Assembly: GCA_021582655.1 (NCBI GenBank)
Contig: CP091135.1
Location: forward strand, 2,297,317 to 2,361,316
Direction of reading: 5' to 3'
Length of the DNA: 64,000 nucleotides
From: Nitrosomonas sp.
Lineage (GTDB): Bacteria; Pseudomonadota; Gammaproteobacteria; Burkholderiales; Nitrosomonadaceae
The notes beneath the pieces were generated by a model. It made no database searches and was not told the origin of the DNA. It saw nothing but the letters and a program-made list of their open reading frames with translations. The number at the start of each line of letters is the position of its first letter. Position 1 is the stretch's first letter. The position numbers and the translations under genes were made by a program. Shown here in pieces: positions 1-64,000 of the stretch.

Positions 1-430
1 TACTTTCTTGTAACTCATGTGCCAGAACATTTAGCAGCACTTCGGAATCGGAATTGGTGTTGACATGCCTTAAGTCCGCTCGGAACAACTCTTGATTGAG
101 TTGTTCCGCATTGGTCAAATTGCCATTATGGCTAAGTACGATACCAAAGGGTGAATTGACATAAAAAGGCTGCGCTTCGGCCGATGAATTCACCGAGCCT
201 GCAGTCGGATAACGCACATGGCCAATCCCGATATTACCAGCCAATGCACGCATATTCCGTGTGCGAAACACATCACGCACCAGCCCCAGCCCTTTATGCA
301 TGTGAAAAGTATTACCTTGCGCCGTAACGATACCGCTTGCATCCTGCCCGCGATGTTGCAACATTAACAAACCATCGTAAAGCAATTGATTGGCCGGCGA
401 TTTTGCAACAATTCCAAGAATACCGCACAT
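1..430 (-). CDS. purF: Amidophosphoribosyltransferase, N-terminal part (runs off the window)
   Basis: Committed step of purine synthesis: moves the glutamine amide onto PRPP to give phosphoribosylamine, in the cytoplasm. The visible residues begin MCGILGIV, so the Ntn-type catalytic cysteine is residue 2 after methionine removal. They continue with [24 protein letters not shown] and [10 protein letters not shown], all typical of the class II glutaminase domain. Only about 143 residues are inside the window; the phosphoribosyltransferase half lies beyond the left edge. It follows cvpA by 63 bases on the same strand, the usual cvpA-purF order, and is probably co-transcribed with the genes to its right. 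Identity is secure. Confidence 0.97.
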
Positions 431-493
431 AGAAATACTCCGCAGGTTTGAGTCTAATCAATGACCGTCAATCGCTTAGCTGCGACCCCGCCA

Positions 494-1000
494 TTACAGG
501 CTTTCTTTTCTCTCATAACTAATCCGCTTTGATAGATCTTCCGGCAACCAGGGTAAAACCTGTAACGCCACAGTCTCCAGCGATCGACTGAACATCGCTT
601 GTTGCCAGAACGATTGATGCGGTATTGTCGTCAATCCGGCTATCAAAACAATTACAGTCACGATGACAAGCGCTCTGAAGAAACCAAAAATCGAACCCAG
701 CAAGCGATCAATAAATCCCAATCCGATTCCTTTGATTAAAGCCGTTAGCAGCATAATTGCCAGTGCGGTGATCAACAATACGGCCAGAAAAGTCAACACA
801 AACGAAACTGAGAAACGTAGCGTTTCTCCGACAACTTCAGCCGGTACAAATTGTTCGAAATAAGGCGAATAAGCGCCTGCCACGATAAAAGCGACGATCC
901 AACCGGCAATTGATAACGTTTCACGCACAAAGCCACGAAGAATGCTTAAGACTATGGATACGACAAAAACCCCCCCTACCACATAGTCAAAAATTGTCAT
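494..1000 (-). CDS. cvpA: CvpA family membrane protein
   Basis: Inner membrane protein of the CvpA family, named for colicin V production in E. coli; its biochemical role is unclear. The 168-residue product has four hydrophobic segments (about residues 5-25, 30-48, 60-90 and 100-122) and the family pattern of a small glycine near FVRETLSIAGW. An in-frame start exists 18 bases upstream at 1018, but MTIFDYV at 1000 matches the usual family N-terminus. It sits between the SPOR protein gene and purF, the standard arrangement in beta- and gammaproteobacteria. Confidence 0.9.
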   Translation of the reverse strand: MTIFDYVVGGVFVVSIVLSILRGFVRETLSIAGWIVAFIVAGAYSPYFEQFVPAEVVGETLRFSVSFVLTFLAVLLITALAIMLLTALIKGIGLGFIDRLLGSIFGFFRALVIVTVIVLIAGLTTIPHQSFWQQAMFSRSLETVALQVLPWLPEDLSKRISYERKESL

Positions 1001-1078
1001 TGAATCCAATAGATACAATTTCTTAGTCCGGCTAACTCGATGAACGGAAAACGATGTGCGGCGGCGTACCTACCAACA

Positions 1079-1810
1079 TTACCTCGGAATAATCACACCA
1101 TCCAATCCAATTTTCTTCAATTTCTTAATTTCATCATCCGCAGCAGCACGTGTAGCAAAAGGACCGATTCGCACACGCATGATATCGTTATGTACTTCCG
1201 TATACACTTTGAAACCGTTGGATGCGAGATGCGTTTGTTGTTGCTTGGCTTTTGCCTGATCGGAATATGCACCCAGCTGAATGATAAATCCTTTCCCGGA
1301 TTCCGCTGTCTGCGCCGGTGCCAGCACCGCCGCAGGCGGCGGAGCCGCCGATACAACCGGAGCGGCGGCTGCCGGTTGCGGTACGCTTACCGGGACGGCA
1401 GGTTGTGACACCGCTGCCGGAGTAACATTTCGTGAGACTGCGGATGGTTGATGCACAAACTTCGGTTTGATGCCGGGTATCGGGGTTTTCTTCTGCGCAC
1501 TGGGCAATTCACTGATTTCATCATCCGCCCGAGCCACCGCTTTGATTTTATTCTGAAACTCAAGTGATGGATCGATCTCATCAAACGTATCGACAGAGAG
1601 AGCGTTTTTATCCGGTATCGCGCGAGTGGCTTGACTACCGATCGGCGGCAGATTGATCACAATTTCCTGCTTTTCATGACTGAGCTTAGGTTCGTCGAAA
1701 ATGACAGGCAGGATTATGACAGCCACAACGACCAAAACGACTGCACCAACCAACCGCCTTCTGGCACGCTTTCGGAGTAATAGTTCTTCTTCACTGATAT
1801 TTGTGGTCAT
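1079..1810 (-). CDS. SPOR domain protein (DedD/FtsN-like)
   Basis: Probable cell-division or septum-associated membrane protein. The 243-residue product has a short cytoplasmic N-terminus with an arginine-rich stretch (RKRARRRLVG), one transmembrane helix (about residues 20-40) and a long alanine/proline-rich periplasmic linker (about 60-165). It ends in a SPOR domain (about 170-243) that starts GFIIQLGAYSDQ and contains VRIGPFATRAAA. SPOR domains bind glycan strands stripped of stem peptides at the division site. The gene starts 12 bases after folC ends and precedes cvpA, where E. coli has dedD. DedD is the likely counterpart, but sequence alone does not separate DedD from other SPOR proteins. 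Confidence 0.88.
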   Translation of the reverse strand: MTTNISEEELLLRKRARRRLVGAVVLVVVAVIILPVIFDEPKLSHEKQEIVINLPPIGSQATRAIPDKNALSVDTFDEIDPSLEFQNKIKAVARADDEISELPSAQKKTPIPGIKPKFVHQPSAVSRNVTPAAVSQPAVPVSVPQPAAAAPVVSAAPPPAAVLAPAQTAESGKGFIIQLGAYSDQAKAKQQQTHLASNGFKVYTEVHNDIMRVRIGPFATRAAADDEIKKLKKIGLDGVIIPR

Positions 1811-1822
1811 GAAAATACCCGA

Positions 1823-3127
1823 TTATTTCTTGCTTTGCACCGTATTCCAATAACGCAACACGTCACTTACGGTATAGAAGGATCCAAATACGCAGATTCT
1901 ATCATTTTTAGCGGCTTGTTCACAGGCAAAAGCAAAGGCTGAGGTACAACTGTCGAATCGAAGCTTCTGTTTATCATCCGTTACTCCGGCAGCAGTGATC
2001 TGATCAATCAGAAATTCAACAGCTGCGGCGCGTTGGGTTTGAATCCCGGCAACCAGCCAACAATCGATATCGCTCATTAATTCCCGGATAACACCTTGAA
2101 TATCCTTATCGCCCAGCATGGAGAATACGGCAAATGTCCTTCCGCCCGATTGCGTTGCATGCAAATTACGCGACAACACTCTGGCGGCTCCGGGATTATG
2201 GGCTACATCCAGAACAATCAGCGGTTGCGTCGATATGACTTGGAAGCGTCCGGGTATTACCGCAGTCAGCAACCCTTCGCGGATGTTGTGCATTGTGACC
2301 GGTAACAATGCATGCAACATATCCAGGGCGGCCAGGCAAGCGCTTGCATTCTGCAATTGCTTTTCACCCCGCAATGCCGGCCAGGGAAGCACACGGCGCG
2401 TACCCGCCGTGCTCCAATAATCCCAGTGCCCGCCTTTATTGCGATAACCGAATTCCTGATCGATCCGATAACAACGGGCGCCAATTTGTTGAACCTGATC
2501 AACGACGGATTGTGGAAGATCGGTTTCCGCGCAGATTGCTGGTTTATTTTTTCTGAAAATCGCCGCTTTTTCAAAACCGATCGCTTCACGGGTTTCACCC
2601 AGATATTCGATGTGATCCAAATCAATACTGGTCAATATGGCGCAGTCGGCATCAAATATATTAACCGCATCAAGACGCCCGCCCAGACCCACTTCGAGAA
2701 TCGCCGCATCCACCGATGCGCCCATAAAACAACATACCGCCGCCAAGGTACCGAATTCGAAATACGTTAAGGAAATGCCACAGCGTTTACGCGCCGAATC
2801 GATTTGCGCAAAAATTTCGCAAAGACCCGTATCGTCAATGTCGTGCCGATCGATACGGATCCGCTCGTTATAACGCAATAAATGCGGCGAGGTATAACAA
2901 CCGGTTTTATAGCCGGCACAATGCAAAATAGATTCCAGCATGGTGCAAACCGAGCCTTTTCCATTGGTACCGCCAACGATAATAATCGGAAATCGAGGAT
3001 ATAGCCCAAGCTCAGCCTGTACTCGCTTAATTCTCTCAAGCCCCATTTCAATGGTTTGAGGATGAAGTGCTTCGAGATAGCTTAACCAGTCGGCAAGTGA
3101 CACCGGTTCTGTTGCCGGATTGTTCAT
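1823..3127 (-). CDS. folC: Bifunctional folylpolyglutamate synthase / dihydrofolate synthase
   Basis: ATP-dependent addition of glutamate to dihydropteroate and to reduced folates. The 434-residue length is normal for bacterial FolC. A Mur-ligase type P-loop (GTNGKGSVCTML) is at about residues 53-64, followed by YTSPHLLRYNERI, the ligase motif LEVGLGGRLDAVN near 145, and DVAHNPGAA in the C-terminal glutamate-binding domain near 310. It lies 36 bases after accD in the trp-acc-fol block. Start chosen at the ATG giving MNNPATEPVSLADWL, which leaves a normal amount of sequence before the P-loop. Confidence 0.96.
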   Translation of the reverse strand: MNNPATEPVSLADWLSYLEALHPQTIEMGLERIKRVQAELGLYPRFPIIIVGGTNGKGSVCTMLESILHCAGYKTGCYTSPHLLRYNERIRIDRHDIDDTGLCEIFAQIDSARKRCGISLTYFEFGTLAAVCCFMGASVDAAILEVGLGGRLDAVNIFDADCAILTSIDLDHIEYLGETREAIGFEKAAIFRKNKPAICAETDLPQSVVDQVQQIGARCYRIDQEFGYRNKGGHWDYWSTAGTRRVLPWPALRGEKQLQNASACLAALDMLHALLPVTMHNIREGLLTAVIPGRFQVISTQPLIVLDVAHNPGAARVLSRNLHATQSGGRTFAVFSMLGDKDIQGVIRELMSDIDCWLVAGIQTQRAAAVEFLIDQITAAGVTDDKQKLRFDSCTSAFAFACEQAAKNDRICVFGSFYTVSDVLRYWNTVQSKK

Positions 3128-3163
3128 GACACCGGAAAAATCAACCTTGCGATACCGGAAGCA

Positions 3164-4036
3164 TCAATGATTTACCGGCGCGGGAACACGCATCAATTGT
3201 GAACAGAGATTAGTGAGTTTATCGCGCATTTGCCTGCGGTCGACTATCATATCAATGGCGCCGTGTTGTAACAAAAATTCAGCACGTTGAAATCCTTCCG
3301 GCAGTGTTTGTCGGACAGTCTGCTCAATAACGCGCGGCCCGGCGAATCCTATCAATGCGCCAGGTTCTGCAATCACCACATCGCCAAGGAAAGCAAAACT
3401 TGCCGAAACCCCTCCCATGGTCGGGTCAGTCAACACGGAAACAAAAGGTAATCTATGATGACTCAATCGGGTAAGTGCGGCTGTTGTTTTGGCCATTTGC
3501 ATCAACGAAAACAAACCCTCCTGCATTCTCGCCCCGCCACTGGCACTAAAGCAAATGAATGGCAGGCGGTGTTCGATACTGACACTTACCCCTCGTACGA
3601 AACGTTCTCCGACGACGGAGCCCATCGAACCGCCCATGAATCCGAATTCAAATACCGCGGCCACGACAGGAAACGCTTTAATAGCGCCTTGCATAACAAC
3701 TAACGAATCACTCTCATCAGTGCTTTCGCCGGCTTGCACCAGCCGATCCACATACCGTTTGCTGTCTTTGAATTTCAGTGCATCGGTGGCAATCACTTCA
3801 GCACCGATTTCACGCCGCCCTTCAGCATCCAATAATTGATCAAGCCGGTTTCTCGCGGAAATACGGTTATGAAAACCGCACTTCGGACACACATTTAAAT
3901 TTTTCGCTAAATCAGTGTAATACAGAACCGCTTCACACGCACTGCATTTGCTCCATAAGCCTTCCGGTACTATTTTTTTATCGCCGGATTCCTTCCGCTT
4001 GATTTTGGGAGGGATAATATTTTGGAACCAACTCAT
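3164..4036 (-). CDS. accD: Acetyl-CoA carboxylase carboxyltransferase subunit beta
   Basis: Beta half of the carboxyltransferase that makes malonyl-CoA for fatty-acid synthesis; works as a tetramer with AccA, which is not in the window. The 290-residue product starts [12 protein letters not shown]. It carries the N-terminal zinc ribbon as two Cys pairs (CSAC and CPKC, about residues 32-54) and the crotonase-fold core with SGGARMQEG (near 165) and [11 protein letters not shown] (near 208). Downstream of trpA by 35 bases, the usual trpA-accD-folC order. Confidence 0.97.
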
Positions 4037-4071
4037 AGTTTCACTTCCTAAATCACCTATCGCATACTTTT

Positions 4072-4935
4072 CTATTTTTCATCAATTGCTTGCCGAAGCG
4101 TTCTCAATAATTTTCCCACATTATCGAGTAATTCGGCGTCGGTGGACTTCTCAATTTCCTCGATAATACGGCTACCGACCACCACGGCATCGGCCAATCC
4201 GGCAACCGCTTTTGCCGTTGTGCCGTCGCGGATGCCGAATCCCACGCCGATTGGAATCGATATATGCTCACGCAATTGTTTCAGCATTAACCGCACATCT
4301 TCAAGATCAAGATGTGAGGCACCCGTGACACCTTTGAGTGAAACATAATAAATATAACCTTTGGCAAGCTTGGCCACTTGCTCGATTCGTGCTTGAGGTG
4401 TGGTGGGGGACAACAAGAAAATCGCATCGATCCGATGCTGCCCCAGGCATTGCACCCAGCTACCCGATTCTTCCGGCGGATAATCGACAATGAGTATGCC
4501 ATCCACGCCGCATAGGTGGGCCTTGGCGGCGAATGTTTCATATCCCATAGCTTCGACAGGATTGGCGTATCCCATTAACACAACCGGCGTTTCGTCATCG
4601 TCTTTTCTGAATTCAGCCACCATGTCCAATACAGCATTGAGGCTGACATGATATTTAAGCGCACGCTCGGATGAACGCTGAATGGTGGGACCATCCGCCA
4701 TCGGATCGGAAAATGGAACGCCCAGCTCGATGATATCCGCGCCGGATGCCACCAGTTGCCGCATCAACGGCACGGTCAGATTTGGATTGGGATCGCCCGC
4801 AGTAATAAAGGGAATCAATGCCTTTCGATTTCGTTCGGACAATGCGGCAAAAACTTTGGACAAGCGATTGACTTTACTGTCACCCGCCGATTCGTCCAGA
4901 AAAAGACCTTTGATGCGATCGAAGAAACCTGGCAT
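4072..4935 (-). CDS. trpA: Tryptophan synthase alpha subunit, with N-terminal extension
   Basis: Cleaves indole-3-glycerol phosphate to indole and glyceraldehyde 3-phosphate; indole passes to TrpB. The core matches Trp[12 protein letters not shown] (about 42-52), the catalytic glutamate in [16 protein letters not shown] (about 69-84), [12 protein letters not shown], and the phosphate-binding GVGFGIRDG near 232. The product is 287 residues, about 20 longer than usual, because it starts [18 protein letters not shown] before the normal family start. This long start is supported by a GGGAG ribosome site about 9 bases upstream of the ATG. It is separated from trpB by 189 bases, wider than the usual tight trpBA junction. 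Confidence 0.96.
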
Positions 4936-4965
4936 CCGTTAACTCCCTTTGTATTTTAGAAATCC

Positions 4966-4996
4966 GCAACAAATCTGATGCTTAGCAGATTGTTGC
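4966..4996. other. Inverted repeat in the trpB-trpA gap
   Basis: GCAACAAATCTG at 4966-4977 pairs with CAGATTGTTGC at 4986-4996, with one bulged base and an 8-base loop. It stands about 30 bases before the trpA start on the transcribed minus strand. No U-run follows in that direction, so it is not a classical terminator. It could stabilise or process the message between trpB and trpA. The rest of the 189-base gap shows nothing recognisable. Confidence 0.4.
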
Positions 4997-5124
4997 AATA
5001 CTATCCGCATTGCCGCCGTAGCTTAGAAACAGACTTGATTATTCATTTATCCTACCCGAATTGCACGTCCTTGCCTGTTTCTTACCCGGTGCCGACTGTT
5101 TCAAAAACGCTTTGCAGCAGCTTG

Positions 5125-6324
5125 TCAAAGCGATAGGCCGGATAATTGCGCCACCGTCGCCATATCTTTGTCGCCCCGGCCGGATAAGTTGATCAGCAAC
5201 AATTTATCTCTGGACAAGGTAGGCGCGAGCTTGGCTGCATAAGCCAACGCATGACTCGATTCCAATGCAGGCATAATGCCCTCAAACCGGCATAACGTAT
5301 GGAATGCTTCCAGAGCCTCATCGTCAGTAACCGCAACATATTCTGCCCGCCCGCAATCCTTCAGCCATGCATGTTCCGGTCCGACACCGGGATAATCGAG
5401 CCCGGCGGAGATGGAATGTGTTTCGATAATCTGACCATTGTCATCTTGAATCAGATAAGTGCGATTGCCGTGCAGCACACCGGGCCTGCCCATCGTCAGC
5501 GTCGCGGCATGCTGATTGGTATCCACGCCCTTGCCCGCCGCTTCCACGCCGATCAAGCGAACGTTCGTGTCATCGATATAAGGATAAAACAAACCGATGG
5601 CGTTGGATCCTCCACCCACGCAAGCGATGAGCGCATCCGGCTGTCGGTTATATTCCTCCTGCATTTGCTGCCGCGCCTCAGTACCGATAATCGATTGAAA
5701 ATCGCGCACCATCATCGGATAAGGATGCGGCCCGGCAACCGTACCGATGATGTAAAAGGTATTCTCTACATTGGTCACCCAGTCGCGCATGGCTTCGTTC
5801 AGCGCATCCTTTAATGTTCTTGAACCCGATTCCACCGGTATCACGGTGGCACCGAGCAATTTCATGCGGTATACATTAGTCGCTTGCCGTTTGACATCCT
5901 CCGAGCCCATATAAACCACGCATTCCATGCCGTAACGCGCCGCCACCGTGGCACTGGCGACACCATGCTGACCGGCGCCGGTTTCAGCAATCACCCGCTT
6001 TTTACCCATACGGTGAGCGAGCAAAGCCTGCCCTACGGTATTATTGATTTTATGTGCACCGGTATGATTTAAGTCCTCGCGCTTCAATAGAATTTGGGCA
6101 CCGCCGAGATGCTCCGACCAGCGCTTGGCATGATAAATGGAGCTGGGACGCCCGACATAGTGTTTTAACTCATAAGCGAATTCTTTCTGAAAATCAGAAT
6201 CGCCGCGGTAAAATTCGTATTGCTTGCGCAACTCTTCCAACGCCGAAATCAGCGTTTCAGCGACGAATATGCCCCCATATGGACCAAAATGACCGTCTTT
6301 GCTCGGAAGGTCGTAAGCACTCAC
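5125..6324 (-). CDS. trpB: Tryptophan synthase beta subunit
   Basis: PLP enzyme that condenses indole with serine to make tryptophan; partner of TrpA. The 399 residues show [13 protein letters not shown] at the N-terminus and the PLP lysine in [11 protein letters not shown] (about residue 92). Also present are AETGAGQHG and the phosphate loop [10 protein letters not shown] (about 235-244). Its start overlaps the trpF stop by four bases, so the two are translationally coupled. Length and motifs are standard for the TrpB1 type. Confidence 0.97.
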
Positions 6325-6938
6325 AATTGTTTTACTCCTTGCATAAATGCAAAAATTTTATTGCTGTCTTTAATTCCTTTGGCAATCTCAACACCACTGG
6401 AAACATCGACCGCCCAAGGCTCGGTTTGCTGTATCGCCGCAGCGATATTCCCGGGATTCAAGCCACCGGATAAAATCAGCGGCCGCGGCAGATCACGCGG
6501 AATCAGATTCCAGTCGAAGGTGTGCCCGGTCCCTCCAGGCATTTCCTCCGTGTAAGCGTCCAACAGCAAACCTTTCGCCGTATGATAGCGTGCGGCATAT
6601 TGTAACAAATCTGCGCCTTGCCTGACTCTAACCGCCTTGATATAAGGCAGCGAAAACTGACTGCAAAATTCCGGCGACTCATCGCCATGAAATTGCAACA
6701 AGCCTAATTTCGCAATACGGCTGGATTGTTCTACCCAAGCTGCATCGGGATCGACATATACACCGACGGTTGTAACAAATGCGGGAATTTTCGCCGAAAT
6801 ATCGGCGGCTGATTGCGGATCGATATAACGCGGGCTTTTAGGCCAGAAAACGAAGCCGATGGCATCGGCGCCGTATTGAATCGCAACCTGTGCATCTTCA
6901 CTACGCGTGATTCCGCATACTTTCACCTTTACTGTCAT
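6321..6938 (-). CDS. trpF: Phosphoribosylanthranilate isomerase
   Basis: Amadori rearrangement of phosphoribosylanthranilate to CdRP, third step of the tryptophan branch. The 205-residue barrel begins [16 protein letters not shown] with the catalytic cysteine in KVCGIT. It contains [21 protein letters not shown], the aspartate in [15 protein letters not shown] and [10 protein letters not shown] near the C-terminus. Stands alone, not fused to trpC, and is coupled to trpB by a 4-base overlap. truA lies 17 bases upstream. Confidence 0.96.
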
Positions 6939-6955
6939 TTAAGTAACCGAGATGA

Positions 6956-7753
6956 TCATTTGATGAAAACAAAATCCGCGATGTTCGGAAACGGCGCGCT
7001 TTCCGGCATCCCCCAGCACGAATCGTACGTTACCTGCACCAGATAAAGCCCGGCTGGTGAAAAAGTAGGCGCTGCGTAAGTACGATTACGATTGATCAAT
7101 AATTCCTGCATCCATTCGACAGGATACTTCCCTTTACCGACATAAACAAGGCAGCCGATAATGTTTCTGACCATATGATGTAAGAAAGCATTGGCACGTA
7201 GGTCAAAGATGAATAAGCCGCCGTCACGGCGAACATCCAAGTGCGTGATGGTACGGACCGGTGTCTTCGCCTGGCACTCGGCGGCCCTGAATGCGGAGAA
7301 ATCATGCTCACCGATGAGATGGTTCGCCGCGGCTTGCATGCGCTCCAACGCCAACGGCGCATGAAACCACCCCACCCGGTGATGCTGAATGCCCGGCCTT
7401 ACCGGTCGGTTCAACAGAAGATATACATAACGCCGCTCAAGCGCGCTATACCTGGCATGAAACCGCTCCGACACCTCGCCCGCCCACGAAATGGCGATAT
7501 CATCGGGCAATAGCGCGTTGGTTCCGCGGATCCATGCCGTAACCGGTCGCCGTGCCCTGGTATCGAAATGCACCACCTGATAACGCGCATGAACCCCGGC
7601 ATCGGTACGCCCCGCCGTCACAATACGGATCTGCTCTTGCGCGATCCGCGACAGAGCCGCCTCGATATTTGTCTGAACGGAACAAGCATTTCTCTGACTT
7701 TGCCAGCCGCAATAGCGGCTGCCGTCGTATTCTAAAACAAGCGCTAACCGCAC
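6956..7753 (-). CDS. truA: tRNA pseudouridine(38-40) synthase
   Basis: Isomerises uridines 38-40 in the tRNA anticodon stem-loop. The 265-residue protein starts MRLALVLEYDGSRYCGWQSQ and has the catalytic aspartate in TAGRTDAGVHA (about residues 46-56). FHARYSALERRYVY and the C-terminal MVRNIIGCLV, both typical of TruA, are also present. It lies between fimV and trpF, as in many betaproteobacteria. The 66 bases back to the fimV stop hold no clear terminator. Confidence 0.96.
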   Translation of the reverse strand: MRLALVLEYDGSRYCGWQSQRNACSVQTNIEAALSRIAQEQIRIVTAGRTDAGVHARYQVVHFDTRARRPVTAWIRGTNALLPDDIAISWAGEVSERFHARYSALERRYVYLLLNRPVRPGIQHHRVGWFHAPLALERMQAAANHLIGEHDFSAFRAAECQAKTPVRTITHLDVRRDGGLFIFDLRANAFLHHMVRNIIGCLVYVGKGKYPVEWMQELLINRNRTYAAPTFSPAGLYLVQVTYDSCWGMPESAPFPNIADFVFIK

Positions 7754-7819
7754 GGTCCCGGGTCGACCAATCTCAGCGCAACACCATCATTCGTTTCCAT
7801 CAACATACCGGAAGAAATA

Positions 7820-10279
7820 TCACAATTCTTTCAGCATCTTCTTGGCAGCTTGCCTTTGATTGTCATCACCTTCCTGAATCACTTCCTCCAGCATTTCCTT
7901 AGCACCTTCCTTATCATCCATCTCAAAATAAGCTTTGGCCAAATCAAGTTTGGTTTCAACTTCCTGCCATTGCTCGCTATGAACCGACTGCTCAGCCGAC
8001 TCCATCACCGTTTCCGATCGAATCTGCTCCTCCAGATTGAGATCAATATCAGAAAAATCGAATTCCGGCGCTTTTTCCGATTGCTCCGGCGGTTGACCGA
8101 CTTCATCCAACGCGACTGATTCAAACGTCAATAACTCATTTCCGGAAGCCTCGACGGCAATATCGTCCGCAAGCGATATTGAATCGTCAGCGGACGGAAG
8201 CTTGTTATCGTTCTCGGTATCCGAGGTTAAGTCGATCGCGGTATCGGCTAATTCGAAATCAATGCTTTCCGCGGCTACAGTATTTTCCCGATCGTTTTCA
8301 TGATCAACCACCGGTTCAACATGATCAAAATCGATACTCAAATCGTTACCTGCATCAACATGACCAACCGTATCTTCCCCGATCATTGCGAATTCCGCAG
8401 GATCCGATGGCAATTCTCCGGATGCCTCGAATCGATCGGTCATGGCAACATCACTGCGTGAATCCGCATCCGACGATCGGGCTTGTTCGGCATCCTCTTC
8501 CAAGTTCGCACTCAAATCCGGTTCTTCAAATGTATAGTCGTCCACAGGCGACACAGCTTCTACGACCGTATCCGTGTCCTCATCATACGTTTCATGTTCA
8601 TCGTAATGATCTACGTCTTGATCGAATTCGTCGGATTCAGCGGATGCGGCGCCATCGTTTAAACCGTCATCCGCTCCGGATGCCGACGCATCGCCCGCAT
8701 AAGCCGCAGCAACCGAAGCTGCCGACATCGCCGCCATGCGGGAACGTATCGCGGAAGAAAAGTCGTCCCTCCTTGAATCGTCTTCGCCCGCCTCCTCCGG
8801 ATTTGCCCTGCGTCTTCGCAACCGTAACCAAACAAGCAGCAGTGCCAGTATCGACAGTGCGCCCACATATTCGATATAGTCGAACAGCAAGTCGGTCAGA
8901 GAGGCGTCCTCCGCTTCTTCCGTCATAACCGGCGGATTCATCGCGGCAGGTTTACTTTCCGGTGCTGGGGATGCAAGCGGAACGGGTGTTGCTTGAATCG
9001 ATTGTGGCTCATCCACGATTTCAGCGATTGAGTCCGGCTGACTCTCGCCAGGCGGCTCCGCCTCCGGCATAACCGGATTGATAATCGACGAATGCTGGTC
9101 TCCGCTCTTGGTTTGGGATTGCGCATTCAATTGCGCTTGTGCAAGCATGGAATCCTTGAGTTCGAGCAAGTGTTTAAGATTCTGGACGCTCCTCTCAAGC
9201 ATCACAACCCGCTCATTGGCCTCCCTCAACGCCAGATTTCTCGCGATGGTGTCTTCCTCCATCATGCGTAAGCGGTCAACCAAACCGGCATCCGCGGCAG
9301 CATCACCGATTTCGGATATCTGTGCGCCGCTCGACAGTTTCAAAACTTCTTTCGGTCCACCGGTAGATGCGGCGGTTTTTTTCTCAAGATTGGCGGTAAT
9401 CAATCCCTGATCCGATTGGCTGATGGTCCGTGATGCCGGTGCTCCCCGGCTCATGCTCGCCAATCGACCTTGATATCTACGCCAATCGCTCACCTGGACC
9501 TTGATTTCTTTATTCGCAGCAGCAGTGTCGATCGCGGTAATTTCATTGAACTCCGGGATTTTCAGCACCGCACCGACCTTGAGCAAATTCATGTTATTGG
9601 CGACAAACGCATCGCTATTGGCGCGGTGCAACGCCACCAGCATCTGGTTGAGATTCACTCCGGCGGGCATCACCCGGCGCGCGATCGATGACAGGGTATC
9701 CCCGCGATTAACCGGTCCGTACGCGTTTTTCCCCGATCCGGCCGTATTGCCAGGGGACTTGTTGCGCTGAATGGTTCGCTGCATATTACCGGCAGCGGGA
9801 GGCGTCTCCGGTTCCAAGCGGGACTCAATGAGTGCGGCATTACGGCCGATATCGACCGCTGCAACGCTTTGCGAGCCGGCATCTATCGGATCAAGCAACA
9901 CGGTATATTCACGCAGAATCCGACCGGACGCCCAACTCAATTCCATTAATACCATCAAAAAAGGATCGTTGATTGCCTGCGGCGACGCCAACTTGATATA
10001 CCGATTGCCATTCGCCCTTGATTCCACCGATGCTGTAATCGAAGACAAAACAGATTCGTAACTGATACCGGCTTGCACGTAAGTTTCCCGCGACGCGACA
10101 CTTGCTTTTAGGGTTTGTAACTCGTCATTACTGGGGGCGACAAGATCGATTTCCGCATTAAGCGGTTGACCCAAAGCGGAATTGAGCGTTAATTTACCGA
10201 GCCCGGCCGCATCGACAACGGTCCATGGTAGCATCAGAATAAATACAAACAAACTTAAACAAAAAGATGTTTTATACAC
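7820..10279 (-). CDS. fimV: FimV/HubP-like polar scaffold protein
   Basis: Large peptidoglycan-binding inner membrane scaffold; relatives organise the cell pole, type IV pili and motility. The 819-residue product has a signal sequence (residues 1-24) and the conserved FimV N-terminal region beginning LGKLTLNSALGQPLNAEIDL. A LysM domain (about 185-250, VNRGDTLSSIARRVMP) and a coiled coil near 345-395 follow. After a transmembrane helix near 475-490 comes a very acidic linker (about 540-770). It ends in the short FimV C-terminal TPR-type domain (KLDLAKAYFEMDDKEGAKEML). The acidic tail biases codons toward Asp and Glu and creates long false ORFs on the opposite strand. Confidence 0.9.
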   Translation of the reverse strand: MYKTSFCLSLFVFILMLPWTVVDAAGLGKLTLNSALGQPLNAEIDLVAPSNDELQTLKASVASRETYVQAGISYESVLSSITASVESRANGNRYIKLASPQAINDPFLMVLMELSWASGRILREYTVLLDPIDAGSQSVAAVDIGRNAALIESRLEPETPPAAGNMQRTIQRNKSPGNTAGSGKNAYGPVNRGDTLSSIARRVMPAGVNLNQMLVALHRANSDAFVANNMNLLKVGAVLKIPEFNEITAIDTAAANKEIKVQVSDWRRYQGRLASMSRGAPASRTISQSDQGLITANLEKKTAASTGGPKEVLKLSSGAQISEIGDAAADAGLVDRLRMMEEDTIARNLALREANERVVMLERSVQNLKHLLELKDSMLAQAQLNAQSQTKSGDQHSSIINPVMPEAEPPGESQPDSIAEIVDEPQSIQATPVPLASPAPESKPAAMNPPVMTEEAEDASLTDLLFDYIEYVGALSILALLLVWLRLRRRRANPEEAGEDDSRRDDFSSAIRSRMAAMSAASVAAAYAGDASASGADDGLNDGAASAESDEFDQDVDHYDEHETYDEDTDTVVEAVSPVDDYTFEEPDLSANLEEDAEQARSSDADSRSDVAMTDRFEASGELPSDPAEFAMIGEDTVGHVDAGNDLSIDFDHVEPVVDHENDRENTVAAESIDFELADTAIDLTSDTENDNKLPSADDSISLADDIAVEASGNELLTFESVALDEVGQPPEQSEKAPEFDFSDIDLNLEEQIRSETVMESAEQSVHSEQWQEVETKLDLAKAYFEMDDKEGAKEMLEEVIQEGDDNQRQAAKKMLKEL

Positions 10280-10614
10280 CGAAGTACCCTCTTTGATTTT
10301 TGGAAATGGGCAACACTAACACCGCAGCGGAATCGCCAAAGCAATGATTATGCCTGAAATTGCAGGTTAATTCATTTAATCTTTCCTGACATTAAATCGA
10401 TGGTGCCGATTATGTCGCCGCAATCCCTAAGCGTGAGGAAGCGAACCATCCTCGCAATGAAGCGATTCGCCCGTGTGCGGTCATCGATTAATCAGCACTC
10501 CCTTAAAGCGACTCCTGGCCATGATCGAGAAATGCGATTGGCTATGTTCATAGCAACAAAACGACTAAATCCGCCTTGAGCGCAATCGATTCGCAAACGC
10601 ATACCGAACCGACA
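10280..10614. other. Intergenic region between fimV and nhaC
   Basis: 335 bases without a credible gene. The part next to fimV should hold its promoter, but I see no clear -35/-10 pair. About 10422-10507 is a partial copy of the dispersed MITE-like repeat (separate entry). The last 60 bases up to the nhaC stop codon show no clear terminator. Confidence 0.5.
10422..10507 (+). repeat. Partial copy of the dispersed MITE-like repeat
   Basis: Contains the right half of the family: GTGAGGAAGCG, then TCGCAATGAAGCGATTCGC and the terminal ATTAATCAGCACTCC, which is the inverted complement of the left end seen in full copies. The left half cannot be aligned with confidence. Confidence 0.55.
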
Positions 10615-12030
10615 TCACCCGCGCCTGCGCCACAATCCGATCCCTAACACCACCATTACCACCGATACCAATGGATTCAGCACATTCAGCAGCGCATACG
10701 CGGCGTAATCCAAGGTCGGTACGCCGAGTGTCGCTGCGTAAAAGGTGCCCGCAGTGGTCCACGGTATCAATCCGGTGGTTAGCGTCGAACCTTCCTCGAC
10801 CGAACGCGACAACATTGCGTTGTCCAGTTCCTTTTCCTGATACGCGCTCTTGAATAGCTGGCAGTTGAGTAAAATGGAGATATATGCTTCGCCTGTCGCC
10901 AAGTTGCCGACCAGACCAGATACGATAGTGGTCGCGATCAATGTGCTGGCGCGCCGGATACGGTGGATAATTTGCTGCAGCAATACGCGCAAGAATCCCC
11001 CGTGGTGCAACATGCCGCCGAGTGCCAGCGCCATCAAAGACAACAGTAGCGTCCACGCCATGTCGGATAAACCGCCGCGCCCCAGCAACTGATCGATGCT
11101 TTCGATGCCGGTGGAACCCGGCATATTCAACCACAGCGCATTGACCACATCAGTACCATCCTTGCCCTGATACGCCACGGCAATCAACATCGCCAGCAAA
11201 ATGCTGCACGACATGCTGATTTCGGCGGCATGGCGTTTGACGCTCAGCACCAACATCAGCAGCAACGGCAGCAACGTCACCCACGGATCCAGTCGGTAAG
11301 CGCCGGCTAACGCCGCCCGGATACCGTCGATATGGTGATTCGGCAAGTCGTTATCGCTGTATTGCAGGCCCCAAAGGGCAAAAACAATCAACACCAGCAA
11401 GAAAGTAGGCAGTGTGGTGTACAGCATCGCACCGATATGGCGGTATAACCCGGTCCCTGCACTCATCGCGGCAAGATTGGTGGTATCGGATATCGGTGAT
11501 AATTTGTCACCGAACGTCGCGCCGGAAACGATCATGCCCGCTACCAGCGGCAACGGGATACCCATCGCATCGCCGATGCCGATCAACACCACACCGACGG
11601 TACCGGCGGTTCCCCACGAAGTTCCGGTTGCAATCGACATCAAGCTGCACAAAACCAATCCGGCAGCAAGAAAGATACCAGGATTCAACCACTCCAGGCC
11701 ATAGTACATCAAACTTGCGATAGTGCCGCTTTGCATGAAGCTTGCAATCACCATGCCGATCAGCAGAAAAATATAAATCGCCGGCAGCGCCTTGATAATA
11801 CCGTCATCCATCATCCGCCGGATTGCGGCAAACGAATAACCCAAGCCGCGCACATTTACGCTCACCCACACCAATGCCAGAAAGATCAGCGCATGCAAGC
11901 TCACTGACGCAACAAACAATCCGGATGAAATCAGCAGTAACACGCCCGAAAAGCAAACCGCCGCATGCAGCAGCGACGGCGCTCTCGCAACCTCATCCAA
12001 TGTTTCGACAGGCGAATCCCGATCGGACAT
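10615..12030 (-). CDS. nhaC: NhaC-type Na+/H+ antiporter
   Basis: Polytopic inner membrane antiporter of the NhaC family, predicted to exchange Na+ for protons. The 471-residue protein has about 11-12 hydrophobic segments and family signatures such as GTSWGTAGTVGVVLIGIG, MIVSGATFGDKLSPISDTTN and LIPWTTAGTFYAATLGVP. A longer frame opens at 12141, but its first 37 codons overlap msrB in another frame and look non-coding. The ATG at 12030 giving MSDRDSPVE was therefore taken. msrB lies 8 bases upstream on the same strand. Substrate (Na+ versus a lactate/malate exchange) cannot be read from sequence. Confidence 0.88.
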   Translation of the reverse strand: MSDRDSPVETLDEVARAPSLLHAAVCFSGVLLLISSGLFVASVSLHALIFLALVWVSVNVRGLGYSFAAIRRMMDDGIIKALPAIYIFLLIGMVIASFMQSGTIASLMYYGLEWLNPGIFLAAGLVLCSLMSIATGTSWGTAGTVGVVLIGIGDAMGIPLPLVAGMIVSGATFGDKLSPISDTTNLAAMSAGTGLYRHIGAMLYTTLPTFLLVLIVFALWGLQYSDNDLPNHHIDGIRAALAGAYRLDPWVTLLPLLLMLVLSVKRHAAEISMSCSILLAMLIAVAYQGKDGTDVVNALWLNMPGSTGIESIDQLLGRGGLSDMAWTLLLSLMALALGGMLHHGGFLRVLLQQIIHRIRRASTLIATTIVSGLVGNLATGEAYISILLNCQLFKSAYQEKELDNAMLSRSVEEGSTLTTGLIPWTTAGTFYAATLGVPTLDYAAYALLNVLNPLVSVVMVVLGIGLWRRRG

Positions 12031-12038
12031 TCGCGGCC

Positions 12039-12506
12039 TTATTTTTGTATTCCGGTGGCGAATAAAACCAGCAAATCGCCGTACCCCATCGCAGCCATGT
12101 CTTCTTTGTCGATAAACTTCAGCGCGGCGGAATTGATACAAAAGCGTAACCCGGTCGGCGCCGGTCCGTCCTCAAACACATGCCCCAAATGACTATCCGC
12201 ATAACGGCTGCGAACCTCAATGCGCGGCACCCGCAGCTCGTAGTCGGACCGGTATTGCAGGTAGTGTTCGTCGATTGACCGGTAAAAACTCGGCCAACCG
12301 GAGCCTGAATCAAACTTATGCACCGACGCAAACAGCGGTTCACCGGATACAATATCCACATAAATGCCTTCCGCTTTGTTATCCCAGTACGTATTCTGAA
12401 ACGGCGGCTCGGTAGCGGCATGCTGAGTGACCTGATATTGCAGCGACGTTAAATCCCGCTTCAGCACTTCGGGTTCTTTATTGAAATTTTGATACGGATT
12501 TGGCAT
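12039..12506 (-). CDS. msrB: Peptide-methionine (R)-S-oxide reductase, single-cysteine type
   Basis: Repairs methionine-R-sulfoxide in oxidised proteins. The 155-residue protein has [12 protein letters not shown] (about 64-75), [17 protein letters not shown] (about 99-115) and the catalytic cysteine in [10 protein letters not shown] (about 122). That is the only cysteine in the protein. The two CxxC zinc pairs and the usual resolving cysteine are absent, so this is a zinc-free form that needs an external thiol or another recycling route. The gene is divergent from the RNA methyltransferase with 38 bases between starts. Confidence 0.93.
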
Positions 12507-12544
12507 AGCGGCACTCCCTTAATATCCATTCCAAGCAACCATTG

Positions 12545-13699
12545 ATGATGAAATTTGACGGCACAATTACACATTTATCGCAAAAAGGCCTGGGTGTTGT
12601 CAAAAACACGCAGAATAACATGTCGTATTTCGTTTATGGGACGTGGCCGGGCGATCGCGGGGAATTCGAAGTAACCGACAAGCCGCTGCACAATAAAAAA
12701 TTCGGCTACGCCAAGCTGGTCCGGCTGATCCAATCGTCCCCACAGCGCCAAACGCCGCCATGCCCGCATACCGGCCCGCTGCAAAACGCATGCACCGGTT
12801 GCCCGTGGATGATCGCCGATTACGCCAGTCAATTGGAACAAAAACAAAACCGCTTTCGCTACGCCATGCAGCGGGTCGGCTTCGATGCCGCGCAATTGCC
12901 TGTTAAGCCCATCCATCCTGCACCTCAGCTGTACGGTTACCGCAACCGCTGCCAACTCAAAACCGACGGTGCGCAACTGGGATTCATCTCCGAAGACACC
13001 CATCAAATCGCCCCGATTCAGGATTGTATCGTGCTTAACGATGCTTGCCGCCGTTTGTTGCAAAGCGCGCTGGAACAACTGCCGAACCCTGACTGGCAAT
13101 CGGATTCGGATAATAATCGGCACAGTATCGAACTGGATGACGAGATGCAGCCGGATGCTATCCGCATCAACCGGGAACGCGCTTTCAAGCAAGGGAACAC
13201 CCAGCAAAACACATGGATGCAAGCTTGGCTGCAGCAACAACTTGCCCGTTGTTCTCATCCCGACAAGGCAGTGGAATTGTTTTGCGGTTCAGGTAATTTC
13301 ACTTCCGTCATCGCCGCGGCGAATTGCACTTCGGTACTTGCTTATGAAGCGGATGCGGATGCGGTTGCCAGGCTTGAAACCAGAAAGCTCGCCAAGGTCC
13401 GGTCGGTTGTGATCGATCTGTTCGATCCGCGAATTTGGAAAAAACTGAAAAACCGAGTGGGTGATGCGAGAACCCTGGTACTCGATCCGCCGCGCGCCGG
13501 TTTAAAAAAACATCAAGGCTTTTTCGACAGCTTCACCGCGCTGAAGACGATCATTTACATTTCCTGCAATCCGGAGACATTCGCGCGCGATGCATGGTTT
13601 TTCAAGCAACACGGATTTCTTATCGATGAAATCCAGCTGATCGATTTATTTCCACACACACCGCATGTGGAAGTGCTGGCGGTGTTTCAGCGCCGCTAA
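12545..13699 (+). CDS. Class I SAM-dependent RNA m5U methyltransferase (RlmD/TrmA family)
   Basis: Predicted to form 5-methyluridine in rRNA or tRNA. An N-terminal TRAM-like domain (about residues 1-60) is followed by an iron-sulfur type cysteine set (PPCPH, ACTGCPW, and a fourth in QDCIVLND). The SAM site is AVELFCGSGNFTSVIA (about 240-255). DPPRAG and the catalytic cysteine in YISCNPETFARD are near the C-terminus. The protein of about 384 residues is somewhat short for RlmD. ATG codons at 12545 and 12548 follow an in-frame TTG; either ATG is plausible. It converges on ald with a 4-base overlap. Which RNA and uridine it modifies is uncertain. Confidence 0.85.
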   Translation: MMKFDGTITHLSQKGLGVVKNTQNNMSYFVYGTWPGDRGEFEVTDKPLHNKKFGYAKLVRLIQSSPQRQTPPCPHTGPLQNACTGCPWMIADYASQLEQKQNRFRYAMQRVGFDAAQLPVKPIHPAPQLYGYRNRCQLKTDGAQLGFISEDTHQIAPIQDCIVLNDACRRLLQSALEQLPNPDWQSDSDNNRHSIELDDEMQPDAIRINRERAFKQGNTQQNTWMQAWLQQQLARCSHPDKAVELFCGSGNFTSVIAAANCTSVLAYEADADAVARLETRKLAKVRSVVIDLFDPRIWKKLKNRVGDARTLVLDPPRAGLKKHQGFFDSFTALKTIIYISCNPETFARDAWFFKQHGFLIDEIQLIDLFPHTPHVEVLAVFQRR

Positions 13700-14814
13700 C
13701 CAGCAAGCGCCTCCTGCGCGCTGACATACGGCAACCCTTGATCGCCCGCCACCGCCTCGTATGTCAACCGTCCTCGATAGATATTCAAACCGTTGCGCAA
13801 ATGTGGATCTTGCTGCAACGCCTTTTGATATCCTTTACCCGCCAGTGCCAGCACAAACGGCAGCGTCGCATTATTCAATGCGAACGTGGATGTCCGCGCC
13901 ACCGCGCCCGGCATATTGGAAACACAATAGTGCACCACACCGTCGACGGTATAAATCGGCTCGGCCAGTGTCGTCGGCTTGGAGGTTGCGAAACAACCGC
14001 CCTGATCAATCGCCACATCCACCAGCACAGCGCCGCGATTCATCCGCGACACCAGTTCACGGCTGACCAATTTGGGAGCGGCGGCACCGGGAATCAGCAC
14101 CGCGCCGATGACCAGATCAGCGGTTGAGACATGCTCTTCCACCGCATCAACCGTGGAAAAAACGGTGTTGATGCGCGAGCCGTACTGCGAATCCAGCTGC
14201 TGCAAGCGGTGTATCGATTTATCCAGCACGGTGACATGCGCTTCAACACCCATCGCGATGCGCGCCGCATTGGTACCGACGACACCGCCACCCAGTACCA
14301 CCACACGTGCCGCCGGTACCCCGGAAACACCGCCGAGCAGCATGCCACGCCCGCCCTGATCCAATTCCAGGGCATGTGCGCCTGCCTGAATCGCCATACG
14401 TCCGGCGACTTCACTCATCGGCGCGAGCAACGGCAAACCGCCGAAGCTATCCGTAACCGTTTCATAAGCAATCGCGATGCAGTCCGATTCAATCAGATGC
14501 TGGGTTTGCACCGGATCAGGCGCCAAATGCAAATAAGTGAACAACACTTGTCCCGCACGCAACAGCGGCATTTCCGATGCTTGCGGCTCCTTGACCTTGA
14601 CGATCAGATCCGCTTGCGCATAAATTTCCTGCGCCGTATCGATCACTTGCGCACCGGCGGCGCGATATTTGTCATCGCCCAGATCGATTTGCTGCCCGGC
14701 ATTTTTCTGCACCAATACCTGATGCCCATGAGCGACCAATTCGCGTACTGCCGCCGGTGTCAAACCCACTCTCGATTCATGTGTTTTAATTTCCTTCGGT
14801 ACACCAATACGCAT
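13696..14814 (-). CDS. ald: Alanine dehydrogenase
   Basis: NAD-dependent interconversion of alanine and pyruvate plus ammonium; a way to assimilate or release ammonia. The 372-residue protein starts MRIGVPKEIKTHESRVGLTP. It has the substrate lysine in LIVKVKEP (about 75), the histidine in FTYLHLAPD (about 96), and the nucleotide-binding VVLGGGVVGTNAARIA (about 170-185). The upstream in-frame GTG at 14826 would add four residues; ATG 14814 matches the family. In an ammonia oxidiser it may work alongside the gdhA at 39.4 kb. Confidence 0.95.
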   Translation of the reverse strand: MRIGVPKEIKTHESRVGLTPAAVRELVAHGHQVLVQKNAGQQIDLGDDKYRAAGAQVIDTAQEIYAQADLIVKVKEPQASEMPLLRAGQVLFTYLHLAPDPVQTQHLIESDCIAIAYETVTDSFGGLPLLAPMSEVAGRMAIQAGAHALELDQGGRGMLLGGVSGVPAARVVVLGGGVVGTNAARIAMGVEAHVTVLDKSIHRLQQLDSQYGSRINTVFSTVDAVEEHVSTADLVIGAVLIPGAAAPKLVSRELVSRMNRGAVLVDVAIDQGGCFATSKPTTLAEPIYTVDGVVHYCVSNMPGAVARTSTFALNNATLPFVLALAGKGYQKALQQDPHLRNGLNIYRGRLTYEAVAGDQGLPYVSAQEALAG

Positions 14815-14835
14815 GCCGTTCTCCACTCGTTATCG

Positions 14836-15576
14836 TTAAATAATGCCACCGTTTGCACCAATGCTTTGCCCGGTGATCCAACCGGCTTCATCGCTGACCA
14901 AAAATAATACGATCCGCGCGATATCCTGCACGCTGCCAACGCGGCCGAGGGCCGCCATACCGGCCATCCGTTCGATATCAGCGGCGGTTTTGCCGGTGCG
15001 GAACAATTCGGTGTCAACCGGTCCCGGCAAGACACAATTGGCGGTAACGCCACGCGCACCCATTTCACGGGCGAAAATCCTGGTCAACTGCTCCACCGCC
15101 GCTTTGGTAGCCGCGTAAGCGCCGTATTTGGGAAGCATCAACCGGGTTACGGTACTCGATAGCGTGACTACCCGGCCATGATCGGACAGCCTGCGTGCGG
15201 CCTCGCGGAGTGCGTAAAACACACCTTTCACATTGGTATCGACCAGCCGATCGAATTCGTCGTCTTGAATCGAAGAAATTTCTTTGAATAATAAAATACC
15301 GGCATTGTTCACCAGGATGTCGGCGCGGCGGAAATGCATTTCCGCCGTCGCAAACAGTTCGCGTACCGCTACGGGATCGGCCACATCGGCCTGCACCGGC
15401 ACGCATACTCCGCCGGATGCGGCAATCGCGGCACATAACCGTTCCGCCGCGGCTTTGTCTTGCCGGTAATTGACGACAACCCTGGCACCTGCTCGGGCCA
15501 GCGTAACTGCAATCCCGGCACCGATTCCCCGGGCCGCCCCGGTTACGATCGCGACTTTTCCATCCAGCGAATACAT
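14836..15576 (-). CDS. SDR family oxidoreductase (FabG-like)
   Basis: Classical short-chain dehydrogenase/reductase of 246 residues. Cofactor motif TGAARGIGAGIA (about 12-23), NNAGIL near 90, catalytic serine in VTLSSTVTR (about 140) and Tyr/Lys in YGAYAATKAAVEQ (about 153-157). An arginine in VNYRQDK after the second strand favours NADP. TTG and GTG codons precede the ATG; the ATG at 15576 is preferred. It lies 21 bases upstream of ald on the same strand, so the two may be co-transcribed. The substrate is not predictable. Confidence 0.87.
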   Translation of the reverse strand: MYSLDGKVAIVTGAARGIGAGIAVTLARAGARVVVNYRQDKAAAERLCAAIAASGGVCVPVQADVADPVAVRELFATAEMHFRRADILVNNAGILLFKEISSIQDDEFDRLVDTNVKGVFYALREAARRLSDHGRVVTLSSTVTRLMLPKYGAYAATKAAVEQLTRIFAREMGARGVTANCVLPGPVDTELFRTGKTAADIERMAGMAALGRVGSVQDIARIVLFLVSDEAGWITGQSIGANGGII

Positions 15577-15612
15577 CACCAAGCTAGCAACGAACGAATA
15601 ACGTAATTGACA

Positions 15613-16257
15613 TTATTTCGTCACTTCCCGGTCCCGAAGAATTTGAATCACCTGCCGATGCTCACGTTTCTCCGCCCAAGTCAGCGCGCTATCGCCCTGT
15701 TGGTTTTTAAGCGAAGGATCGGCACCGTATTCGAGCAACAACGCTACCGCGTCCGGATGATTGCCGCGAACGGCCATCATCAGCACCGTCGATCCGTTGT
15801 CGGAGGCCGCATTGATATCGGCCCCGCCTTTCAATAGCAATCGGATGGTATCCAGGTGCCCCCCGGTTGCCGCATACAGCAACGGATTCCAGCCTTCATG
15901 ACTGATCTCCGCGCCTCTGATGTAAAGCTGCTTCACCATGTCGGTTTGTCCGTGATAGCTGGCCAGCATCACCGCGGTTTCACCGTATCGATTGCGGGTA
16001 TGGATATTTGCACCCGCATCCATCAGCAATTCCGCCAGCTTTGGATTATGCTGCTGGGCGGCCATCATCAACGGCGTATATCCTTCCGGATTCGGCATAT
16101 CTGGATTGGCACCTTGTTTCAGTAGCTTGGATACTTCATGCAAGCGATCCTTTTCAATCGCCAAAATTAAATCCCGCTGAAGATCGGCCAGTACCGGAGA
16201 CGAAAAAATCCACAGTATTACAGTCATTAAGAAGGATGGAGACAACATCTTATGCAT
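15613..16257 (-). CDS. Exported ankyrin-repeat protein
   Basis: The 214-residue protein has an N-terminal signal sequence ending SSPVLA (about residue 24) and about five ankyrin repeats (residues 30-200), each with the G(A/G)(N/D)xxxxxxxG(Y/S/N)TxLMMA pattern. It is thus probably periplasmic and protein-binding, with an unknown partner. A longer frame reaches 16398 but runs back over tatD; the ATG at 16257 starts the signal peptide and overlaps the tatD stop, suggesting coupling. A second ATG at 16248 is possible. Confidence 0.82.
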   Translation of the reverse strand: MHKMLSPSFLMTVILWIFSSPVLADLQRDLILAIEKDRLHEVSKLLKQGANPDMPNPEGYTPLMMAAQQHNPKLAELLMDAGANIHTRNRYGETAVMLASYHGQTDMVKQLYIRGAEISHEGWNPLLYAATGGHLDTIRLLLKGGADINAASDNGSTVLMMAVRGNHPDAVALLLEYGADPSLKNQQGDSALTWAEKREHRQVIQILRDREVTK

Positions 16258-17032
16258 GTGGCACACCTCGGAAAGGTTTGAACAGATCCATGAAATTTTG
16301 TGTGGTTGCGGATGCGATATCGGCCAACGCCACTGAACGCAGCCGGGCGATTTCTTCCGCCACGTGACGCACGAACGCCGGTTGATTTTGCTTGCCACGA
16401 AACGGCACCGGCGCCAAATAGGGGGAATCAGTCTCGATCAGCATACGGTCCAAAGGAATCAACCGCGCGACTTCCTTGAGCGCGACGGCATTCTTGAACG
16501 TCACGATACCGGAGAACGAAATATAAAAATTCATCGCAATCGCCTGCTGCGCCACTTCCCAGTTCTCGGTAAAACAATGCATCACGCCGCCGGCTTGATC
16601 GGCACCCTCCTCCCGCATGATACGCAAGGTATCTTCGGCGGCGGCACGCGTATGAATGATGAGCGGCTTATGCGCCGTTTTGGCGGCGCGGATATGCTGG
16701 CGGAAACGTTCACGCTGCCATTCCAGATCGCCCTGCAGGCGAAAATAATCCAGGCCGGTTTCGCCGATAGCGATGACCTTGGGGTGATCGGCCAATTCCG
16801 CAAGCTGCGCTGCGGTAGGCTCCACTTCATCCTCGTAATCGGGATGAACCCCTACGGACGCGAACAAATTGCCGTGTGCTTCCGCCAAAGCGCGCACTCG
16901 CGGAAAATCGGGTAAATTGACACTGACGCACAACGCATGCGTCACCTGGTTGTCGCGCATATTGTGCAACAATTGGTCCAGATCTTTGGCCAAATCCGGA
17001 AAATCGAGATGGCAGTGGGAATCAATAAACAT
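16250..17032 (-). CDS. tatD: TatD family metal-dependent hydrolase
   Basis: Metal-dependent DNase/hydrolase of the TatD family. The 260-residue TIM barrel starts MFIDSHCHLDFPDL with the metal-binding HxH. It has the glutamate in AIGETGLDYFRL (about 92), PLIIHTRAA (about 128), GVMHCFTEN (about 150) and the aspartate in MLIETDSPYLAP (about 203). The open frame extends upstream to 17161 over queD in another frame; the ATG at 17032 is the family start. It is 13 bases downstream of queD on the same strand. Confidence 0.93.
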   Translation of the reverse strand: MFIDSHCHLDFPDLAKDLDQLLHNMRDNQVTHALCVSVNLPDFPRVRALAEAHGNLFASVGVHPDYEDEVEPTAAQLAELADHPKVIAIGETGLDYFRLQGDLEWQRERFRQHIRAAKTAHKPLIIHTRAAAEDTLRIMREEGADQAGGVMHCFTENWEVAQQAIAMNFYISFSGIVTFKNAVALKEVARLIPLDRMLIETDSPYLAPVPFRGKQNQPAFVRHVAEEIARLRSVALADIASATTQNFMDLFKPFRGVPHA

Positions 17033-17045
17033 AATCACTCTATAA

Positions 17046-17495
17046 CTAACGTTTTCCGCGATAAGCGTCCGCCCAACAATTCGGGGTTTCAAACAGCCGC
17101 ACATGCTCCAATTGTAACCGATTGCCATAACGATCCTGGTAGGCGACGTCCAAAATATCAAAGGCGATCAACGCCAAATTCTCCGCGGTCGGTTGTACTT
17201 TCAACACCACGGTTTTATGATCCTCGATCGATTGCAAAAACCGCAGCACTTTGACATCGCCGACATACACCAAAAAAGCGTGATCCCATTGATCCACCAG
17301 CACCGATTGCGCGATCCGCTTCACTTCGGAGAAATCCATCACCATCCCTTGCTGAGCCACGCCTTCGTCGGCGATAATATCGCCGGACAATGTGATTTCA
17401 ATACCGTAACGATGTCCGTGCAAATGGCGGCATTGGCTATTATGCGTCGAAATGCGATGACCCGCGTCAAATTCCATCCTGCGCGTAATAAACAT
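17046..17495 (-). CDS. queD: 6-carboxytetrahydropterin synthase (QueD/PTPS family)
   Basis: Converts 7,8-dihydroneopterin triphosphate to 6-carboxy-tetrahydropterin on the way to 7-deazaguanine and queuosine. The 149-residue protein has the zinc histidines in FDAGHRI and CRHLHGHRYGI (about 12-35) with the catalytic cysteine in the latter, an acidic VMDFSEVK, and the glutamate in FETPNCWADAY near the end. ATG 17495 (MFITRRMEFDAGH) is preferred over the in-frame start at 17513. It is divergent from a radical SAM gene about 40 bases away, which is not the usual QueE. Confidence 0.9.
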   Translation of the reverse strand: MFITRRMEFDAGHRISTHNSQCRHLHGHRYGIEITLSGDIIADEGVAQQGMVMDFSEVKRIAQSVLVDQWDHAFLVYVGDVKVLRFLQSIEDHKTVVLKVQPTAENLALIAFDILDVAYQDRYGNRLQLEHVRLFETPNCWADAYRGKR

Positions 17496-17537
17496 ACGAA
17501 CGATCAAAGACACTCAATTAAAAATGGAATTGTAACA

Positions 17538-18398
17538 TTGCAAGCACCTTCCAACCTATTGAACACAACAGATCACAGCCGCGACAGCGCCGGATTCACC
17601 TATGTTTATCCGGTGGTATCGCGCAGGGCGGGCGGTGTGTCCATCGGCATCAATCTGAATCCCAACAATGCCTGTAATTGGCGCTGCATTTACTGCCAAG
17701 TGCCTAATCTCAGCCGCGGCTCCGCGCCCTTGATCGACTTGTGTCAACTGGAAGCTGAATTACGCACCATGCTGCACCAGCTCGTCAACGGCGACTATAT
17801 GCAGCGCCATGTTCCCGAAACCGCTAGAACACTGCACGACATTGCCTTATCCGGTAACGGTGAGCCGACCAGCACACGGGCATTCGAACAAGTGATTGAA
17901 TTGATCGGGTACGTCAAACAAGACTTCAACTTACCCCGGCAGTTAAAAACCGTACTTATCACCAACGGCAGCTTGATTCACCGCGCCGGCGTTCAGGCCG
18001 GCTTATCCCGGATGGCATTAATGAACGGAGAGGTATGGTTTAAATTCGATCGCGCTTTGCCGGCGGAAAGATTGCTGATCAATAATGTCCGCATGAGTTT
18101 GAAAAAAATCCAAACGCATATTCAAATCGCCGCTTCACTTTGCCCGACCTGGTTGCAAACCTGTGTATTCAAGCTTGACGGATTACCGCCTTCGGAACCG
18201 GAGATATCGGCTTATTCGGATTTTGTGCGGCAATTGCTCGCCAACGCCATTCCGATCAAAGGGATTTTACTGTATGGTATTGCCCGCCCCTCGCTGCAAC
18301 CGGAAGCAACACGCTTATCGGCCATTGACGAAAACACGATGCTGGCTTACCGCGAAAAAATCGAAAAAATCGGCCTGCCTGTAAAGCTCAGTGTATGA
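17538..18398 (+). CDS. Radical SAM protein of the COG0731 (TYW1/MoaA-related) type
   Basis: A radical SAM enzyme; the reaction is unknown. The cluster motif is CNWRCIYCQ (three cysteines, CxxxCxxC) early in the protein, preceded by GVSIGINLNPNNA. SGNGEPTS follows, matching the glycine-rich SAM-binding segment. The open frame extends back to 17193, but that part is antisense to queD. No ATG occurs near the conserved start; a TTG at 17538 gives about 286 residues and is my best guess. It is divergent from queD, so a role in modified-base or pterin chemistry is conceivable, but it lacks the short form of QueE. Confidence 0.75.
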   Translation: MQAPSNLLNTTDHSRDSAGFTYVYPVVSRRAGGVSIGINLNPNNACNWRCIYCQVPNLSRGSAPLIDLCQLEAELRTMLHQLVNGDYMQRHVPETARTLHDIALSGNGEPTSTRAFEQVIELIGYVKQDFNLPRQLKTVLITNGSLIHRAGVQAGLSRMALMNGEVWFKFDRALPAERLLINNVRMSLKKIQTHIQIAASLCPTWLQTCVFKLDGLPPSEPEISAYSDFVRQLLANAIPIKGILLYGIARPSLQPEATRLSAIDENTMLAYREKIEKIGLPVKLSV

Positions 18399-18864
18399 GC
18401 TATTTACATCCACTGTGTAAAATAACTGTCACCAACTGTTACAAAATTACAACAAAATACCATTTCTTGACATTGATCAATATGACTCATCGATAGCGTT
18501 GATATTAATAAAAATGGAATACCGGATCCAAGGAAACACTGATTAATTCAGCGAATGAAATGCAACGCAAGGCGTATGGAACACAGCGCCGGGGCATATC
18601 AACAAGATGGGCAAGGAAGCGTGTTACCTCGCAACGCAGTGATTCACTCGTGCAACCAGTTAATCAACGCTGCCTTAACACACCACCCACACCGTTTTTT
18701 CGATGAATAACCGATAATAAAACGTTTCGAATTCGACTTTTAAACAAACAATTATCGCTTATAATACCGCCCCATAATTTTCAACAAAACAATGTAATAC
18801 CAATTATCACATTTTTTCGCACTAGTAACGGTAACGCATCAATCCAAATAACAGGAGTTTAGCA
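18399..18864. other. Intergenic region before the AlgE-like gene
   Basis: 466 bases without a gene. It holds one full MITE-like repeat (18532-18674). A TATAAT at 18760-18765 could be the -10 of the downstream gene, about 100 bases before its ATG, but no good -35 lies at the right distance. TTGACA at 18467-18472 has no convincing -10 partner. Confidence 0.45.
18532..18674 (+). repeat. MITE-like dispersed repeat, full copy
   Basis: Starts GGAAACACTGATTAATTC and ends GTTAATCAACGCTGCC, which read as imperfect terminal inverted repeats. The middle holds the family blocks GGAACACAGCG, AAGGAAGCG and TCGCAACGCAGTGATTC. About 143 bp, no coding capacity. The same blocks recur at eight other places in the window. 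Confidence 0.75.
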
Positions 18865-20556
18865 ATGAATTCAATGCGCATTTTTACGCATTCAGCACTG
18901 CCTCAGACTGAATTAAAAGTGCATCAAGCCAAAATCACCGCACTTAAGTTGATACAAATCGGCTTCTGCTGCTTGGGTATGGCGAGCTTTACACTGCACG
19001 CGCAAGGAACCAACCCGCCGGCGACGCCACCGGCTGCCGCTGCAACAGCACCTTCAACCACGCCGGCCACAGAGCAGGTTGCCGGTTTTGACAAAACCAA
19101 AGTACCGGCAATCACCGCTCCGTCCCGCCCGGGTTTATTTATGCTTCCGCCCACGGGGCCCGGCTATTTCTCATTCTGGGATCTGATGACCGGGAATCAG
19201 CGTGAAAAACCGCCTGTCGCGCCTTATTTGCCGTTTGCGCTGATGACAACACCGGCCTTCGACACCGATTTTCGTTATCTGGATACACCCGGACATGAAG
19301 CAGATATTTTTGATCCGGTCAAACGAATTCACTTGGGCAGCGATTGGTTATTGTCATTCGGTGGAAATTTCTGGTATCGCTATACCCATGAGACCGACAG
19401 CCGCCTGAATTCCGCCGATATCAACAACGACTTCCATTTGTTGCGTACCCGTGTTCATGCGGATTTATGGTATCGCGACAAAGTGCGTCTATTCGCGGAA
19501 ATGCTGGATGCGCGCGCGTTCGGCTCGGAATTGCCACCGTTGGTAACCGATAGAAATCACGCCGACTTACTCAACCTATTTACCGATATCAAGCTCGCCA
19601 ACGTCAATAACGGTCCGGTTTATGTTCGTGTCGGCCGACAAGAATTGCTGTACGGCTCACAGCGCTTGATTTCAACCTTGGACTGGGTTAACACGCGCAG
19701 AACCTTCCAGGGTGTCAAGGCTTTCTGGCGCACGCCTGAGTGGGATGTGGATGCATTCTGGGTGCGTCCGATGATTACCGAGAAAGGCAACGTCGACAAC
19801 TGGGACACCCAACAAAACTTCTTCGGTTTATGGGCCACCAACAAACCCAAGCCCGGTCATTTGATCGATTTGTACTTCTTGAGCCTGGAAAACGACCGCA
19901 ACCTTACCGCGGCCGTATTAAAACAGGGCGGCTTCCTGCAAGTCGATTCGCATACGCATACCATCGGCGGCCGCCTAGCCGGTAATTTCGATAATTTTCT
20001 TTATGAAATCGAAGGTATGTATCAATTCGGCCGCCGGCAAGGGCGCGATGTTTCCGCATTTGCCGCAGCAACCGGGATTGGCTATCGCCTCCCATTACCG
20101 ATGAATCCTCAAGGCTGGATTCGCTATGATTTCGCTTCCGGCGATAACGGTCAATCGGGCAATAACAATACCTTTAACCAATTATTCCCGTTCGGTCACT
20201 ATTACCTGGGCTTTCTGGATCGCATCGGCCGACAAAATATTCATGATTTCAATGCGCAATTCACCATGCATCCGATGCACTGGATTACCTTTATCACCCA
20301 ATATCATCGCTTTTATCTCGCCAATGACCGCGATTCCCTTTATAACGCGGCAGGCTTTGCCACCTATCGGGACCCTACAGGACAATCCGGCAGTCATGTC
20401 GGGGATGAACTCGATTTTCGCTTGAATCTGCACGTCAATCGCCACCAGGACGTACTTCTGGGATACTCAAAATTATGGTCTGGCGATTACCTGCAGCGGC
20501 AAGCTCCCGGTGTCAATCCGGATTTGTTCTATATTCAATACAATATCCGCTTTTAA
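18865..20556 (+). CDS. Alginate-export (AlgE-like) outer membrane beta-barrel protein
   Basis: Predicted outer membrane porin with an alginate-export domain. The 563-residue product has an N-terminal signal region (hydrophobic stretch about 31-46 ending HAQG), a proline/alanine/threonine-rich linker (about 48-70) and then a barrel. Typical features are RIHLGSDWLLSFGGNFWYRY (near 150), the RVGRQELLYGSQRLIS motif near 255 and a final aromatic strand ending YIQYNIRF. No alginate biosynthesis genes are nearby, so the exported substrate is unknown. The ATG is preceded by an AGGAG site. A strong terminator follows. Confidence 0.82.
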   Translation: MNSMRIFTHSALPQTELKVHQAKITALKLIQIGFCCLGMASFTLHAQGTNPPATPPAAAATAPSTTPATEQVAGFDKTKVPAITAPSRPGLFMLPPTGPGYFSFWDLMTGNQREKPPVAPYLPFALMTTPAFDTDFRYLDTPGHEADIFDPVKRIHLGSDWLLSFGGNFWYRYTHETDSRLNSADINNDFHLLRTRVHADLWYRDKVRLFAEMLDARAFGSELPPLVTDRNHADLLNLFTDIKLANVNNGPVYVRVGRQELLYGSQRLISTLDWVNTRRTFQGVKAFWRTPEWDVDAFWVRPMITEKGNVDNWDTQQNFFGLWATNKPKPGHLIDLYFLSLENDRNLTAAVLKQGGFLQVDSHTHTIGGRLAGNFDNFLYEIEGMYQFGRRQGRDVSAFAAATGIGYRLPLPMNPQGWIRYDFASGDNGQSGNNNTFNQLFPFGHYYLGFLDRIGRQNIHDFNAQFTMHPMHWITFITQYHRFYLANDRDSLYNAAGFATYRDPTGQSGSHVGDELDFRLNLHVNRHQDVLLGYSKLWSGDYLQRQAPGVNPDLFYIQYNIRF

Positions 20557-20571
20557 ACACAGTATGATCAA

Positions 20572-20602
20572 AAACACCCCCGCTTCGGCGGAGGTGTTCT
20601 CT
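20572..20602 (+). terminator. Rho-independent terminator after the AlgE-like gene
   Basis: AACACC at 20573-20578 pairs with GGTGTT at 20592-20597, with an inner CCGC/GCGG stem around TTC, followed by a short pyrimidine/T run. It lies about 15 bases after the stop codon. Confidence 0.75.
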
Positions 20603-20631
20603 TATCTGCATACCCTGCCCCTTTCCATCCG

Positions 20632-21051
20632 ATGGATGCCCAAACCAGCTTATTGACTCTGTTTACCAGCAGCTTCCTGGCGGCAACATTGCTCCCCGGC
20701 GGATCCGAAGCGGTTCTGGCGGGTGTGCTGTTGGCATATCCCGATTTACACTGGAAAGCATTAACAGTAGCAACAATCGGTAATACGCTGGGCGGGATGA
20801 GTTCCTATTGGATCGGCCGCTTCCTGCCCGATGAGCAAGCATTGCATGCCAAGCTTGGCAAACATGCGCAAAAACTGGAATGGGTCCGTCGACACGGCTC
20901 ACCAGTCTTATTGTTGTCCTGGACCCCTTTGATCGGCGATATATTATGTGTTGCCGCTGGATGGCTACGCACGAATTGGTTCTGGGCGCTACTTTTTATC
21001 GGATTGGGAAAATTCGTCCGCTATTGGGTCATTGCCGTAGCGATAAACTGA
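20632..21051 (+). CDS. YqaA-type small membrane protein (DedA/SNARE-associated superfamily)
   Basis: A 139-residue inner membrane protein of the YqaA group, related to DedA proteins. Four hydrophobic segments, with the family elements LPGGSEAVLAGVLL (about 20-33), GNTLGGMSSYWIGRF (about 48-62) and LLLSWTPLIGDILCVAAGWLR (about 93-113). DedA relatives are implicated in lipid carrier transport and proton-motive-force homeostasis; nothing here fixes the role. It lies just after the terminator of the previous gene, so it probably has its own promoter. Confidence 0.83.
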   Translation: MDAQTSLLTLFTSSFLAATLLPGGSEAVLAGVLLAYPDLHWKALTVATIGNTLGGMSSYWIGRFLPDEQALHAKLGKHAQKLEWVRRHGSPVLLLSWTPLIGDILCVAAGWLRTNWFWALLFIGLGKFVRYWVIAVAIN

Positions 21052-21272
21052 GTACACCATCAACAAACCGTAAACTCGGATCGGTTAATCTGCATTGTGT
21101 GATCGGGCCATTAACTTGACAACAGCACACGATTTTTTCACCGGAAAACGCAATTGATACATTTTTCGCGCTGATCTGTGTATTATAACTTGCGCCGCAT
21201 ATGGCTTTGTTCTTGATCAAAGTCGTTGTTTCATGGCTCATTTCGATCAATTAAATTAACGCAGGAAAAATC

Positions 21273-21707
21273 ATGGGTGCTATTTTCTTTTATATTTTTA
21301 TTTTCTTCCTTGGTTATTATGGCGCAAATGTGCTGAATATGATAACGGTACGTCCATGGGTTACCAATCGTTACATTGCTGCGCTTTTTCCGGTTTACGG
21401 AATCGCGGTGGCGCACGCGTACATGATTTCCACCAAGCCGCTGCCACCAGGCGGGAATATAACGATAGAATCCGCATTGATCGAGTTTGTGGCTTTACCG
21501 GTGGTGGTGGTGACGATGGGTGCCGTTTATTTCATGTGGAACGGCAAGGAAAACCGGGAAGAGGAAGAAGCTACAGCCGCCCCAGGTGGCAGCAAAACTG
21601 GCAACTCCGGGGAAACCGATGCCGCATCATCGAAATCGCAAACTGACGAAATACAATCCGACAAAGCGGCAACCGCTCATCAGAAAAACGAAGAAACCAG
21701 GCAATAA
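21273..21707 (+). CDS. Small membrane protein with charged C-terminal tail, unknown function
   Basis: No family recognised. The 144-residue protein has three hydrophobic segments (about 3-20, 33-52 and 68-86) and then a hydrophilic tail of about 55 residues rich in Glu, Thr, Ser and Lys with low complexity. An AACGCAGGAAAAATC leader with GCAGGA gives a reasonable ribosome site. A perfect terminator follows immediately, which supports a real single-gene unit. Confidence 0.7.
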   Translation: MGAIFFYIFIFFLGYYGANVLNMITVRPWVTNRYIAALFPVYGIAVAHAYMISTKPLPPGGNITIESALIEFVALPVVVVTMGAVYFMWNGKENREEEEATAAPGGSKTGNSGETDAASSKSQTDEIQSDKAATAHQKNEETRQ

Positions 21708-21717
21708 CAAGGGATAT

Positions 21718-21753
21718 AACGAAAACCCCGTGTAACGGCACGCGGTTTTCGTT
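21718..21753. terminator. Strong bidirectional terminator
   Basis: AACGAAAACC at 21718-21727 pairs with GGTTTTCGTT at 21744-21753, extended by CGTG/CACG around a TAACGG loop. The A-rich left and T-rich right arms let it serve both the rightward membrane protein gene and the leftward thioesterase gene, which converge here. Confidence 0.85.
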
Positions 21754-21768
21754 GTTAATGTTTCGGGA

Positions 21769-22245
21769 TCACGATTCCCGCCCCACCATTACATGTTGTT
21801 TCTGAGCGCTCAGCGTGCCTTGTTCGATGATCGCCAGTGTCAGTCGGGAAATCGCGACGCGCTTGCCGGTGGCCTCCTCAATGATATCGGTTTGCCAAAC
21901 CTGGGTACGGCGCCCGGTATGCAGTGGCGTGCAAATACCGATGACATACCCTTGTGTCACAGCCCGGATATGATTGATATTCAACTCCAAACCAACTGCG
22001 CGGTATTGCTCGGGATCGATGGTCATCCAGCCGGATACGCTGCCCAGTGTTTCCGACAACACGCAACTTGCGCCGCCATGCAGAATTCCGAACGGTTGCG
22101 TGGTGCGCTTATCCACCGGCATACGCGCTTTCAGGAAATCGGAACCGAGTTCGGTGAAACAAATACCGATATGCTCGCCCATATTGGCATTACGTAATCC
22201 TTCCAGATAGTCGACAGTGTAATCTTTAAACCACAGTTTGCTCAT
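21769..22245 (-). CDS. Hotdog-fold thioesterase (PaaI/MenI type)
   Basis: Predicted acyl-CoA or aryl-CoA thioesterase of 158 residues. The family signature is QPFGILHGGASCVLSETLGS (about 50-69), giving the HGG motif and catalytic Glu. The beta-strand pattern of LELNINHIRAVTQGYV and TDIIEEATGKRVAISRLTLAI follows. It stands alone on the minus strand. Substrate unknown; related proteins act in phenylacetate degradation or on 1,4-dihydroxy-2-naphthoyl-CoA. Confidence 0.87.
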   Translation of the reverse strand: MSKLWFKDYTVDYLEGLRNANMGEHIGICFTELGSDFLKARMPVDKRTTQPFGILHGGASCVLSETLGSVSGWMTIDPEQYRAVGLELNINHIRAVTQGYVIGICTPLHTGRRTQVWQTDIIEEATGKRVAISRLTLAIIEQGTLSAQKQHVMVGRES

Positions 22246-22638
22246 GAAGCGTTTCCTTTTTATTCGTTATGTAACGCCTCGAATTATACGGGCAATCAGC
22301 GCCTACTTAGAAACCCGGCACTTTTATCTGTACCGCCAAGAATAATTTCGATTGCAAATGAATCGGTACGAGCATGCGAGAACAGTTTTCCTCAAGCACA
22401 CAAAACCTGCACCAGGCAAATCGACTCATGACCAAAAAGATTAATTTTTAGCACCGAATTCCATTGTTCAAGGTAATACCGGTTATGATACAAAATTTAC
22501 ACTTTGATCCTCACCGAGTAAAAGATCGCTTTGATTGTCATTTGGCCGATTGCATTATGTCCGGCAGTATTGGGGTGAATGCAATCCGCACCGATCAACG
22601 CATCGGGATGATTATTTTGCATCGTACGTGCGACAAAA
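22246..22638. other. Intergenic region before the OprP-like porin
   Basis: 393 bases. A 70-codon frame at 22464-22676 overlaps the porin start and looks accidental. Divergent promoters for the thioesterase and the porin are expected here. TATGAT at 22484 could be a -10, but its nearest -35-like hexamer is only 14 bases away. Nothing else is recognisable. Confidence 0.4.
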
Positions 22639-23943
22639 ATGCAGCGAAATATAAAGAATACGATCTCTGGCGGTAGTTTCTTGCTGCTTGTTTGTGCGGG
22701 TGCGCTTTCATGCCACGCCGCGGATTTCAGCTATAAGAACGGATTCAGAATCAAGGCTGAGAATGGTAATTTTGAACTGGGATTGAACGGCCGCGCGCAC
22801 TTCGATGTGCACTCGCTTTATCCGGATCCAATCAATTCTGCATATCCCGCATTCGGTAGCCAGCTGTTGAGTGCAGGCCACGGAGACGGATTCAATTGGC
22901 GAAGAACCTACGCAACGCTGACGGGAAGGATCTACGGTTTAAATTTCAAATTTGAGGATGACTTTGCAATTAATGCCACCACAGGATTCCCGCATAGCCT
23001 CCGCGAAGCCTGGGTTGCAGCCAAACTGGGAGAAGGGCAGCTGACAATCGGACAGTTCAAGCCATATCGGGGACTGGAAGAAATCACCAGCTCCAATGAA
23101 ATTACTTTTATGGAGCGCCCGTCGACATCGGCCACGGGGATGTATAGCGGACGCCAGTTTCTGACCGGCATCGGATACCGGGCTCTGCTCAAGAATAACT
23201 TGGGTTTCGGTATTTATGCGATGAGTCTTGCGCATTTCGGCTTGCCACTGGAAGGTGTCAGTTATGGTGGACGTACGGTTTGGCTGCCGATTGATCGCGA
23301 AAACCATATTCTGCACCTCGGTCTTTCCATAAGCCGGGATACTGCCAACAAGGATTCGCTGGCTGCGAGAATTGTCGATGTATACGGCGGACGGCAAGGT
23401 GTCGGTCAGTCTCTGGGTGCCGCCGGAGCTGGCTTTGGTGCGCCCGGCAGCAACAGTCAATCGACTTTTGCTGCAGAAGCGGCATACGCCATTGGGTCGT
23501 TGACGCTTCAAAGCGAATATGCGATCGCCTTGCTCGATCGTACACATCAAGCAAACGGGAACAGCAGAGATTCAACGATTCAAGCCTTTTATACGCAGGC
23601 GAGCTGGTTCGTAACCGGTGAAAGCGCGACTTATCGAAAGGATCGCGGTGCTTTCGGGAAACCGCAACCGCAGCATAAGTGGGGCGCGATTGAAATAGCA
23701 GGGCGTTATGATTTTGCTGAAAACTTCACCCAGAATATCATCGAAGATCCCTGTAAAACCGGTACCTCAAAATGCCAGGTCCAAATTATTACCCTGGGCG
23801 TAAACTGGTACCCCTTTCAAAATATGCGTTTTATGCTGAATTATTACCTAACCGAAGCGATGATCGGTCACGCCGGGTTAGGCACGCCGGCACGAACCGA
23901 TCACCTATCGGTGCTGTCTGTACGCACCCAGATCAGTTTCTGA
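22639..23943 (+). CDS. OprP/OprO-type porin
   Basis: Outer membrane beta-barrel of the phosphate-selective porin O/P family, 434 residues. Signal peptide to about residue 28 (SCHAA), then FRIKAENGNFELGLNGRAHF, FNWRRTYATLTGRIYGLNFK and LTIGQFKPYRGLEEITSSNE, typical of the family. ALLDRTHQANG and a final strand ending SVRTQISF follow. No phosphate genes are nearby, so ion specificity is open. A second member of this family lies at 61.5 kb. The sequence just after the stop (AGAAAACACTGATGG) resembles one end of the MITE-like repeat. Confidence 0.87.
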   Translation: MQRNIKNTISGGSFLLLVCAGALSCHAADFSYKNGFRIKAENGNFELGLNGRAHFDVHSLYPDPINSAYPAFGSQLLSAGHGDGFNWRRTYATLTGRIYGLNFKFEDDFAINATTGFPHSLREAWVAAKLGEGQLTIGQFKPYRGLEEITSSNEITFMERPSTSATGMYSGRQFLTGIGYRALLKNNLGFGIYAMSLAHFGLPLEGVSYGGRTVWLPIDRENHILHLGLSISRDTANKDSLAARIVDVYGGRQGVGQSLGAAGAGFGAPGSNSQSTFAAEAAYAIGSLTLQSEYAIALLDRTHQANGNSRDSTIQAFYTQASWFVTGESATYRKDRGAFGKPQPQHKWGAIEIAGRYDFAENFTQNIIEDPCKTGTSKCQVQIITLGVNWYPFQNMRFMLNYYLTEAMIGHAGLGTPARTDHLSVLSVRTQISF

Positions 23944-23996
23944 GAAAACACTGATGGAGGATGAGCGCGATGTGGTAGGTCATGATTCATTCTCTT

Positions 23997-24929
23997 TTAT
24001 GCGATCAATTGGGTAATTAAATCGATAGTTGCCACGCCGGTAGCCGGTAATCCATTTTTCTCCTGGTATTGCTTGATCAAATTCGCCGAAGCTTGGCCGA
24101 AAACACCATCGGCTTTCACATCAAAACCGCGGTCGGATAACCCTAATTGCAACAAGCGCACATCGAGCCCTCTGAACAATGGTGTTTGCACCGAAAGCGC
24201 CCGACTGCCCGGTTGCGGACCATCGTAGCAACCATGAGGCATTGTACTTAACGAAACGGTCGAAATTTCCTGGTTTCTTACCAACAACGGCAGTTCGAGA
24301 TTCCAATGCTGCTGGCTGACAAGCTGTTGGAATGCGTCCATACGGTAAGTCGTGTTACGCAAATCGCTGCGTGCATGCGTTGCCAGCCAATCGCGCCGGG
24401 TGGCCACATAGGCGCTGATCCACTCCCGCTCGCCCAATGCAGCCAGTACGCCGGACTGCTCATTGGTGCGATCGCGCATGGCCTGCCAGGAACCATGCAC
24501 GAAACTGTCATACACCACGGCAACACCGAGTGGCGTAACAATACCCTCTGTTGCCGCGCGGCGTTCGGCGGGTTGCCAGTAGTTGCTGTCGAAAAACGCA
24601 TCCTGAGTATCGCGCATAACCGCATCATCCGCGCTGGCGCGTAAGAGATTATGCAGCTTGGCATCGTGATCCAGCTCAAAGTCCATGGCTTCCACTTGCG
24701 GCATCCAGTGCGCCAGCCGCTTGGCGAAACGTGCACCGGGATTCGCACAATAAAGTTTCAGCAGCTTTGATAAGTTACCGGAACCCAGCGTGGTTTGCGA
24801 ACGACCGAACGTCAAATGTCCGGTATCTCCCGCGAGTAAGGTGATTTGACCGTAATTACCACGCACTTCGCTGGTTTCAAAAATATTGATGATGGCTTCG
24901 GCTGTTTTCTTTTGTGTAGCTGTTAACAT
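23997..24929 (-). CDS. Chitosanase-like (GH46-type) enzyme with peptidoglycan-binding domain
   Basis: Predicted to cut chitosan-like or related aminosugar polymers. The 310-residue protein starts MLTATQKKTAEAI, then FETSEVRGNYGQITLLAGD (catalytic Glu region, about 17-35) and HLTFGRSQTTLGSGNLSKLL, as in family 46 chitosanases. The C-terminal 65 residues form a peptidoglycan-binding type 1 repeat (LLQLGLSDRGFDVKADGVFG). The ATG at 24929 has an excellent GAGGAG ribosome site; a longer frame to 25037 is not needed. No signal peptide is visible with this start, so how it reaches a polymer is unclear. IS debris lies upstream. Confidence 0.78.
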   Translation of the reverse strand: MLTATQKKTAEAIINIFETSEVRGNYGQITLLAGDTGHLTFGRSQTTLGSGNLSKLLKLYCANPGARFAKRLAHWMPQVEAMDFELDHDAKLHNLLRASADDAVMRDTQDAFFDSNYWQPAERRAATEGIVTPLGVAVVYDSFVHGSWQAMRDRTNEQSGVLAALGEREWISAYVATRRDWLATHARSDLRNTTYRMDAFQQLVSQQHWNLELPLLVRNQEISTVSLSTMPHGCYDGPQPGSRALSVQTPLFRGLDVRLLQLGLSDRGFDVKADGVFGQASANLIKQYQEKNGLPATGVATIDLITQLIA

Positions 24930-25029
24930 AATTTTCTCCTCATTTGATCGGCCGCTTTTATCGCGGCGGATACTTGCAAGATGGTTCGCCGATCGCTGGA
25001 ACCCATTGATTTGTGCCAGACGTATCAAC

Positions 25030-25188
25030 TTACCCACGCGCTATCGGATACCCACTGCACGTTTGTATCGAAGTAACGGGGCAGCCGGATTCTTTGGATA
25101 GCTGCTTAGAACATTTGCCCAATCCGACCCATTCCACCATCTGTCGGTGAAATTCCGCAGGGCATGCAGGCTCATAGTTTTGCGCCAT
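25030..25188 (-). pseudogene. IS3-family OrfA N-terminal fragment
   Basis: A 52-codon frame starting MAQNYEPACPAEFHRQMVE behind an AAAGGAG ribosome site. It looks like the first half of an IS3-family OrfA (helix-turn-helix, EFRxQMVELVKxGR...LAxEFxxSxxSIRNW pattern) and ends soon after SIQT, before the leucine zipper. No inverted repeats or OrfB were found beside it. It overlaps the upstream side of the chitosanase leader and may mark a past insertion there. Confidence 0.6.
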
Positions 25189-25634
25189 CTTTCATCTCCT
25201 TTAACCGAAGCATAATGTGTTATCGAAAGGGAGAAAACTCCAGCTCCAATGATGCTGAAATAACCCGCATCAGCACCAGAATTATCGGGCTTACTAGCTT
25301 CTGCGGTAAAACGGGATTGCACTGGCAACGTCGGTCGTATTGTCGGTGTCGCTACCATCGAAACCACATAAGCTAATCGTCATTGTAAATTATTCATTGG
25401 CTGTGTAATCGCTATTAGCCAGCGAACAATGGTAAGAATTTCTCGCTACCCGTCGATCCACCACCGCAACGTACCGCCAGCAACCAATAGGAATAACCGT
25501 TTTGCAGCAAATACGATCCGTCGCGACACGTCCGCATTATTTACCCACCCCCTACATTTGTCCGTACAATCATTGAATAATCTACATAAATCGCGATATA
25601 ATGCGCCCTTTGTGATTTCTGGGAGTGCGCCAAC
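25189..25634. other. Intergenic region upstream of rpmB
   Basis: 446 bases. Besides the rpmB promoter (separate entry) it contains only short low-quality frames on both strands. No repeat of the dispersed family was found here. Confidence 0.4.
25573..25602 (+). promoter_or_regulatory. Sigma-70 type promoter for rpmB-rpmG
   Basis: TTGAAT at 25573-25578 and a perfect TATAAT at 25597-25602 with an 18-base spacer, ending 32 bases before the rpmB ATG. This is the cleanest housekeeping promoter in the window. Confidence 0.75.
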
Positions 25635-25871
25635 ATGGCACGTGTGTGTGAAGTAACCGGCAAGAAGCCGATGTCAGGTCATAACGTTTCTCATGCGAAC
25701 AACAAAACGAAACGGCGTTTTTTACCCAATTTACAGCGCCGCAAATTTTGGGTGGAAAGTGAAAGCCGCTGGATTCGTCTGCGATTATCCAATGCCGCTT
25801 TGCGTACTATCGATAAAAATGGCATCGATTCGGTTTTAACGCAAATGCGTGCGGAAGGAAAACATATTTAA
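25635..25871 (+). CDS. rpmB: 50S ribosomal protein L28
   Basis: The 78-residue protein starts [23 protein letters not shown], the standard L28 N-terminus, and contains [15 protein letters not shown] and the C-terminal [14 protein letters not shown]. Located directly ahead of rpmG as in most proteobacteria and served by the promoter just upstream. Confidence 0.97.
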
Positions 25872-25913
25872 TAATTTATCGAATAGCTTAAAAAGAATGA
25901 AGGAGTCATTGCA

Positions 25914-26069
25914 GTGCGTGAAAAGATAAAATTGGAATCCTCTGCAGGAACGGGTCATTTTTATACGACGACCAAGAATAAAAAAACCAAGCCCGAAAAG
26001 ATCGAGATCATGAAATTTGACCCGGTCGTCAGAAAACATGTCAAGTATAAAGAAACAAAGCTGAAATAA
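25914..26069 (+). CDS. rpmG: 50S ribosomal protein L33 (GTG start)
   Basis: A 51-residue protein read from a GTG codon 5 bases after an AAGGAG-type site: [20 protein letters not shown], then [20 protein letters not shown] and [12 protein letters not shown]. This is the usual short L33, and it lacks the paired cysteines of the zinc-binding form. It follows rpmB by 42 bases and ends before a clear terminator. Confidence 0.95.
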
Positions 26070-26100
26070 TCGCTCTGCCGTTATTTCAGAGAATCTCAGT

Positions 26101-26134
26101 AATGCGCAAGGGATTTGATCCCGGGCGCATTTTT
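26101..26134 (+). terminator. Rho-independent terminator of rpmB-rpmG
   Basis: ATGCGC at 26101-26106 pairs with GCGCAT at 26124-26129, with an inner GGGAT/ATCCC stem, followed by TTTTT. It lies about 30 bases after the rpmG stop. Confidence 0.85.
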
Positions 26135-26285
26135 ATATGCACCGCAGCATTCGCATTCCATAGCCTGTCATTCGGTTTCTCGCATCCCGTTTCATTTTTA
26201 TCCCGATGCACCTTTTCGTCATTGATCGTGACCATCGCCGCGCTTTGGATCCGGCCATCGCCAACCTATCAAACTGCATTCGTTA

Positions 26286-26420
26286 AGAGAACACGGATAA
26301 TGCTGCACGAGTGCGTTGCCTCATTGCACGGGTAAGCTCTCTTATCGACAGGTCCGTCCGTCGCTGTATTCCATACGCCTCGCGCCTCATCTCGTGCGCC
26401 AAATTAATCGGCGCCCCCTT
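26286..26420 (-). repeat. MITE-like dispersed repeat, inverted copy
   Basis: Ends read AGAGAACACGGATAATGCTG and CCAAATTAATCGGCGCCCCC. The interior carries the inverted family blocks CGCTGTATTCC and GCGCCTCATCTCG. Fairly diverged. It fills most of the space between the rpmG terminator and the antiporter stop codon. Confidence 0.6.
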
Positions 26421-26441
26421 CATGCCGCGATCCCGGAATAA

Positions 26442-27701
26442 TTACAAGATACGGAATGCGATCACCGTTACGATTGTAGGTGGCAATGCGGCGATCAAAA
26501 GTCCTAATGGATGAATGGTTTGTTCTTCGAACTTGCTGCGTAAAATAGCAAAACCTGCGGGATTCGGTGCATTTGCAATCACTGTCAAACCGCCACCGGT
26601 AACTGCACCGGCAACCAATGCAACTTTGAATTCGTCGGTAAGTCCCTCCACCAGCGAACCCAAATAAGTGAGTGCTGCGTTATCGGTAATCGCGGTAAGT
26701 GCCGCCGCTCCGAAAAATACCGCCGTATCGTCCATATCCATGAGCAACGGCTGCAACCACCATTGTTGCTGTCCGCCGAGCACCACCAATCCTGCCAGGA
26801 AAAATGCAACCAACAAAGCTTCCTTCAGAATCAGCGGATGTTGATATTGCTTATAGGCTGTCGAGAAACCGAGGAAAAAAAGAAAAATACCCATAAAAGC
26901 GGCCGGATGGTGGGCAAAAACCACGATCAACGATAAAAATACCAGATGAATCATGACAATCGAAACCGGCATTCGGATTTCGTGACCGCCTGCGGTTTCC
27001 TGACCCATATGACCCAATTCACGCTTGAACAACAACGTTGCCGCAGCGGCATTAATAAAGACAGCGGTTGCGGCTTTCCAGCCGAATGTCGAAATCATAA
27101 ACCAAAGATCCCAATTCCATTTGCTTGCCACCATTAACACCGGCGGGGCGGCAAACGGGGTAAGTGTGCCGCCGATGGAAATATTGACAAACAACACACC
27201 GACAGTCGCATACTTCAGCTTGGTCGATATATCCTTATTGAATAAAGTATCCCTGAGCATCAGCGCCGCTAAAGTCATTGCCGCCGGTTCGGTAATGAAG
27301 GACCCAAGCAGCGGAACAAAAGCCAATACGAGAAAATACATTGCCATACCGCGGTTGATCGGCATACAGCGAGCGATCCACCTCACTGTCGCAGCGGTAA
27401 AATCCAGTATCGGGCGAGTGCCGGCTATTACCATAATCACGAATACGAACATCGGCTCGGTGAAATCCCGCGAATCCAGATAACTCATCGCCTCTTGCTT
27501 ACCGGCAATGGATAACATAAAAAGTATCAGTATCATGGCCCAAAAACCGAAAACCACCTCCACTTCACCCAACAAATGCCAAATGCCCGCGTGCTTCGGA
27601 TGAATGTGCGCCAGATGCTCGAAATATTTCGTTGAAAACGTGTGAATGACCGCCAGAGCGAACAATGTGGCTGCGATTATTTGTATGGTTGTTGGGTTCA
27701 T
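26442..27701 (-). CDS. Putative Na+/H+ antiporter (PF07399-type)
   Basis: Polytopic inner membrane protein of 419 residues with about 10-12 hydrophobic segments, matching the putative Na+/H+ antiporter family related to the ion-transporter superfamily. Characteristic segments are PLLGSFITEPAAMTLAALML (near 130), SIGGTLTPFAAPPVLMVAS (near 177), TAITDNAALTYLGSLVEG (near 335) and GGGLTVIANAPNPAGFAIL (near 370). It is monocistronic. The cell thus has two unrelated predicted Na+/H+ antiporters in this window (see nhaC at 10.6 kb). Confidence 0.85.
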   Translation of the reverse strand: MNPTTIQIIAATLFALAVIHTFSTKYFEHLAHIHPKHAGIWHLLGEVEVVFGFWAMILILFMLSIAGKQEAMSYLDSRDFTEPMFVFVIMVIAGTRPILDFTAATVRWIARCMPINRGMAMYFLVLAFVPLLGSFITEPAAMTLAALMLRDTLFNKDISTKLKYATVGVLFVNISIGGTLTPFAAPPVLMVASKWNWDLWFMISTFGWKAATAVFINAAAATLLFKRELGHMGQETAGGHEIRMPVSIVMIHLVFLSLIVVFAHHPAAFMGIFLFFLGFSTAYKQYQHPLILKEALLVAFFLAGLVVLGGQQQWWLQPLLMDMDDTAVFFGAAALTAITDNAALTYLGSLVEGLTDEFKVALVAGAVTGGGLTVIANAPNPAGFAILRSKFEEQTIHPLGLLIAALPPTIVTVIAFRIL

Positions 27702-27877
27702 GTCGATTGAGGATAAGAGATGTATTTGAGAGATAATAACATTTTCCGGTTTATTTTCGCTTGGCAGGCTTGCTGAAAAATTATCTGTATTACTGCTGCG
27801 GTATCAACAACAGACTCAGCATGCTTATTTATCCCGCATGAACCGCTTTTGCCCGGTATCGGCTGCTGCACGCTTCT

Positions 27878-28678
27878 CTATTGATGCGGATGCGGATCCA
27901 GATCTTGCAAGAATTTTCGGATACGCCCGGCATTAGCGCCAAAATCGCTCCGCCCGACGCGCGAAACCGAACGCATGTCGATACGTGTCCGGCTTTTCTC
28001 GAGTGCTTGAATCCGGATCACCACATCATCCTTAAAGCCCATGATCAGAGTGGTATCGGTGGCTTCAATGCGCCCCGATGCGACCGAAACCGAAGCGATT
28101 TCCCATCCACGCTCTTTTACCAGTGCCGCTGCCCGATCGAATACCTGGGCATACGGAACATTCAGAAACAGCGGCTTAAGGTCGGGATAGCCTTGCTGTT
28201 GCAAAGCAGCGAGGTTCTCCGGTTCCAACCGGTCCAACGGATTATGCGATTCCGTTCGCAACGATTTGATCGCGATGAATTCGGGCGGATGCTCCAGATC
28301 GGTAGTGATGTCATGAATGCCCGGGCTCCCCATGCCAGCGAACAAAGTCGCAAGTACCGGTGCAATCACGAGCAACCCCAATGTGGTTCCAGCCGTTGTG
28401 GAGGCGATATCAGGCTGCTTGGCACTGATTGCGCGCCAGGTACCGACCAAGCCGGTCGCAATCGCGGCCAACCCGATGAGCACGCTGATCGACAATCCCA
28501 GCAATGCTATCTGGAAATCGGCGATTGCAAACCGGTGGCTTAATACCGCAAGCGCCGATAGGGACGCCGCCAACCATGCAAGCTTAAGACTGCGGGATAC
28601 CAAATTTTTTTTCTTCTCAATCGGTTTCATCATAAAAAATGCGCGATCAAGCAAATTTGATCGCGTCAGGTTATTCAC
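27878..28678 (-). CDS. Membrane protein with DUF1499 domain
   Basis: Function unknown. Two to three hydrophobic segments in the N-terminal half (about residues 35-50, 57-77 and 95-117) are followed by a DUF1499 domain (about 150-260) with YAQVFDRAAALVKERGWEI, GRIEATDTTLIMGFKDDVVIRI and SRVGRSDFGANAGRIRKFL. The GTG at 28678 gives 266 residues; ATG codons at 28633 and 28630 give about 250. A hairpin followed by six T residues on the coding strand lies between these starts. Confidence 0.8.
   Translation of the reverse strand: MNNLTRSNLLDRAFFMMKPIEKKKNLVSRSLKLAWLAASLSALAVLSHRFAIADFQIALLGLSISVLIGLAAIATGLVGTWRAISAKQPDIASTTAGTTLGLLVIAPVLATLFAGMGSPGIHDITTDLEHPPEFIAIKSLRTESHNPLDRLEPENLAALQQQGYPDLKPLFLNVPYAQVFDRAAALVKERGWEIASVSVASGRIEATDTTLIMGFKDDVVIRIQALEKSRTRIDMRSVSRVGRSDFGANAGRIRKFLQDLDPHPHQ
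28642..28665 (-). promoter_or_regulatory. Hairpin plus T-run at the start of the DUF1499 gene
   Basis: CGCGATCAA at 28642-28650 and TTGATCGCG at 28657-28665 form a perfect 9-bp stem with a 6-base loop. Reading leftward it is followed by CATTTTTTATG, which is the layout of an intrinsic terminator. It sits within the leader or the first codons of the DUF1499 gene and could attenuate its transcription. Confidence 0.4.
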
Positions 28679-28997
28679 AAGATGGCATCATACCTGAAAG
28701 CAGTCAGTTTCTTCCGTTACTTGGATACATCGACTTTCACTACGCCCCGGTCTGTGGGCGGCAAGGCACGCAACGACCGAGGCGGAGAAACAGCGGGAGA
28801 TTTATGCGTCGCGAGGATATTGCTGATGATAACGCGCAGGAAAAACCGGACAGATCAAATACCGAACAATGGTAAGCAAGTCAATGGCGCAACGTTTTGC
28901 CGGACCGGACCGGACCGGACCGCAATACCGTAGTTTTATATACCTATCGGATTACCGCTCCGGTATGCGGTTTATCCAAAATCAGTGGCAACACCGA
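28679..28997. other. Gap between DUF1499 gene and small acidic protein gene
   Basis: 319 bases. An 83-codon plus-strand frame at 28682 has no family resemblance and I do not call it. At about 28899-28918 there is a short tandem array of four CCGGA units. No repeat copy or terminator is evident. Confidence 0.35.
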
Positions 28998-29225
28998 TCA
29001 TTCGTCGTAAGGCGTATCGTCAAACCGCATCTCAAAGGAATCCAGTGACGGCAGTATCTCCTCGTCCTCCTCCTCGTCCCCGAAATTCGCGGTAGCATCC
29101 AATTCATCCATGAGTCTGACGATCCGGCTATCGGGTATCATGCCGTCAGCCAGCACACTTTCATCTTCCATTTCCAGCGGATAAAGTTCATCCTGATTTT
29201 CGTACGAGATTTTATTACGTGTCAT
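28998..29225 (-). CDS. Small acidic protein, unknown function
   Basis: A 75-residue protein starting MTRNKISYENQDELYPLEME and rich in Asp and Glu, including DEEEDEE near residue 55. No cysteines, no membrane segment. A near-perfect AAGGAGG ribosome site lies 6 bases before the ATG at 29225, which is why this start is preferred over the one at 29243 and why I think it is expressed. Unrecognised. Confidence 0.6.
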   Translation of the reverse strand: MTRNKISYENQDELYPLEMEDESVLADGMIPDSRIVRLMDELDATANFGDEEEDEEILPSLDSFEMRFDDTPYDE

Positions 29226-29395
29226 GGTAAACCTCCTTGCCACACATCATTTAATTTAATCGGGGAGGTTGACAGTAAATCACATCATCATTCGCGTCGA
29301 ATCAAAAATCAGCAACCAGTTATCCGGGTAATTCGCTGCTTTGATCGATACCGGTTATTGCTACAGGCAGCGGTGAACATGACGGGCCGTTGCCA

Positions 29396-29543
29396 GGAAA
29401 GCATTGTTAATTGTGTTGCACGGACGCATCGCTTCGTTGCGAGGGTGGTCCGCTTCCTCATCTATCTTGTTGATCGGTTTCGGTCGCTGTGTTCCGGGCA
29501 CCTCGCGCTTGATCCCGCTCACCGAATAATCAGCACCTCCTTA
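29396..29543 (-). repeat. MITE-like dispersed repeat, inverted full copy
   Basis: Ends read AGGAAAGCATTGTTAATTG and CCGAATAATCAGCACCTCC. The interior has GCATCGCTTCGTTGCGAGG, CGCTTCCTC, the TCTTGTTGATCGGTTTCGG segment and GCTGTGTTCCGGG, all inverted relative to the copy at 18.5 kb. It abuts the ffh stop codon at 29541, so its end supplies the last bases after the gene. Confidence 0.75.
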
Positions 29544-30890
29544 GTGAAACCGCGGCAACACGCCTTTCAAACCCCGCATCATTTTAGCCATACCGCCTTT
29601 ATTCATCAGTTTCATCATTTTCTGCGCTTGTTCGAATTGCGCCAGCAGCCGGTTAACTTCTTGCACGGTGACACCGGCACCGGCCGCGATGCGGCGCTTA
29701 CGGGAAGCTTTGAGAATTTCAGGTTTTACACGCTCTTGCTTGGTCATCGAATTAATGATGCCTTCGGTGCGATTGAGAATTTTATCGTCGACCTTAACGT
29801 TTTGCGCCGCTTGGCTGAATTGCGCGGGAAGCTTGTCCATCAGCGCGCTCATCCCGCCCATGTTGCGCATTTGCTGGAATTGCGCCTTGAAATCGTTCAA
29901 ATCGAATCCTTTGCCCGATTTCATTTTTTTCATCAAGCGCTCGGCTTCCTGCTGATCGGCACTGCGTTGCGCCTCTTCGATCAAACCAAGCACATCACCC
30001 ATCCCGAGAATGCGAGACGCCATGCGATCCGGATGAAACACCTCCAAACCGGTCAATTTTTCAGCGACACCGGCGAATTTAATCGGTTTACCGGTAATAT
30101 GCTTGACTGACAGCGCCGCCCCGCCCCGTGCGTCCCCGTCGAGTTTGGTCAGAATCACCCCGGTTAACGGTAATGCATCGGAGAATGCCTTGGCGGTATT
30201 GACGGCATCCTGGCCTTGCATGGCATCGACCACGAACAAGGTCTCTATCGGCTTCAACAGGGATTCCAATTCGCTGATTTCCTGCATCATCGCTTCGTCA
30301 ATGCCTAACCGTCCGGCAGTATCGACAATGACGACGTCGTGATGATGGCGGCGCGCGAAATCCAAAGCGGCCGCACCGATTTCCCCAGGCTTTTGCCCCT
30401 CCTTAACCGGGAAAAAATCAACCCCGACCTGTTGTGCCAGCAATTCCAATTGATGAATCGCCGCGGGACGGTAGATATCGCAGGAAACGAGTAGCACCTT
30501 CTTTTTCTTTTGCTCCATCAGTAACTTGGCAAGCTTGCCGCTGCTGGTGGTTTTGCCGGCGCCCTGCAAACCCGCCATCAGGATGACTGCGGGCGGTACG
30601 GTAGCCAGATTGATCTCGGATTTCTCGCCACCCATGATTTCGATCAATTCGTGATTCACTACGCCGATAAACGCCTGCCCCGGCGTCAGACTGCTCAAAA
30701 CTTCATGGCCGACGGCTTTTTCCTTGACACGGGCGATAAAATCCTTGACGACCGGCAAAGCCACGTCCGCCTCCAACAATGCCAGACGCACTTCGCGCAG
30801 TGCATCCTGAATATTGCTTTCGGTCAACCTTGCTTCGCCGCGCAAGGTTTTGATGACACCACTGAGCCGGCTGGTCAGATTTTCGAACAT
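29541..30890 (-). CDS. ffh: Signal recognition particle protein Ffh
   Basis: GTPase that, with 4.5S RNA, targets ribosomes making inner membrane proteins to FtsY. The 449 residues contain an N domain (about 1-85) and the G domain with P-loop GLQGAGKTTSSGKLAK (about 105-120), VDTAGRLGIDEAMM (near 187) and TKLDGDARGG (near 245). The methionine-rich M domain with MRNMGGMSALMDKLP and an MMKLMNKGGMAKMMRG tail follows. Length is normal. It is divergent from the cytochrome assembly gene; ffs RNA was not found in the window. Confidence 0.97.
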   Translation of the reverse strand: MFENLTSRLSGVIKTLRGEARLTESNIQDALREVRLALLEADVALPVVKDFIARVKEKAVGHEVLSSLTPGQAFIGVVNHELIEIMGGEKSEINLATVPPAVILMAGLQGAGKTTSSGKLAKLLMEQKKKKVLLVSCDIYRPAAIHQLELLAQQVGVDFFPVKEGQKPGEIGAAALDFARRHHHDVVIVDTAGRLGIDEAMMQEISELESLLKPIETLFVVDAMQGQDAVNTAKAFSDALPLTGVILTKLDGDARGGAALSVKHITGKPIKFAGVAEKLTGLEVFHPDRMASRILGMGDVLGLIEEAQRSADQQEAERLMKKMKSGKGFDLNDFKAQFQQMRNMGGMSALMDKLPAQFSQAAQNVKVDDKILNRTEGIINSMTKQERVKPEILKASRKRRIAAGAGVTVQEVNRLLAQFEQAQKMMKLMNKGGMAKMMRGLKGVLPRFH

Positions 30891-31030
30891 AAATAATCCT
30901 CGTTAAATCAATAGGTAAATAAAAATATCGTGATTGGATTCTGAAGAAAAAACCGACCGGCACTTTGAATTTACAATAGTGCCATGTAGACTAACCAGTT
31001 ATTTCAGCAAATTAGAAACCTAAACTCGTA

Positions 31031-31873
31031 ATGATTGGCATTTTAACGTATCTTGCGGCATTTTTGCTTTATCTACTGATCGGTTGGTATGTCTGGCGCA
31101 ATACGTGGGGCCGGGCGGCTTCAAAAACGGGTGACTATCCGCACCAATCCCTGACTCTGGCGCATCATGCGATGCTGGCGCCATTATCGCTGCACGCCGC
31201 GACGCTTTATCAATCCATGCTTGCGGACGGCGGGCTTATTTTCGGTTTAGGCAATGCGATTTCGGCCATCGTATGGCTCACCGCTTTCATCTATTGGTTT
31301 TCGGGTTTCTTTAACCGGCTTCGCGGTCTGCAAACCTTGATCGCACCGATTGCGGGAGCGGCTGCTGTCGCGGTACTGTTGCCATGGCTGTTTCCGTCAT
31401 TACGCCCGCTGGCAAACACCGAATTTCCAGCTTTTAAAACACACTTACTGGTTGCGCTGATGGCGTACAGCTTACTGACGATCGCGGCGCTTCATGCGGT
31501 ATTGATGACGGTTCTGGAGCGCCATTTGCACCACCCCGGATCACGTTCGATCCTGACAAGCCTGCCGCCGCTCCTGGCGATGGAAAAACTATTGTTTCAT
31601 ATCATTTGGATAGGTTTCATTCTGCTTTCACTGACATTGCTCAGCGGCGTCATATTTTCTAAAGAAGTTTTCGGTCAGCCTTTGACTTTTACGCACAAAA
31701 CACTCTTCGGCTTCATCTCATGGGGCGTATTCGCGGCGTTACTGGCCGGCCGTCAATTTTACGGCTGGCGCGGACGCATTGCGATTCGTTGGACGCTGGC
31801 GGGTTTTATCACCCTGTTGCTGGCATATATCGGCAGCAAATTCGTGCTCGAAATCGTGTTAAACCGCTACTGA
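31031..31873 (+). CDS. CcsA/CcmC-type cytochrome c assembly membrane protein (YpjD group)
   Basis: Inner membrane protein of the cytochrome c assembly family, of 280 residues with about eight transmembrane segments. Conserved histidines lie in LAPLSLHAATLYQS, in FKTHLLVALMAYSLLTIAALHAVL, and in LTFTHKTLFGFISWGVFAALL. These resemble the haem-handling histidines of the family. Divergent from ffh, as commonly seen. Role in haem delivery is inferred from the family only; ammonia oxidisers make many c-type cytochromes. Confidence 0.85.
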   Translation: MIGILTYLAAFLLYLLIGWYVWRNTWGRAASKTGDYPHQSLTLAHHAMLAPLSLHAATLYQSMLADGGLIFGLGNAISAIVWLTAFIYWFSGFFNRLRGLQTLIAPIAGAAAVAVLLPWLFPSLRPLANTEFPAFKTHLLVALMAYSLLTIAALHAVLMTVLERHLHHPGSRSILTSLPPLLAMEKLLFHIIWIGFILLSLTLLSGVIFSKEVFGQPLTFTHKTLFGFISWGVFAALLAGRQFYGWRGRIAIRWTLAGFITLLLAYIGSKFVLEIVLNRY

Positions 31874-31957
31874 GCCGCAGCCCGGTGCGAATTACCGCCT
31901 CGAAATCCTGACTCGCTATAATACCGGTCAAAAAAATGAATAATTGGAATACACAAC

Positions 31958-34075
31958 ATGATGTCACAGCCTTTATTTCAAAGAACGCCTTTGCTCGATG
32001 GCACTGATGCCGTCTTGAAACGCGAAGAAATCCGCCGCTATTTTCACGCCACACTGGATCGCTACGAACAACTGTTCGAAACGCTGCGCAATGACGAAGC
32101 GTATTATAAAAAACCCATTTCGCTGCGTCACCCGTTGATTTTTTATCTGGGTCATACCGCGACATTTTTCGTCAATAAACTCATCCTGGCCGGACTGATC
32201 ACCGAGCGCATCAATCCGCGACTGGAATCCATTTTCGCCGTCGGCGTCGACGAAATGAGCTGGGACGATCTCGACAGCACGCACTACAATTGGCCGACCG
32301 TCGACGAAGTGCGCACGTACCGCAAAACCATGCGGGCAATGGTCGACAACCTCATTACCACGCTACCGCTGAGTCTGCCGATCACCTGGGAAAGCCCGTG
32401 GTGGCCGATTGTGATGGGTGTCGAGCACGAACGCATTCACCTGGAAACGTCGTCGGTGCTGATCCGCCAGCATGCCTTGCATTTCGTGCAACCGCATCCC
32501 GACTGGCAACCGTGCCGGAAATCCGGCGCCGCGCCGCAGAATTCCTTAATCAACGTTGCCGCCGGAACGGTCACATTGCATAAAACCCAAACCGACCAAC
32601 AGCATTACGGCTGGGATAACGAATACGGCTTACACACTGCGGATATCGCCGCATTCCAAGCCAGCAAATATTTGGTCAGCAACCAGGAATTTCTGGCATT
32701 CGTCGAAGCCGGCGGCTACCGCACCGACAGTTATTGGCTGGAAGAAGGCCGCTCGTGGCGGCAGTTCACCCAAGCCGAGCATCCGGTATTTTGGATTAAA
32801 CAGGGTAGCGATTGGTTGTTGCGGCTGATGACCGAAGCAGTAACGATGCCATGGGATTGGCCGGTTGACGTCAATTACCACGAAGCCAAAGCGTTCTGCA
32901 ATTGGAAAGCGGCGACGACAAAACAACCGCTGCGACTACCGACGGAAGATGAATGGTATCGTCTCTACGATGTCGCCGGTCTCTCCGAAGTGCCATTCGA
33001 TAGCAAAGCCGCCGGTAATCTGCACTTGGATTATTACGCATCGAGCTGCCCGGTGACCGAATTTGCGCAAGGCGAATTTTTCGATATCGCCGGCAACGTT
33101 TGGCAATGGACCGAAACGCCGACGTATCCGTTCGAAGGTTTCGACGTGCACCCGCTGTACGACGATTTCACCACGCCGACATTCGATAATCAGCATAACC
33201 TGATCAAGGGCGGCTCGTGGATCGCCTGCGGCAACGAATCACTGCGCAGTTCGCGCTACGCCTTCCGCCGCCATTTTTTCCAGCACGCCGGTTTCCGCTA
33301 CGTCGTATCCGATGCACCGGCGACGCTGCCAAGTTCCAATTACGAAACCGACAAACTGCTGTCGGAATATGCCGAGTTTCATTACGGCGACACCTACTTC
33401 GACGTGCCGAATTTCTCCAAAGCGCTGGCGGAAATCGCCATCGCCGCGATGGGCGACCGCCCTCACCGCACCGCGCTGGATCTGGGTTGCGCCTCGGGCC
33501 GCTCCACCTTCGAGTTGGCCACAGTGTTCGATCACGTCACCGGCGTCGACTTTTCCGCGCGCTTTATCGGCCAGGGCGTACAGCTCGCGCAGCAAGGCAT
33601 CTTGCGCTACACCCTGACCGACGAAGGCGAGCTGGTATCATACAAGGAACGCACGCTGAGCAACCTGGGATTGGATCACGTCAAACACAAGGTTGAGTTT
33701 TTCCAGGGCGATGCCTGCAATCTGAAACCGATTTTCACCGGTTACGACCTGATCCTCGCCGCCAACCTGATCGACCGCCTGTACGATCCGGCCAAATTGC
33801 TCAATAGCATCCACACTCGCATCAACATGGGTGGCTTGCTGATGATCACGTCGCCGTATACCTGGCTCACCGAACACACCAAGAAAGAAGCGTGGGTCGG
33901 CGGCTTCAAGCGCGACGGCGAGAACTTCACCACGCTCGACGGCCTGAAAGAAATGCTCGGCAAGCACTTCCGCCTGATCCAAGGACCGCAATCAGTGCCG
34001 TTCGTGATCCGCGAAACCAAGCGCAAATTCCAGCACACACTGGCGGAAGTCACCCTCTGGGAGCGTGTCGCTTGA
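31958..34075 (+). CDS. ovoA: 5-histidylcysteine sulfoxide synthase / thiohistidine N-methyltransferase
   Basis: Ovothiol biosynthesis. The N-terminal half joins histidine and cysteine oxidatively to 5-histidylcysteine sulfoxide with a non-haem iron; the C-terminal half methylates the imidazole of 5-thiohistidine. The 705-residue protein has a DinB-like iron domain whose HxxxHxE lies in EHERIHLETS (about 156-165). An FGE-sulfatase/EgtB-like domain follows (about 190-450, with LPTEDEWYRLYD and IAGNVWQWTE). The SAM methyltransferase starts at ALDLGCASGRSTFELA (about 506). This three-part layout is specific to OvoA. It is coupled to the next gene by a TTGA overlap. GC content is higher than its neighbours. 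Confidence 0.93.
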   Translation: MMSQPLFQRTPLLDGTDAVLKREEIRRYFHATLDRYEQLFETLRNDEAYYKKPISLRHPLIFYLGHTATFFVNKLILAGLITERINPRLESIFAVGVDEMSWDDLDSTHYNWPTVDEVRTYRKTMRAMVDNLITTLPLSLPITWESPWWPIVMGVEHERIHLETSSVLIRQHALHFVQPHPDWQPCRKSGAAPQNSLINVAAGTVTLHKTQTDQQHYGWDNEYGLHTADIAAFQASKYLVSNQEFLAFVEAGGYRTDSYWLEEGRSWRQFTQAEHPVFWIKQGSDWLLRLMTEAVTMPWDWPVDVNYHEAKAFCNWKAATTKQPLRLPTEDEWYRLYDVAGLSEVPFDSKAAGNLHLDYYASSCPVTEFAQGEFFDIAGNVWQWTETPTYPFEGFDVHPLYDDFTTPTFDNQHNLIKGGSWIACGNESLRSSRYAFRRHFFQHAGFRYVVSDAPATLPSSNYETDKLLSEYAEFHYGDTYFDVPNFSKALAEIAIAAMGDRPHRTALDLGCASGRSTFELATVFDHVTGVDFSARFIGQGVQLAQQGILRYTLTDEGELVSYKERTLSNLGLDHVKHKVEFFQGDACNLKPIFTGYDLILAANLIDRLYDPAKLLNSIHTRINMGGLLMITSPYTWLTEHTKKEAWVGGFKRDGENFTTLDGLKEMLGKHFRLIQGPQSVPFVIRETKRKFQHTLAEVTLWERVA

Positions 34076-35241
34076 GCGACACGTTCGATTTCGACCGGGA
34101 AATCGATCGCGCAGGCACGTACAGCGTCAAATACGACAGCCGCTTGGCGGTATTCGGCAAGGCTGACGTCATCCCGGCGTGGGTGGCGGACATGGACTTC
34201 GCCGCCCCGCCTGCGGTCACTCAGGCACTAATTGAGCGCGCGCAACACCCGATCTACGGCTACACCGTATTTCCCGACAGCCTGTATGACGCGCTGACCG
34301 ATTGGCTGCAACGGCGGCACGGCTGGGCGGTGCAACGCGACTGGATCGTGATGTGCCCCGGCGTGGTGCCGTCGATCAACGCCGCCGTGATGGCGTTCAC
34401 CCAACCCGGCGAAGCCGTCATCGTCCAGCCGCCGGTCTATTTCCCGTTCTTCTCTGCCGTCACGCAAACCGGGCGCAAGCTGATGCAAAACCCGCTGCGC
34501 ATAGAGAATGGCCGCTACACCATCGACTTCGATCACCTGGAACACTGCGCCAAAGACGCCAAACTGCTGCTGCTTTGCTCGCCGCACAACCCGGTCGGGC
34601 GCGTGTGGTCGCCGCAAGAATTGCAGCAACTGCAACAAATCGCCACCCGCCACAACCTGATCGTGTTTTCCGACGAAATCCACCACGACCTGATCTACCC
34701 CAGCCACCGGCACCACGTGCTGGCCGCCATCACCGGCGATAACAGCAACCTGATCACCGCCGTTGCGCCGAGCAAAACCTTCAACATCCCCGGCTTGAAT
34801 TTGTCTTCACTGATCATCCCCGATAAAACCGTGCGCAACGCTGTCACGCAAATCTTCACCCAATTCCACGTCAGCGCCTCGAATCCATTCAGCGTCGCCG
34901 CCTTCGAAGCCGCCTACCGCCACAGTGAAGCCTGGCTCACCGCATTGCTGAATTACCTACAAGATACCCGCGAGAGCGTCGAAAACTTTACCTCCGAACA
35001 TTTACCCGACATGCATGTGATCCAAGCCGAAGGCACCTACCTGCAATGGCTCGACTGCCGCGAATGGCACATGACCGACGCACAACTGAAACACTTCTTC
35101 ATCCACGAAGCCGGGGTGGGTCTCAATCCCGGCGTGCAATTCGGGTCTGAGGGTAGCGGATTTATGCGGTTGAATATTGGGGTGCCGAGGAAAGCTGTTT
35201 TGGGAGTATTGGAAAGGATCAAACGGGCCAAACATAGATAG
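34072..35241 (+). CDS. PLP-dependent C-S lyase (PatB/MalY type), likely OvoB
   Basis: Fold-type I PLP enzyme of 389 residues. Features: VIPAWVADMDFAAPPAV (about 25-41), CSPHNPVGRVW (about 165), FSDEIHHDLIYP with the PLP aspartate (about 202), and the PLP lysine in APSKTFNIPGLN (about 234). PatB/MalY proteins cleave C-S bonds to pyruvate and ammonia. Its TTG start overlaps the ovoA stop (TTGA), so the pair is translationally coupled. The ovothiol route needs a sulfoxide lyase (OvoB) to release 5-thiohistidine from the OvoA product, and this gene is the obvious candidate. That assignment is by context; the fold alone would only say cystathionine-beta-lyase-like. Confidence 0.85.
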   Translation: MSDTFDFDREIDRAGTYSVKYDSRLAVFGKADVIPAWVADMDFAAPPAVTQALIERAQHPIYGYTVFPDSLYDALTDWLQRRHGWAVQRDWIVMCPGVVPSINAAVMAFTQPGEAVIVQPPVYFPFFSAVTQTGRKLMQNPLRIENGRYTIDFDHLEHCAKDAKLLLLCSPHNPVGRVWSPQELQQLQQIATRHNLIVFSDEIHHDLIYPSHRHHVLAAITGDNSNLITAVAPSKTFNIPGLNLSSLIIPDKTVRNAVTQIFTQFHVSASNPFSVAAFEAAYRHSEAWLTALLNYLQDTRESVENFTSEHLPDMHVIQAEGTYLQWLDCREWHMTDAQLKHFFIHEAGVGLNPGVQFGSEGSGFMRLNIGVPRKAVLGVLERIKRAKHR

Positions 35242-35335
35242 TGCTCAGCAACAGGCTTTTGGAGTCAAGCAAGTTAGGCATGATGATAACCAGGCAGATA
35301 AATTTGGTAAATATGTTCATAAATAAGGAGATACA

Positions 35336-35398
35336 ATGAACAACACCGCATTACATTTCATTGATGATGTAATTGGTTACGTCATTTCGGATTTATAA
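35336..35398 (+). CDS. Possible 20-codon leader ORF in the cassette
   Basis: Starts with ATG after an ideal AAGGAG site (35324-35329) and reads MNNTALHFIDDVIGYVISDL. It ends 18 bases before the cassette ORF. Internal inverted repeats (TGATGTAA/TTACGTCA around TTGG) suggest RNA structure. It could be a translated leader that controls the next gene or a chance ORF. Confidence 0.35.
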   Translation: MNNTALHFIDDVIGYVISDL

Positions 35399-35416
35399 TT
35401 CTAGTTTTGCTTCGCT

Positions 35417-35929
35417 ATGACACGTGAACAGCGTCTCCGCCGAGTAGGAATTCTGTGCTGCCACTTTCTCCGAAATCTGGCTTTCTACAAGGCTGGCTGG
35501 CGAAAGGGAGAGTTGATATTCAAAGATCAGTTCTGGGTTAATGCTAACGGTAACTTCATCGATGTATGTGTCCTTGAATGGTGCAAGCTTTTCGGCGACG
35601 AACGGGGTCAGCACAACTGGCGAAAAGTCATCAGAAATCAGGCGGCTTTCTTCGAAGGGTTATTACTTGCAATCGGCAAAACAGCACTTGAGTTTGACTC
35701 GTACATTAAGGAAATGAAAACGTATCGAGACAAGTTTGTCGCGCACCTCGACTCCGAAAAAGTAATGAACATTCCGAAACTCAAAGTAGCAAGAAAGAGT
35801 GTTTTATTCCTTTATAGCTACTTGCTCGCCAACGAAGAAGAAACAAATTGTTTCCATGATGCGCCGCCGCAGGCATCATGCGTTTACAAGCAGTTCTATT
35901 CACAAGGCAAAAAGGTTTATTCCAAATGA
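35417..35929 (+). CDS. Cassette-borne protein, possible HEPN-like fold
   Basis: 170 residues, unrecognised by name. Mostly helical in appearance. It contains an Arg-x5-His motif (RDKFVAH, residues 104-110) within YIKEMKTYRDKFVAHLDSEK, which is the pattern of HEPN-type RNase or nucleotide-binding domains often found in toxin or phage-defence genes. The N-terminus MTREQRLRRVGILCCHFLRN has neighbouring cysteines. A. weak GC-skewed start region precedes it. Located inside the integron-like cassette with its stop 7 bases before attC. HEPN assignment is inference from one motif. Confidence 0.6.
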   Translation: MTREQRLRRVGILCCHFLRNLAFYKAGWRKGELIFKDQFWVNANGNFIDVCVLEWCKLFGDERGQHNWRKVIRNQAAFFEGLLLAIGKTALEFDSYIKEMKTYRDKFVAHLDSEKVMNIPKLKVARKSVLFLYSYLLANEEETNCFHDAPPQASCVYKQFYSQGKKVYSK

Positions 35930-35936
35930 CCACGAG

Positions 35937-35999
35937 GCATAACCCTACGCTCAAACGGGATCGCGCAAAAGCGCGCTGCCCCTTATCTTCACGTTAGGC
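35937..35999 (+). other. attC-like recombination site
   Basis: Left core GCATAAC (35937-35943) is the imperfect complement of right core GTTAGGC (35993-35999, 6 of 7 match). Between them lie an L-box-like GCTCAAACGGG and a central GCGC-AAAA-GCGC hairpin. Size of about 63 bases and geometry fit an attC element. The next ORF begins 14 bases after the core, as typical for cassettes. Confidence 0.55.
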
Positions 36000-36013
36000 A
36001 ATAGGAGAATCTA

Positions 36014-36301
36014 ATGGCTCAGCTTGATGAAGAATCATGCAAAATTGTTGCCGCCGCACAGCGCTATGTAAAATCTGGCGACCCTTCTGAGCTTAATGAA
36101 TACGATCTTTCAGCTTTAAAAAAGGCCGATTATCAGCTTGGCAATAGAGATGTGAATGCAGGATGGCGAAAGGCAATTCAGGATTTAATACATAACATCG
36201 AGAGCACCCCCAAAATCATAGAAGCAAAACCCGGTGCATTCGGCATAACACTAAATCTGAATGCACTCATCAAGAGAATTTTTAAATGCTTTCGCAAATA
36301 G
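36014..36301 (+). CDS. Small hypothetical protein following the attC-like site
   Basis: 95 residues, starting MAQLDEESCKIVAAAQRYV with SGDPSELNEYDLSALKKADY and a basic C-terminus ending IKRIFKCFRK. No family I can name. An AGGAG site lies 8 bases before the ATG, and the ORF starts 14 bases after the GTTAGGC core, so it may be the first gene of a second cassette. No second attC is seen after it, so that cassette would be truncated. Confidence 0.6.
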   Translation: MAQLDEESCKIVAAAQRYVKSGDPSELNEYDLSALKKADYQLGNRDVNAGWRKAIQDLIHNIESTPKIIEAKPGAFGITLNLNALIKRIFKCFRK

Positions 36302-36330
36302 CTCGTAGATACTCTCTCTTTTTGCAAGCT

Positions 36331-36366
36331 CGTAGGTTGGGATGAGGCACGAACCCCAACATAAAC
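36331..36366. repeat. REP-like palindrome (GTAGGTTGGG type)
   Basis: CGTAGGTTGGGATGAGGCAC with GTTGGG (36336-36341) complementary to CCCAAC (36355-36360). This resembles a palindromic repeat widespread in proteobacterial genomes. A second, weaker copy occurs at 37250-37283, so the higBA pair is bracketed by them. Confidence 0.5.
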
Positions 36367-36473
36367 GAAATCGGCATCATTGGATTTGGATTTCGTGTCA
36401 TTTAATCCAATGAATTCCATCTCTAACATAGATCTTTCTTTGCATTAATCTCATAACGAGATAAACTGCTTTC

Positions 36474-36761
36474 ATGAAAATTATCAGTCACAAAGCGTTG
36501 CGGATTTTTATAGAGGAACAACCGCAGGCTGCGTTACCGCTCTTGGGTTGGCGCCGCGTGATTGAAAAAAACCGGTTTACGCATTGGGCAGAGTTGAAAG
36601 CCGCATTCAATACCGTTGATAAAGTGGGTGAGTTAACCGTGTTTAGCATTGGCGGTAATAAATACCGTTTGATAACGTATATTCGTTTCGAAAAGCAAAT
36701 CGTTTATATAAAAGCCGTCTTAACCCATCAAGATTACGACAAAGGAGCCTGGAAAACATGA
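36474..36761 (+). CDS. higB: HigB-type mRNA interferase toxin
   Basis: 95-residue RelE/HigB-fold toxin that cleaves mRNA on the ribosome. Begins MKIISHKALRIFIEEQPQ, with LLGWRRVIEKNRFTHWAELK and the core VFSIGGNKYRLITYIRFEKQ, then VLTHQDYDKGAWK at the C-terminus. Toxin comes first and overlaps the antitoxin by four bases, the order typical for higBA. It appears intact. Confidence 0.9.
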   Translation: MKIISHKALRIFIEEQPQAALPLLGWRRVIEKNRFTHWAELKAAFNTVDKVGELTVFSIGGNKYRLITYIRFEKQIVYIKAVLTHQDYDKGAWKT

Positions 36762-37171
36762 CAGCATCCATTGATATGAAGCATCTGCTACCCGTTTGGG
36801 AACAATTCCGCAATCAAACCGATATCGCACCCATTCGTGATGAAGCGCACTATGATCGCATGACTGCGCTACTGGAAGCCTTGCTGGAGGAAGCTTCCGG
36901 GGATGCAAATCACCCGGCGATGAGCTTGGCCGATATTGTTGGCGATTTGATCGAGGATTACGAAGCGCAGCATCACCGGTTAGCCGATACAACCGGTATC
37001 GATGCGCTCAAATTCCTCATGCAACAGCATGGGCTTAAACAAGGCGATTTAACGGAAATCGGCAGCCAAGGTGTCGTCTCGGAAATCCTATCCGGCAAAC
37101 GCGAACTCAACATCCGCCAGATCCGGGCATTGGGCGAACGGTTCGCAGTATCGCCAGCAACTTTTGTTTGA
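36758..37171 (+). CDS. higA: HigA-type antitoxin
   Basis: 137 residues, DNA-binding antitoxin for the preceding toxin. The C-terminal half is a helix-turn-helix of the Xre type: LKQGDLTEIGSQGVVSEILS (about 93-112) then GKRELNIRQIRALGERFAVS. The N-terminal half, which binds toxin, includes ANHPAMSLADIVGDLIEDYE. It starts inside the higB stop (ATGA). A degraded copy of its 3-prime end is found at 38.6 kb. Confidence 0.9.
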   Translation: MTASIDMKHLLPVWEQFRNQTDIAPIRDEAHYDRMTALLEALLEEASGDANHPAMSLADIVGDLIEDYEAQHHRLADTTGIDALKFLMQQHGLKQGDLTEIGSQGVVSEILSGKRELNIRQIRALGERFAVSPATFV

Positions 37172-37249
37172 TGGCATTTTAAATTTGATTATTCAGCAAG
37201 TAGCCTGGATAGGCTTGCGTCACCCAGGATCGACAGTGGCAATCAGCTC

Positions 37250-37283
37250 ATAGGTGGGAGTAAGGCATGCATCCCAACAATAA
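37250..37283. repeat. REP-like palindrome, second copy
   Basis: ATAGGTGGGAGTAAGGCATG followed by CATCCCAACA, with GTGGGA opposing TCCCAAC. Same type as the copy at 36331 but more diverged. It lies between higBA and hicAB. Confidence 0.45.
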
Positions 37284-37363
37284 ACATCCATCGTTGTTGT
37301 TACGTGCAATCCAACTCAATTGGCGAGCTGGAATTTTAACTAGGAACAAAGTCACACGATAAA

Positions 37364-37606
37364 TTGCTTCGGCGTATCCTTGAAGGCCGCTCAGACGCCA
37401 ATATCGATTTCTCTGATTTACGGGCACTTTTGTTACACTTTGCCTTTGAAGAGCGCGTCAGGGGCAGCCATCATATTTTCCGGCGAGATGGTGTTGAAGA
37501 ACGAATCAATCTGCAAAAACAAGGAAGTAAAGCCAAACCTTATCAGGTTCGTCAGGTCCGCGCAGTTATCTTACGTTACCGCTTGGGAGAAATAAGCGAT
37601 GTATAA
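37364..37606 (+). CDS. hicA: HicA-type mRNA interferase toxin, start codon doubtful
   Basis: HicA toxin of the double-stranded-RNA-binding fold; degrades mRNA. The core is intact, with DANIDFSDLRALLLHFAFEE, the catalytic histidine region VRGSHHIFRRDGVEERINLQ and GSKAKPYQVRQVRAVIL. HicA homologues normally start eight or nine codons earlier. Here those codons are readable (GTKSHDK) but the expected ATG position reads CTA. The only usable start is TTG at 37364, giving 80 residues. The toxin may therefore be weakly translated or silent. It overlaps hicB by 8 bases. Confidence 0.8.
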   Translation: MLRRILEGRSDANIDFSDLRALLLHFAFEERVRGSHHIFRRDGVEERINLQKQGSKAKPYQVRQVRAVILRYRLGEISDV

Positions 37607-37811
37607 ATATGAAGTGATTATTTACTGGAGCACTGAAGATGATGTTTTTGTCGCGGAAGTTCCTGAGCTACCCGGTTGCATGGCACACGGCGACACTTAT
37701 GAATCAGCATTGTCGAGCGCTCAGGAAGCCATCGGCCTTTGGATCGATACCGCTAAAGAGTTCGGTGATCCGATCCCGGAACCCAAGGGGCGAAGGCTTC
37801 AGTTCGCTTAA
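37599..37811 (+). CDS. hicB: HicB-type antitoxin
   Basis: 70-residue antitoxin of the HicB family, with MYKYEVIIYWSTEDDVFVAE, VPELPGCMAHGDTYESALS and AQEAIGLWIDTAKEFGDPIP, the partial-RNase-H-like fold of HicB. No separate DNA-binding domain is present, so this is the short form. It neutralises the overlapping upstream hicA. Confidence 0.88.
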   Translation: MYKYEVIIYWSTEDDVFVAEVPELPGCMAHGDTYESALSSAQEAIGLWIDTAKEFGDPIPEPKGRRLQFA

Positions 37812-38017
37812 AATCTTATGAAGATGGCACGATACCCGAGGATAGCCTGCCGCCAGCGAAAATGAAATTAGTTCAGGCAGGGATTGAAATTCAAACACGC
37901 AGCGGGATTTCGGGAATTTTTGATGTAAAATCCTATGTGAATGGAAGCGCGTTCAAGGAGTTCGTGAATGAATCATATTTCCGCATGGTTGGCCCGACGC
38001 ATCATGGTATCGCTTGA
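37811..38017 (+). pseudogene. Joined fragments of DUF4160- and DUF2442-type genes
   Basis: A 68-codon frame without a proper start. The first part (DSLPPAKMKLVQAGIEIQ) resembles the end of a DUF4160 protein. The second (GIFDVKSYVNGSAFKEFVNE) resembles the middle of a DUF2442 protein. These two genes are often neighbours and are associated with toxin-antitoxin loci. An internal deletion seems to have fused them. No start codon or ribosome site, so I treat it as decayed. Confidence 0.5.
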
Positions 38018-38115
38018 TCACATCGGTAGAATTTCAGCGCTGACACGATTATTCGGGATATTCAAAATACCCGCCAATGCCAATGCATTTAACTTGTAAT
38101 AGCTATCATAATTAC

Positions 38116-38316
38116 ATGCCTATGTTTTCCACCTCCCGATTATTGATAGCATCTCTATTCCTGCTTCAGCTGACGGGATGCGTTGTCCTGGCAGTTGCCG
38201 ATACTGCCGTCACCGCCGCTGCCACGGCGGGCAAAGTAACTATCAAAGCGGCTGGCGCCATTGCCGGCGCGGTTATTCCCGATAGCAAGGAAAAAAACAC
38301 CGAACCGGATAAATGA
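38116..38316 (+). CDS. Small predicted lipoprotein
   Basis: 66 residues from ATG 38116: MPMFSTSRLLIASLFLLQ followed by the lipobox LTGC at about residue 20. The remaining 45 residues are rich in alanine, valine and threonine (DTAVTAAATAGKVTIKAAGA) and end in a charged tail. Similar small alanine-rich lipoproteins of unknown role are common in betaproteobacteria. An in-frame ATG at 38077 would put 13 extra residues before the signal, which is unlikely. Confidence 0.65.
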   Translation: MPMFSTSRLLIASLFLLQLTGCVVLAVADTAVTAAATAGKVTIKAAGAIAGAVIPDSKEKNTEPDK

Positions 38317-38787
38317 GCATCACTTAAAAGCATTCGTTTGATGGCAAATTGATTGCCGCCCTCGATGAAACTGCCGCACGATTGTATCGCACGCGTGCCG
38401 GTGTAACCAGACAAGCCATCCAATATTAACTATATAATTTTTAATAAATTTCCCATAACCCAGGGGCGTGATCCGGCTGATCCGGTATTGCACTGAGGAT
38501 AGAGACTTCCGTTTATCTGACATATTGTCTCCCCCGATTTGCGCTGAAGAGGGATATTTGCTCGGACTTGCGAGGGAATATCGCGTTTAACGCGGGCCGC
38601 TTCAGCCGCTACACGCCTTCGGCATCCTGCCTGGCAAACGTGAACCCAGCTCTCGCCAGATCCGAGCATCTGAGCGAACATTCGCAGCATCTTTCGCGAC
38701 TTTTGTCATGATCCGGGTCATTTCCGGATTGATTCAAGCGACCATTCCGCCAATAATTCGCTTGTTGCACAATCGAGCAAGGTTCTT
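38317..38787. other. Intergenic remnant region
   Basis: 471 bases with no intact gene. The middle carries short coding-like debris. 38610-38708 is a degraded higA 3-prime end (separate entry). No promoter or terminator stands out. Confidence 0.4.
38610..38708 (+). pseudogene. Degraded copy of the higA 3-prime end
   Basis: Reads LPGKREPSSRQIRASERTFA and ASFATFV, aligning closely with the last 30 residues of the intact higA at 36758-37171 (LSGKRELNIRQIRALGERFA, VSPATFV), also at the nucleotide level. No toxin or start remains. It indicates that a second higBA module, or a duplication, has decayed here. Confidence 0.6.
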
Positions 38788-39096
38788 ATGACATTACAAA
38801 ACATTTTTTCAGCCATTCCTAACGAGTTAGCGCATGAAGTTTTTGAGACGTTGATCGAGAACGGCACGATCAAGATCGAGCGGATTATTTCAAAAGGCCA
38901 GCAATCGCCTTGGTATGATCAGGAAAAAAACGAATGGGTGATGGTTCTGAAAGGGCGGGCGATGCTCTCGTTTGACGATGACACCTCGGCGCTGCTACAA
39001 GAAGGGGATTTCATCAATATCCCTTCCCGCAAGAGACATCGGGTATCCTGGACAGACCCCGACCAAGAAACGATTTGGCTGGCGATTCACTACTGA
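38788..39096 (+). CDS. Cupin domain protein
   Basis: 102-residue single-cupin protein. The barrel core reads MVLKGRAMLSFDDDTSALLQ followed by EGDFINIPSRKRHRVSWTDP. The second cupin histidine is in KRHRV, while the first motif has few histidines, so a full metal site is doubtful. Substrate unknown. A GAGCAAGG-type site precedes the ATG. It stands alone between toxin-antitoxin debris and gdhA. Confidence 0.8.
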   Translation: MTLQNIFSAIPNELAHEVFETLIENGTIKIERIISKGQQSPWYDQEKNEWVMVLKGRAMLSFDDDTSALLQEGDFINIPSRKRHRVSWTDPDQETIWLAIHY

Positions 39097-39379
39097 TTCA
39101 TGGTTGTCGCACCAATCCCATTTACAAATATTATACAATAAATACAATATATTACAAAGACTGCCGTGCTGTTTGTGATTAATGTACACACTCGCCGTCG
39201 ACCGTACCGTGCAGCGCTAAAAAGCCGTTATCCTGATCCTCGCGACATATCTTTTTATCAACGCAATACATAGAAACTCCAGCAATATGCGCGATTATCA
39301 AAAAAATACAGTGCAGCCTGCACATTAATTTGGCAAAATTGGGCTCTTTGCATAACCTTTCTTTTGCCGGGGACATACG

Positions 39380-40723
39380 ATGAAATATAAAAGCCTAGAC
39401 GAATTCAGAGCCCACGTTGCGGAACGCAACCCTAACCAGCCCGAGTACATGCAAGCGGTTACCGAAGTCATAGAAAGTCTGTGGCCCTTTATCACCGAAC
39501 ATCCTCGCTATGCCGAACAAGGATTGCTGGATCGTTTGGTCGAGCCGGAACGGATTATCATATTCCGTGTTTCCTGGGTTGACGATCACGGCGACGTCAA
39601 AGTCAATCGGGGCTACCGGATTCAGCACAGCTCCGCGATCGGCCCTTACAAAGGCGGCATCCGCTTTCACCCTTCCGTGAATCTGTCCATTCTTAAATTT
39701 CTGGCGTTCGAACAAACATTCAAAAATGCATTGACCACACTGCCGATGGGCGGCGGCAAAGGCGGCTCCGATTTTGATCCGAAAGGTAAAAGTCCGGGTG
39801 AAGTCATGCGCTTCTGCCAGGCATTTATCAGCGAATTGTTTCGGCATATCGGCTCGGATACCGATGTCCCCGCGGGCGATATCGGCGTCGGCGGTCGGGA
39901 AGTCGGATTCATGGCGGGTATGATGAAAAAACTATCCAATCGGGCGGATTGCGTATTCACCGGCAAAGGGTTGAGCTTCGGCGGATCGTTGATCCGTCCG
40001 GAAGCCACCGGCTACGGAACCGTATATTTCGCCGAGGAAATCCTGAAACATGCAGGGCGCTCATTGGAGGGTATGCGCATTTCCGTATCCGGTTCTGGCA
40101 ATGTTGCACAATTTGCCGTGGAAAAAGCCATAGCGCAAGGTGCCAAAGTGGTTACCGTATCCGATTCCAGCGGCACCATCGTCGATGAAGCGGGCTTTAC
40201 CCCTGAAAAACTGGCGATTCTGGCGGAAGTTAAGAATCACCTGTACGCACGGCTTGATGAATATGCGCGGCGTGTCAATGTGACTTATTTGCCCGGCGCC
40301 AAACCGTGGCACATTCCAGTGCAAGTCGCACTACCCTGCGCCACGCAAAACGAATTAACCGGTGAGGACGCACGCACATTGGTGAAAAACGGCGTCATCT
40401 GCGTCGCGGAAGGCGCAAATATGCCCTCTACCGCTGAAGCGGTCGAATGCTTCATCCATCACAAGATTCTGTACGCCCCCGGCAAAGCCAGCAATGCCGG
40501 CGGCGTAGCGACGTCAGGCCTGGAAATGAGCCAGAATGCGATGCGCATGTCCTGGACCCGCGAAGAAGTCGATGCCCGTTTAAAAGAAATCATGCAAGCG
40601 ATCCATCGGTCCAGCTTGAAATACGGCACCAATCCCGATGGCAGCGTCAATTACGTCAATGGCGCAAATATCGCGGGATTCGTCAAAGTCGCCGAAGCGA
40701 TGCTCGGTCAGGGCGTCATTTAG
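39380..40723 (+). CDS. gdhA: NADP-type glutamate dehydrogenase
   Basis: Assimilates ammonium into 2-oxoglutarate to give glutamate. The 447 residues match the hexameric bacterial type: GGIRFHPSVNLSILKFLAFE (about 92-111), the glycine/lysine motif PMGGGKGGSDFDPKGKS (about 122-138) with the catalytic lysine, PAGDIGVGGREVGFM, and the Rossmann segment VSGSGNVAQFAVEKA near 238. For an ammonia oxidiser this is a main route of nitrogen assimilation. A long hairpin follows the stop. Confidence 0.96.
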   Translation: MKYKSLDEFRAHVAERNPNQPEYMQAVTEVIESLWPFITEHPRYAEQGLLDRLVEPERIIIFRVSWVDDHGDVKVNRGYRIQHSSAIGPYKGGIRFHPSVNLSILKFLAFEQTFKNALTTLPMGGGKGGSDFDPKGKSPGEVMRFCQAFISELFRHIGSDTDVPAGDIGVGGREVGFMAGMMKKLSNRADCVFTGKGLSFGGSLIRPEATGYGTVYFAEEILKHAGRSLEGMRISVSGSGNVAQFAVEKAIAQGAKVVTVSDSSGTIVDEAGFTPEKLAILAEVKNHLYARLDEYARRVNVTYLPGAKPWHIPVQVALPCATQNELTGEDARTLVKNGVICVAEGANMPSTAEAVECFIHHKILYAPGKASNAGGVATSGLEMSQNAMRMSWTREEVDARLKEIMQAIHRSSLKYGTNPDGSVNYVNGANIAGFVKVAEAMLGQGVI

Positions 40724-40745
40724 TCGACCCCGGCAGCCGGGCTCG

Positions 40746-40786
40746 CAATTTGAACGCTCGTAACACCGCTACGAGCGTTCAAATTG
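40746..40786. terminator. Perfect 17-bp hairpin after gdhA
   Basis: CAATTTGAACGCTCGTA (40746-40762) and its exact complement (40770-40786) around a 7-base loop. It lies 22 bases after the gdhA stop and 48 before slt. There is no T-run, so termination is not certain; it may stabilise the gdhA message. Confidence 0.6.
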
Positions 40787-40833
40787 ATTGTAAAATACTT
40801 GCCGATTTACTTTCGCTGAAGTTTGCATTGCCC

Positions 40834-42753
40834 ATGGCTATGAAGAATTGGTTGTTAGGTTTGATTGTATTTGCGTGCGCCGGACCACTGTCGGCAAATC
40901 CGGATAGCGATTTTCTGGTCGCCCGGGAAGCATTCCAAAACGGCAACGCCAAACGATTGGGCGAGTATGCGCCGCGCCTGCAACGGCATGTGCTCTGGCC
41001 TTACGTCGAATTCTACCAACTGCGCATGGTGATGCACACCGTCGGCAGCAACAACATTCAGTCGTTTCTGTCGCGGTACGACGGCGATTTGATGGCGGAT
41101 CGATTGCGCGGCGATTGGCTCAAAGCAATGGGGAAAAATCGCCAATGGGGGTCATTTGAAGCCGAATACCCACTGCTGGTCAATAAAGACGCCGAACTGC
41201 TGTGCTATCACTATCAGCAGCGCCTCCATATTGATGACAAATCCATTTACCCCGATGCAAAATCATTATGGTTTACGCCGACCAGCCTGCCTGAAAGCTG
41301 CACATCCGTATTGCAAACGTTGATTTTTCGCAATGTCATCACCACCGAGGATATCTGGAAACGAATACGGTCGGCATTAGAAGAGGACCAAACCGGTGTG
41401 GCCGCTCATGTCAGCCGATACCTGCCCGGCAGCAGCACTCTCAAAACCAGCGATCTGAATGAAGCGGCAAAAAATCCGCAACGCTACCTGGAAACCCGGA
41501 AACATTCGACCAAATCCCGCAGCGATCGCGAAGTCGCTTTATTCGCATTGCAACGCTTGTTGCGCAGCGATACCGATCAGGCGTACGGACATTGGTTAAA
41601 AATCAAAAACCACCTTACCGCATCCGATCGTTCTTTTTTTCTGGGTAAGCTTGGGCATCGCGCCGCAATGCGCCACGATACCCGCGCGCTCAATTGGTTC
41701 AAGGAAGCGAACAATACCCCGCAACCCTACCCGCACAGTGATACGGTGCACGCCTGGCATGCACGCGCGGCGCTGCGCGCCGGACAATGGAGCGAAGTGT
41801 TGACGGCGATCAACCATATGTCGGCAACCGAACAGCAAATCGATACCTGGCGTTATTGGAAAGCACGGGCGCTAAAGGTCTCCGGGCATCCCCGGGACGC
41901 CAATCTGCTGTATATTCCGCTAAGCGACGAACATAGCTTTTACGGTCAATTGGCACGTGAGGAGTTAGGCGCGCTATTGAGCATCACGGAACAAACCCAC
42001 CGCGTCAATGCGAATGAAGTCGCCGTAATGGCAAAAAATCACGGTATCCAGCGTGCGCTCGCGCTGGCTCGTATGAATCTGCGTACCGAGGCGATGCGCG
42101 AATGGAGTTGGACGATTCGTCATTTCAGCGATGCCCAATTGCTCGCCGCTGCCGAAATCGCACGCCGCCACGGCCTATATGACCGCGCGATCAATACCGC
42201 CAACCGCACCGTTACCCAGCATGATTTCGGTCTACGTTTTTTATCGCCGCACCGCGAAGCCCTCAAAAAAGCGCTCCAACAACATCAACTCGACGAAGCC
42301 TGGGTGTTCGGCTTGATCCGCCAGGAAAGCCGTTTTATCGCCGACATCAAGTCGCATGCCGGTGCCACCGGCCTGATGCAATTGATGCCCGCCACTGCGG
42401 ATTGGGTGGCCAAGCAGCTGGGCATGCGCAATTTCCGTCAAGGCCTGGTCACCGATATCAACACCAATCTGCAACTGGGCACTTATTATCTTAAACATGT
42501 ATTAGGCACGCTGGATAATCAGCCGCTGCTGGCATCGGCGGCCTACAACGCCGGGCCGGGTCGCGCCAGACGCTGGCGCGACGATAACATTCCGCTCGAA
42601 GGCGCGGTTTATGCGGAAACGATTCCATTTAACGAAACCCGCGATTACGTTAAAAAGGTGCTGAAAAACACCATGTACTACGCCAAAGTGCTCGATCACG
42701 GCCACGATGCGCCGTCACTCAAAGAACGCCTGGGCGTCGTACGCTCGAAATAA
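40834..42753 (+). CDS. slt: Soluble lytic murein transglycosylase
   Basis: Periplasmic muramidase that cuts glycan strands with 1,6-anhydro product formation. The 639-residue protein has a signal peptide (MAMKNWLLGLIVFACAGPL, cut after SAN), a long helical superhelix region, and a C-terminal lysozyme-like SLT domain. The catalytic glutamate is in IRQESRFIADIKSHAGATGL (about residue 497), followed by MQLMPATADW and AYNAGPGRARRW. The open frame extends upstream over gdhA to 40447; that part is not coding. Length is standard for Slt70. Confidence 0.94.
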   Translation: MAMKNWLLGLIVFACAGPLSANPDSDFLVAREAFQNGNAKRLGEYAPRLQRHVLWPYVEFYQLRMVMHTVGSNNIQSFLSRYDGDLMADRLRGDWLKAMGKNRQWGSFEAEYPLLVNKDAELLCYHYQQRLHIDDKSIYPDAKSLWFTPTSLPESCTSVLQTLIFRNVITTEDIWKRIRSALEEDQTGVAAHVSRYLPGSSTLKTSDLNEAAKNPQRYLETRKHSTKSRSDREVALFALQRLLRSDTDQAYGHWLKIKNHLTASDRSFFLGKLGHRAAMRHDTRALNWFKEANNTPQPYPHSDTVHAWHARAALRAGQWSEVLTAINHMSATEQQIDTWRYWKARALKVSGHPRDANLLYIPLSDEHSFYGQLAREELGALLSITEQTHRVNANEVAVMAKNHGIQRALALARMNLRTEAMREWSWTIRHFSDAQLLAAAEIARRHGLYDRAINTANRTVTQHDFGLRFLSPHREALKKALQQHQLDEAWVFGLIRQESRFIADIKSHAGATGLMQLMPATADWVAKQLGMRNFRQGLVTDINTNLQLGTYYLKHVLGTLDNQPLLASAAYNAGPGRARRWRDDNIPLEGAVYAETIPFNETRDYVKKVLKNTMYYAKVLDHGHDAPSLKERLGVVRSK

Positions 42754-42754
42754 G

Positions 42755-42894
42755 CAAAATACTGATTCATTCGACACACGAAATGCAGTGTAAGACACGC
42801 GAAACACGACAACCGGGACCTATCAATAAGATAGGCGGGACAAGTACCGCGCAACGCAGCGATTTACTCGTGCGGTCAAGCGATCAGCGTTTCC
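42755..42894 (+). repeat. MITE-like dispersed repeat, full copy
   Basis: Ends read AAAATACTGATTCATTCG and GATCAGCGTTTCC. Interior blocks AACACGACAACCGGGACCTA, TCAATAAGATAGGCGGGAC and CGCAACGCAGCGATTTACTC match the family. It occupies almost all of the slt-cca gap and ends 8 bases before the cca start codon, so it supplies the cca leader. Confidence 0.7.
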
Positions 42895-42901
42895 CCAAGC
42901 G

Positions 42902-44146
42902 ATGAAAACCTATTTGGTGGGAGGATCGGTACGCGACGAATTGCTTGGCCTTCCGGTTAAGGACCACGATTACGTAGTCATCGGCGCATCACCGGAGGAT
43001 ATGGTACGGTCGGGTTATCGTCCGGTCGGCAGGGATTTTCCGGTTTTCCTGCACCCACAAACACAGGAACAATACGCGCTTGCCCGCACTGAACGGAAAA
43101 TCTCCCTCGGCTATAAAGGGTTTGAAGTCTTCACGTCACCGCAAGTCACCCTGCAGGAAGATCTGGCGCGACGGGATTTAACCATCAATGCGATCGCTAA
43201 AGACGCACACGGGAATATTATCGATCCGTTCAACGGCGTAGCCGACTTGGAAGCCGGCATACTGCGCCATGTGAGTCCGGCATTCTCCGAGGATCCGGTA
43301 CGCATACTCCGTGCGGCACGGTTTTCCGCACGGTTCGGTTTTCACATCGCGGCGGAAACCATGACGCTGATGCGCGATATGGTGCATAACGGCGAAGTCG
43401 AGGCGCTGGTACCTGAGCGTGTCTGGCAGGAACTGGCGCGCGGCCTGATGGAAAATCACCCGTCGAGAATGTTCCATGTATTGCGCGAATGCGGCGCCCT
43501 CGCCCGCATCATACCGGAAGTCGACGTACTGTTCGGTGTTCCTCAACCCGCACATGCGCATCCCGAAATCGATACCGGCGTGCACGTGATGCTGGCTATC
43601 GATTTCGCCGCTGCGCAACGTTACGTTTTGCCGGTGCGCTTTGCCGTCTTGACCCATGATCTAGGTAAAGGAACCACGCCGCCCGAAGAATGGCCGCGCC
43701 ATACCGGCCACGAAGCACGCAGCATCGAGCTCACCCGAAACTTGTGCGAACGCATTCGGATACCTAAGGATTGCCGCGATTTGGCCTTGCTGGTCGCCCG
43801 TTTCCACGGCGATGTGCATCGCGCCGAAGAACTCAGATCGTCCACCGTGGCCGACATTCTGCAAGCCGTCGATGCTTACCGCAAACCGGATCGTTTCGAA
43901 ACGTTTCTACAAGCTTGCGCATGCGATTTTCACGGACGGCCCGGGTTCGCCGCCAGGCCGTATCAACCGGAAAAACACTTGCAACAAGCGTTTGCCGCAG
44001 CGCGCAGCGTCGATGCCGGCGCAATCGCGAACGAATTGCGCCGGCAATTGCCACCCACCGAACTGCCTACCGCCATCCACGCCCGAGTCCGGGAAACGCG
44101 CATCCGGCAAATCAGCCGATATCTGACAAACCGGACCGGTACATAA
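42902..44146 (+). CDS. cca: Multifunctional CCA tRNA nucleotidyltransferase
   Basis: Adds and repairs the CCA end of tRNAs. The 414-residue protein begins MKTYLVGGSVRDELLGLPVK with the G-G-x-VRD motif, then the catalytic pair in KDHDYVVIG, and RRDLTINAIA near 93. The C-terminal HD domain (HAHPEIDTGVHVM and VLTHDLGKGTTP, about 215-260) gives phosphohydrolase activity. This is the class II form with HD domain, as in E. coli. No normal ribosome site is visible before the ATG, because a repeat copy abuts it. Confidence 0.95.
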   Translation: MKTYLVGGSVRDELLGLPVKDHDYVVIGASPEDMVRSGYRPVGRDFPVFLHPQTQEQYALARTERKISLGYKGFEVFTSPQVTLQEDLARRDLTINAIAKDAHGNIIDPFNGVADLEAGILRHVSPAFSEDPVRILRAARFSARFGFHIAAETMTLMRDMVHNGEVEALVPERVWQELARGLMENHPSRMFHVLRECGALARIIPEVDVLFGVPQPAHAHPEIDTGVHVMLAIDFAAAQRYVLPVRFAVLTHDLGKGTTPPEEWPRHTGHEARSIELTRNLCERIRIPKDCRDLALLVARFHGDVHRAEELRSSTVADILQAVDAYRKPDRFETFLQACACDFHGRPGFAARPYQPEKHLQQAFAAARSVDAGAIANELRRQLPPTELPTAIHARVRETRIRQISRYLTNRTGT

Positions 44147-44236
44147 GAAAACGCCGATTCATCGATTGCACGAGCGAATCGCTACGCTCCGTGCGCTTCG
44201 CGCCCCATCGCATTCACCGAATTAATCCGCGTTCCC
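44147..44236 (-). repeat. MITE-like repeat, internally deleted inverted copy
   Basis: Ends read AAGAAAACGCCGATTCATCG and ACCGAATTAATCCGCGTTCCC. Between them only TGCACGAGCGAATCGCTACG and part of the other flank remain, so about 50 bases of the middle are missing. It begins directly after the cca stop codon. Confidence 0.6.
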
Positions 44237-44418
44237 ATAACAATCGGATGCAGCACCGACCCGGTATCCCGATTACCGCTACCGTCATGACTGAACATCC
44301 GTGTATCTGATCCGCCGCTGCGTTTCCCGGAGACAGCATACAGATCCGGAACATTCCCCTATAATAGGTGCAACAACCCGGCAACGCCGGATTCAATCTT
44401 CTATTTGCGAGCGATCCG

Positions 44419-45162
44419 ATGACACAAAGCTTTTCATACCTTTCAAAAAAGCATATTCCGGCCCGGGAGCGATTGATTTTCGCTCTTGATGTTCCCACGG
44501 CACAAGAAGCCAAAGCGTTGGTTGAAATGCTCGGTGATTCGGTGAATTTTTATAAGCTGGGACTTGAATTGTTCATGGACGGCAATTATTTTGAGCTGGT
44601 CGATTGGTTGATCAGCCGCAATAAAAAAGTCTTTGTCGATTTGAAATTCTTTGATGTCGCCGAAACCGTCCGCCGCGCCGTCGGCCGCCTTAAAACCATC
44701 GGCGCATCGTTCGCCACCGTGCACCCGGTCAACGACGATATGTTGCGCGCCGTCGCCGAGGAAAAAGGCGCGTTAAGGATTCTGGTGGTTACGGTATTGA
44801 CCAGCCTGTCGCAAGACGATGCCCGGGATCTGGGATTTGCCTGCAACGTCGAGGATTTGGTGTTATCGCGTGCGCGGCGCGCCATCGAACTGGGCTGCGA
44901 CGGTGTGATTTCATCCGGCTTGGAGGTTCCGAGGCTTAGGGAGCAACTGGGCGGTCAATTTTTAGTCGTTTCACCCGGCATTCGTCCTGTCGACAACCGG
45001 CTGAGTGACGACCAGAAGCGCGTGGTTGATGTCAACCAGGCCTTTCTGAACGGTGCCGATTATATCGTGGTCGGCCGACCGATCCGCAATGCACCCGATC
45101 CGCGTACCGCGGCGGAAGCCATTCAACAAACCATAGCCGGCATCTTTTCCGCACCCGGTTAA
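44419..45162 (+). CDS. pyrF: Orotidine 5-phosphate decarboxylase
   Basis: Final step of UMP synthesis. The 247-residue barrel has IFALDVPTAQEAKALVEMLG (about 20-39) and the catalytic Asp-Lys-Asp in VFVDLKFFDVAETV (about 72-85). FATVHPVNDDM and the phosphate-binding SPGIRPVDN with YIVVGRPIRN at the end complete it. The in-frame ATG at 44368 would add 17 poorly conserved residues; 44419 (MTQSFSYLSKK) is chosen. It converges on the TVP38/reductase gene with a 4-base overlap. Confidence 0.94.
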   Translation: MTQSFSYLSKKHIPARERLIFALDVPTAQEAKALVEMLGDSVNFYKLGLELFMDGNYFELVDWLISRNKKVFVDLKFFDVAETVRRAVGRLKTIGASFATVHPVNDDMLRAVAEEKGALRILVVTVLTSLSQDDARDLGFACNVEDLVLSRARRAIELGCDGVISSGLEVPRLREQLGGQFLVVSPGIRPVDNRLSDDQKRVVDVNQAFLNGADYIVVGRPIRNAPDPRTAAEAIQQTIAGIFSAPG

Positions 45163-47315
45163 TTATCCATATCCGTACGTTGTTGGCCGCGCCGTTTGCC
45201 GTGATAGCACTCCAACCAATGTAACAACCGCTGCGGCGCATGTGCACGCTTCCACTCCCCCGCCGCATACTTGCCGGCTTCCGACCATGTCGGATAGGTA
45301 TGGATGGTGTTGAGGATCTTGTTCAATCCCAAACCATGCTTCATCGCCAACACGAATTCGGCCAGCAAATCACCGGCACGATTGCTCACGATACAGACAC
45401 CAAGGATGCGATCGCTGCCCGGTACCGTCAGTACTTTGACAAAACCATACGCCGCTTCGTCGGTAATCGCACGGTCCAATCCGGCCAGGTCGAAGCGTGT
45501 CACCTCGTAAGCAATACGCCGTGCCTGCGCCTCCATTTCCGACAAACCAACCCGCGCGACTTCCGGGTCGGTGAAAGTCGTCCAAGGAATCACTGAATAA
45601 TCCACTTTAAAGCGTTTGACAGTGCCAAACAATGCATTCACCGAGGCGTACCATGCCTGGTGCGCGGCAATATGCGTGAATTGATACGGGCCTGCGGCAT
45701 CGCCGCAGACGTAAATGTTCGGATACACGGTTTGCAGCCAGGCGTTGGTTTCAATGGTGCGTTGCGACGATACCGGAATCCCCAGCTGTTCCAATCCGAA
45801 ACCTTCCGTGCGCGCCACCCGGCCGACCGCACATAGCAATGCATCGAACGGCAGTTTCCTCGGCTCGCCGCCCTGGTCGCGCACCACTAAGAATTGTGCG
45901 TCGCCTTCCTGTTCGCAACGCAATACCTCCGTGTGCGTCAACAGTGTCACGCCATCCGCTTGCAAAGCCGCTTTGACCGATGCCGCAGCATCCGGGTCTT
46001 CGCGCGGCAGCAAACCGCTGCGGACAATTTGCATGACCCGGCAATCCAACCGGGCGAAGGCTTGCGCCAACTCGCAACCGATTGGACCACCGCCCAGCAC
46101 AATCAAGCGTTCCGGCCGTTCGGTCAGCATCCAAATGGTATCCGAGGTGTAGTGACGCACCGCTTCCAGGCCGGGTATTTCCGGCACGGCCGGACGTGCG
46201 CCGGTGGCAATGACGATGGCGCGCGCGGTCAGCGTTTGCCCGTTGACCGCCACCGACCACGGCGAGGTGACGACGGCTTTGCCATGTAATACCTCCACTC
46301 CCATCCGGGCGTAGCGTTCCGCTGAATCATGCGGTTCGACGGTTCTGACAATGCGTTGAACGCGCGCCATCACATCGGCAAAATCGTAGTCAGCACGCGC
46401 CTGCCGCACACCCAGGGCTTCGCAATGCCTCGTCTGGTGCAAAAAACCGGCAGTACGGATCAGCGCCTTGGACGGTACACAACCGTAATTAAGGCAATCA
46501 CCCCCCATTTTGTGATGTTCGATCAGTGTCACCCTGGCGCGCACCGCAGCGGCAATGTAAGCGCTTACCAATCCGGCGGCACCGGCGCCGATGACGATCA
46601 GATTGCGATCGAACCGTGCCGGTTTCGGCCAACGCGCATATAACCGCCGGGTTCTGATCTGCGCGACAACCCAGCGCGCCAACCAGGGAAACAACGCCAG
46701 CGCGGTGAATGAGGCCATCAATGCCGGCGACATGATATCCGCGAGTTCGACGACTGCCGCCAATTGCGTACCCGCATTCACATAAACCACGGTTCCAGCG
46801 AACATCCCGACCAAACTGACCCAAAAATAAGTGCTGCTGGGCAACGTCGTCAACCCCATCAGCAAATTGATCAGGAAAAACGGAAAAACCGGCGCCAGGC
46901 GCAATGAAAACAAATAAAACACACCATCACGCTCCAACCCTCGATTGATGGCTTCCAGGCGATCACCGAACCGCCGCTGCACCGGTTCCCGCAATAAGTA
47001 GCGCGCCATCCAGAACGCCAACGTGGCACCGACGGTGGCCGATAACAACACCACCGGTACACCGACCCATACGCCGAACATGGCGCCCCCCGCCAACGTC
47101 AGCACCGTCGCACCGGGAAACGACAACGCGGCCATGACGATATAGGTCAAGGCATATACGCCGATGACCAGCAACGGTTGCTGCCGATAGGTCTGTTGCA
47201 AATCATTGCGGCTTTCCTTGAGCGCTTCAAGATCTAAGAAACGATCCGGGCCTGCTATAAAAAAACAACCGACGATCAATCCCAGCAATAAAACAATCCA
47301 TCCGGGTTTTTTCAT
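45159..47315 (-). CDS. Fusion of TVP38/TMEM64 membrane domain and FAD disulfide reductase
   Basis: 718-residue two-part protein. Residues 1-225 are a SNARE-associated/TVP38 membrane domain (FPGATVLTLAGGAMFGVW and RFGDRLEAINRGLERDG). From about 235 it is a class I pyridine-nucleotide disulfide oxidoreductase: FAD site LIVIGAGAAGLVSAYIAA, redox pair in GGDCLNYGCVPSKAL, NAD site LIVLGGGPIGCELAQ, second FAD site IYVCGDAAG and a dimerisation domain. It resembles mercuric reductase or dihydrolipoamide dehydrogenase, but the C-terminal cysteine pair of MerA is not seen. The electron partner is unknown; the membrane domain places it at the inner membrane. Confidence 0.88.
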   Translation of the reverse strand: MKKPGWIVLLLGLIVGCFFIAGPDRFLDLEALKESRNDLQQTYRQQPLLVIGVYALTYIVMAALSFPGATVLTLAGGAMFGVWVGVPVVLLSATVGATLAFWMARYLLREPVQRRFGDRLEAINRGLERDGVFYLFSLRLAPVFPFFLINLLMGLTTLPSSTYFWVSLVGMFAGTVVYVNAGTQLAAVVELADIMSPALMASFTALALFPWLARWVVAQIRTRRLYARWPKPARFDRNLIVIGAGAAGLVSAYIAAAVRARVTLIEHHKMGGDCLNYGCVPSKALIRTAGFLHQTRHCEALGVRQARADYDFADVMARVQRIVRTVEPHDSAERYARMGVEVLHGKAVVTSPWSVAVNGQTLTARAIVIATGARPAVPEIPGLEAVRHYTSDTIWMLTERPERLIVLGGGPIGCELAQAFARLDCRVMQIVRSGLLPREDPDAAASVKAALQADGVTLLTHTEVLRCEQEGDAQFLVVRDQGGEPRKLPFDALLCAVGRVARTEGFGLEQLGIPVSSQRTIETNAWLQTVYPNIYVCGDAAGPYQFTHIAAHQAWYASVNALFGTVKRFKVDYSVIPWTTFTDPEVARVGLSEMEAQARRIAYEVTRFDLAGLDRAITDEAAYGFVKVLTVPGSDRILGVCIVSNRAGDLLAEFVLAMKHGLGLNKILNTIHTYPTWSEAGKYAAGEWKRAHAPQRLLHWLECYHGKRRGQQRTDMDN

Positions 47316-47342
47316 GTTCTTCCTTGACAGTAACAATCGCAC

Positions 47343-47707
47343 GACATCATAGACCGACCGATAACCGACTACTCGTTATACTTCAGAATCGTTTCATCCA
47401 TAGAACAATTTGTATTTTGGCAATCCGGGATGCAACGGGAGCACCGGCAGCACTGCACGGCAAGTTGATTGTGGAACATAGACGCCCCCATACCGGAAGA
47501 TACGATTGCGTTATTTCTTGAATCGGCGCTTCAATAAAAGATGAAACGATTCCTCCGCACCGAACAATATGAAATTAAAGCAATTATGATGTGAGAAAAC
47601 TCACATCGGTGACTCAGCATTGTACGTTAGAGTTAGAGAAATGCTGATTAAAAATGCGTCATCGAGAACGTATCAACGCAATCACTTTTATGATGAGGGG
47701 GATAAAC
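47343..47707. other. Intergenic region at the left edge of the AT-rich island
   Basis: 365 bases with no gene. It holds a perfect CRP-type palindrome at 47590-47605 (separate entry). A short piece GAGAAATGCTGATTAAAAATG near 47636 resembles one terminal end of the MITE-like repeat. Base composition shifts to AT-rich here. Confidence 0.45.
47590..47605. promoter_or_regulatory. CRP/FNR-family operator-like palindrome
   Basis: TGTGA-N6-TCACA, the exact core consensus for CRP, inside a perfect 8-bp inverted repeat GATGTGAG-AAAA-CTCACATC (47588-47607). It lies about 100 bases upstream of the ORF at 47708, a suitable place for activation. Confidence 0.6.
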
Positions 47708-49012
47708 ATGCCACGCTGCTTATTGGTATTATTTATTACGACGTTAATTTCATTTGATGCCCACTCCTCTCAAGAGAACTGCGATGCCCCGCTTCCTGAT
47801 CAGCTGCTTCAATCCACTCTTGATTTTTATGAGAAACAGTATCTTGAACTAAAAGGGGAACCCGTCGATTGGCAAAAAACAGCCGATGTGCTCCTTCTTC
47901 TCGCTTTCGCTGTGATCATTCTCGGCGCAACTGTAGCGGCATTACAACCTATACCCGATACTGCCCGGAAAAAATGGATAATCGGGATAATCGGAATACT
48001 CATAGCAAGCACTACCTATCTTAGGGATACGTTATTCGATGGTTCGTCATACCGGTCATTTCAGCAAGCTATCAATAAGGCAAAAAGCATAGGAAGCGAC
48101 ATTGATAAGGATCTTGCTTCAACCCAAGAGCCCGGGCTTCCCTCGGAGGTTACCAAAACATTACTCACTCACATATGCAAAAACGTGACATCCCTACAGG
48201 AATTAAGAACGGCACACTCGGTAGATCTTCCGCAATTTTTGGATTTTTTCATAAAAACTGCGGCAGCGGACAATTTGCCGGATTGGGTCAGCCAGCCCCC
48301 GAGCCAAGGCTGGATAGTATCCGGGGGCGAAGGATTATCCCTCAGCGAGGCGAAAAGCAATGCGGAACAAGACGGCTACACTAAAATTTCTAGTGCTATC
48401 GGGCGTCTAATAGACGCGTCTTTTTCAAAGCCTATCCATAGCTCATTAAAAAAAGAAGTACAAGAATCATTAATGAAAATGGGACAAGTGAAGAAAATTT
48501 CCTTCGACACCAGCAAATCCCCCATAACCTACTGGATTCTTTATTCCATCGATGAGAAAACCATCAGTGGCATTCTGAGCGGAACCGCATTTCCGTTAAC
48601 AATATTTTCTACCGATCTAATCGCCAACAAAGTTGAAACTTTAAACAATGAACTTACTGAATTCGGATTCACCGTGACTGTCAGTACTGCGCCTAGGGGG
48701 CCCTCGAGTGAAACAAATGCCATTTTCGTTGGCGAGGGCGTGCCGGTTGATGCAGTCAAGAAAACCGTCCGAGTTTTGGTGGATCAAGGTATTCCGCTTA
48801 AGGCGATAATATATCCCTGGCGTTTCCGAAAAAGTGATTTACCCGAGATTCAGAAAATTAACCACCTACAAATCGGCGGCTCCGATCTCTTTGAGGCATG
48901 GCCAAAACTCAGCGAAAATGATTTGGATAAGCTCCATAAAATTTCATCACAAAACGATTTGACAGAATATAGCAAAACAGCCATGGATCAACTAAAGGAG
49001 CTCTTAAACTGA
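47708..49012 (+). CDS. Membrane-anchored LPP20-like protein, unknown function
   Basis: 434 residues from ATG 47708, which follows an AGGGGG site. Signal or anchor at about 1-18, then two transmembrane helices (about 65-83 and 95-110). Near residues 191-235 is an LPP20-type motif: LPDWVSQPPSQGWIVSGGEG then LSLSEAKSNAEQDGYTKISS. The C-terminal third has a small domain with NAIFVGEGVPVDAVKKTVRV and IPLKAIIYPWR, then LQIGGS, similar to short domains found at the ends of some signalling or effector proteins. Codon use is AT-rich relative to the core genes. I cannot assign a role. Confidence 0.65.
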   Translation: MPRCLLVLFITTLISFDAHSSQENCDAPLPDQLLQSTLDFYEKQYLELKGEPVDWQKTADVLLLLAFAVIILGATVAALQPIPDTARKKWIIGIIGILIASTTYLRDTLFDGSSYRSFQQAINKAKSIGSDIDKDLASTQEPGLPSEVTKTLLTHICKNVTSLQELRTAHSVDLPQFLDFFIKTAAADNLPDWVSQPPSQGWIVSGGEGLSLSEAKSNAEQDGYTKISSAIGRLIDASFSKPIHSSLKKEVQESLMKMGQVKKISFDTSKSPITYWILYSIDEKTISGILSGTAFPLTIFSTDLIANKVETLNNELTEFGFTVTVSTAPRGPSSETNAIFVGEGVPVDAVKKTVRVLVDQGIPLKAIIYPWRFRKSDLPEIQKINHLQIGGSDLFEAWPKLSENDLDKLHKISSQNDLTEYSKTAMDQLKELLN

Positions 49013-49373
49013 ATACGTAGCGCAGAATCTATCGGCTATACCTGAAACAACCGTGCACCAACAAAGCCCTGGGCTGAGTAATAACGCCTCATTTCATCCC
49101 AAGTCGCTCAGTTCGGGGAAATCATCCAACTTGGGAAAGACTTAATGCAGCGAATTTTCAGCAGCAACAGCGACAACAATAAAATTGGCGGATCCGGAAT
49201 TCGGCCTGTACTGGAATTTCCTGGACCGATTCGTTCTCATACTAAGAAAGACTTTCTTTCCAAATCGAACATGACGCAAAGGTGATCCACGGACAGTAGC
49301 AATAATACGGCAAGGAGAAGCCGACAAAGTCAGGGTTGATTGAGAAATGGAATAAGATATAGGGATATTAAAT
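49013..49373. other. Gap with a possible 46-residue ORF
   Basis: 361 bases. On the plus strand 49145-49285 reads MQRIFSSNSDNNKIGGSGIR and so on for 46 codons with a GGAAAG site. I cannot support it as a gene beyond that. Minus-strand frames look like noise. Confidence 0.3.
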
Positions 49374-49940
49374 ATGCGTGAATTGAGCGGATTAATTTGG
49401 GTAAGACGATTTCCAGGTAGTAACAAAACTGCAGACCTTACCCCCACCTTTAAAACGAATGTAGAGTCCTTCCTGATCGCGTTAAGAACAGCAGGTGCAA
49501 ACATTCATATTAGCGCTACTTTTCGTCCCCCTGAAAGAGCTTATTTGATGCACTACGCATGGGAAATTGCACGTAATGGCGTAAATCCCGCTACTGTTCC
49601 CGGGATGCCTGGGGTTGATATCGAATGGGCGCATAAACTGTCCAATGGCACTATCGATTTAGTTAAGTCAAAACAAGCTGCGGAAGAAATGATCGGATCA
49701 AGTGGATATAACATGGTTCAAAGAGCCGCGTTAAAAGGCAGACATATGGAAGGACGTGCTATCGATATGAATATCACATGGAATGAGAGCCTTATCATCA
49801 AACAAAAAGATGGTTCCGAGCTGACTATCGATACGAAACCCAGAGATGGAACTAACATCAGCCTGCATTCCGTTGGAGCCGGCTACGGTGTGATTAAATT
49901 ACTAAGCGACCCACCTCATTGGTCTGATGATGGTCATTGA
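49374..49940 (+). CDS. Peptidase M15-like protein
   Basis: 188 residues. SATFRPPERAYLMHYAWEIA (about 43-62) and GRHMEGRAIDMNI (about 121-133) match the M15/VanY pattern where His and Asp bind zinc. The protein ends PPHWSDDGH, the position of the third zinc ligand in HW(S/D) motifs. Predicted to cut peptidoglycan peptides or a similar substrate. No signal peptide is visible, so it may act with the neighbouring exported proteins or as an endolysin-like enzyme. It precedes the next ORF by 6 bases. Confidence 0.65.
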   Translation: MRELSGLIWVRRFPGSNKTADLTPTFKTNVESFLIALRTAGANIHISATFRPPERAYLMHYAWEIARNGVNPATVPGMPGVDIEWAHKLSNGTIDLVKSKQAAEEMIGSSGYNMVQRAALKGRHMEGRAIDMNITWNESLIIKQKDGSELTIDTKPRDGTNISLHSVGAGYGVIKLLSDPPHWSDDGH

Positions 49941-49946
49941 GGCATA

Positions 49947-50594
49947 GTGACTTTTGTGCTTTCCCGGAAACTTGATTATTACCCGCGAACGACGATGCAT
50001 TGGTACGTTCTGATTTTATTGTGTTTAGGAAGTAACCTCGCTGTTGCAGAACATAAAAAACCGGGCTTGGGGTTACTTGTCATGAGTGATCCGAAAACCG
50101 CAAAACCTAAAATCGTGAGTGAGCCAGGAATATTTAAGCAATCCGATGAAATTACTATTATTTCTATCCCGGACATGCTCCGCTATTGCTGTGCGAAAAT
50201 TAAAGGCGGCGGACTTAGTCAATCTTTCGCGATTAGAATAAACAGCAATACCGGTCAACAGCTAATAGAACATCATATCAACTGGTTACCTCAAGCAATA
50301 GCCGGAAGGTTAGCTGTAGCAATAAAAGGCAATATAAAAATTATTGAGCACAAGAGCAATGAAAATAAGATTCTCGTTGATATGGATGCGGACGGTATTC
50401 CGGAAGCAATAAAAATTTGCGCAAGCAGCGAAGGAGTTCACATGACAGCTTGGTCCGGTTCATTTAAAAACATGTCAAGAATTTGGCATGCCTATTATTA
50501 TCTTGGTCAAGATCTGGAATCGAACTGCTCAACAGAGGAAATCGGTTTTTTCATAGACTCCGTAGTAGCCGCCTTCCAAAAATCAAGACCCTGA
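49947..50594 (+). CDS. Secreted protein of unknown function
   Basis: 215 residues from a GTG with a TGAGG site; an ATG at 49995 would give a cleaner signal peptide (MHWYVLILLCLGSNLAVAEH). The mature part has PDMLRYCCAKIKGGGLSQSF and an Asp-rich LVDMDADGIPEAIKICASSE that resembles a calcium-binding or lysozyme-inhibitor-like turn. Cysteines at four positions could form disulfides. It directly follows the M15-like gene, so the pair may be an enzyme and its periplasmic partner or inhibitor. That link is speculative. Confidence 0.6.
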   Translation: MTFVLSRKLDYYPRTTMHWYVLILLCLGSNLAVAEHKKPGLGLLVMSDPKTAKPKIVSEPGIFKQSDEITIISIPDMLRYCCAKIKGGGLSQSFAIRINSNTGQQLIEHHINWLPQAIAGRLAVAIKGNIKIIEHKSNENKILVDMDADGIPEAIKICASSEGVHMTAWSGSFKNMSRIWHAYYYLGQDLESNCSTEEIGFFIDSVVAAFQKSRP

Positions 50595-50626
50595 AGAATT
50601 ACCCTAACGGTATGCATTGAATAAGA

Positions 50627-51304
50627 ATGATCGCTTCCGGTCAGTTCGTCTTAGGGATCAGCCTTGGATATTTGCTTTTCTCAATTGCAGAATCTTTTAT
50701 CCATAAACATGTTTTGCATGCTAAGCGGCAAATTAGAGAATATTGGCCTAAATTAGGCTTCATAGGCACCTACCTCCAGAATTCGTGGTATTCGCATCAT
50801 GTTGTACATCATCACAGAACGTTTAAAAGCAATCATGTGACGTTATTTGATTCTGAACATCAGAGAAAAGAATTAAATCAATTACTCACTGAAAATGGCA
50901 AAAGCTCGATTATTTTCAGTAGTTATGGTCTTAGAGTCGGCAATCTTTTTGAAAAAATCAAATATCTGTGTCCGCATTTACCATGGATTATTGCAGCTTG
51001 TTATTTTGGAGGGGGTTGGTTCACACTAGGACTGTTTGTCCCACTATGCTTTTATATATGGATAGCAGAGTATGTTCACCCTTATCTTCATTTTCCCCAT
51101 AACCAAGCTATAGACTCAGCATCAACGCTTATGCGATGGGTCTTAAAAACCCAATATTTTAGATTTCTCACTCAACATCATTACCTTCATCACAAATATA
51201 TCAACTGCAATTTTAATTTGATGCTTGGCGCAGATTGGCTATTAGGGCACCATCAATCACCCAACGATAAAGATTATTCAGAAATCAATGAATTAGACCT
51301 TTAA
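50627..51304 (+). CDS. Fatty acid hydroxylase superfamily di-iron membrane enzyme
   Basis: 225-residue integral membrane protein with the histidine clusters of the fatty acid hydroxylase/sterol desaturase family in order: HKHVLH (HX4H, about 26-31), HHVVHH (HX2HH, about 57-62), HPYLH (HX3H) and HHYLHH (HX2HH, about 185-190). These bind two irons that activate oxygen for C-H hydroxylation. Transmembrane segments lie at about 5-25 and 120-150. The likely substrate is a lipid. Its downstream neighbour is a cyclooxygenase-like gene on the same strand, which suggests a joint oxylipin pathway. Confidence 0.82.
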   Translation: MIASGQFVLGISLGYLLFSIAESFIHKHVLHAKRQIREYWPKLGFIGTYLQNSWYSHHVVHHHRTFKSNHVTLFDSEHQRKELNQLLTENGKSSIIFSSYGLRVGNLFEKIKYLCPHLPWIIAACYFGGGWFTLGLFVPLCFYIWIAEYVHPYLHFPHNQAIDSASTLMRWVLKTQYFRFLTQHHYLHHKYINCNFNLMLGADWLLGHHQSPNDKDYSEINELDL

Positions 51305-51314
51305 ATAATAAAGG

Positions 51315-51330
51315 TGTGATTTTTCTCACT
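51315..51330. promoter_or_regulatory. Second CRP-type operator-like site
   Basis: TGTGA-N6-TCACT, one mismatch from the CRP core consensus. It lies 10 bases after the hydroxylase stop and about 257 bases before the cyclooxygenase-like start, with a MITE-like repeat in between. Confidence 0.45.
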
Positions 51331-51358
51331 GACGCTTCATTCAGAAAAAATTAAGCTG

Positions 51359-51506
51359 GGAGAACACTGATTAATTCGACGAAAGAGATGAGGTGCGAGG
51401 CACACGGAACACAGTCACCGAAACCTATCAATACATCGACGAGAAGGCGAGTTACCTTCGCACTGAAGCGATTCGTTCGTGCAGCCTAATTAGTCATTGC
51501 TTCTCT
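51359..51506 (+). repeat. MITE-like dispersed repeat, full copy
   Basis: Ends read GGAGAACACTGATTAATTCG and CTAATTAGTCATTGCTTCTC. The interior shows ACGGAACACAGTCACCG, AACCTATCAATACATCG and TTCGCACTGAAGCGATTCG. It separates the CRP-type site from the cyclooxygenase-like gene. Confidence 0.75.
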
Positions 51507-51586
51507 GGATTCTTAAATCCAGACTCAATTGCCACAAATGACCTGCACTTTGAAACATTGGCTTGATCTCTTAAAAAGGAATACAA

Positions 51587-53179
51587 ATGAATCTTCCTAC
51601 ATTTATTCAGACGCTTGCTGCAACCATTATTAACAAGATCTCCGAGATATCTCCTTTCTTACGAGGATTAATTAATCAACTTGCCACTAATAGCGCTGTT
51701 AATGTTTGCAGACACCGCCCTCATCCATGGAGCACAGTGCATCATTACGTGTCTTGGACTTCATTGACGAATAAACAATGGAGTGCGAGACATCTTCCGG
51801 AGAAGACACTTAATCCGCCCAAGGATGGATCAGCAATTTCAGACTTATTTCGGAGAGAATCCGGAAAAGCCAGGCTATGTCCGAAATCCACCTGTTTATT
51901 TCCAGCTTTTGCTCAGTATTTAACTGACGGATTCATTCGCACACGTATGCCCAATACAAGTAGTCATGAAGATGATGCTATACGCAAGCAAAATACTTCA
52001 AATCATGAAATTGATCTAAGCCCTCTATACGGTAGAACGGAGGTACAAACAAAGAGCCTTCGTTGTTTAAGCCAAGAACAGGGCATGAAAGGCAAGCTTA
52101 AATCTCAAAAGCTCAACAATGAGGAATTTGCACCTTTTTTATATGAAGAATCCAGCAATGCGTATCGAATCAAAAGTGAATTTAAAGTACTCGATACTCC
52201 ACTGGGCATAGACAATATTATTCATGACAAAGAAAAAATTTCACGCATTTTTGCATTTGGTGGTGACCGTGCCAATACCTCTCCTCAAATAGCATTAATG
52301 AATACCTTGTTTCTTCGTGAGCACAATCGCTTAGCAAGTAAGATTGAGACAGCACACCCGGATTGGGACGATGAAAGAATTTTTGAGACAGCACGGAACA
52401 CGAATATTGTTGTTTTTATAAAAATCGTCATCGAAGAATATATCAATCATATTTCTCCTATATTCAAATTTCACGTTGACCCATCCATTACATGGAATGC
52501 TTCTTGGAACAAACCGAATTGGATTACAACTGAATTCAGCTTGCTCTATCGCTGGCATATGCTTATACCCGATGTAATGAGATGGGGAAAGCAAGAATAT
52601 TCCGTTGATAACACCATACTGAACAATGCGCCATTACTTGATACCGGATTGAAGCAATCCTTTGTTGACATGAGTTCGCAAATTGCTGGCCAGATAGGCG
52701 CTTTTAATACTGCTCAAGCGCTTGTCAAACTGGAGGAAAATGCAATTCGACAAGGAAGGATTTGTAACCTGGCCTCTTATAATGACTATCGAGCATACGT
52801 AAAGCTTCCAAAATTAGCTTTCAAAGACATTTCTAAAAACCAAAGTGTCACTCATCTTCTGGAGAAAGCTTATCATGAAGCTAATGACATTGAATTTTAT
52901 GTGGGTTTATTCTCCGAAGATGTAACACCTAACTCGCCATTGCCAAGACTGTTAAGAACAATGGTTGCAGTTGATGCTTTTTCTCAAGCACTGACTAATC
53001 CTCTGCTTTCTGAACATGTCTGGCCGCAAGGACCAGAAGTTTTTTCCAAGACAGGTTGGGAAGCGATTAACCAGACGAATAGCCTGCGTGATGTCGCTAA
53101 TAGAAACTGTGGCCTCCCATTGTCTGATGATGAATTTATTGGAATGACCCGCAAAGACTGGCGCCCACAGTGGTTTTGA
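51587..53179 (+). CDS. Cyclooxygenase-like haem dioxygenase (animal haem peroxidase family)
   Basis: 530-residue protein clearly related to animal prostaglandin H synthase. LFLREHNRLASKIETAHPDW (about 241-260), DDERIFETAR, IKIVIEEYINHIS and FSLLYRWHMLIPD (about 318-330) all parallel PGHS. The last motif places a tyrosine (Tyr321, the radical tyrosine position) three residues before the proximal haem histidine (His324). The distal motif reads FAQYLTDGF (about 108-116) where PGHS has FAQHFTHQF, so Gln110 is kept but the distal histidine is Asp114. It is a likely fatty-acid dioxygenase with weak peroxidase activity. Codons are AT-rich. The ATG follows an AAAGGAA site. Confidence 0.88.
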   Translation: MNLPTFIQTLAATIINKISEISPFLRGLINQLATNSAVNVCRHRPHPWSTVHHYVSWTSLTNKQWSARHLPEKTLNPPKDGSAISDLFRRESGKARLCPKSTCLFPAFAQYLTDGFIRTRMPNTSSHEDDAIRKQNTSNHEIDLSPLYGRTEVQTKSLRCLSQEQGMKGKLKSQKLNNEEFAPFLYEESSNAYRIKSEFKVLDTPLGIDNIIHDKEKISRIFAFGGDRANTSPQIALMNTLFLREHNRLASKIETAHPDWDDERIFETARNTNIVVFIKIVIEEYINHISPIFKFHVDPSITWNASWNKPNWITTEFSLLYRWHMLIPDVMRWGKQEYSVDNTILNNAPLLDTGLKQSFVDMSSQIAGQIGAFNTAQALVKLEENAIRQGRICNLASYNDYRAYVKLPKLAFKDISKNQSVTHLLEKAYHEANDIEFYVGLFSEDVTPNSPLPRLLRTMVAVDAFSQALTNPLLSEHVWPQGPEVFSKTGWEAINQTNSLRDVANRNCGLPLSDDEFIGMTRKDWRPQWF

Positions 53180-53215
53180 TATGCTGCGACGAACCTTAAA
53201 AGAAACCCAAATAAG

Positions 53216-53367
53216 CTAAGATGAATCGCCCCGTTTTTTCCGGGGTCTCATTCTGTTGTCGATATAAGCCATCTCGAATTCAACCGGTGGAATATTTCCG
53301 ATCGCTTCCAGCAGCCTTCGCTTGTTGAACCAATCCACCCATTCCAGGGTGAAAAATCCCACTTCTT
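53216..53367 (-). pseudogene. IS3-family OrfB C-terminal fragment
   Basis: Minus-strand reading gives LEWVDWFNKRRLLEAIGNIP then PVEFEMAYIDNRM, the end of an IS3-family integrase (WVDWFNxRRLLExIGxxPP motif), with its stop at 53216-53218. The rest of the transposase is missing. It lies 37 bases after the cyclooxygenase-like gene. Confidence 0.7.
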
Positions 53368-53462
53368 TGATGCTACACCATGGGCTGCAACGCCGAATGA
53401 CTGAAGTGGTACCGAAAAGTTGGATAGGCTGCTAAGCTCAGCTCTTGCATAATAGAAGGGCA

Positions 53463-53580
53463 ATGAAACGAGTAAGAAATGTAAACACTATTCTGGGGAA
53501 TTCAAAGCGAAAGTGGTATTGGCTGCGATGCGTGGTGAGGAAATTGTGGCACAGTCGCAGCGCACCATGGTCTGCACCCG
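53463..53580 (+). pseudogene. IS3-family OrfA fragment, frameshifted
   Basis: Begins MKRVRNVNT and after a frame change continues YSGEFKAKVVLAAMRGEEIV, the helix-turn-helix start of an IS3-type OrfA. It is in the opposite orientation to the OrfB fragment next to it, so the two do not form one element. Short and clearly dead. Confidence 0.6.
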
Positions 53581-53682
53581 ACACAGATGGTTTAGGCGGC
53601 GGATATCACGTATGTACCGATAAGTATGAGCGTTTGATATGCCATTGCATTTAACAACTTAAAGGAGGTAAGGAACAATCTA

Positions 53683-53815
53683 TTTCAGTGGTTTGACGAC
53701 GTACAGACTTCGAGCTTTCCAACGACCAACCGGATAACCCAGCGCATTCAGCGCTTTTCCGATTTTGCGACTGCCGCAGCCGTGCACTGCTTTCTCTTTA
53801 TCATTTTTTCCTCCA
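53683..53815 (-). pseudogene. Possible IS3-family OrfB internal fragment
   Basis: On the minus strand, after a GGAGG site and a short ATG frame, the reading GSRKIGKALNALGYPVGRWK then ARSLYVVK resembles the YGxRRIxxxLxxxGYxVGRxKVRSLM stretch of IS3-family OrfB proteins. About 35 codons only. Confidence 0.4.
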
Positions 53816-53870
53816 GTTAAGCTACTTTCTCTTAACTGAACTATCCGGTTTCATTAAACCAAGCCATTCC

Positions 53871-53956
53871 CCCTATCTTATTGATATGCCTCTGATGCTG
53901 TGTTCCGCATGCCTCACACTTCATCTCGCTAACCGAATTAATCAGCATTTCCTTAG
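53871..53956 (-). repeat. MITE-like repeat, partial inverted copy
   Basis: Contains CCTATCTTATTGATATGCC, GATGCTGTGTTCCGCATGCC and the terminal ACCGAATTAATCAGCATTTCC. The other half is absent. Lies between IS fragments and the next small gene. Confidence 0.6.
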
Positions 53957-54178
53957 TTGATCGCCACACCACAAAATCCCCTTTCTGTACGTTGCAAGAA
54001 AATTCTACTTTCCGCCCCTGTCTTTTCTCAGAGCGATTATCTTTTTTCAGAAACGATTAATTAAGACTGAATTTCGTGACGAATTATCCGTAACCCAAAA
54101 GCAATCGTAGTTGAAAGAAGTATTTTTTCTTTGCAAGAGGAAATTTGACCGATAATTTCATACAAAAGGAAGATTACA
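53957..54178. other. AT-rich gap before the small ORF at 54179
   Basis: 222 bases, strongly AT-rich, no recognisable feature apart from an AAAAGGAAG ribosome site for the next ORF at its end. Confidence 0.35.
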
Positions 54179-54481
54179 ATGTCGCTAAAAAACTCAATTA
54201 AAGCATTCAAAACCTTTTTAGGTGACAAAGAATCAATTCTTGATACTGATTATTGTAGAGTTGCTGAAATGATTAAACTGCATTGGGGATACAAAGAGTT
54301 CTATCTCTATGTCAATAAACTGCTAATTGTTGAGAAAGGTACCAGCCGGCAAGGCTTTCCATTGGAAGCGTTGGAAGAAATCCATGCGCTACAGGAAATT
54401 CACGAAAAAATTTTTCCTGGAATGAAGCAACAATTGATGAACGAGGGATGGCGTCCTAGATTTTGTATAAATGGTGACTAA
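54179..54481 (+). CDS. Small hypothetical protein
   Basis: 100 residues, starting MSLKNSIKAFKTFLGDKESI, mostly helical in appearance, with YCRVAEMIKLHWGYKEFYLY and LEALEEIHALQEIHEKIFPG. The ATG is preceded by AAAGGAAG, and codon use fits the AT-rich island. No family I can name. It ends CINGD; a similar CVNGD occurs in the neighbouring minus-strand ORF at 55582, probably coincidence. Confidence 0.5.
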   Translation: MSLKNSIKAFKTFLGDKESILDTDYCRVAEMIKLHWGYKEFYLYVNKLLIVEKGTSRQGFPLEALEEIHALQEIHEKIFPGMKQQLMNEGWRPRFCINGD

Positions 54482-54785
54482 TAGTTATTTAGGAAATGCT
54501 GATTGATAATATCTTGCAAACCGAAATGGCCAAGCATCTTGATTACTATAAGTACGAAACTGTAATCTATCTTCAAAGTCAGCTAGCGCTTAGCCAGAAC
54601 TCGGCATCTTCGCTCTGGACAATCCATAAGCTTAAAGTCTCTTTATGGTCTTCCATGGCCGATCGCCAGGTAAATTGCTTTGTCTCGAACACTACTGCAT
54701 CACGGACTTTGGCATGGATGGTAATCCCCCCATTTTTACTCGGAGCATGCCGTAGAGAGTTTTAGTTTACAAGCTTCTGCCAGCT

Positions 54786-55462
54786 TCATCGCTGGCGTGT
54801 ATCCCCGAGTGCCGTACTCAGGCGTTCATTATTGTAAATCCATAACCATTGTGTAGCGGTAAGCTGTACCTCTTCAATGGTTGCAAATTCATTCATCTCC
54901 AACCATTCATGCCGAACGGTTCTTATAGCGTTCTGCGTAAGCATTTTGTTGTGGCTTTCCTGGTTGGATGTAATCAAGCTGGAACCTCGATTTTCTGTCC
55001 AACAACGAAACGTACCGCTGATAGTTGCCGGCCCATTAGTAGAGTAACCAATCGACGATTTCCTCGTTCTCATCGTTGAGCATCGGCCGATAACGATAGC
55101 AGGTCTCAGAAATACCAAATGTTGCACAGCCCCAAACGATATTAACAGACTTATCCTGTACTGCTCACTGCACCATTACCTTGCGCTACGGGGGCTTTAC
55201 CACTTTTTCCGAGTGCCTCCTTCAACAACTCATTCTGCATCCGGCTTTCCACATACGCTCGCTTTAGCCGTTTGTTTTCCTCCGTCATCGCCTTCATTTC
55301 AGATAGCAGGGCAGCATCCATGCCGCCATACTTGACTGCACCATTTATAAAAACTTGCATGCTCATTCCATACTCTCGGTATAAATCAGCCACAGAAACG
55401 CCTCCCTCAGCCTGCTTCAATATCCGAATAATCTGGCTTTCCGTAAATCGTTACTTCTTCAT
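54786..55462 (-). pseudogene. Decayed IS3-family element (OrfA with early stop, OrfB with internal deletion)
   Basis: OrfA begins at ATG 55462 with MKK, then a TAA, then RFTESQIIRILKQAEGG and YREYGMSMQV, and runs to about 55151. Homologues have a serine where the stop is, so one base change (TCA to TAA) killed it. OrfB keeps its start (FGISETCYRYRPMLNDENEE, near 55100) and its end (TQWLWIYNNERLSTALG, near 54800), but most of the catalytic core is deleted. No clear terminal inverted repeats were found. Confidence 0.75.
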
Positions 55463-55581
55463 CAGTAAAACATTCTTCGTCTATGATAGAAAATTCTACT
55501 GCCTTGCTTTCTTTAATTTTTGGAGGAATTGCAGATGCAATCGAGATAAACCGCAGGGTAAACAACATCGAGAGGCCGGTG

Positions 55582-55887
55582 CTATTGCTTTACTTCATCC
55601 ATTACAGCGTCAGTGGCTGCGGAAATAAGTATGGGCGACACGTCAACGCCATATATCCTTGATGAATCGCTTGGAAAGACCATTCTCACCGATTGAATCT
55701 TCTGGTTTCTGTAATCGCCCGACAGGCTATCGATTAAGTCGGCCGATAGGGATTTTTTTACTCCAAAAGTATATAAGCAGTTTCCTGCTAAATCACCATT
55801 TACACAAAATTGCTTACACCCTCGTTCATCACTGAACTTCGTCAATACCTGTTTGTGGTCACCAACGATCTCTTTAGGAAACTGCAT
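55582..55887 (-). CDS. Small hypothetical protein
   Basis: 101 residues, MQFPKEIVGDHKQVLTKFSD then ERGCKQFCVNGDLAGNCLYT, with a later VRMVFPSDSSRIYGVDVSPI. Three closely spaced cysteines near 24-37. No family recognised and no clear ribosome site. It lies between the dead IS3 element and comM. The AT-rich composition matches the island rather than comM. Confidence 0.45.
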   Translation of the reverse strand: MQFPKEIVGDHKQVLTKFSDERGCKQFCVNGDLAGNCLYTFGVKKSLSADLIDSLSGDYRNQKIQSVRMVFPSDSSRIYGVDVSPILISAATDAVMDEVKQ

Positions 55888-55946
55888 GCCAATATTTTTC
55901 CGACAGAGAAATCAGCACCACCCTATTATTTAATTATATCATATCG

Positions 55947-57452
55947 TTAGTGCTTATCCAGTCTGCGATACTGAATCGCCTCCGCGATGTGCTGCTTGCT
56001 AATTTTCTCAACACCCGCCAAATCCGCAATGGTCCGCGCCAGCTTCAAAATGCGATGATAAGCCCGGGCGGATAGATTCAAACGGCTAATCGCCTGTTTC
56101 AATAGATTTTCGCTGGCGCTATCAAGCGCACAGAATTCATCTATCTCCTTAACACTCAATCTGTTATTGGTTTTTCCCTGCCGATCGAGCTGCAATTGGT
56201 GTGCTTTCTCAACGCGCTGGCGAATAGCGCTACTTCTTTCACCGATTATTTGCTGTCGCATCAATTCTTCCTGCGGCACCGCCGGCACTTCGATTTGTAT
56301 GTCGATACGATCAAGTAACGGGCCGGAGATTTTTCCTCGATAGCGCGCGATTTGATCGGGGGTACAGTGGCATTTTCCTGAAGGGTGACCTAAATAACCG
56401 CACGGACACGGATTCATCGCAGCAATCAGTAAAAATTGCGCCGGAAATTCGGCTTGACGAGCGGCGCGGGAAATGGTGATTTTTCCGGATTCCAGCGGTT
56501 CGCGCAGCACTTCCAGTACCTTACGGTCGAACTCGGCGAGTTCGTCCAGAAACAACACACCGTGCATCGCCAATGAAATTTCACCGGGACGCGGGTGGCT
56601 ACCGCCACCGACCAGTGCGACACCGGAAGCAGTATGATGCGGTGCTCGGTATGGGCGGCGTTTCCAGTTAGCAACATCGAAATAACCGAAGCTAAGCGAT
56701 TGAATAGCAGCGGATTCCAGGGCATCAGCCTCAGTCATGGCCGGCAAGATGCTGGGGAAACGCGCCGCCAACATCGATTTTCCGGTGCCGGGCGGCCCCA
56801 TCATCAATAGGCTATGTCCGCCGGTAGCGGAAATTTCGAGTGCGCGCTTGGCATGCACCTGGCCTTTAACGTCATCGAAATCGGGGTAAAGTGAATCTTC
56901 CGCTACCTCCATAATAGTACCTTGATAAACCGGTAACGGTTGCTGGCCGGTCAAATGCGCGCAAATTTGCAGCAATGATTTTGCCGCATAGATGGTCGCG
57001 TTCCTGACTAACGCCGCTTCGGCAGCATTTTGTTCCGGTAACATAAAGCCGCGGCCGGATTGCGCAGCATGATACGTCATCGCCAATGCCCCATGGATAG
57101 GGCGCAGTTCGCCGGTCAACGCAAGCTCCCCGGCCCATTCGTACCGGCTAAGTTTCTCTACGGGAATTTGCCCGGTGGCGGCAAGGATACCGAGTGCAAT
57201 CGGTAAATCAAAGCGCCCACTTTCTTTCGGCAAGTCGGCAGGTGCCAGATTAACGGTGATACGTTGCGCCGGGATTTTGAAGTGTGAGTTTTGTAACGCC
57301 GAACGAACCCGGTCTTTGCTTTCTTTAACTTCGGTATCAGGCAATCCAACGATGGTAAAACCAGGTAAGCCGTTGGCAATATGTGTTTCCACGGTAACCA
57401 AGGGCGCTTGAATCCCCGTCAGTGCCCGGCTATACAGTACGGCCAGTGACAC
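55947..57452 (-). CDS. comM: YifB/ComM family Mg-chelatase-like AAA+ ATPase
   Basis: 501-residue AAA+ protein. In naturally competent bacteria ComM is a branch-migration helicase that aids integration of foreign DNA. N-terminal Lon-like domain (GLPGFTIVGLPDTEVKESKD, about 28-47), Walker A MGPPGTGKSMLAARFP (about 217-232), HHTASGVALVGGGSHPRPGE (about 275-294), Walker B LFLDELAEFDRKVLEVL, and a cysteine cluster NPCPCGYLGHPSGKCHC (about 350-366). The C-terminal ISRLNLSARAYHRILKLART is typical. It lies 43 bases downstream of ubiK on the same strand. Full length. Confidence 0.95.
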   Translation of the reverse strand: MSLAVLYSRALTGIQAPLVTVETHIANGLPGFTIVGLPDTEVKESKDRVRSALQNSHFKIPAQRITVNLAPADLPKESGRFDLPIALGILAATGQIPVEKLSRYEWAGELALTGELRPIHGALAMTYHAAQSGRGFMLPEQNAAEAALVRNATIYAAKSLLQICAHLTGQQPLPVYQGTIMEVAEDSLYPDFDDVKGQVHAKRALEISATGGHSLLMMGPPGTGKSMLAARFPSILPAMTEADALESAAIQSLSFGYFDVANWKRRPYRAPHHTASGVALVGGGSHPRPGEISLAMHGVLFLDELAEFDRKVLEVLREPLESGKITISRAARQAEFPAQFLLIAAMNPCPCGYLGHPSGKCHCTPDQIARYRGKISGPLLDRIDIQIEVPAVPQEELMRQQIIGERSSAIRQRVEKAHQLQLDRQGKTNNRLSVKEIDEFCALDSASENLLKQAISRLNLSARAYHRILKLARTIADLAGVEKISKQHIAEAIQYRRLDKH

Positions 57453-57494
57453 GAGTCGTCCGTGTTCGCGATCGCGCGATGCCGATACCGGCCG

Positions 57495-57776
57495 TTACAG
57501 ATTGTGTTGCTGCTCGGATATCGTTGCGGATACGGATTGCTGCATCAATCTGGTTTCCAGTTCGGTCACCTTGATTTCCAGGGCAATCAGTTTTTCCCGG
57601 GTACGCTGCAGCATTTCTTGCTGGATATCGAATTCATCACGCGTCACCAAGTCAAGTCGGGAAAATGCACCGGACAACATGACGCGGATATTTTTTTCAA
57701 TATCTTTAGCAGGACTGTTTTGTAAAACTTCGCTGACCTTGGCATTGATTTCATCAATTACATTTTTATTCAGCAT
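57495..57776 (-). CDS. ubiK: Ubiquinone biosynthesis accessory factor UbiK (BMFP/YqiC family)
   Basis: 93-residue protein of the membrane-fusogenic YqiC family, which assists late ubiquinone biosynthesis. The N-terminal half is an amphipathic helix (INAKVSEVLQNSPAKDIEKN) and the C-terminal half a coiled coil (about 48-80: FDIQQEMLQRTREKLIALEI, KVTELETRL). Length and layout are standard. It precedes comM on the same strand, as in other betaproteobacteria. Confidence 0.9.
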   Translation of the reverse strand: MLNKNVIDEINAKVSEVLQNSPAKDIEKNIRVMLSGAFSRLDLVTRDEFDIQQEMLQRTREKLIALEIKVTELETRLMQQSVSATISEQQHNL

Positions 57777-57923
57777 CGATATTCTCCCGTTGATTCATTA
57801 CTCGATCGGATTGCTTAGGGGCGCCATGGTAAAATGGCTGCCGCTCCGGCGCTATCGAATTATCCACGGTTATTACCGGGCATGCCAGTTTTTCAAACGC
57901 TTGACAGATAAATTCCCACGAAA

Positions 57924-58928
57924 ATGAATCGCACACAACAACTTGAAGATTGGATTAAGCAGCAATTCCCGGAAAAATTACTGACCATACAACCTGCTTC
58001 CACCGATGCCAGCTTCCGGCGGTATTTCCGTATAACCTGGGCGGACCGGACCGCAATCGTCATGGATGCGCCACCTCAGCACGAGGATTGCGCGCCTTTT
58101 ATCCGGATAGCCGGCATCTTATCGGATGCAGGCGTACATGTACCTGAGATTTTAGCCAAAAATCTCGAATCGGGTTTTTTATTACTGTCCGACTTGGGCA
58201 CGACAACCTACTTACAAGCACTCAATGAGCAAACCGATCTTGCCAATTCTCTCTACGCACAGGCAATCGATGCATTGATCCGCATGCAATCCTGTACCCG
58301 GGCGCAGGAATTGCCACTGTACGACGAAGCCTTACTGACGCGGGAACTGAATTTATTTCCGGATTGGTATCTCGGCAAACACATGCAAGCCAATCTTTCC
58401 GGCAAGCAACTAAATGTTTTGCATGAGGTGTTCGCGCTGCTTCTGCAAAACAATCTGGCACAACCCAAAGTACTGGTACATCGGGATTACCATTCCCGTA
58501 ATTTGATGGTAACGACACCCAATCCGGGTATCATCGACTTTCAGGATGCAGTGCTGGGACCGATCACCTACGATCTTGTTTCGTTGCTCAAAGACGCCTA
58601 CATCCACTGGGAAGAAGAACGCATTCTGGATTGGGTGATCCGTTATTGGGAAAAAGCCCGTAAAGCGGGCCTGCCGATTTCTACCGATTTCGCCGAATTC
58701 TACCGCGACTTCGAGTGGATGGGCGTACAGCGTCACCTCAAAGTGCTGGGAATTTTCGCCCGCTTGCATTATCGTGACGGAAAATCCATGTATCTCCACG
58801 ACATGCCGGTAGTCATGGATTATTTGCACAAAGCTTGCGAACGTTATCGTGAACTTGCACCGATAACGGCCTTGTTGAGTGAACTGCATCCCACAGCGGT
58901 AGCGCGGAACATTGGCTATACGTTCTAA
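57924..58928 (+). CDS. amgK: Cell wall sugar kinase AmgK (N-acetylmuramate/N-acetylglucosamine 1-kinase)
   Basis: First enzyme of the MurA-bypassing peptidoglycan recycling route: phosphorylates MurNAc at C1. 334 residues of the aminoglycoside phosphotransferase fold: FRRYFRITWADRTAIVMDAP (about 31-50), LLSDLGTTTYLQAL, the catalytic VLVHRDYHSRNLMV (about 184-197) and IIDFQDAVLGPITYDLVSLL. The stop is two bases before the murU start, a tight pair. Assignment rests on family and on the adjacent murU. Confidence 0.93.
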   Translation: MNRTQQLEDWIKQQFPEKLLTIQPASTDASFRRYFRITWADRTAIVMDAPPQHEDCAPFIRIAGILSDAGVHVPEILAKNLESGFLLLSDLGTTTYLQALNEQTDLANSLYAQAIDALIRMQSCTRAQELPLYDEALLTRELNLFPDWYLGKHMQANLSGKQLNVLHEVFALLLQNNLAQPKVLVHRDYHSRNLMVTTPNPGIIDFQDAVLGPITYDLVSLLKDAYIHWEEERILDWVIRYWEKARKAGLPISTDFAEFYRDFEWMGVQRHLKVLGIFARLHYRDGKSMYLHDMPVVMDYLHKACERYRELAPITALLSELHPTAVARNIGYTF

Positions 58929-58929
58929 C

Positions 58930-59643
58930 ATGCATCCCTATGTTGCGATGATCCTGGCCGCAGGACGCGGCGAGCGCATGCGCCCCCTGACCGATACCGT
59001 TCCCAAGCCTTTACTGAAAGCCGGCAAGCATGCGTTGATCGAATATCAAATCATGGCGCTCGCCAACGCAGGCTTTACCGATATCATCGTCAATCACGCG
59101 TATCTGGGTGACATGATCGAACATGCCTTGGGTACCGGTTCGCATTATGGTGTTAATATTCACTATTCGGCCGAAAAAACCGTACTCGAAACGGCGGGTG
59201 GTATCGCCAATGCCATGCCATTATTGACGATCAATGGCAAACTGCCATTTCTGGTGGTAAATGCGGATATTTTTTGCAACATGGATTATGCTTCGTTATT
59301 GCCGGTACTCGCGACAATGCGTATCCAAACGAACCGGGTTGCGCACCTGGCGTTGATCGATAATCCGCCGCATCATGCGGAAGGCGATTTCGCCCTGCAG
59401 CAGGATCACGTCAAGTTGACGGGGGCTAACAAATTGACGTTCAGCGGTATCGGCGTTTATCAACCGCGATTGTTCGATAACGTTCAACCCGGTCAAGCGG
59501 TCAAATTGTCGGTGTTGCTCAAACAGGCAATACGGGATGGCGCGGTCAGCGGCGAATATTTTTCCGGCACCTGGATCGATATCGGAACCCCGGAGCGGCT
59601 CTTGGCACTGGATCAGCAACTCAAATCACAATCACTTACCTGA
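58930..59643 (+). CDS. murU: N-acetylmuramate alpha-1-phosphate uridylyltransferase
   Basis: Second enzyme of the AmgK-MurU recycling route, giving UDP-MurNAc. 237-residue nucleotidyltransferase with MILAAGRGERMRPLTDTVPK (about 6-25), LLKAGKHALIEYQI, the metal-binding VVNADIFCNMDY (about 106-117) and GTWIDIGTPERLLALD at the end. ATG 58930 is chosen over an in-frame start at 58912 that would run back into amgK. The pathway makes MurNAc recycling independent of fosfomycin-sensitive MurA. Confidence 0.93.
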   Translation: MHPYVAMILAAGRGERMRPLTDTVPKPLLKAGKHALIEYQIMALANAGFTDIIVNHAYLGDMIEHALGTGSHYGVNIHYSAEKTVLETAGGIANAMPLLTINGKLPFLVVNADIFCNMDYASLLPVLATMRIQTNRVAHLALIDNPPHHAEGDFALQQDHVKLTGANKLTFSGIGVYQPRLFDNVQPGQAVKLSVLLKQAIRDGAVSGEYFSGTWIDIGTPERLLALDQQLKSQSLT

Positions 59644-59656
59644 CTTTTTACTGGCA

Positions 59657-60964
59657 ATGTCATCTGTACATGCATATTTCACGCGGCGGCACCTGTTAGC
59701 CGACAAAATCGAATCCGGGATCGCAGTCGTACCCACGGCACCGGAACGGCTGCGTAACCGTGACACGCATTATCCCTACCGGTTCGACAGTTATTTTTAT
59801 TACCTGACCGGATTTCATGAGCCGGAAGCGGTCGTGGTGATCGCACCTGCAACCGGTCAGTCCCCCGCCCGACACCTGCTGTTTTGTCGTGAGAAAAACA
59901 AGGAGCGGGAAATCTGGGATGGTTTCCGCTACGGCCCCGAAGCCGCCAAAGAAGCATTCGGATTTGACGAAGCTTACCCGATCGACCGCCTCGATGACGT
60001 GCTGATTAATTTACTGACGAACCAATCCGCAGTGCATACGCTATTCGGTCAGGATGCAGCTTGGGATCAGCGTGTCATCGGCTGGATCAACCGAGTGCGG
60101 GAGCAATCGCGGACCGGTGCGGTTGCACCGGATAAAATTCATGATTGCCGTGTATGGCTTGACGAAATGCGCCTGATCAAAAGCACCGAAGAATTGCAAA
60201 TCATGCAACGTGCCGCGGATATCTCAGTACAAGCTCACCAGCGTGCCATGCAAACGGTGCGTCCCGGCATGCGTGAGTATGAGATCGAAGCCGAACTGCT
60301 ATACACCTTCTACCGGCATGGCGCCCAAGCGCCGGCGTATACGTCAATTGTCGCAGGCGGCGCAAATGCCTGTGTGTTGCATTACGTGCAAAATAACGCT
60401 GAATTGAAGTCCGGTGATCTGTTGCTGATCGATGCCGGTTGCGAAGTGAACGGCTATGCCGCCGACATTACCCGCACTTTCCCGGTCAACGGCAAATTCA
60501 ATGCCGCTCAACGCGACGTATACCAGTTGGTTCTTGCAGCGCAAGCGGCCGCGATCGAGCAAGTGACCCCCGGCAAATGCTGGAACGATCCTCATCAAGC
60601 GGCCCTGCAAACCTTAGCGCAAGGCTTTATCGATCTCGGCTTGTGTCAAGGTAGCATCGATGGTGTTCTGGAATCGGGCGATTACAAAAGATTTTATATG
60701 CATCGTACCGGGCATTGGTTGGGCATGGATGTGCATGACGCTGGTGAGTACAAACTCAACGGCAGCTGGCGCCCACTGCAACCCGGTATGGTGTTGACGG
60801 TTGAACCGGGCTGTTATATCAGCCCGGCTGACGATATCCCGGAACATTTTTGGAACATCGGCATTCGTATCGAAGATGACACACTGGTAACGCCAACCGG
60901 TCATGAATTGCTGACCCGGGCGGCACCCAAAACAATTGCCGAAATTGAGGAGATTATGCAATGA
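59657..60964 (+). CDS. pepP: Xaa-Pro aminopeptidase
   Basis: Removes N-terminal residues preceding proline. 435 residues: N-terminal creatinase-like domain (RFDSYFYYLTGFHEPEAVVV) and a pita-bread metallopeptidase domain. The metal ligands lie in LLIDAGCEVNGYAADITRTF (two Asp), HRTGHWLGMDVHD (His), TVEPGCYI and GIRIEDD (two Glu). The ATG at 59657 matches the usual MSSxxxYFxRR start; the frame extends upstream into murU but is not conserved. It overlaps the next ORF by four bases. Confidence 0.95.
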   Translation: MSSVHAYFTRRHLLADKIESGIAVVPTAPERLRNRDTHYPYRFDSYFYYLTGFHEPEAVVVIAPATGQSPARHLLFCREKNKEREIWDGFRYGPEAAKEAFGFDEAYPIDRLDDVLINLLTNQSAVHTLFGQDAAWDQRVIGWINRVREQSRTGAVAPDKIHDCRVWLDEMRLIKSTEELQIMQRAADISVQAHQRAMQTVRPGMREYEIEAELLYTFYRHGAQAPAYTSIVAGGANACVLHYVQNNAELKSGDLLLIDAGCEVNGYAADITRTFPVNGKFNAAQRDVYQLVLAAQAAAIEQVTPGKCWNDPHQAALQTLAQGFIDLGLCQGSIDGVLESGDYKRFYMHRTGHWLGMDVHDAGEYKLNGSWRPLQPGMVLTVEPGCYISPADDIPEHFWNIGIRIEDDTLVTPTGHELLTRAAPKTIAEIEEIMQ

Positions 60965-61329
60965 ACGACAATGAACGCAAAGTGATTATCTACAAGATTT
61001 CCGAACACCGTCACGATGAATCCGGCGAATTCCGGCATACACCAGCGTCCCCGCTCAACCGCTGGCTTAGCTATGCCATCATGATTCCGATTGTGGCAGT
61101 ACTGGTGTTGATCGGCATTTTCTTCTTTGCCGCTTTCCTAGCGCTTGCTGCCGTGATCGTCGCAGTGTTGGCTGCGCGCTTTTGGTGGATGCGCAAAAAG
61201 ATCGAACGCGCGATGCAGCAACCGGACGATATCGACCGTCAAACCGCACCCGACCAAACAGTGATCATCGAAGATGCGCAAGTCATTGAAGAAACGGAAA
61301 CACGGACCAACGATCATAAACAGCGATAG
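60961..61329 (+). CDS. Small membrane protein coupled to pepP
   Basis: 122 residues, unknown. N-terminal soluble stretch with histidines (ISEHRHDESGEFRHTP), one long hydrophobic region that can form two helices (about 38-80), then an acidic tail (PDDIDRQTAPDQTVIIEDAQ). Its ATG overlaps the pepP stop (ATGA), so it is translated with pepP and is probably real. No family named. Confidence 0.7.
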   Translation: MNDNERKVIIYKISEHRHDESGEFRHTPASPLNRWLSYAIMIPIVAVLVLIGIFFFAAFLALAAVIVAVLAARFWWMRKKIERAMQQPDDIDRQTAPDQTVIIEDAQVIEETETRTNDHKQR

Positions 61330-61335
61330 CATCAT

Positions 61336-61359
61336 CGCTATTTCCTTATTGAAATAGCG
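61336..61359. terminator. Hairpin between convergent genes
   Basis: CGCTATTTC (61336-61344) pairs with GAAATAGCG (61351-61359) around CCTTAT. It follows the pepP-linked ORF by about 6 bases. No strong T-run, so intrinsic termination is only likely. Confidence 0.5.
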
Positions 61360-61523
61360 CTCGCTCTATACTGCACTTATCAAGCACACTTGCTGAGTGC
61401 CCGGCACTTCGGCGGTGATACAAACCACCGTTGAAATTCAGAGAAAGTCCAAATTTCTACCATGTACTTCCTGAAATTCAACGACGGGGTTGCATCGTTT
61501 CGAAAAGCTTGCTTTCGATGTTT

Positions 61524-63263
61524 TTAGAAATCGACCGTCCATTGTGTTAAGAATGCACTGAAATCGGCATTGTTCCAGCCATTCGTCCGCGCACCCGCTC
61601 CACCGGAATAACCGCCGATATTGCCAGTAGGAGTTCTTGCGGTATTGATATCCAACATGTGTACCACATTGGCTTGAAACTTGACGTTGGAATGCGGATA
61701 CCAATTGAATCCAAACCGAATCATATCCGCTTTACCACCGGCAATAACCCCCGAATTCATATCGATATAATCGTAACCAAACGCAAGCTCCCAAGCTCCC
61801 CACCCTGAACCATTCCAATGGAACGGCCGATTGGGTTTGATTCGATTGGCCGCACCGTTTCTGACATGATATGCCTTGGATTCACCGGTCAAGAAGTAAC
61901 TGATAAAGCCATAATAACCGGTCAAGTGTTCATTGTCATAACCGATGCCATTGATATTGGTGCGTAAATATTCCCCTTGCAACGACAAAGGACCGTGAAC
62001 AAACCATCCTTCGGCACCGTAACGATCGTAACTGGTAACCTGGCGACGGCCGGGATCACTGAGCGCCCCGGTACTCAAGTTACCGGTATTCAGGATATTG
62101 GTACGATCCACATTAGTGCCCGGAAAGGCGAAGAAAGACATGCCGCCGCCACCGCCGATTTGACCTTCACCGACCATGGTACCGTCGGCGCGATATTGCG
62201 TATTGACATCAGTATGACCAGCGGAAATACCGACATGCAAAAACTTGGTGTCGTCAATCATCCACGGTCTGCCGCTAATCCGTCCTATCCCTTGCCAGCC
62301 GCTGTCACCTGAACCGTTATTGCGATTCTGATTGCCGTTGGCGTTGACCGAGGTTGCTGCGGATGACCAAGAACCGATCGGCTCGGTTTGAAACGCAATA
62401 CCGGTTTGCCAGCGCTTCACTGCATAATTGGCGCCAATACCGGTTTTATAGGTATTGGGGTTATCCACGAACGAGTTGACCGACATATGACGTTCGATAA
62501 AGGTCAGATAACGGTTGCTGGCTGCTTCTTCCAAACTGAACGGTTCTTTGAACGAACCCAGTTTATAAGAAAGCGCATCGGTGTGATTCAGTCGCACGAA
62601 AGCATCGGTAATACCGGAGCCGACTGAGCCATTACCGCGGCTGAAGTCATATTCGAATTTATAATCCCACATCTTGTAAAAAGTACCCTCAACACCCAAA
62701 CGGGCACGACGAATATTCATCCCGCTGTTCAATTCGTTTGCGGTATTGGTACCCAATGCGGGATCAGGATCATTAACAAAATTGTACTGTGAAGCCGGCT
62801 GAATTCGGCCATTCAATGACATGGAGAATTTTCCGTCTTTGGTTTCCCAATGCAACCCCCGGTCGTCAAACGTTCCATGAATCTTTTCCACTTCTTTCAC
62901 ACGCTCTTCAAGTACTGAAACTTGGCTTACAAGCTTTTCATGCATGGATTTTTCCGCAACCTCCGCAGCCTGACCCTTCCCCGTTGCTATCGATTCAACG
63001 GCAGCTACATTTCTCATCGGCCCCGCTACAACGCGAGCCGGAGCCGGCAATGCGGACGGTACTTCCGGCTTTGACGATTCCACCCTCGCCGCAACACTTT
63101 CTTCCTTTACGAAGCGCCCCAAATGAACCCGGCCGGGACCGGGTTCCGAAAAGATCTGCTTAGTGTTGGTGTCAACATATAAATCGAGCGCATAACCGTC
63201 AACGGGTGAATACAAACTCAATATCGCGAAAGAAAGCGCGCTGAATCTGAATATTTTCTTCAT
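61524..63263 (-). CDS. OprP-type porin with N-terminal coiled coil
   Basis: 579-residue outer membrane protein. Signal peptide MKKIFRFSALSFAILSLYSP (cut near 25-28), a linker and coiled coil (about 110-140: KSMHEKLVSQVSVLEERVKE), then a phosphate-selective porin O/P barrel with FSMSLNGRIQPASQYNFVND, NIRRARLGVEGTFYKMWDYK and LGSFKEPFSLEEAASNRYLT, ending TQWTVDF. The coiled coil suggests a trimer stalk that reaches the peptidoglycan. The ATG at 63263 has a GGGAGAG site; the longer frame to 63434 is not used. Second OprP-like protein in the window. Confidence 0.9.
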   Translation of the reverse strand: MKKIFRFSALSFAILSLYSPVDGYALDLYVDTNTKQIFSEPGPGRVHLGRFVKEESVAARVESSKPEVPSALPAPARVVAGPMRNVAAVESIATGKGQAAEVAEKSMHEKLVSQVSVLEERVKEVEKIHGTFDDRGLHWETKDGKFSMSLNGRIQPASQYNFVNDPDPALGTNTANELNSGMNIRRARLGVEGTFYKMWDYKFEYDFSRGNGSVGSGITDAFVRLNHTDALSYKLGSFKEPFSLEEAASNRYLTFIERHMSVNSFVDNPNTYKTGIGANYAVKRWQTGIAFQTEPIGSWSSAATSVNANGNQNRNNGSGDSGWQGIGRISGRPWMIDDTKFLHVGISAGHTDVNTQYRADGTMVGEGQIGGGGGMSFFAFPGTNVDRTNILNTGNLSTGALSDPGRRQVTSYDRYGAEGWFVHGPLSLQGEYLRTNINGIGYDNEHLTGYYGFISYFLTGESKAYHVRNGAANRIKPNRPFHWNGSGWGAWELAFGYDYIDMNSGVIAGGKADMIRFGFNWYPHSNVKFQANVVHMLDINTARTPTGNIGGYSGGAGARTNGWNNADFSAFLTQWTVDF

Positions 63264-63724
63264 CTCTCCCCTAATTCCCTCATAAAAATGAATTTCGATA
63301 AGATGAAAAGCTTTATAGCGCACGAATGTTACAGTTTTGTTACAGCACGATTGGCACCCACCACCCTCGTTTTTCTTTTCCACCACAATCATCAGGAAAA
63401 CACTGATTAATTCGGCAAGTAAGATAAGGAACACAGCGACCTAGACATACTAATAAAGATAGATGAGGAAGCAAATTACCGTCGTAATAAAGCGGTTCGC
63501 TCGTACAGCCAATTAATCAGTTGAAGTGAGATTCGGTTATTTTTGAAGTACTGAATAGATCCTCGGTTTTAATAAATCTCAAAAGATGACAATCGAACAA
63601 AACGAATGGCGGGAACTTTCTTTTGCAACATGCCTGTCTAAAAATGTGTGTAATTGGATTTCAAACACGTTCCAATTTAGGCACATATTTCTATTAATTA
63701 ATTCTCTAGTAGGAGGTAACCAAA
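63264..63724. other. Intergenic region between porin and amoC
   Basis: 461 bases. Divergent promoters for the porin and amoC must lie here. It contains a full MITE-like repeat (63395-63526). Between it and the amoC ribosome site is an AT-rich stretch of about 180 bases; I could not pick out a convincing promoter pair. Confidence 0.5.
63395..63526 (+). repeat. MITE-like dispersed repeat, full copy upstream of amoC
   Basis: Ends read GGAAAACACTGATTAATTCG and GCCAATTAATCAGTTG, the clearest terminal inverted repeat pair in the family. Interior blocks are AAGGAACACAGCGACC, GATGAGGAAGC and AAAGCGGTTCGCTCG. Its right end is about 200 bases before the amoC start. Confidence 0.75.
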
Positions 63725-64000
63725 ATGGCAACAACCTACGGCACGTCAAGTGCATCAAGTGCAAGCTATGACATGTCCCTGTGGTATGACTCGAAGTACT
63801 ACAAACTGGGCATGCTGACCATGCTATTGGTAGCGATATTTTGGATCTGGTACCAAAGAACGTTTGCATACTCACACGGTATGGACTCGATGGAACCGGA
63901 ATTTGATAAAGTGTGGATGGGACTGTGGCGCGTCCACATGACCCTGATGCCTCTGTTTGCGTTGGTGACCTGGGGCTGGATACTGAAGACCCGTGACACC
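63725..64000 (+). CDS. amoC: Ammonia monooxygenase subunit C, N-terminal part (runs off the window)
   Basis: Membrane subunit of the copper monooxygenase that oxidises ammonia to hydroxylamine. The visible 92 residues start [20 protein letters not shown] and include [20 protein letters not shown] and [20 protein letters not shown], diagnostic of AmoC in Nitrosomonas. The histidine in [13 protein letters not shown] is part of the conserved copper-site region. An excellent AGGAGG site lies 8 bases upstream. amoA and amoB are expected beyond the right edge. This gene identifies the host as an ammonia oxidiser. Confidence 0.97.

Follow-up and report, generated by a model that had tools for sequence, protein, structure and literature searches.

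A distal-aspartate, PGHS-like haem dioxygenase gene beside a His-box membrane protein gene in Nitrosomonas: a possible oxylipin locus

In a 64,000-nt stretch of Nitrosomonas sp. contig CP091135.1 (the window), two adjacent genes on the same strand encode a 530-aa PGHS-like haem dioxygenase and a 225-aa membrane protein with histidine boxes (Table 1). On its motifs, the dioxygenase is best read as a 10S-DOX-type enzyme that would oxygenate monounsaturated fatty acids. We regard the His-box protein as a candidate for a new type of lipid enzyme. An oxylipin role for the locus is plausible; a specific pathway involving both enzymes is an inference.

Table 1. Features of the locus (positions in the window)
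Position	Strand	Feature	Evidence or remark
47590..47605		CRP/FNR-like palindrome TGTGAGAAAACTCACA	upstream of 47654 gene; motif scan
47654..49012	+	452-aa protein, hydrophobic segments, first gene of upstream run	no Pfam, NCBIfam, PADLOC or PHROGs match
49374..49940	+	188-aa protein, GRHMEGRAIDM stretch	no Pfam match; weak phrog_16453 match, 8e-4
49947..50594	+	215-aa protein, N-terminal hydrophobic stretch	ends 32 bp before His-box gene
50627..51304	+	His-box membrane protein, 225 aa	ORF, invariant His, hydrophobic stretches
51315..51330	+	CRP/FNR-like site TGTGATTTTTCTCACT	in the gap between His-box and dioxygenase genes, upstream of the latter
51360..51505		dispersed repeat, ~140 nt	between the two genes; no match in genome G037
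51587..53179	+	PGHS-like haem dioxygenase, 530 aa, 10S-DOX type by motif	An_peroxidase, PGHS-1, residue columns, dN/dS
53252..53401		stretch downstream of dioxygenase, 75% identical to fragment beside His-box gene of genome G055	sequence match

Residue pattern of the dioxygenase

The open reading frame of the dioxygenase gene is intact, and its product matches Pfam An_peroxidase (1.7e-45), placing it in the cyclooxygenase-peroxidase superfamily. A solved-structure search returned PGHS-1 as the best PDB match (5.2e-48; 30.4% identity to a PGHS-1 segment over 427 columns) and PGHS-1/2 as the closest solved relatives. The hallmarks named in a sequence-only reading of this DNA, LREHNR (243-248), IKIVIEEY and YRWHMLIPD, are all present, and its choice of radical tyrosine and proximal histidine was borne out, with Tyr321, Trp323 and His324 aligning with PGHS Tyr385, Trp387 and His388 in an animal haem peroxidase fold. 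Further key residues are Gln110, Asp114, Arg228, Tyr285, Val460 and Ala464. In contrast to this conserved core, the distal His207 for peroxidase activation is replaced by Asp114, and Arg120, Gly526 and Ser530 are replaced by Val38, Val460 and Ala464, the Arg120 column lying in a poorly aligned N-terminus. The label "cyclooxygenase-like" thus holds for a fatty-acid-oxygenase fold of the PGHS type, but not for a cyclooxygenase proper.

The same pattern extends across 89 aligned bacterial rows, window included. Gln203, Tyr348, Tyr385, Trp387 and His388 are kept in 89/89 rows, Asp occupies the His207 column and Ala the Ser530 column in 89/89, and Arg120 appears in 0/89, while the Val291 column holds Arg in 65/89 rows and in the window (Arg228), and His in 23. 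One relative, encoded on an Acaryochloris plasmid, is 37.8% identical and groups with the window copy in a clade of 53 rows. An alternative, that the protein is a true cyclooxygenase and forms prostaglandin-like endoperoxides, would agree with the nearest solved structures and with the retained catalytic Tyr, Trp and proximal His, but the exchanges at His207, Arg120, Gly526 and Ser530 leave it scarcely credible; arachidonate synthesis is not known in such organisms, which also counts against it. A protective peroxidase (halide or general), as opposed to a lipid oxygenase, would be in keeping with the superfamily, yet it is quite unlikely given that every row has lost the distal His, which seven outgroup peroxidases keep (7/7), and that Tyr385 and Tyr348 are invariant in the bacterial rows but kept in only 4/7 and 0/7 of the outgroup.

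The preferred assignment, a 10S-DOX-type dioxygenase, comes from motifs printed in a review (PMC13049297), not from sequence alignment. In passages of that review, the Nostoc punctiforme linoleate/oleate 10S-dioxygenase (10S-DOX; B2J5P4) is described as having FtdsF in place of COX FthqF and Ala487 in place of Ser530, together with a terminal DAFxQA and a central YIxxITP motif, and as oxidising oleic and linoleic acids; DOXs are described as conserving an Arg in place of Val291. The window counterparts are LTDGF, Ala464, DAFSQA, YINHISP and Arg228, and they include both the Asp of an FTDSF-type distal motif and the Ala at the Ser530 position. Unlike the Nostoc enzyme, as portrayed there, the window protein lacks Ile483, Phe143 and the Phe at the Tyr504 position, and has Val460, Leu112 and Tyr438.

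The His-box protein

The His-box gene is likewise an open, intact frame. Its product contains 20 His in 225 residues, clustered at H26/28/31, H57/58/61/62/63, H151/155/158 and H184/185/188/189, and carries four HX2-3HH motifs, compared with an average of 0.26 in shuffles that preserve composition, of which 4/20000 reach four. Eleven His are invariant among 6 His-box sequences, and hydrophobic stretches lie at ~1-26 and ~120-150, a combination of conserved His boxes and membrane character also expected of PF04116-type enzymes. The sequence-only reading was right about the four clusters, but its attribution of them to the fatty acid hydroxylase family is not supported. The protein has no match in Pfam, NCBIfam, PADLOC or PHROGs; PF04116 matches neither this protein at E up to 10 nor anything else in this genome; and profile-profile comparison (hhalign) gives 17% probability for PF04116, over 23 columns, and 14% for desaturases, over 78 columns. 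An FA_desaturase match is seen in one of five His-box homologues and is weak (E 0.0022). Neither Pfam, NCBIfam, solved structures nor profile-profile comparison placed the protein in PF04116 or PF00487.

The His-box protein is clearly seen in six genomes only in this analysis. The gene has no match in plasmid and phage collections, leaving viral or plasmid carriage unsupported, and none of the dioxygenase relatives was confirmed in viral contigs. An anti-phage defence reading was set aside, PADLOC matching none of the five window genes compared. Among five further proteins compared with PADLOC, only a patatin of genome G055 matches, weakly; the His-box gene of that genome lies near patatin.

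Locus organisation and adjacency

The pair does not form a tight operon: a gap of 282 bp, holding a repeat and what may be an independent control site, separates the two genes. The His-box gene closes the upstream run, in which 6 bp separate the 49374 and 49947 genes and 32 bp separate the latter from the His-box gene. The GRHMEGRAIDM stretch of the 188-aa protein presumably recalls M15-type peptidases; this assignment was unconfirmed, with no Pfam match and no significant solved-structure match. The CRP/FNR-like site TGTGATTTTTCTCACT also occurs upstream of the G037 dioxygenase. Genome-wide, such sites gave 24 rows on both strands (18 distinct) versus 4 rows in a reversed control, and no CRP-like site was found upstream of other family dioxygenases at 17 loci scanned, including G079.

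Both genes are AT-rich, as noted earlier from the sequence, with GC of 0.37 (His-box gene) and 0.41 (dioxygenase gene) and GC3 of 0.34 and 0.35 versus 0.55-0.61 in three nearby genes, supporting the proposed horizontal acquisition. The stretch downstream of the dioxygenase gene is probably a transposon remnant. This composition, together with repeat copies and transposon-like debris on the flanks, would suit acquired cargo in decay with no present function. We regard such decay as quite improbable, however: the frames are intact, the window dioxygenase and its 86% identical counterpart in G037 are under purifying selection (dN/dS = 0.128), and dN/dS is 0.114-0.146 in five of six His-box pairs, four of those five having dS >1 and the sixth being saturated.

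The sequence-only reading named near-absence of the pair elsewhere as a refuting outcome, and the two families are indeed almost never together elsewhere. The His-box gene was found in 0/42 dioxygenase genomes, in a search without its own positive control, and both genes are present in 2/125 Nitrosomonadaceae genomes, where presence alone is not enriched (P = 0.20). The lack of enrichment would suit a dioxygenase that acts alone or with a partner encoded elsewhere in the genome, the His-box gene being an unrelated neighbour brought with the upstream run whose close spacing it shares. G037, which carries its dioxygenase at the same comM locus without the His-box gene, fits that account, as do the three of five family genomes that have the His-box gene and lack a dioxygenase. 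Less easily accommodated is the second adjacency: in 2/2 genomes holding both genes (window and G079) the two are adjacent, with different orientations and different dioxygenase lineages. Under a uniform model, which takes no account of foreign genes clustering together, two chance adjacencies have a probability of ~6e-7. One insertion hot spot common to both adjacencies is not favoured, since comM neighbours the window pair but a comM query is unmatched in the 11.6-kb stretch that holds the G079 pair. Lipid genes also flank a distant His-box homologue in G379, which lies between FA_desaturase (3e-27) and a 4HBT_2 thioesterase-like gene (2.3e-21). We give a dioxygenase acting without the His-box protein appreciable weight as a possibility; as regards the dioxygenase itself it coincides with the best explanation, and the odds of the two overlap. 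In G037, a 75-bp match touching the last 26 bp of the His-box gene suggested a His-box remnant upstream of the dioxygenase, but a search for such a remnant at the protein level found none.

Lipid-oxidation genes neighbour some members of the dioxygenase family. A lipoxygenase follows 17/17 type-B dioxygenase copies in Nitrosomonadaceae, and among 73 dioxygenase genes, catalase-family (8), RoxA-like (8) and P450 (7) genes occur within 4 kb; where the flanks were complete, 44 of 61 dioxygenase genes lacked every partner tested for. Catalase, P450, LOX, RoxA and patatin queries had no match in the window. Of the sequence-only reading, the PGHS-type fold, the acquisition and, for part of the dioxygenase family, a lipid-oxidation setting are supported; the "cyclooxygenase" and "hydroxylase" labels are not.

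Discussion

Our evidence leads us to lean slightly towards a joint function, in which a 10S-DOX-type fatty-acid dioxygenase and the His-box protein would act on the same acyl chain. The idea of a shared substrate comes from the two genomes in which the genes are adjacent although their dioxygenase lineages differ. Peroxide would oxidise the haem of the dioxygenase and generate a Tyr321 radical, which would abstract hydrogen from an allylic position of a monounsaturated fatty acid, here most likely C16:1 or C18:1; the product of O2 addition would be an allylic hydroperoxide. In haem activation, the role of the distal His may fall to Asp114, possibly together with Arg228. The His-box protein, with a metal site that is desaturase/hydroxylase-like by motif only, would supply the substrate or process the product. 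Regiochemistry would presumably follow the 10S-DOX type, and attachment to the membrane is likewise presumed.

More tentatively, and on balance doubtfully, distal-Asp COX-like bacterial dioxygenases could form a broad oxylipin toolkit with an exchangeable second enzyme (lyase-like catalase, P450, di-haem RoxA-like or lipoxygenase), which in some ammonia oxidisers would be the new His-box membrane family. If so, the His-box enzyme would convert a fatty acid hydroperoxide or make the substrate, yielding an oxylipin not yet described. The COX-type family is now seen in ammonia-oxidising bacteria, with an invariant Asp at the peroxidase-His position, raising the questions of how a haem dioxygenase is activated without a distal His and whether nitrifiers produce oxylipins. 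Among the literature titles and abstract openings listed, we recognised no report of the dioxygenase-lipoxygenase gene pair in nitrifiers or of this His-box partner.

Cyclooxygenase-type chemistry has been studied mostly in animals, plants and fungi. The window dioxygenase resembles animal PGHS-1/2 in fold and in Gln203, Tyr348, Tyr385, Trp387 and His388, but differs in the distal His, Arg120 and Ser530, and the EGF-like domain in the PGHS domain order has no room in it, since 16-24 residues precede the PGHS match. Also in this superfamily is another haem dioxygenase, plant alpha-dioxygenase or fatty acid alpha-oxidase (A3 profile to 4kvj, 1.6e-26), but it retains the distal His and matches the window family much more weakly than PGHS does. 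The His-box protein resembles the integral-membrane di-metal PF04116 hydroxylases and PF00487 desaturases in kind and number of His boxes, but exceeds no family cut-off. Bacterial and algal PGHS orthologues are reportedly the subject of a 2015 review by Gupta, Selinsky and Loll, which may already cover parts of this finding, and the Nostoc punctiforme linoleate/oleate 10S-dioxygenase is said to have been studied by Brash et al. in 2014. Cyanobacterial Nostoc 10S-DOX and alpha-dioxygenases are the bacterial cyclooxygenase-type enzymes named in the portions of the literature drawn on here, and lipoxygenases of Nitrosomonas europaea are reported to have been characterised (PMC11941309). As far as the cited review passages go, the partner of Nostoc 10S-DOX is a catalase-related lyase, whereas the window has no match to a catalase-type query; the dioxygenases themselves are alike in distal-position Asp, Ala for Ser530, DAFxQA and YIxxI-S/T-P, in length (542 aa in Nostoc, 530 aa here) and in identity to COX-1 (~31% and 30.4%) (PMC13049297).

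Identity of the two genes

The sequence-only reading described a cyclooxygenase-like gene beside a fatty-acid-hydroxylase-type gene, and its observation of both genes stands: the 530-aa protein matches An_peroxidase of Pfam (1.7e-45) and PGHS-1 (5.2e-48), and the 225-aa protein carries the histidine clusters. The window corresponds to positions 2297317-2361316 of a single-contig 2.46-Mb genome (completeness estimate 83%), in which the 530-aa protein is the sole An_peroxidase match; its nearest counterpart among named records comes from a Nitrosomonas MAG (L037, 86% identity). The 225-aa protein has zero matches in Pfam, NCBIfam, PADLOC and PHROGs, so we call it a His-box membrane protein of unassigned family rather than a fatty acid hydroxylase; profile-profile comparison gives 17% for fatty acid hydroxylases and 14% for desaturases, values that decide neither way. 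Eleven histidines are invariant across six His-box sequences.

Features of the window and of compared loci (L-numbers) and genomes (G-numbers)
Feature	Location	Strand	Description
Dioxygenase ORF	51587-53179	+	530 aa
His-box ORF	50627-51304	+	225 aa
CRP/FNR-like site	47590		before upstream gene run
CRP/FNR-like site	51315		before dioxygenase
Dispersed repeat	51360-51505		between His-box and dioxygenase genes; up to ~140 nt
Repeat matches elsewhere	18535, 26364, 29399, 42758, 44188, 53879, 63396
VTT-oxidoreductase fusion	45159-47342	-	727 aa
Transposase fragments	54786-55420	-	integrase-core and HTH
Type-B dioxygenase with lipoxygenase, examples	L110:9335-12683; L111:9134-12516
Type-B dioxygenase with lipoxygenase, genomes	G010, G012, G014, G019, G020, G021, G064, G066, G076, G096-G098, G100, G101, G108, G110, G114
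Lipoprotein-like gene pair	L104:7955-9377; L108:8521-9754		51% and 62% identity
Oxygen-handling gene trio	L117:3051-7527		Paracoccus yeei plasmid
Long dioxygenase ORFs	L065-L069; L071:7393-9465		mechanically called; ~670-710 aa

Distribution and probable exchange of the dioxygenase gene

The dioxygenase query matches 24 of 125 Nitrosomonadaceae genomes, 21 of which carry the dioxygenase proper and three (G009, G043, G074) a distant peroxidase only. Type A comprises the copies of the window, of genome G037 and of nine genomes of another genus, several of which match named Nitrosospira or Nitrosovibrio loci exactly and one of which (G094) has a TGA inside the matched frame. Type B is present in 17 genomes; eight of them hold type A as well. 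One odd copy, in G079, belongs to neither type. In the class sample, 20 of 369 genomes match, strongly only G000, the source genome, and G1040 (4.8e-129).

In a quick-method tree of 70 of the 89 aligned dioxygenases (those more than ~90% alike were thinned; SH-aLRT support only, long branches flagged), the window copy groups with G037 (100), then with a Thiosymbion copy (89), separate from the Nitrosospira clade. The G079 copy falls outside the well-supported 53-row clade containing the window copy, its exact place being unsure given a long branch and odd composition. Between the window and G037, synonymous difference is 0.58 for the dioxygenase and 1.99 for neighbouring comM; at the DNA level the dioxygenase genes are 86% identical, and three flanking genes that both genomes share are 69-78% identical. 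Together with low GC3, these values point to horizontal exchange of the dioxygenase gene. Both genes are under purifying selection as judged from dN/dS, which is 0.128 in the dioxygenase and 0.114-0.146 in five pairwise His-box comparisons; four of the five have dS >1, and a further comparison is saturated. Integrase-core and HTH transposase fragments lie with the dioxygenase on one side and comM on the other.

The dispersed repeat occupies eight places in the 64-kb window at 68-80% identity, some shorter than 50 nt; two copies in inverted order flank the dioxygenase, and one related match lies on a Nitrosomonas plasmid. Where 0.34 rows of the CRP/FNR-like pattern would be expected in the window, there are 3, a number equalled in 1 of 100 shuffles. 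A genome-wide scan for TGTGAN6TCAC palindromes gives 24 rows counting both strands, or 18 distinct sites, and the reversed control gives 4 rows, which suggests a CRP/FNR-type regulon. The predicted sites suggest common control of the upstream gene run and the dioxygenase; the second of them (51315) also precedes the G037 dioxygenase and was not found at 17 other family loci scanned. Nearby, one gene fuses a VTT membrane domain to a pyridine nucleotide-disulphide oxidoreductase.

Possible partners of the dioxygenase, and the His-box gene

Five of 125 family genomes carry the His-box protein, as do two in a sample of 300 from the order (G000, G379) and two in a sample of 398 from the phylum (G000; G772 through a weak match, 2.8e-4). 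The two genes were proposed to act on one lipid, with co-occurrence as the check; the pair is not enriched, being found together in 2 of 125 family genomes (P = 0.20), which the presence of each gene alone explains, and in 0 of the 42 dioxygenase genomes searched (of 67 loci), a search that lacked an internal positive control but used the query that recovers the five. The dioxygenase query has no match in G379, G772, G025 and G055, which carry the His-box gene, a homologue or, in G772, a weak match to it, and only weak matches in G069 (1.9e-4, 4.7e-4). In both genomes with the pair, however, the genes are neighbours (window, same strand, 282 bp; G079, divergent, 96 bp), expected by chance at ~6e-7 under uniform placement, a figure that clustering of foreign genes would raise. 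The 35%-identical His-box homologue of G379 is separated by 10 bp from an FA_desaturase gene and has a thioesterase-like gene after it; in G055, the His-box gene is near patatin, M15_4 peptidase and two unassigned lipoprotein-like genes, and relatives of this lipoprotein-like pair come after the G037 dioxygenase.

Within 4 kb of 73 dioxygenase genes (window excluded, many close relatives, L071 counted twice), we found catalase-family (8), RoxA-like di-haem (8), P450 (7), lipoxygenase (2), patatin (1) and His-box (1) genes, while 44 of 61 with full flanks had none of the searched partners; the window itself gave zero matches beyond the His-box protein. On annotated plasmids of Rhizobium and Sinorhizobium, the gene immediately upstream encodes a cytochrome P450; on those of Paracoccus and Methylobacterium, a catalase-family gene adjoins the dioxygenase. 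Lipoxygenase (PF00305) occurs, among the 125 family genomes, in exactly the 17 carrying type B, in all 17 following it on the same strand, with 426-566 bp between matched ends; in L110 and L111, the two whose gene borders were examined, the gaps measured from where the dioxygenase match ends are 146 and 171. In G020, patatin and another haem peroxidase lie close by as well, and G000 has no lipoxygenase match.

The Paracoccus yeei plasmid carries RoxA-like di-haem, catalase-family and dioxygenase genes in a tight run, a trio that could form one oxylipin pathway. The long dioxygenase ORFs, with ~150 additional N-terminal residues, lie near RoxA-like genes and, in L065-L069, also near catalase-family genes. 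Of the proposed oxylipin role, we consider it likely for parts of the family and plausible here; from adjacency in two genomes, we infer a possible two-enzyme pathway with the His-box protein.

The active site resembles that of 10S-dioxygenase

We aligned 89 bacterial dioxygenases (window included, identical rows removed) together with a segment of PGHS-1 and, as an outgroup, seven peroxidases of more distant relationship. Gln203, Tyr348, Tyr385, Trp387 and His388 (PGHS numbering; Gln110, Tyr285, Tyr321, Trp323 and His324 in the window) are conserved in 89/89. Distal His207 is Asp in 89/89 (Asp114), as opposed to His in 7/7 outgroup peroxidases, Ser530 is Ala in 89/89 (Ala464), and Arg120, in a poorly aligned part, is Arg in 0/89 (Val38). 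The name cyclooxygenase thus gives way to bacterial haem dioxygenase of 10S-DOX type, as assigned by motif. The Val291 column is Arg228 in the window (Arg in 65 rows, His in 23).

Lipids of such bacteria are mainly C16:1. As described in one review, Nostoc 10S-DOX converts oleic and linoleic acids to 10S-hydroperoxides (PMC13049297); a monounsaturated acid is therefore a possible substrate, which answers the objection that such bacteria are without polyunsaturated lipids. The same text reports for Nostoc punctiforme 10S-DOX that FtdsF replaces COX FthqF and Ala487 replaces Ser530, with a terminal GxDAFxQA and a central YIxxITP motif, and for DOXs a conserved Arg at the Val291 position (PMC13049297). 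By the motifs printed there, several departures from COX are common to the Nostoc and window proteins, whereas Nostoc Ile483, Phe143 and Phe at the Tyr504 position correspond to Val460, Leu112 and Tyr438 in the window.
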